Assembly (NCBI GenBank): GCA_947505915.1
Contig: CANNNH010000015.1
Coordinates: 1 to 15,868 of the forward strand
Reading direction: 5' to 3'
Length of the DNA: 15,868 bases
From: Comamonadaceae bacterium
GTDB lineage: Bacteria > Pseudomonadota > Gammaproteobacteria > Burkholderiales > Burkholderiaceae
In this document: piece by piece, positions 1 through 15,868 of the stretch
How positions within the stretch are numbered: the stretch's first letter is position 1
Layout: every line of letters begins with the position of its first letter
Position numbers and translations under genes: made by a program
Notes under the pieces: generated by a model
Seen by the model: the letters and a program-made list of their open reading frames with translations, nothing else
Told to the model about the DNA's origin: nothing
Database searches by the model: none

Positions 1-702
1 CACGAAGCGCTGGTCATGGCGCATCTGGGTATGGTCAAGCGCGTGGCGCTGCACCTGAAGGTGCGCATTCCACCCTTTATGGAGCTCGATGAGTTGATCC
101 AAGTGGGCATGATCGGCCTGCTGGAAGCCGCCAGGGCGTACAACCCGGGAAAAGGCATCGAATTTGAGGGCTTTGCCCACAGCCGTGTGCGTGGCGCCAT
201 TCTGGATGAAGTGCGCCGGCTTTCGTTTTTGCCCCGCTCTGCGGTGGCCTTCAACAAAAGCCACAGCAAAGCCACCGATGAGTTGGCTTCTGAGCTCGGA
301 CGCATACCGACTGAGGCGGAACTGGCAGAACACGTCGGCAAAGACTTAGAAGCCTTCCAAAAAGAGCGCGGCCAGGCCAAGCGTTTTGAGACTTATTCGA
401 TGGAGGTCATGAACGACGAGGTCATGAACATCGCCGATGACAGTTCGCAGCAGCCGGATGCCATCGTTGAACATGCCCAGTTCATGGGCGCGGTGGCAGG
501 CGCCATCGGAGAATTGGCCGAACGCGACCAATTGCTAATGAATTTGTACTATGTTGAAGAGCTCAACCTCAAAGAAATCGGCGAAGTACTGGGCGTGACC
601 GAGTCCCGCGTGAGCCAGTTGCTGAGCGCGGTCGTCAAAAAACTGCGTGTCACGCTGAAAGTGGCTGAACCGGCCAGCACCAAGGTGCGCAAACCGGGCT
701 GA
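1..702 (+). CDS. fliA: RNA polymerase sigma factor FliA (sigma-28), 5' end outside window
   Basis: Alternative sigma factor that directs RNA polymerase to late flagellar and chemotaxis promoters. The frame is open from base 1, so the native start lies upstream and about 233 residues are seen. Region 2 is clear: LDELIQVGMIGLLEAAR, then EFEGFAHSRVRGAILDEVRR, the -10 recognition helix typical of FliA. Region 3 (SELGRIPTEAELAEHVG) and the region 4 helix-turn-helix (LKEIGEVLGVTESRVSQLL) follow in the usual order, and the length fits FliA. It lies upstream of fliS, motA and motB on the same strand, as expected for a flagellar cluster. The identification is secure from motifs and context. The anti-sigma factor FlgM is not in the window. 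Confidence 0.95.
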   Translation, partial: HEALVMAHLGMVKRVALHLKVRIPPFMELDELIQVGMIGLLEAARAYNPGKGIEFEGFAHSRVRGAILDEVRRLSFLPRSAVAFNKSHSKATDELASELGRIPTEAELAEHVGKDLEAFQKERGQAKRFETYSMEVMNDEVMNIADDSSQQPDAIVEHAQFMGAVAGAIGELAERDQLLMNLYYVEELNLKEIGEVLGVTESRVSQLLSAVVKKLRVTLKVAEPASTKVRKPG

Positions 703-726
703 TACAGACCTCATCAGGGCTGAATG

Positions 727-757
727 ACCACCGGTCTGAGCCGGGCTCTGGTTTTTT
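727..757 (+). terminator. possible terminator after fliA
   Basis: Shortly after the fliA stop there is an imperfect hairpin built from ACCA/TGGT and CCGG/CCGG arms. It is followed by a run of six T at 752-757. The stem contains a bulge, so it is only a moderate candidate. It would separate fliA from fliS, which has its own promoter. Confidence 0.4.
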
Positions 758-810
758 GGCGGTTTTTCACTCTTTTCAGCCTCCAGGGCCAAGGCGAGCG
801 CCTTCTGCCC

Positions 811-837
811 TCAAGTTTTCTGCTGGGGTTCCGATAC
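811..837 (+). promoter_or_regulatory. sigma-28 (FliA-type) promoter for fliS
   Basis: TCAAGTTT at 811-818, an 11-base spacer, then TCCGATAC at 830-837. The enterobacterial sigma-28 consensus is TAAAGTTT-N11-GCCGATAA, so 7 of 8 bases match in the -35 element, 6 of 8 in the -10 element, and the spacing is exact. It lies about 40 bases upstream of the fliS start. This implies that fliS, and perhaps motAB by read-through, is switched on by the sigma factor encoded just upstream. Confidence 0.75.
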
Positions 838-876
838 TTGCTGTGTCCACAGTCAGTAACTTAGGAGCCCCAAGAC

Positions 877-1293
877 ATGCGAGTTCATTTCAAAGCCATG
901 GAAAGCTACGGCGCCGGCAGCACTGCCAGCCAAGCTGTTGTAGCCGACAAAGTTGAACTGATCCAAATGCTGTTTGACGGCCTCATTGAGAGCCTGATGA
1001 CCGCCAAGGGCCATATTGAGCACGGCGCCATTGTTGAAAAAGGCAAAAGCCTGGCCCGTGCCAACCGCATTTTGTTTGGCCTGCAAGGCGCGCTGGACTT
1101 TGAAAAAGGCGGCGACCTGGCCAACAACCTCAATGAGCTTTACAGCTATATCACGCGCCGCCTGTTGCACATCAACCTGCACAACGACCTGCAAGCGCTG
1201 GCTGAAGTGCACGGCCTGATGAACGAGATTCGCCAGGCCTGGCGTGATGTGCCGGCCTTGTTGCCCCAGCGCGCCAGCCCGACTGCCCATTAA
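877..1293 (+). CDS. fliS: flagellar export chaperone FliS
   Basis: Cytoplasmic chaperone that binds the C-terminal disordered part of flagellin, prevents premature polymerisation and delivers it to the flagellar export gate. The product is 138 residues, normal for FliS. Family features visible are the early ELIQMLFDGLIESL helix, then GKSLARANRILFGLQGALDFEKGGDLANNL (read here as separate short segments) and the LYSYITRRLLHINLHND segment. The start at 877 is preferred because AGGAG lies at 863-867. A second ATG at 898 would give the more usual short N-terminus. A FliA-type promoter lies upstream. fliS usually follows fliD; here it follows fliA with no fliD in view, so it may be a displaced or second copy. 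Confidence 0.88.
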   Translation: MRVHFKAMESYGAGSTASQAVVADKVELIQMLFDGLIESLMTAKGHIEHGAIVEKGKSLARANRILFGLQGALDFEKGGDLANNLNELYSYITRRLLHINLHNDLQALAEVHGLMNEIRQAWRDVPALLPQRASPTAH

Positions 1294-1296
1294 AAC

Positions 1297-1309
1297 GGGG
1301 GTTTCCCCC
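1297..1309 (+). other. short G5/C5 hairpin after fliS
   Basis: Five G, three T, five C directly after the fliS stop. It is a perfect but short hairpin without a following T-run, so it is unlikely to be an efficient intrinsic terminator. Read-through from fliS to motA remains possible. Confidence 0.35.
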
Positions 1310-1362
1310 ACAAGCGCAATGATTTAATCGATTGCGGCGTTACAGTAGAGCTTGGTACGGGC

Positions 1363-1406
1363 CAAGTTGTCGTTTTGCGGCTAACGCGCGTGCCGCAGCC
1401 AACTTG
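1363..1406 (+). promoter_or_regulatory. leader hairpin just upstream of the motA ribosome binding site
   Basis: CAAGTTG at 1363-1369 pairs with CAACTTG at 1400-1406, and inside it TGCGGC at 1376-1381 pairs with GCCGCA at 1392-1397. The structure ends four bases before the motA Shine-Dalgarno GGAG (1410-1413). In RNA it could influence ribosome access or mRNA stability. No sigma-28-like promoter was found between fliS and motA. Confidence 0.45.
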
Positions 1407-1420
1407 AATGGAGAAAGTCA

Positions 1421-2284
1421 ATGATCAGTGCTATCGGTCTGGTGGTCTTGTTTGTCTGTGTGTTCGGTGGCTTCATCATGGCCGGCGGCAGCATGGCGCC
1501 CATCATCAAGGCAGCACCCATTGAGACCTTCATCATTGGCGGCGCCGCCATTGCCGCCATGTTGATCGGCAACAGCATGGACACTGTCAAAGGCGCTCTG
1601 GGCGGCCTGGGCAAGGTGTTCAAAGGCCCTAAATACAAAAAAGACGATTACCTGAACACCATTTTCGTGGTCTCCAAGATCATGAAAACGCTTAAAAGCG
1701 AAGGGGCGGTGGCGCTTGAAGCGCACATCGAGAACCCGGAAGCCAGCGCTATTTTTGGCGAATACCCGGCGCTTCTCAAAGACCACGACCTGCTGCACCT
1801 GATCACAGACACGGTTCGATTGCTGGTCGTTTCGTCCAGCAACCTCAGCGCTTACGCTGTCGAAGAAGTGATGGAGCAGTCCATCAAGACCCACCACCAT
1901 GGCGCCCTCAAGCCTGCAGAGGCCCTGGCCTCCATGGCTGGCGCCTTGCCTGCGCTGGGCATTGTGGCCTGCGTGCTGGGTGTGGTGAAGACCATGGGCG
2001 CGATTGACCAGCCACCGGCCATTTTGGGCGGGTTGATCGGCGGCGCTTTGGTGGGTACCTTTTTGGGCGTGTTCTTCGCTTACGGCCTGGTCGAGCCTAT
2101 GGCCGGCCGCCTGAAACAGATCATTGACGATGAAGGCGAAATTTACAAAGTCGTTAAACAAATCATCATCGGCACCATGCACGGCCATCCCATGCCACTG
2201 ATCATTGAGGCAGCGCGGGTCGGCATCAGCCACCACAACCAGCCGAGCTTCGCCGAAGTCTTTGACGGGCTGCGCGGTAAATAA
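1421..2284 (+). CDS. motA: flagellar motor stator protein MotA
   Basis: Inner-membrane stator subunit. Five MotA surround two MotB and couple ion flow to torque on FliG. The product is 287 residues, the usual size. N-terminal TM helices 1 and 2 (GLVVLFVCVFGGFIMAGG, then FIIGGAAIAAMLIG) come first. The cytoplasmic loop follows, with ALEAHIENPEAS matching the charged torque-generating segment. TM3 and TM4 (LPALGIVACVLGVVKTMG, GGALVGTFLGVFFAYGLVEP) keep the conserved proline. GGAG at 1410-1413 is a good ribosome binding site. motB starts two bases after its stop, so the pair is translationally coupled. Ion type cannot be proven from sequence, but the style fits proton-driven MotA. Confidence 0.95.
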   Translation: MISAIGLVVLFVCVFGGFIMAGGSMAPIIKAAPIETFIIGGAAIAAMLIGNSMDTVKGALGGLGKVFKGPKYKKDDYLNTIFVVSKIMKTLKSEGAVALEAHIENPEASAIFGEYPALLKDHDLLHLITDTVRLLVVSSSNLSAYAVEEVMEQSIKTHHHGALKPAEALASMAGALPALGIVACVLGVVKTMGAIDQPPAILGGLIGGALVGTFLGVFFAYGLVEPMAGRLKQIIDDEGEIYKVVKQIIIGTMHGHPMPLIIEAARVGISHHNQPSFAEVFDGLRGK

Positions 2285-2286
2285 GC

Positions 2287-3402
2287 ATGGCCGAGGAAGC
2301 TGCCGACAAAACGGGTGAAGCGCCGGCGTCAGCCCCCGCTGAACCGACGGACGCCATTTTGGCGGCGGCCATTGAATTACTGAACGGCAAAGACGCCAGC
2401 GACCCAGAGGCGATGCAAGCCGCCATCAAAGAGGCGACCTCTGCCGCAGAGGCCGCAGCCGCGGCTGACAAACCTGCTGAAGAAGAGGCGGCGCCGGCAG
2501 CTCTGGCACCCGTCATCGTGGTTAAAAAAGTCATGGACGACGGCCATGGCGGCGCCCACGGCGGCGCCTGGAAGATCGCCCTGGCCGACATGATGACGGC
2601 CATGATGGCCTTCTTTTTGCTCATGTGGCTGCTGGGTGCGGCCAACGCAGACCAGCGTAAAAGTATTGCTGATTACTTCAAGCCGACTTCACACAGTAAC
2701 ATCACCATGAGCAGCCTGGCAGGCTCCAACGGCATTCTGGGTGGACGCTCCATCATTGACCCGGACGGCTTTCCGTTTTCTGCCAAACAAACCGCCGCCA
2801 TGGAGCGCGTGACCCCCCGCTCTGAAGGCGGTCCGACCGAAAACGACCCCTCGCCTAACAGCACCGACCGGGCCAACCCGGACGTGGTAAGCGAAGCCGA
2901 GAAAAAGCAAATCATTGAAGAAGCCGACAAGGCCGCTTTTGACAAGCTCGAAAAAGAAATGAAAGAGCGACTCGAGCAAAACCCCAAGCTGCAAAACTTG
3001 AAAGAGCAAGTCAAGTTTGTGCGCGAGAAAGACGGATTGCGCATAGAGATCATCGACAAAGCCGACTTTGCGATGTTTGCCCTGGGCACCACCCGCTTGC
3101 TGCCGCGTGCTCAGACACTGCTGGACGAAGTGGCCAAGTCACTGGGCTCCATGCCCAACAAGGTGGCCGTGCGGGGACACACCGACAGCGTGGCCTTTGC
3201 CAATACTGAAAACCGCAACAACTGGTCGCTTTCAGCAGAGCGCGCTGAAGCCACGCGCCAGCTGGTTGAAAAAAGCGGCGTCAAAAGCAACCGGTTTGCC
3301 CGCATTGAAGGGGTGGCCGACACCGCCCCCTACAACCCGAACGACCCGCTCGATGCGCGTAACCGCCGCATCAGCATCACGGTCTTGTTCCGGGACAACT
3401 AA
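2287..3402 (+). CDS. motB: flagellar motor protein MotB with long cytoplasmic N-terminal extension
   Basis: Stator subunit with one TM helix carrying the ion-binding aspartate and a periplasmic OmpA-like domain that anchors the motor to peptidoglycan. The core signature GGAWKIALADMMTAMMAF places the essential aspartate at residue 101, compared with Asp32 in E. coli. The C-terminal domain (from about residue 245) has RGHTDSV, the NNWSLSAERA stretch and RNRRISI, all peptidoglycan-binding hallmarks. The first about 75 residues are Ala/Glu-rich (for example EATSAAEAAAAADKPAEEE) and precede the usual start zone VIVVKK. At 371 residues it is longer than typical MotB (about 300-320). There is no strong Shine-Dalgarno at 2287; translation probably couples to motA. 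An internal start closer to VIVVKK cannot be fully excluded. Confidence 0.93.
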   Translation: MAEEAADKTGEAPASAPAEPTDAILAAAIELLNGKDASDPEAMQAAIKEATSAAEAAAAADKPAEEEAAPAALAPVIVVKKVMDDGHGGAHGGAWKIALADMMTAMMAFFLLMWLLGAANADQRKSIADYFKPTSHSNITMSSLAGSNGILGGRSIIDPDGFPFSAKQTAAMERVTPRSEGGPTENDPSPNSTDRANPDVVSEAEKKQIIEEADKAAFDKLEKEMKERLEQNPKLQNLKEQVKFVREKDGLRIEIIDKADFAMFALGTTRLLPRAQTLLDEVAKSLGSMPNKVAVRGHTDSVAFANTENRNNWSLSAERAEATRQLVEKSGVKSNRFARIEGVADTAPYNPNDPLDARNRRISITVLFRDN

Positions 3403-3420
3403 AAACTCCGAGAACCAACA

Positions 3421-3459
3421 AAAAAGCCGCTTTGCAGGTTAATGCAAAGCGGCTTTTTA
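3421..3459 (+). terminator. strong bidirectional intrinsic terminator after motB
   Basis: A perfect 10-bp stem, GCCGCTTTGC at 3426-3435 and its complement at 3444-3453, with an 8-base loop. It is flanked by A5 on the left and T5 on the right, so it can work on both strands. It ends motAB transcription. Before the element below was inserted, it would also have lain directly behind the tRNA-Lys gene on the minus strand. Confidence 0.9.
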
Positions 3460-3466
3460 TATTCAG

Positions 3467-3512
3467 TGGTGGGACGTGCGGGGGTCGAACCCACGACAAA
3501 CGGATTAAAAGT
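3467..3512 (-). repeat. 46-bp direct repeat, distal attachment site (copy of tRNA-Lys 3' half)
   Basis: Exact 46-base match to 4784-4829, running from the CCA end of tRNA-Lys through the T-arm to the anticodon loop. Such duplication of a tRNA 3' half is the classic trace of tyrosine-recombinase integration at a tRNA gene. The sequence outside the 46 bases differs. This copy is not a functional tRNA because its 5' half is degenerate. Confidence 0.9.
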
Positions 3513-3542
3513 GCTGAACTCTATACCACTAAACGCAACACT
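3467..3542 (-). pseudogene. degenerate tRNA-Lys-like sequence
   Basis: The 3' half is identical to the intact tRNA-Lys gene. The 5' half (3513 to about 3542) can be aligned only with several gaps: GCTG, CTCTA, CC, ACT and AACG blocks occur in the same order as in 4830-4860. The anticodon stem and D-stem cannot form, so it should not give a tRNA. I infer either an old complete tRNA copy carried by the element or partial mimicry next to the crossover site; the 5' similarity could be chance. Confidence 0.5.
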
Positions 3543-3550
3543 ATCAACGT

Positions 3551-3745
3551 TTTTCAGCGTGGCTAAAAAGTGGTGTGCGAGTTTTTGCATTGCTGCAACG
3601 GCGTAAAAACTTCGCACTTTGCGTGAAGGTATTTTAACTATGCCTCTCATCCCCACCACCATCAATTTCGCAAACGCTATGTATTTCGCCACAAACCATG
3701 CGTTTTCAGCGTGATTTGCGGCTTTTACAAAACGTGGTGTGCGTA
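3551..3745. repeat. paired short repeats and hairpin in gene-free part of the element
   Basis: This is most of the gene-free stretch 3513-3777. TTTTCAGCGTG occurs at 3552-3562 and 3703-3713, each followed downstream by GTGGTGTGCG (3570-3579 and 3734-3743). The first unit forms a hairpin: 3575-3586 pairs with 3605-3617 over 12 bp with one bulged T, and the loop can pair further. The arrangement resembles recombinase arm sites or replication-type iterons, but the function is unknown. Confidence 0.5.
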
Positions 3746-3777
3746 GCAACACGCTGGCACCCCCAACACAACGCAAC

Positions 3778-4002
3778 TTAAAAGCGTTGCTGTTGTTGCT
3801 TGCGCAAGCGTTCAGCGTCACGCTGCCTGCGTTGCCTGTCGCGTTCTGCCTGTAGTTGTTGTCTGCCACGTTCAACATTGTTCTTCAGCCCTTGTATTCT
3901 TGCCTGTTCAGGCGTTAGCGGTGGCTTGGGTCTGATGGTTTTTGTGACGACTTCTTCAATACGCATCAAGTATTTACCACCACCCTGTTTATCAATAAGC
4001 AC
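3778..4002 (-). CDS. small highly charged hypothetical protein of the tRNA-Lys element
   Basis: A 74-residue product from a GTG at 4002, or 62 residues from the ATG at 3966 (MRIEEVVTKTIRPKPPLTP). After a short N-terminal part with LTPEQARIQGLK comes a long, very basic, glutamine-rich probable helix or coiled coil (ERDRQRRQRDAERLRKQQQQ). I do not recognise a named family with certainty. Short proteins of this look (TPEQ-RI-LK, then a charged helix) are familiar to me from phage-like regions, and nucleic acid binding is a guess. GGGGGTG lies 7 bases before the GTG. The GTG itself lies inside a 13-bp inverted repeat, which could hide it in RNA. It follows the 4075-4515 gene on the same strand, probably as one transcript. 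Confidence 0.55.
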   Translation of the reverse strand: MLIDKQGGGKYLMRIEEVVTKTIRPKPPLTPEQARIQGLKNNVERGRQQLQAERDRQRRQRDAERLRKQQQQRF

Positions 4003-4044
4003 GGTTTTTCACCCCCATCAACTTGCGTGGCAAAAACCGTGCTT
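3997..4044. repeat. 13-bp perfect inverted repeat between the two element genes
   Basis: AAGCACGGTTTTT at 3997-4009 and its exact complement at 4032-4044, with a 22-base loop. On the minus strand it covers the GTG start of the small downstream gene. On the plus strand it is followed by extra T bases and could act as a terminator. It may serve as a translational switch or a boundary between the two genes. Confidence 0.6.
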
Positions 4045-4074
4045 TTTAATAAACCCTACCCTTACCCCCTACTT

Positions 4075-4515
4075 TCACCTACCAAACCCATCACGCAGTT
4101 TGTTCGCCGCGTTCTCAATCGCAGTGTCCAACTCACCTGCCAACACAGCCGTTTTAATCACGTCCAACACCCCCACCAAGTCCTTTTCAGCACCCACCTC
4201 AACAGCGTGTTTGCCCTTTGCCAGTTCCAACACCTTTGTTCCGTAGCGTATTGACAGCGACAACTTGCCGTTATCAGCAACAAACCACCAAGCCTTCACT
4301 CGCTTGTTCGTTTCCACTTGCTTACGTAAGCCCGTTTCGTTGTCCGTAATGGTGCGGAATTTGGTTGCTGTGTATTGCGTCCCTGCTTGCTGTGCCTTCG
4401 CAAGTTCCATCTGTTCCCAAAGCCGTTTTGCCAACTTGTTGCGTCGTTGCTGTACTGGCAACATTTGGGTTGGTTTCTGTGCGGCTGTCAGTTTCAAAGT
4501 GCTCATCGTTGTCAT
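4075..4515 (-). CDS. conserved hypothetical protein of the tRNA-Lys element (DUF6641-like)
   Basis: A 146-residue protein from the ATG at 4515. This start is chosen because AAAGGGA lies at 4522-4528, six bases upstream; the frame is open further up but without a good site. The N-terminus STLKLTAAQKPTQMLPVQQRR is basic. A segment with TDNETGLRKQVETNKRVKAWW follows, then SIRYGTKVLELAKGKHAVEVG and a helical C-terminus ending KLRDGFGR. From memory this pattern resembles small phage-associated proteins grouped as DUF6641, whose function is unknown; I could not check this. There is no signal peptide or membrane segment. It is one of only two genes in the element. Codon and base use are more A/T-rich than in the flanking flagellar and tcdA genes. 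Confidence 0.7.
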   Translation of the reverse strand: MTTMSTLKLTAAQKPTQMLPVQQRRNKLAKRLWEQMELAKAQQAGTQYTATKFRTITDNETGLRKQVETNKRVKAWWFVADNGKLSLSIRYGTKVLELAKGKHAVEVGAEKDLVGVLDVIKTAVLAGELDTAIENAANKLRDGFGR

Positions 4516-4579
4516 TGCATTTCCCTTTCGTTTGTAGCAATGAACTAACTTTATTTTCGGTCTTCTGGTTTGAGCAACC

Positions 4580-4735
4580 ACTTTTTTGCAAAAACTTTGG
4601 CAACCAAACAAAAATCCAGTTTTTGTAGCCTGGACGGCAACCTTGGAATGTGTTTTGTCTACGTTTTAGACGCAAAAAAAGCACATGAAAAATTCAAAAA
4701 AGTATAAAACCATCGACTTCTATACTTTTAGACAT
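4580..4735. promoter_or_regulatory. palindromes and direct repeats upstream of the DUF6641-like gene
   Basis: This AT-rich gene-free stretch lies between the 4515 start and the tRNA-Lys terminator. It contains a perfect 12-base palindrome TTTTTGCAAAAA (4583-4594), a 7-bp hairpin ACAAAAA/TTTTTGT (4608-4614 with 4620-4626), and two similar units. Each unit contains TCTA, TTTTAGAC, A7 and GCAC in order, near 4657-4683 and 4719-4745. These could be operator sites, recombinase arm sites or terminator relics. No convincing sigma-70 promoter was identified. Confidence 0.4.
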
Positions 4736-4766
4736 AAAAAAAGCACTGACATCTCTGTAAGTGCTT
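4736..4766 (-). terminator. intrinsic terminator of tRNA-Lys, carried by the element
   Basis: On the minus strand AAGCACT pairs with AGTGCTT, extended after one mismatch by ACA/TGT around a GAGA tetraloop, and the stem is followed by a run of U. It lies 17 bases behind the CCA of tRNA-Lys and within the inserted element, so the element appears to bring its own terminator for the rebuilt tRNA gene. Confidence 0.85.
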
Positions 4767-4783
4767 GATTTCATTGAGGAATT

Positions 4784-4829
4784 TGGTGGGACGTGCGGGG
4801 GTCGAACCCACGACAAACGGATTAAAAGT
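4784..4829 (-). repeat. 46-bp direct repeat, proximal attachment site within tRNA-Lys
   Basis: This is the 3' half of tRNA-Lys from the anticodon loop to CCA and is identical to 3467-3512. It marks the tRNA-proximal end of the inserted element, where integration restores an intact tRNA gene. Confidence 0.9.
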
Positions 4830-4859
4830 CCGCTGCTCTACCAACTGAGCTAACGTCCC
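4784..4859 (-). tRNA. tRNA-Lys (anticodon UUU), CCA encoded
   Basis: A 76-base cloverleaf on the minus strand. The acceptor GGGACGT pairs with ACGTCCC, followed by discriminator A and an encoded CCA. The D-stem is GCTC/GAGC with AGTTGGTA in the loop. The anticodon stem GCGGA/TCCGT holds the loop CTTTTAA, so the anticodon is UUU (bases 4824-4826). The T-stem GTGGG/CCCGC contains TTCGAAC. All stems form, so it should be functional even though its 3' half is shared with the attachment repeat. It decodes AAA and AAG lysine codons. Confidence 0.97.
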
Positions 4860-4918
4860 ACTGATTCCTCTTCAATTCTTGACTTAGTTAGCGTGTACTT
4901 TACTTAGCCAAGCCTTAG

Positions 4919-4924
4919 ATTATA
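4919..4924 (-). promoter_or_regulatory. possible -10 element for tRNA-Lys
   Basis: A perfect TATAAT on the minus strand, about 60 bases upstream of the mature tRNA 5' end and next to the tcdA stop. No good -35 hexamer is visible at 16-18 bases, so this is tentative. It would give a leader of about 50 bases removed by RNase P. Confidence 0.4.
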
Positions 4925-4927
4925 GCG

Positions 4928-5755
4928 TCATTTTTTGAGACGCTGGCCACCGGAAGCAACTCTATCAAGAAGCCAGCCTGCTGCGCAGAGGCCGAATGTC
5001 GCGGTCACTGTCACGACGGATCCGTAGCCGTGGCAATTGAGGCTGCCATCGCTGGCGGCGCCCTCGCCTGCTGCAGATTCGGCTGAATCAAGCACAGCAT
5101 CGGGCTGCATCACAGGCTCGCGGCTGAACACGCAGGCCACGCCGACGCGACCTGTTCGAGAGGCACCATGTGACTTGCGCAAGCGGTAGCGCAGTTGTGC
5201 AAGCAATGGGTCGTGCGTGACCTCGGACAAATCTTCAATTTCGACACGGTGCGCGTGCCGCTTGCCGCCGGCCGCACCTGCAGCAATAAAGTGCGCACCC
5301 TGCTCAAGCGCCCAGGCGGCCATGGCGGTTTTGGCGCGCACCTGGTCACAGGCATCGAATACCGCCAGGGGCATGTCTTTGCTCAGCTGAATGCCGGCAA
5401 TTTGCGGCCAGTTGTCAGCGTCTACGAATTCGTCTACAGCATGAACCTGGCACAGTGGGTTGATCAGCGCGATACGCTGGCGCATGGCCTCCACTTTGGA
5501 CTGGCCCACACTGGGCTCAATGGCATGCACCTGCCGGTTGATGTTGGACTCGGCGATATGGTCCAGGTCAATCAGCGTGAGTCTGGCCAAGCCGCTGCGG
5601 GCCAGTGCCTCTGCCGCCCAGGAACCAACGCCACCCAAACCGACCACCACGGCGTGCGCGCTGCTAATGCGCTGTGCGCCTTGAGCGCCATACAAGCGGG
5701 CCAGACCGCTGAACCGGCGCTCAATGTCTGTAGTCTCGGGCTGGCGCCCGCTCAT
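4928..5755 (-). CDS. tcdA: tRNA threonylcarbamoyladenosine dehydratase TcdA (CsdL/YgdL)
   Basis: An E1/ThiF-like, ATP-dependent enzyme that cyclises t6A to ct6A at position 37 of ANN-decoding tRNAs. The product is 275 residues, close to the 268 of E. coli. After RRFSGLARLYG the Rossmann nucleotide loop GLGGVGSW is at residues 39-46, then LTLIDLDHIAESNINRQ. Further along are the FDACDQVRAKTAMAAW segment and a C-terminal SLNCHGYGSVVTVTATFG, a signature of TcdA. The ATG at 5755 is preferred; its first base is the last base of the upstream transporter stop, so translation is coupled. Lysine tRNAs are known t6A substrates, and a tRNA-Lys gene follows just downstream, which may be coincidence. Confidence 0.92.
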   Translation of the reverse strand: MSGRQPETTDIERRFSGLARLYGAQGAQRISSAHAVVVGLGGVGSWAAEALARSGLARLTLIDLDHIAESNINRQVHAIEPSVGQSKVEAMRQRIALINPLCQVHAVDEFVDADNWPQIAGIQLSKDMPLAVFDACDQVRAKTAMAAWALEQGAHFIAAGAAGGKRHAHRVEIEDLSEVTHDPLLAQLRYRLRKSHGASRTGRVGVACVFSREPVMQPDAVLDSAESAAGEGAASDGSLNCHGYGSVVTVTATFGLCAAGWLLDRVASGGQRLKK

Positions 5756-6870
5756 CAAAGGCTGCGCTCAAGGCGCCACATCTGGTATTTGAGGCCGCCC
5801 ACAGCGCCGGCCAATATGGCCGCCAAGGCGACAAAACTGGTCAAGCTCAGCGTTGAAATACCCGACAAGCCCTGGCCAACCGTGCAGCCCATAGCGACCA
5901 CACCACCCACACCCATCAGCACAGCGCCCACCAGGTGATTGGCCGTGTCTTCAGTGCCGCCAAAGCCTTCCCAGCGAAAGGAGCGCGAAGCCAGTGCCTG
6001 CAGCAAAGAACCGGTCACCACGCCCACCACGGACATGATGCCGATGGTGATCACCTTGCTTTTGTCGCTGAAGAAAATTAACCAGTCCAGGCTGTAAGCC
6101 ACGGGCGCTACAAAACTCAGCGACTCTGCCCTGCCGGAGCTGGTAGCCAGAAAAACGGCCTCCAGCGTTTCAGGATGCTCTGCGACAAATCCCATATGGC
6201 CACTGAGCCACCACATGGCGGTGATGATGGCGCCGATGCCGATACCGGCCAATAGATTGTTTGCGTTTGCAAAATCACGCCCTGTCAGTGCCCAAACCAG
6301 TAAGCCCAGGCCCAACAGCAGCCCCAAAGCAAGCGCCGCGATGGAAGGATCAAAACCGGCGGCATTGGCCAGCCATTGGCCCAGGGTGGCAGGCTGTGCG
6401 AAGTCAATGGCCACACGGTCCACCGTGGCCACCCGCAGCACGGCAGTGATGCCCTTGAGTGTGGCAAAAGACGCAACACCCATCACGACAAACACCACCA
6501 GCGACTTGAGGTTGCCGCTGCCGATGCGCACCAGGGTCTTGCTGCCACAACCTGAGGCCAGCACCATGCCAAAGCCGAACATGATGCCGCCCACCAGCCC
6601 GGAGAGCCAGATAAAACGGTTAGAAGCGTAAAGTACTTTGTCGGCTTGCAGCAAGCCGGCAGCGGTCAAACCCGCAAAGCCCAGCATGGCCACACCGATG
6701 GCCAGGCCCCAAACGCGCATGCGGGTCCAGTCGCCCATGCTGACAATGTCGCTGACTGCCCCCATGGTGCAAAAATGCGTGCGCTGCACGATGAAACCGA
6801 AAAGGCAAGACAAGCCGAAAGCGGCCCACAAGAGCTGTGAATGAAGAGATTGAAGTGCAGCGATGTCCAT
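5755..6870 (-). CDS. YeeE/YedE (TsuA-type) thiosulfate/sulfur transport membrane protein
   Basis: A 371-residue polytopic inner-membrane protein of the YeeE/YedE family, whose characterised member TsuA takes up thiosulfate through conserved cysteines. The family marks are RTHFCTMGAVSD (Cys34), ASGCGSKTLVR (near residue 108) and MGCTVGQGLSG (near residue 326), plus many hydrophobic helices. The length is full size for the single-chain type. It overlaps tcdA by one base, so the two are probably co-expressed. No TusA-like or YeeD partner is adjacent. The substrate is inferred only from the family: thiosulfate is likely, and other sulfur or selenium forms are possible. Confidence 0.88.
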   Translation of the reverse strand: MDIAALQSLHSQLLWAAFGLSCLFGFIVQRTHFCTMGAVSDIVSMGDWTRMRVWGLAIGVAMLGFAGLTAAGLLQADKVLYASNRFIWLSGLVGGIMFGFGMVLASGCGSKTLVRIGSGNLKSLVVFVVMGVASFATLKGITAVLRVATVDRVAIDFAQPATLGQWLANAAGFDPSIAALALGLLLGLGLLVWALTGRDFANANNLLAGIGIGAIITAMWWLSGHMGFVAEHPETLEAVFLATSSGRAESLSFVAPVAYSLDWLIFFSDKSKVITIGIMSVVGVVTGSLLQALASRSFRWEGFGGTEDTANHLVGAVLMGVGGVVAMGCTVGQGLSGISTLSLTSFVALAAILAGAVGGLKYQMWRLERSL

Positions 6871-6880
6871 GCCGACATTT

Positions 6881-6905
6881 TAAAGCCGGAATAAGCAGGC
6901 CGGCT
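6881..6905 (-). terminator. weak terminator-like hairpin between cpoB and the YeeE/YedE gene
   Basis: AGCCGG/CCGGCT (6884-6889 with 6900-6905), six base pairs with a 10-base loop. On the minus strand it is followed by TTAAAA rather than a clear U-run. It starts right at the cpoB stop. It may only partly separate the tol-pal genes from the transporter gene. Confidence 0.4.
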
Positions 6906-7727
6906 CTACTTCAGTTTGGCCAGACGCGCCTTGGCCAAAGATGCTGCTTCGGATTCGGCATAAGCTTTGACCAATTCCTCCAGCGTTTTGCGGGAAGCTT
7001 TGGGGTCCTTGAGCTCCAACTGGCAGTTGGCAACCGACAGCAAGGCCTCGGGTGCGCGAAGGTGCGCAGGCGAAGCGCTGACCAGCGCCCTGTACTGGTT
7101 CAAAGCTTCTTTGTAATTGCGCTGGGAATAGTGCAAATTACCCAGCCAGAACAAAGCTGAGGGCTGGTAACCGCTAGAAGGGTAGCGGCGGACAAACTCG
7201 CTGAAAGCCGGCAATGCTTGCGCAAAATCACCCTTGCGCATGGTGGCCAGAGCGGCGTCGTACTCGCGGATTTCGGCCGGCGCAGCCATGAAATCCAGAC
7301 CATCCACGCTGACTTTAGAAGGCTCTAGCCGCTTGAGCCGGTCTTCAGTGCCTTGAACAATGTCTTTTTGAAACCGCTGCGCATCTGCCAGGTCACGGGC
7401 CAATTGCTCGTTTTTGCCGCGCGAGTTGGCCAGTTCACTGCGCAGAGTCTCGATCATGTTGGAGAGCTCCAGCAAACTGCGGCGCAATTGCGTGAGCTGG
7501 CCATTGACTTGCTCAATCGACACGGCATTTTCATCTTTGGTCGCGCGCAGCTGCTCAGCGCTTTGCTGCTGCATCTGGGCACTTTGCTGCTGCATCTGGT
7601 CGACCTTTTGGCGCAAATCCAAAATGGCACGGCGAGCTTCGTCATCTTCAAAAAGCCCGGCCTGGGCCGAGCTGATACAAAGACAACACACTGCCGCAAA
7701 GACAGCTCTCAAGGCAAAAATGGGCAT
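6906..7727 (-). CDS. cpoB: Tol-Pal system coordinator CpoB (YbgF)
   Basis: Periplasmic protein that links the Tol-Pal machine with peptidoglycan synthesis at the division site. From the ATG at 7727 it has 273 residues. A signal peptide ends SSAQA before GLFEDDEARR. A coiled-coil region follows, with heptad-like MQQQSAQMQQQSAEQ encoded by a 21-bp tandem duplication near 7561-7601; CpoB uses such a region for trimerisation. The C-terminal half (about residue 145 on) holds TPR-like repeats, for example ALFWLGNLHYSQRNYKEALNQY. An in-frame TTG at 7736 is a less likely start. It lies 26 bases behind pal, completing the usual tolB-pal-cpoB order. Confidence 0.92.
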   Translation of the reverse strand: MPIFALRAVFAAVCCLCISSAQAGLFEDDEARRAILDLRQKVDQMQQQSAQMQQQSAEQLRATKDENAVSIEQVNGQLTQLRRSLLELSNMIETLRSELANSRGKNEQLARDLADAQRFQKDIVQGTEDRLKRLEPSKVSVDGLDFMAAPAEIREYDAALATMRKGDFAQALPAFSEFVRRYPSSGYQPSALFWLGNLHYSQRNYKEALNQYRALVSASPAHLRAPEALLSVANCQLELKDPKASRKTLEELVKAYAESEAASLAKARLAKLK

Positions 7728-7753
7728 GGTTTGCAAAGCTTCAGTCCCCGGCT

Positions 7754-8308
7754 TCAGCGGTAGTTCACTTCAGCGCGGCGGTTACGGGCATAAGCCTCTT
7801 CAGTGCTGCCGGTCTGCGCAGGCTTTTCTTCGCCAAGACTAACGGCCTCAATCTGGCTTTCAGCGACGCCCAGCAAAGTCATCGAACGACGGACAGCTTC
7901 AGCGCGCTTTTGTCCCAGTGCGAGGTTGTACTCGCGGCCGCCACGCTCGTCTGTGTGGCCTTCAATGGCGATCTTGCGTGCCTTGTTGCTGGTCAAAAAG
8001 CGCGAGTGCGCATCCACCGCGGATTGAAACTCAGAGCGGACAGTGAAACTGTCGTAGTCAAAGTAAATCACGCGGGCAACGCCCGCAGGGCCGGCGCCAG
8101 CGCTGTCAGCACTGCGGATTTCAACGGGTGCGACGGCTCGGCCAGCAGCAACAGGCGCAGCAGCGGGAGCAGGAGTTGGACTTGCTGCGGTGGGTGCCCC
8201 GCTTCGATCCTCCACTGCAACGTCATTTAATTTGACGTTGGAGCCGCAACCCACAAGGGTGAGCGACAGGGTTAAAGCTGAAAGCAAGGAAAAGTGCACT
8301 CGTTTCAT
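7754..8308 (-). CDS. pal: peptidoglycan-associated lipoprotein Pal
   Basis: Outer-membrane lipoprotein that binds peptidoglycan and TolB and helps pull the outer membrane inward during division. The product is 184 residues. A lipoprotein signal peptide has the lipobox LVGC with Cys21 as lipidated residue. An Ala/Pro-rich linker (about residues 38-62) follows, then the OmpA-like domain with YFDYDSF, EGHTDERGGREYNLALGQKRA and YARNRRAEV, all family hallmarks. GAGAGG at 8314-8319 sits five bases before the ATG. Position between tolB and cpoB confirms the assignment. Confidence 0.96.
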   Translation of the reverse strand: MKRVHFSLLSALTLSLTLVGCGSNVKLNDVAVEDRSGAPTAASPTPAPAAAPVAAGRAVAPVEIRSADSAGAGPAGVARVIYFDYDSFTVRSEFQSAVDAHSRFLTSNKARKIAIEGHTDERGGREYNLALGQKRAEAVRRSMTLLGVAESQIEAVSLGEEKPAQTGSTEEAYARNRRAEVNYR

Positions 8309-8344
8309 AAAAACCTCTCAAAAAAGACCAAGAAAAACTTTGAC

Positions 8345-9652
8345 TCAACGCGTGAACGGTCCCCAGTCAGGCTCACGAATATCGCCGGCCGCACCCGTCA
8401 AACGGGCTTTGACTTTACCGTCCAGGGTACTTGTCATCAAGGCCTCGCGGCCTTGCTGCTGTGTAGCATACAAAATAAGCCGGCTGTTGGGTGCAAAGCT
8501 GGGGTTCTCATCGGCACTGGTGTCGGTGATGGATGTACTCACGCCACTGGCCAGGTCCATCACATGCAGCTTGAAGGCACCACCAATGCGCGAGATGTAA
8601 GCCATCCAGCGACCGTCAGGGCTCAGGGCCGGCGAAATGTTGTAATTGCCCGTGAAAGTCACGCGCTGCGGGTTGCTGCCGTTGGCCGCCATTTTGTAGA
8701 TCTGGGGCGCACCGCCGCGGTCACTGACAAAGTAAATGCTTTGACCATCCAGGGTGTACGTCGGCTCGGTGTCAATGCTGGAGGACTGGGTCAGCCGGCG
8801 CGGCTCGCTGCCGTTGACATCCATCGCATAAATCTGCGATCCACCATCGCGGCTCAGTGTGGCTACAAGTTGACGGCCGTCAGGTGCCCAGGCCGGGGCG
8901 CTGTTGGAGCCCTTGAAGTTGGCCAGCAAACGCCGCTTGCCGGTGGCCACATCGTGCGAATAAATGACCGGTTTACGTGACTCAAAGGACACATAGGCCA
9001 GTTGCGCACCCGTCGGCGACCAGGACGGCGAGATGATCGGCTCTGGGCTGATCAGCGCCGATTGTGCCCCCTCGCCGTCAGAGTCGGCAACCCACAAGTT
9101 AAAGCGCGTACCTGACTTGGTGACGTAAGCAATGCGGGTGGCAAAAATGCCTTTTTCACGCGTTAGCTTTTCGTAAATGAAATCAGCCACGCGGTGAGCA
9201 GCCAGTCGCAGGTCAGCGGCTGACACCACATGGGTTTGACCGCCCAAATCCTGGCTGCGAACCACGTCCCACAAACGCACACGCACATCAAAACGGCCAT
9301 CCGCCAAAGGCGTGATGCTACCGGTGGCCACAGAGTCAGCGCCGCGCTGGCGCCACATGCCGGCATCAAGCCGTGTGTTTTCATCGGCTTTCAGGCCTTC
9401 TGCGTCAACAGCTCGAAACATACCGCTGCGCTCTAGATCGGCTCGCAAAATCGCACTGATTTTTTGGGGCGCCTGCGCTTCGCCTGTAAAGAGCGGCAAG
9501 GCAATGGGCAACTGTGTCAATCCAACCCCGGAGACTTCAACCCGAAATTGCGCCCACGCCGGCATGGCAGTCAAGCCTAGCAGGCCGGCGGCAGAAATGG
9601 CCTTGAGTGCGGCGCGTCTTTCAAAATTGGCAAAACTCACATCATTTTTCAC
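8345..9652 (-). CDS. tolB: Tol-Pal system beta-propeller protein TolB
   Basis: Periplasmic protein of the Tol-Pal system that competes for Pal and is pulled by TolA. The mature part starts near QFRVEVSGVGLTQLPIA. The N-terminal domain (about 120 residues) is followed by six-bladed propeller repeats with the typical SPEPIISPSWSPTGAQLAYV and ALSPDGRWMAYISR style units, ending EPDWGPFTR. The start is uncertain. A GTG at 9652 gives a compact signal peptide, an ATG at 9685 adds 11 residues, and the frame stays open to 9736 with an odd Cys-rich stretch. The signal peptide contains ERRAALK before its hydrophobic core, resembling a Tat signal. tolQRA are not upstream; a divergent msbA is. Confidence 0.93.
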   Translation of the reverse strand: MKNDVSFANFERRAALKAISAAGLLGLTAMPAWAQFRVEVSGVGLTQLPIALPLFTGEAQAPQKISAILRADLERSGMFRAVDAEGLKADENTRLDAGMWRQRGADSVATGSITPLADGRFDVRVRLWDVVRSQDLGGQTHVVSAADLRLAAHRVADFIYEKLTREKGIFATRIAYVTKSGTRFNLWVADSDGEGAQSALISPEPIISPSWSPTGAQLAYVSFESRKPVIYSHDVATGKRRLLANFKGSNSAPAWAPDGRQLVATLSRDGGSQIYAMDVNGSEPRRLTQSSSIDTEPTYTLDGQSIYFVSDRGGAPQIYKMAANGSNPQRVTFTGNYNISPALSPDGRWMAYISRIGGAFKLHVMDLASGVSTSITDTSADENPSFAPNSRLILYATQQQGREALMTSTLDGKVKARLTGAAGDIREPDWGPFTR

Positions 9653-9736
9653 GTTGGCGGCCCGGGCTGTCGATGAACATTGCATTTTGCACTTTTTGCA
9701 GCAGTGCCAATAGTAACAAGTCAAGATGACACTCAT

Positions 9737-9860
9737 GCCGCGCTTTCATGGGCAAATACACCTAGTTTTGAAGGAAATCCGGCTTGGCTGAGGGCCGCGG
9801 AACATCCCTGATAATCCAATCCAACGCGCAAGCGCCAAGTTTTCTGGCGATCCAACCCGA
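9737..9860. other. divergent intergenic region between tolB and msbA
   Basis: These 124 bases separate the divergent tolB and msbA frames and must hold at least the msbA promoter. Candidate hexamers (TTGGCT near 9784 and GATAAT near 9810) are too far apart for a convincing sigma-70 promoter. I see no clear operator or riboswitch. Confidence 0.3.
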
Positions 9861-11693
9861 TTGGTTTCCTTTTTTATAAGCGCCTGGCTTTTGACTAAAC
9901 CTTCAACACCGCTTCAGACCCCTCTTCTGCGCAGCGCCAGCCTGCGCAGCAGTTTTAAAAGACTCTGGCCTTTTTTCAGTGCGTCTAAGTCAGGCTGGGC
10001 AGTGGCCATCGCAGCAACCGTGCTGGGTTCAGCGACTGAGCCGATGGTGCCGGCCTTGCTCAAGCCTTTGCTGGACCGCGGTTTCAAAGCAGACGGCAAC
10101 TTAGACATCTGGCTGGTCCCCTTTTTCCTGATGCTGCTGTTTGGTGCGCGTGGCTTGACGGCCTTTGTCGCCCAGTTCGGGCTGGCCAGGGTCACCAACC
10201 TGGGCTTGCAAAAACTGCGTGCAGCCATGTTTGACAAGCTGCTGAGTGCCAAGCTGGCGCTGTTCACCGATGAAAGCTCCAGCGCCATTGCCAACACGGT
10301 GGTGTACGAAGTGCAAAACGGCTCGCACCTGCTGGTCAACGCCGTCATGCGGCTGGCCCGCGATGTGTTAAGCGTGCTTGCACTCGTGGCCTACCTGCTC
10401 TACCTCAACTGGAAACTGACGCTGGTGGTCGGGCTGATGTTTCCGGCAGTTATCGTCGTTGTGCGTGTGCTGTCCAAACGACTTTACCGGCTGACCAAAG
10501 AAAGCCAGCGTGCCACCGACGAATTGGCCTATGTGGTCGAAGAAAACGTCCTGGCGCACCGGGACGTGCGGCTTCACGGAGCGCAGACTGTGCAAGCCGG
10601 GCGTTTTCATCTGCTCAGCGTTTCATTGCGCAACCTGTCGATGAAGTCAACTGTCACGCATGCCGGTATGAGCGCATTGACTCAGTTGATGGCGGCCGCA
10701 GCACTGTCGGCCGTGATTTCGATTGCCTTGATTCAAAGTGCCCAGGGCGCCACCACAGTAGGCAGCTTTGTGGCCTTCATCACCGCCATGCTGCTCTTGA
10801 TTGCGCCCATCAAAAGTCTGTCGGATGCGGCCACGCCGATCACGCGCGGCCTGGCTGCACTGGAGCGCGGCGTGCATTTGCTGGATTTGATCGAAGACGA
10901 AAGCAGCGGCAGTTTCAAGCTGGCGCGGGCCTCAGGCGATATCCGCTTTGAAGGCGTCACCCTGCGCTACAAGGACGATGCCGCAGCGGCGCTGGATGAG
11001 ATCAGCCTGCGCGTTCAACCTGGCGAAACGGTGGCCATAGTCGGCACCTCCGGCTCAGGAAAAAGCTCTTTGGTTAACTTGCTGCCGCGCTTTAGAGACC
11101 CTAATGCGGGTCAGATCCTGCTCGATGGAATTCCTCTGCAAGACTGGAACCTGGGTTCATTGCGATCGCAAATTGCATTTGTCAGCCAGCACGTAGTGAT
11201 GCTCAATGACTCCATTGCCAGTAATGTCGCACTCGGTCAGCAGCTAGACCGCCAGAAGGTGATCACTTGCCTGCAAGCGGCCAACCTCGAAAAATTCATT
11301 GCTGAATTGCCGCAAGGCATAGACACCTTATTGGGTCACAACGCCATGCAGTTGTCGGGCGGACAAAGGCAAAGGCTGGCCATCGCCCGTGCGCTGTACA
11401 AGGATGCGCCGATTTTGATTCTGGACGAGGCCACCTCGGCTTTGGACACAGAGTCAGAGCAGGCTGTGCAACAAGCGATTGAGCGTCTTACATTGAGCCG
11501 GACATCGCTGATCATTGCGCACCGCTTGTCAACCATCCAACACGCTGACCGCATCCTCATGCTCGATGGCGGCCGTTTGATTGAGTCCGGCACGCACGCT
11601 CAGTTGCTGGCTCAGGGCGGCGCTTACAGCCATCTTTACAAGCTGGGCTTTAACAACGATGACTCAAAAAGTCAAAGCAACACAATGTCGTAG
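9861..11693 (+). CDS. msbA: lipid A export ATP-binding/permease protein MsbA
   Basis: Homodimeric ABC flippase that moves lipid A-core across the inner membrane. The product is up to 610 residues. Six TM helices occupy roughly residues 45-345. The ATPase domain has Walker A GTSGSGKSS (about 394-402), the signature LSGGQRQRLAIARAL (about 498) and Walker B ILILDEATSALD (about 515-526), followed by the H-loop IIAHRLSTIQHADRI. The start is uncertain: the only candidates near the N-terminus are TTG codons (9861 or 9891), neither with a good Shine-Dalgarno, and the first in-frame ATG (about residue 62) lies within the transmembrane domain. The 3' end overlaps the convergent rng gene by 22 bp. MsbA is favoured over other exporters by length and style. 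Confidence 0.88.
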   Translation: MVSFFISAWLLTKPSTPLQTPLLRSASLRSSFKRLWPFFSASKSGWAVAIAATVLGSATEPMVPALLKPLLDRGFKADGNLDIWLVPFFLMLLFGARGLTAFVAQFGLARVTNLGLQKLRAAMFDKLLSAKLALFTDESSSAIANTVVYEVQNGSHLLVNAVMRLARDVLSVLALVAYLLYLNWKLTLVVGLMFPAVIVVVRVLSKRLYRLTKESQRATDELAYVVEENVLAHRDVRLHGAQTVQAGRFHLLSVSLRNLSMKSTVTHAGMSALTQLMAAAALSAVISIALIQSAQGATTVGSFVAFITAMLLLIAPIKSLSDAATPITRGLAALERGVHLLDLIEDESSGSFKLARASGDIRFEGVTLRYKDDAAAALDEISLRVQPGETVAIVGTSGSGKSSLVNLLPRFRDPNAGQILLDGIPLQDWNLGSLRSQIAFVSQHVVMLNDSIASNVALGQQLDRQKVITCLQAANLEKFIAELPQGIDTLLGHNAMQLSGGQRQRLAIARALYKDAPILILDEATSALDTESEQAVQQAIERLTLSRTSLIIAHRLSTIQHADRILMLDGGRLIESGTHAQLLAQGGAYSHLYKLGFNNDDSKSQSNTMS

Positions 11694-13162
11694 TGCTCTT
11701 GGGCCATGGCGGCTTCTGACTGCAGCGAAATCGGTTTGCCGATGAATTCACTCAAGCCCGCCAGATGCTGACTTTCCTCGTCTAAAAAGAGTTCTATCAC
11801 TTGAGGCGATGCCACCACCCGAAATTCACGCGGATTGAATTGCCGGGCTTCACGAAGTATTTCCCGCAAGATGTCGTAACTCACGCTGCGCGCCGTTTTG
11901 ACGATGCCCTTGCCAGTGCAAACACTGCAAGGCTCGCACAGCTGGTGAGACAGCGATTCACGCGTTCGCTTGCGCGTCATCTCAAGCAGCCCCAAGGCCG
12001 AAAAGCCATTGACTGTCGTCTTGATGCGATCACGTTCAAGCTGCTTTTTAAACTCGGCCAGCACCGTGTCACGGTGGTTGTCCCGCAGCATGTCGATGAA
12101 ATCCACAATGACAATACCGCCCAAGTTACGCAAACGCAGCTGCCTGGCAATGGCTTGCGCAGCCTCAAGGTTGGTCTTGAAGATGGTCTCTTCTAAATTG
12201 CGCGCCCCCACAAAACCACCGGTGTTCACATCCACCGTGGTCAAGGCTTCAGTCTGGTCCACAACCAGATAGCCGCCGGACTTGAGTTCAACGCGACGAC
12301 CGAGCGCACGGGCAATCTCTTCATCAATATTGAATAAATCAAATATCGGTCGCTCGCCTGTGTAAAGCTGTATTTTTGAAAGGGTTGCCGGCATGAACTC
12401 TTCTGCAAAAGCTTTTAATTGCTCAAATTGCTCGCGCGAGTCGACGCGAATCGACTGGGTTGCCTCAGAAGCCACGTCGCGCAGCACACGCTGCAGCAAG
12501 TTCAAGTCCTGGTGCAACACCGAGCCTGGCGGCAAGCGCAAGGAGGCTTCTTTGATGCGCGTCCATGTTTTGCGCAAATAGAAAATATCTTCACCAAGCT
12601 GTGTATCACTGGCGTCTTCTGCGTTGGTGCGCAAAATAAAGCCGCCGCCGGCTTCGCCGGCCAGCGCTTGCAGCCGTTCGCGCAATTCTTCGCGCAGCTT
12701 GGGCGCTATTTTTTGGGACACACCAATGTGTTGGTCTTGCGGCAGAAAAACCAGCAGCCGCCCTGCAATGCTGATTTGCGCAGTCAGACGGGCGCCCTTG
12801 GTGCCAATCGGGTCTTTGAGTACCTGCACCATGATGGCCTGACCGACAAAAAGTTGTCTTTCAATCGGTTCCGGCTGGCTGGCTGCAGGGGCATTTCCTT
12901 TGGCTGCTTCGTTCTCGGCGTGCCGTTGGTTGATGCTGCTCATCAAGTCTGCAACGTGCAAAAAGCCAGTGCGGTCCAGACCGATGTCAATGAAGGCGGA
13001 CTGCATGCCGGGCAAGACCCTCACCACCTTGCCCAGGTAGACGTTACCGACAAGGCCCCGCTCGAGCGAGCGCTCGACATGCAACTCTTGCACGGCACCG
13101 TGCTCCACCACGGCGACCCGGCTTTCCTGGGGGGACCAATTGATCAAAATTTCTTGCGGCAT
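11672..13162 (-). CDS. rng: ribonuclease G (Rng/CafA)
   Basis: Single-strand endoribonuclease that matures the 5' end of 16S rRNA and turns over some mRNAs. At 496 residues with no long C-terminal scaffold it is RNase G rather than RNase E. The N-terminus includes an S1 domain (GNVYLGKVVRVLPGMQSAFIDIG). The 5'-phosphate sensor segment GGFILRTNAEDAS and catalytic aspartates in VDVNTGGFVG (about residue 309) and IVDFIDM (about residue 352) follow. The zinc-link CEPCSVCTGKG is near 409. There is no Shine-Dalgarno before the ATG; a C6 run precedes it, so coupling to maf, which ends 12 bases upstream, is likely. Its 3' end overlaps msbA. Confidence 0.95.
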   Translation of the reverse strand: MPQEILINWSPQESRVAVVEHGAVQELHVERSLERGLVGNVYLGKVVRVLPGMQSAFIDIGLDRTGFLHVADLMSSINQRHAENEAAKGNAPAASQPEPIERQLFVGQAIMVQVLKDPIGTKGARLTAQISIAGRLLVFLPQDQHIGVSQKIAPKLREELRERLQALAGEAGGGFILRTNAEDASDTQLGEDIFYLRKTWTRIKEASLRLPPGSVLHQDLNLLQRVLRDVASEATQSIRVDSREQFEQLKAFAEEFMPATLSKIQLYTGERPIFDLFNIDEEIARALGRRVELKSGGYLVVDQTEALTTVDVNTGGFVGARNLEETIFKTNLEAAQAIARQLRLRNLGGIVIVDFIDMLRDNHRDTVLAEFKKQLERDRIKTTVNGFSALGLLEMTRKRTRESLSHQLCEPCSVCTGKGIVKTARSVSYDILREILREARQFNPREFRVVASPQVIELFLDEESQHLAGLSEFIGKPISLQSEAAMAQEHYDIVLL

Positions 13163-13174
13163 GGGGGGAATGAT

Positions 13175-13777
13175 TCAAATTTTCAAACCGGCAGCGCGCA
13201 AAATCTGCGCACTTTCGTACAAAGGCAAGCCCATGATGCCTGAATAGCTGCCGCTGATGTGCGTGATGTGCATGGCCGCTTGGCCCTGCACCGCATAAGC
13301 GCCGGCTTTGCCCATGGGCTCACCGGTGGCTACGTAAGCCTTGATCTGGGCAGTCGACATGGCAGCAAAACTGACGCTGGACACACTCAGGGCCTCGCGG
13401 GTCTGACGACCCTGCTGCACCGCCACTGCCGTGAGCACACGGTGCGTGCAGCCGGCCAGGGCAGCGAGCATGCGCCTGGCTTGGCTGAGATCTGCCGGCT
13501 TGCCGAAAATTTCACGCCCCAGAGCGACCGTGGTGTCCGAACACAGCACTGGCGCAGCAGGCAAGCCACGGCGCTTCATGCGCGCCACCGCCGCCTCCAA
13601 TTTAAGCCGGGTAACCCGCTGAACGTAAGCAGCAGGCGCCTCGCGCCCGTGAACGGCTTCCAAGGCTTCCGCGTCTTCGTCAGGGTCAGGTAAAAGCAAT
13701 TCAAACGCCACGCCGAGTTGTGCCAGCAACTGCGCACGGCGCGGACTCTGCGAAGCCAAGTAAATAAATTCAGGCAT
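13175..13777 (-). CDS. maf: Maf family nucleoside triphosphate pyrophosphatase
   Basis: House-cleaning enzyme that hydrolyses non-canonical or excess nucleoside triphosphates (dTTP/UTP or methylated forms depending on subgroup) to monophosphate and PPi. The 200-residue product from the ATG at 13777 opens with [17 protein letters not shown], the family N-terminal signature. [17 protein letters not shown] (catalytic aspartate region) and a C-terminal [15 protein letters not shown] follow. A longer frame from a TTG at 13831 would read through the intergenic repeat and is rejected. The subgroup is most likely YhdE-like (dTTP/UTP), judged from style only. It sits between rlmH and rng, as in related betaproteobacteria. 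Confidence 0.92.
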
Positions 13778-13816
13778 AAAGGCTATTGTCAGGTCAGCGC
13801 AAGAGCCAGATTTCCC

Positions 13817-13888
13817 GCCGGGCCGCCCCAAGGGAAATCACGCCCCCTCGGGGGGCAGCGAACCACACGCAGTAGGGAGCGTGGGGGC
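13817..13888. repeat. GC-rich REP-like palindromic intergenic repeat
   Basis: Lies between maf and rlmH. It contains CCGCCCCAAGGG, then the self-complementary CCCCCTCGGGGG and a closing GAGCGTGGGGGC. I recognise this kind of sequence as an abundant intergenic repeat in Comamonadaceae genomes. It can fold strongly on both strands and may modulate read-through or mRNA stability within the nadD-rng run. There is no open frame worth calling in it. Confidence 0.65.
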
Positions 13889-13893
13889 AAGGT

Positions 13894-14361
13894 CTACTCT
13901 CGATGGTAAGGATGGTTCACCGTGATGCTCCAGGCGCGGTACAGCTGCTCAATGAGCAACACACGCACCATGGCATGCGGCAAGGTCAGGTCAGACAGGC
14001 GGATACGCTCTTGGGCCGCCAGCTTGAAGGCAGGGTCCAGCCCGTCCGGCCCGCCAATGACGATGGCGACGTCACCCCCTTCGCGCTGCCAGAAAAGCAG
14101 CTTGTCGGCCAGGGCCATGGTAGTCACGGCCGTGCCACGCTCGTCAAGCGCGACAACGCGCATGCCTTTGGGTATGACGGCCTCAATGCGGGCGCGCTCA
14201 GCGGCCAGCAGGTTTTCCAGGGTCTTGGAGGCGCGGGCCTCGGTCTTGACAGCCTTCAGCTCAACCTTGATTTCAGGCGGAAATCGCTTGGCGTAATCGT
14301 CGTAGGCGCTTTGCGCCCAATCGGGCACACGTTGACCGACCGCGACAATCAGCAGCTTCAT
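13894..14361 (-). CDS. rlmH: 23S rRNA (pseudouridine1915-N3) methyltransferase RlmH
   Basis: SPOUT-class methyltransferase that uses SAM to methylate pseudouridine 1915 in helix 69 of 23S rRNA on assembled 70S ribosomes. The product is 155 residues, matching E. coli RlmH (YbeA). It begins [15 protein letters not shown]. The knotted SAM site is represented by FVIGG-like [13 protein letters not shown], and the C-terminus [19 protein letters not shown] then NHPYHRE is nearly invariant in the family. Its ATG overlaps the rsfS stop by four bases (ATGA), so the two are translationally coupled. Confidence 0.96.
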
Positions 14362-15122
14362 GCGCTCCGGGTGGTTTTCTTGGCGGCGACCTTTTGAGGC
14401 GCAGCTTTTTTGGCAGCCGGTTTTTTCAGTGCGGCAGTCTTGGCGGCCAGGGTCTTGGGTGCAGCAGACTTTACAGCGAACTTGGACACCGGCTGGGCAG
14501 TGGATTTGGCCGGTGCGCGCTTGGCAGCCGGTGCTTTGGCAGGTGCTGCAGCCGATTTGGACACTTTCCGCGCAGCCGGTTTGGCTGCCTTGGCACTGGC
14601 CGGTGCCGGCTCACCGCTGGCACGGCCGGCTTTTCTGGCGGCATTGCGGGCGATGGTGCGGGCGGCCGTCCGACCACCCGGGGCTTGTGCGACTTCAGCC
14701 TCGGCAGCGGCCAAAGCAGCAGCACGTGAGGCCTTGGATACGGGCGCTGCAGCGCCGAGTTTGAGCTTGACCGGCTTGTCACCCCAAAGTTCTTCGAGGT
14801 GGTAATACTGACGGATGGTGGGCTGCATGATGTGCGCAACTGCAGCCCCGCAATCGACGATGATCCATTCGCCGTTTTCTTCGCCCTCAATGCGGGGCTT
14901 GCCGAAACCGGCTTCACGAACAGCATCGCGCACGCTGGCGGCCAGCGCCTTGGTCTGCCGGTTTGAAGTACCTGAAGCGACGATCACCCGCTCAAACAGG
15001 GAAGTGATGTGCTCTGTATCAAAGACCTGAATGTCCTGCGCCTTGACGTCCTCCAGGCCATCGACGATGGCGCGCTGAAGTTTTTGGATATTTTTAGATG
15101 CGCTGGTTTGGGTATCGTTCAT
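14358..15122 (-). CDS. rsfS: ribosomal silencing factor RsfS with long Lys/Ala-rich C-terminal tail
   Basis: Binds ribosomal protein uL14 on the 50S subunit and blocks subunit joining when nutrients are low. Residues 1 to about 121 are the normal domain: VEDVKAQD-like [14 protein letters not shown], the [16 protein letters not shown] segment, [14 protein letters not shown] and [12 protein letters not shown]. About 130 further residues are absent from typical RsfS (about 105-130 residues in total). They are rich in Ala, Lys and Pro, with units such as [17 protein letters not shown], resembling histone H1-like bacterial tails. The tail is part of the same open frame and ends with the stop that overlaps the rlmH start, so it is not a sequencing artefact of a second gene. 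There is a 10-base gap to nadD. Confidence 0.94.
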
Positions 15123-15132
15123 GCAATGGTGC

Positions 15133-15792
15133 TCAAGGAATAATAGGGTTGCTCTGGTAGAGCGTGTGCTGGGAAATATAAGCCGCCACCTCCTGCGGAA
15201 TCAGACCTTGCAGGTCGGCCGGCACACTGCCAGGCTCACGGCCCTGGGCCGCCAATCGCAGGCGGATTTCGGTCGCACTCACAGGCATGGCGGGAAATTG
15301 CAGGGGCAAATAATCTGGCAAAGCGGACGGGGGATCGACCGGATGAGCGGACTTGCCACGCTGCGGCAGGCGTTGCGCTACACAAACTGTAGCTATGGCA
15401 AGTATATCCTGCCATCTGCGCCACTGATTGAAGGCCGCCAACTGATCACCTCCGATCACCAGAAAAAGGACACTGCCCGCTTGCTCTGCCATCAAGGCTT
15501 CGAGGGTGTCGATGGTGTAGCTTGAGCCTTCACGGCGCAGCTCGCGGTCATCAACGATCACGCCGGGCAGGCCGGAAAAAGCAAGCAAGGCCATGGCCAT
15601 GCGGTGCTCTGGCGGGCTCAGCGGGCGACTCTTGTGCCAGGCAAAGCCTGTCGGAATGACCCTGAGCTCGTCGAGCTGAAGCTGCGCTATGGCGGCAGCT
15701 GCCAAAGCGACGTGGGCGCAATGCGGCGGGTCAAAGGCGCCGCCAAAAACGCCAATCCGTCTGGGCACGGCCGGGGCAATGAGCTGACTCAA
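15133..15792 (-). CDS. nadD: nicotinate-nucleotide adenylyltransferase NadD
   Basis: Adenylylates nicotinate mononucleotide with ATP to deaminated NAD, an essential step of NAD synthesis. The product is 219 residues. The nucleotide-binding motif GVFGGAFDPPHCAH (residues 14-27) is intact, REGSSYTIDTL is present, and the second motif appears as VSATEIRLRL. The start is most likely the TTG at 15792: AGGGA lies at 15799-15803, six bases upstream, and the TTGA overlaps the stop of the upstream gene. A GTG at 15768 is an alternative. It is followed by rsfS, a common pairing. Confidence 0.93.
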   Translation of the reverse strand: MSQLIAPAVPRRIGVFGGAFDPPHCAHVALAAAAIAQLQLDELRVIPTGFAWHKSRPLSPPEHRMAMALLAFSGLPGVIVDDRELRREGSSYTIDTLEALMAEQAGSVLFLVIGGDQLAAFNQWRRWQDILAIATVCVAQRLPQRGKSAHPVDPPSALPDYLPLQFPAMPVSATEIRLRLAAQGREPGSVPADLQGLIPQEVAAYISQHTLYQSNPIIP

Positions 15793-15868
15793 ACCCAGTC
15801 CCTGCGCACAAGGAAGTCGCGCGTCAACGCCGCTTCGGCAGACTCCGACGGGTCTTCACGCCGGTAGG
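15789..15868 (-). CDS. hemF: C-terminal end of a protein, probably oxygen-dependent coproporphyrinogen III oxidase HemF
   Basis: The frame enters from beyond the right edge and reads YRREDPSESAEAALTRDF, then LVRRDWV and a TGA. HemF proteins end with a sequence of this kind (xRDWV). The order hemF-nadD-rsfS-rlmH-maf-rng is known in related betaproteobacteria. HemF converts coproporphyrinogen III to protoporphyrinogen IX with O2. Only 25 residues are visible, so the name depends largely on context. The stop overlaps the nadD TTG start. Confidence 0.7.
   Translation of the reverse strand, partial: YRREDPSESAEAALTRDFLVRRDWV

Follow-up and report, generated by a model that had tools for sequence, protein, structure and literature searches.

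An integrase-less 1.3-kb unit at a Comamonadaceae tRNA-Lys gene as a probable decayed, CIME-like derivative of DUF6641 two-recombinase islands

The 1.3-kb unit adjoining the tRNA-Lys(UUU) gene of a Comamonadaceae bacterium is probably (at a rough probability of 0.8) a decayed, integrase-less, CIME-like derivative of islands of 6–11 kb that occupy tRNA 3' halves by means of a tyrosine integrase whose gene lies beside the tRNA. The analysis concerned a stretch of 15,868 nucleotides, in the following called the window, which was compared with loci (L) and genomes (G) of relatives. The coordinates of the relevant features are given in Table 1.

Table 1. Features of the 1.3-kb unit and its borders (positions refer to the window)
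Feature	Position	Strand	Evidence
Terminator-bearing native 3' flank of tRNA-Lys, now lying beyond attR; in G764 and G765 the equivalent sequence immediately adjoins the intact tRNA	3406..3466	.	
46-bp repeat, displaced copy (core of attR)	3467..3512	.	
Island right end with conserved blocks 3631–3648, 3572–3579 and 3555–3562 (CCACGCTG, putative integrase arm site)	3513..3648	-	Alignment of nine right ends including that of the window
Small basic ORF, ~62 aa, homologous to the C-terminal portion of o123, the last gene of L021	3778..3966	-	
Long hairpin between DUF6641 and small ORF, 23-nt arms	3987..4054	.	Also in integrase-bearing islands
Intact DUF6641 gene encoding 146 aa, of which 97% are identical to L021	4075..4515	-	Pfam
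Start of island homology: DUF6641 upstream region	4506..4632	-	
Junction segment with part of a second terminator-region copy	4633..4697	-	0/2000 first-order Markov resamples reach the score
Host-type tRNA terminator region adjoining the tRNA	4698..4783	-	tRNA-Lys loci of congeners
46-bp repeat, tRNA-side copy (core of attL), tRNA nt 31–76	4784..4829	.	
tRNA-Lys(UUU), intact	4784..4859	-	ARAGORN; Rfam RF00005, 71.5 bits

A single tRNA was returned by ARAGORN for the window, and the final 46 of its 76 nucleotides were found to recur with exact identity at the far end of the unit, at a spacing of 1317 bp; stretching the repeat pair to 57 nt lowered the identity to 91%. A repeat that is exact over 46 nt and stops precisely where the tRNA ends is clearly no chance occurrence, and the perfect repeats and intact tRNA-Lys(UUU) reported in the initial annotation were confirmed in position and identity. 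Recent insertion, or selection on the site, had been read from the perfection of the repeats; exact tRNA repeats of 40–49 nt are the rule among ten complete related islands, so that perfection alone is weak evidence of recency. The GC content of the unit is 0.459 versus 0.574 and 0.584 on its two sides. Searching the window against Rfam gave three matches at E ≤ 0.1, none of which except the tRNA was above the gathering score.

The description of the unit as carrying two small genes and no recombinase proved correct. One gene encodes DUF6641 (PF20346, 46.1 bits against a cut-off of 27); the other is the small basic ORF, which spans 3778–4002 and encodes 62 aa if started from 3966, the probable start. 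Among six ORFs of the unit no recombinase family was matched in Pfam, and neither these six in Pfam nor three of the ORFs in PHROGs revealed any recombination or transfer gene. Within the window, a tyrosine integrase beside the tRNA and a second, catalytic-domain-only recombinase were both without a match. Phage satellites of the PICI or P4 type are recognised by genes such as AlpA, primase/replication, terminase and capsid-size genes; none of these was found in the scanned ORFs of the unit (Pfam, PHROGs) or in the nine ORFs of L021, a parent-type island. Comparing the DUF6641 gene with that of L021 revealed 16 synonymous and 6 non-synonymous codons (dN 0.020, dS 0.196, dN/dS ~0.10), which points to a gene under constraint, though much of this constraint may predate the deletion. 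The hairpin between the two genes, a probable bidirectional terminator, stands 3' of DUF6641 in the window (3997–4044), L021 (10472–10519), L022, L023, L027 and L029; in L021 (8059–8106), L022, L029 and L031 it is present once more, after o206. Integron attC sites have an orientation pattern with which the hairpin was compared; the orientation of its ends does not match, and an attC-like nature was rejected.

The parent-type island L021 was found in Limnohabitans sp. B9-3, where 6.3 kb are inserted at the same tRNA-Lys gene between 46-bp repeats at 4886–4931 and 11177–11222. Its right end matches the window at 90.3% (3467–3939) and 93.8% identity (3977–4632), whereas the alignable host DNA of the two is only 68.0% identical over 3.5 kb; from this disparity we infer a recent horizontal transfer. 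Besides DUF6641, L021 encodes a 421-aa tyrosine integrase adjoining the tRNA and, on the opposite strand, a second recombinase of 194 aa with little beyond the catalytic domain. The unit shares with it the tRNA-Lys target, the kind of 46-bp repeat, a homologous DUF6641 gene, the hairpin, the small ORF and the right end, whereas the window is without the integrase, the cargo, the second recombinase, a non-coding block, o119 and the island-type left end. Conjugation, relaxase, capsid or known satellite families were not detected in the nine ORFs of L021 using Pfam, PHROGs and NCBIfam, searches which diverged relaxases could escape.

The second recombinase of L021 gave weak NCBIfam matches to FimB-type invertases, which are of about the same size. 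Its reading as part of an invertible switch was rejected; a search of four islands for inverted repeats flanking the second recombinase together with the neighbouring non-coding block gave only one pair, of 21 nt and 76% identity, in L022. This block separates the second recombinase from o119 by ~800 bp in which no gene is convincing (L021 8720–9518); equivalents occur in L022, L027, L028, L029 and L031, the longer aligned pieces being 66–82% identical even between islands that occupy different tRNAs, and it is a possible origin, packaging or regulatory site.

Within the nearest genus, empty sites were found in two of 87 genomes, G764 and G765; in both, sequence closely resembling the far flank of the window begins immediately after an intact tRNA-Lys. 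The matches amount to 93.3% over 105 columns and 91.7% over 108, respectively, including the identical 46 tRNA nucleotides; by subtraction, the flank without its tRNA part is ~88% and ~86% identical. On the other side of the tRNA, both genomes carry the same genes as the window, at 70–71% identity over 4.9 kb. The empty-site call was based on these two genomes, and weaker matches to the far-flank query in G013 (82% over most of it) and in G034, G768, G014, G737 and G745 (71–74%) were left out. Because the intact tRNA directly meets the flank in G764 and G765, the far flank is the native tRNA-Lys flank, which the unit parts from the tRNA. Judged from these alignments, the locus is of the integration type, which predicts just such a separation. 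Tyrosine-recombinase-type integration at the tRNA-Lys 3' half had been proposed in the initial annotation, along with a comparison to sites lacking the unit; it is supported by both empty sites and by the integrase-bearing island at the same tRNA in L021. The nearest relative by locus sequence, G031 (94% over 8.2 kb), is without the unit there, and its contig ends ~1 kb past the tRNA.

At the tRNA-proximal (left) end, the homology to L021 stops at window position 4632; o119, a divergent gene that is lost from the unit, has its start codon 6 bp away (L021 9884 versus 9878). Missing tRNA-ward of this point are o119, the ~800-bp non-coding block, the second recombinase, the cargo and the integrase. 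By sequence similarity, the left end is host-type DNA rather than island-like: 4698–4859 is 92% identical to the tRNA-Lys locus of G770, and 4730–4859 is 90–93% identical to those of G006, G028, G760 and G752, the tRNA being included in both cases, and subtracting it leaves roughly 80–87% for the flank in these five of the 87 genomes. A search of the examined tRNA-Lys flanks of the five congeners gave no relative of the island integrase, and inspection by eye of the ORFs listed for them revealed no obvious tyrosine integrase; G770 has two resolvase-like ORFs. Similar terminators lie 3' of tRNA-Val (eight) and tRNA-Asn (one) at nine other loci picked from the same flank search.

One internal deletion should leave island DNA by the tRNA, so that the resemblance of 4698–4783 (or 4730–4783) to the flanks of congeners counts against a derivation from the larger islands; since the tRNA-proximal end is host-type terminator DNA, the unit is not the outcome of one clean internal deletion. 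The initial annotation had considered a deletion product of a larger phage or island as its second alternative, and had named a larger island with the unit as its random deletion as evidence against its reading. The second alternative is supported and such an island was largely what was found, the unit corresponding to the right end of a B9-3-type island, but the host-type left end speaks against a single clean deletion. The left end could have arisen from a fragment that reached from the DUF6641 end across att into the neighbouring host flank, closed on itself and re-integrated, or from a rearrangement.

Taken further, a rearrangement might explain the whole locus: the tRNA and its native terminator (4698–4859) would never have been interrupted, and a deletion or translocation would have brought in the right junction of an island at another tRNA-Lys copy, in the order DUF6641 – right end – att – flank – motB. 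The five congeners without an island whose flanks resemble the tRNA-proximal flank (5/87) fit this reading, as do the terminators following tRNA-Val and tRNA-Asn in the genus and the position of motB, which is not beside tRNA-Lys in the relatives examined; six motB loci (L050–L055, with short flanks partly cut by contig ends) contained no tRNA, and motB was not found beside the tRNA of L134 and L135, which also counts against the favoured derivation. We consider it unlikely, however, as in G764 and G765 tRNA-Lys runs straight into the far-flank counterpart and has the same genes on its opposite side, as integration predicts, and as it requires a second tRNA-Lys(UUU) locus, of which there is no sign here. 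An assembly artefact, in which the 46-bp repeat would have let the assembler join an island right end to two tRNA-Lys flanks, while the actual genome might have an empty site together with a distinct molecule that may be circular, is highly improbable: a contig of G010 does end inside the same tRNA, but 46 bp is below the read lengths common today, and the homology to G770 is unbroken from 4698 through the tRNA.

For the favoured derivation from a larger island, the ancestral layout would have been tRNA – integrase – cargo – second recombinase – non-coding block – o119 – DUF6641 – small ORF – att. Deletion would have taken everything left of the DUF6641 promoter and spared the right end, which comprises DUF6641, the hairpin, the small ORF and the right arm and is bounded, as a remnant, by two perfect cores. 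With the left end swapped for host-type tRNA-terminator DNA containing a partial second copy, the left arm site would be gone; carriage would still be possible if a related island integrated beside the unit.

In the integrase-bearing relatives, the 8-mer CTACGCTG was present, with at most one mismatch, in 8/8 left ends and 8/9 right ends. None of 200 mononucleotide shuffles gave an 8-mer with at least four G/C that reached 8/8, a comparison that overstates the significance because the ends are related. The window has the motif in its right end (3555–3562), and it is absent from the left end. A further 8-mer, GGGTGTTT, occurs in all eight left ends and five of the nine right ends, and in neither end of the window. 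Six of ten right ends, including that of the window, have CMACGCTG with no more than one mismatch at a distance of ~48 bp from the core; it was not found in the two left ends of L166. Provided that the CTACGCTG block is an integrase arm site, the missing left motif would preclude efficient excision even with an integrase in trans; the unit alone is probably immobile, and is expected to be a poor substrate even when the cognate integrase is supplied.

These ends also bear on the suggestion in the initial annotation of a minimal satellite mobilised in trans, that is, a complete, MITE-like 1317-bp unit moved by an integrase that a co-resident DUF6641 island supplies and that acts on both cores and the right arm. 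Perfect cores, a conserved right end and an intact DUF6641 gene with the low dN/dS versus L021 would agree with it, as would the recent horizontal arrival suggested by 90–94% versus 68% host identity; tandem islands exist (L166, L177/L179), so that related integrases meet such sites. G031 also carries, away from its tRNA-Lys locus (L139 3602–10214, contig 6), a diverged DUF6641 gene (40–42% identity) and a second-recombinase homologue, with no integrase or tRNA within the 14 kb examined. We nevertheless regard such a satellite as quite improbable: the left end is without the motif of 8/8 integrase-bearing left ends, the coding content is that of the right end of larger islands, the dN/dS value may predate the deletion, and the loci examined, where a further occurrence of the unit had been proposed to be sought, revealed no second copy of it.

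The island family was surveyed starting from a DUF6641 protein search, which gave ten loci in genome contigs and one in IMG/VR. Profiles built from island genes were used to scan 57 loci, or 56 without L175, which duplicates L021; L177 and L179 overlap, many loci are shortened by contig ends, and those from which the profiles were built match by construction. The complete layout of tRNA – integrase – second recombinase – DUF6641 – displaced tRNA copy was present in 10/56 loci, in islands of roughly 6–11 kb at tRNA-Lys (L021, L160, L176), tRNA-Met (L022), tRNA-Phe (L027, L028, L031, L166) and tRNA-Pro (L137, L145). For the 34 of 60 DUF6641 hits flanked on each side by 7 kb or more, a second recombinase was found within 10 kb in 29 and an integrase in 24; the four with neither (L030, L136, L150, L157) had no tRNA in view. 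No other integrase-less unit with tRNA repeats was seen among the surveyed loci (n = 1).

DUF6641 was detected in 11/300 genomes of the order, 13/399 of the family (12 above the cut-off) and 7/87 of the genus by protein search, the last with at best 60–61% identity to the window, two of the seven having an internal stop and one being partial. One query gave 3014 DUF6641-related proteins at E ≤ 0.001. Using tblastn, no DUF6641 match was obtained in 50,697 phage records; 72,556 plasmid records gave six, all below 60% identity, one of which extends over at least 80% of the query. IMG/VR was scanned twice, both times yielding the same single contig, L031, which carries a complete island. A phage origin of the unit was rejected given these phage and IMG/VR results. 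Past the island, L031 (8233–15193) has ORFs that by eye resemble phage tail genes, and the island may lie next to a prophage.

In L166 (1897–19802, G613), two 8.9-kb islands with 99.5% identity over 8.95 kb are stacked in tandem at tRNA-Phe, each with an integrase, second recombinase, o119 and DUF6641, and with a 45-bp tRNA copy between them. Three DUF6641 genes, each near integrase and second-recombinase matches, lie within ~15 kb in L177/L179 (G518 contig 7, ~108.6–123.2 kb), an array with no tRNA in view. L029 has a second integrase-like stretch, split by a stop, just beyond its island. A PADLOC defence scan of ten proteins (nine cargo proteins from five islands and the DUF6641 of the window) left eight without a match; an AAA ATPase of L027 matched best to TRIP13 (E 2.8e-6), and a borderline match to PtuA was obtained in L031 (E 0.0073).

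Other elements were observed at tRNA-Lys. Between the tRNA and a displaced tRNA copy, L116 (4617–15268, G724) holds 10.6 kb with phage-like ORFs and L115 (3876–8575, G761) 4.6 kb with an integrase-like ORF, both recognised by eye; neither element matched the DUF6641 island genes. The tRNA-Lys copies or flanks in L114 (~1213), L117 (~8862), L001, L006 and L120 have a different terminator, most with nearby TGTAG-type direct repeats, which suggests another element family at the same tRNA-Lys.

Measured against the island family, the unit retains the 46-bp repeat of the tRNA 3' half at the far end and the tRNA-distal DUF6641 gene and small basic ORF; the tyrosine integrase by the tRNA and the second recombinase are absent, and CTACGCTG, a feature of both ends, is present at the right only. 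Among known systems, the derivatives of streptococcal ICEs and IMEs termed CIMEs are characterised, in the sections consulted of PMC5704250 and PMC7563491, by the loss of integration and transfer genes and the retention of attL and attR. The latter source, in the part concerned, gives 1.2–13 kb for classical CIMEs and counts 215 CIMEs at a tRNA-Lys gene in Streptococcus agalactiae. In these terms, the unit resembles CIMEs in its att cores at both ends, its lack of recombination genes and its apparent origin by deletion, and shares with some of them a tRNA-Lys location (PMC7563491). It differs in that its parent-type island has no conjugation or relaxase family in nine scanned ORFs and that the left arm-like motif is missing while both cores are perfect; an accretion partner is not visible in the window. 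Because no relaxase-bearing parent points to ICE or IME parentage and the left arm-like motif is missing, the unit is better called CIME-like than a strict member. The islands catalogued by Islander likewise have their ends marked by a tDNA and a displaced tDNA fragment, and the filters given in the consulted part of that description reject candidates that are integrase-less or below 2 kb (PMC4383910), on account of which the unit would be missed. Among the matches listed from the open-access literature, neither DUF6641 nor the DUF6641 two-recombinase island family is described. That the parents form an undescribed Burkholderiales class of small, tandem-stacking tRNA islands, with a tRNA integrase, a catalytic-domain-only recombinase and DUF6641 as hallmark, of which the unit is the smallest derivative, moving in trans and with DUF6641 aiding recombination or transfer, is as a whole very unlikely.

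The stump itself amounts to ordinary decay, and illustrates one route by which these islands decay; catalogues that demand an integrase or at least 2 kb overlook such remnants. The more interesting result is the parent DUF6641 two-recombinase family, which is widespread and apparently unnamed, and which combines a recurrent two-recombinase backbone with cargo that varies, insertion at several tRNAs and stacking in tandem. As a marker, DUF6641 could help to find such islands.
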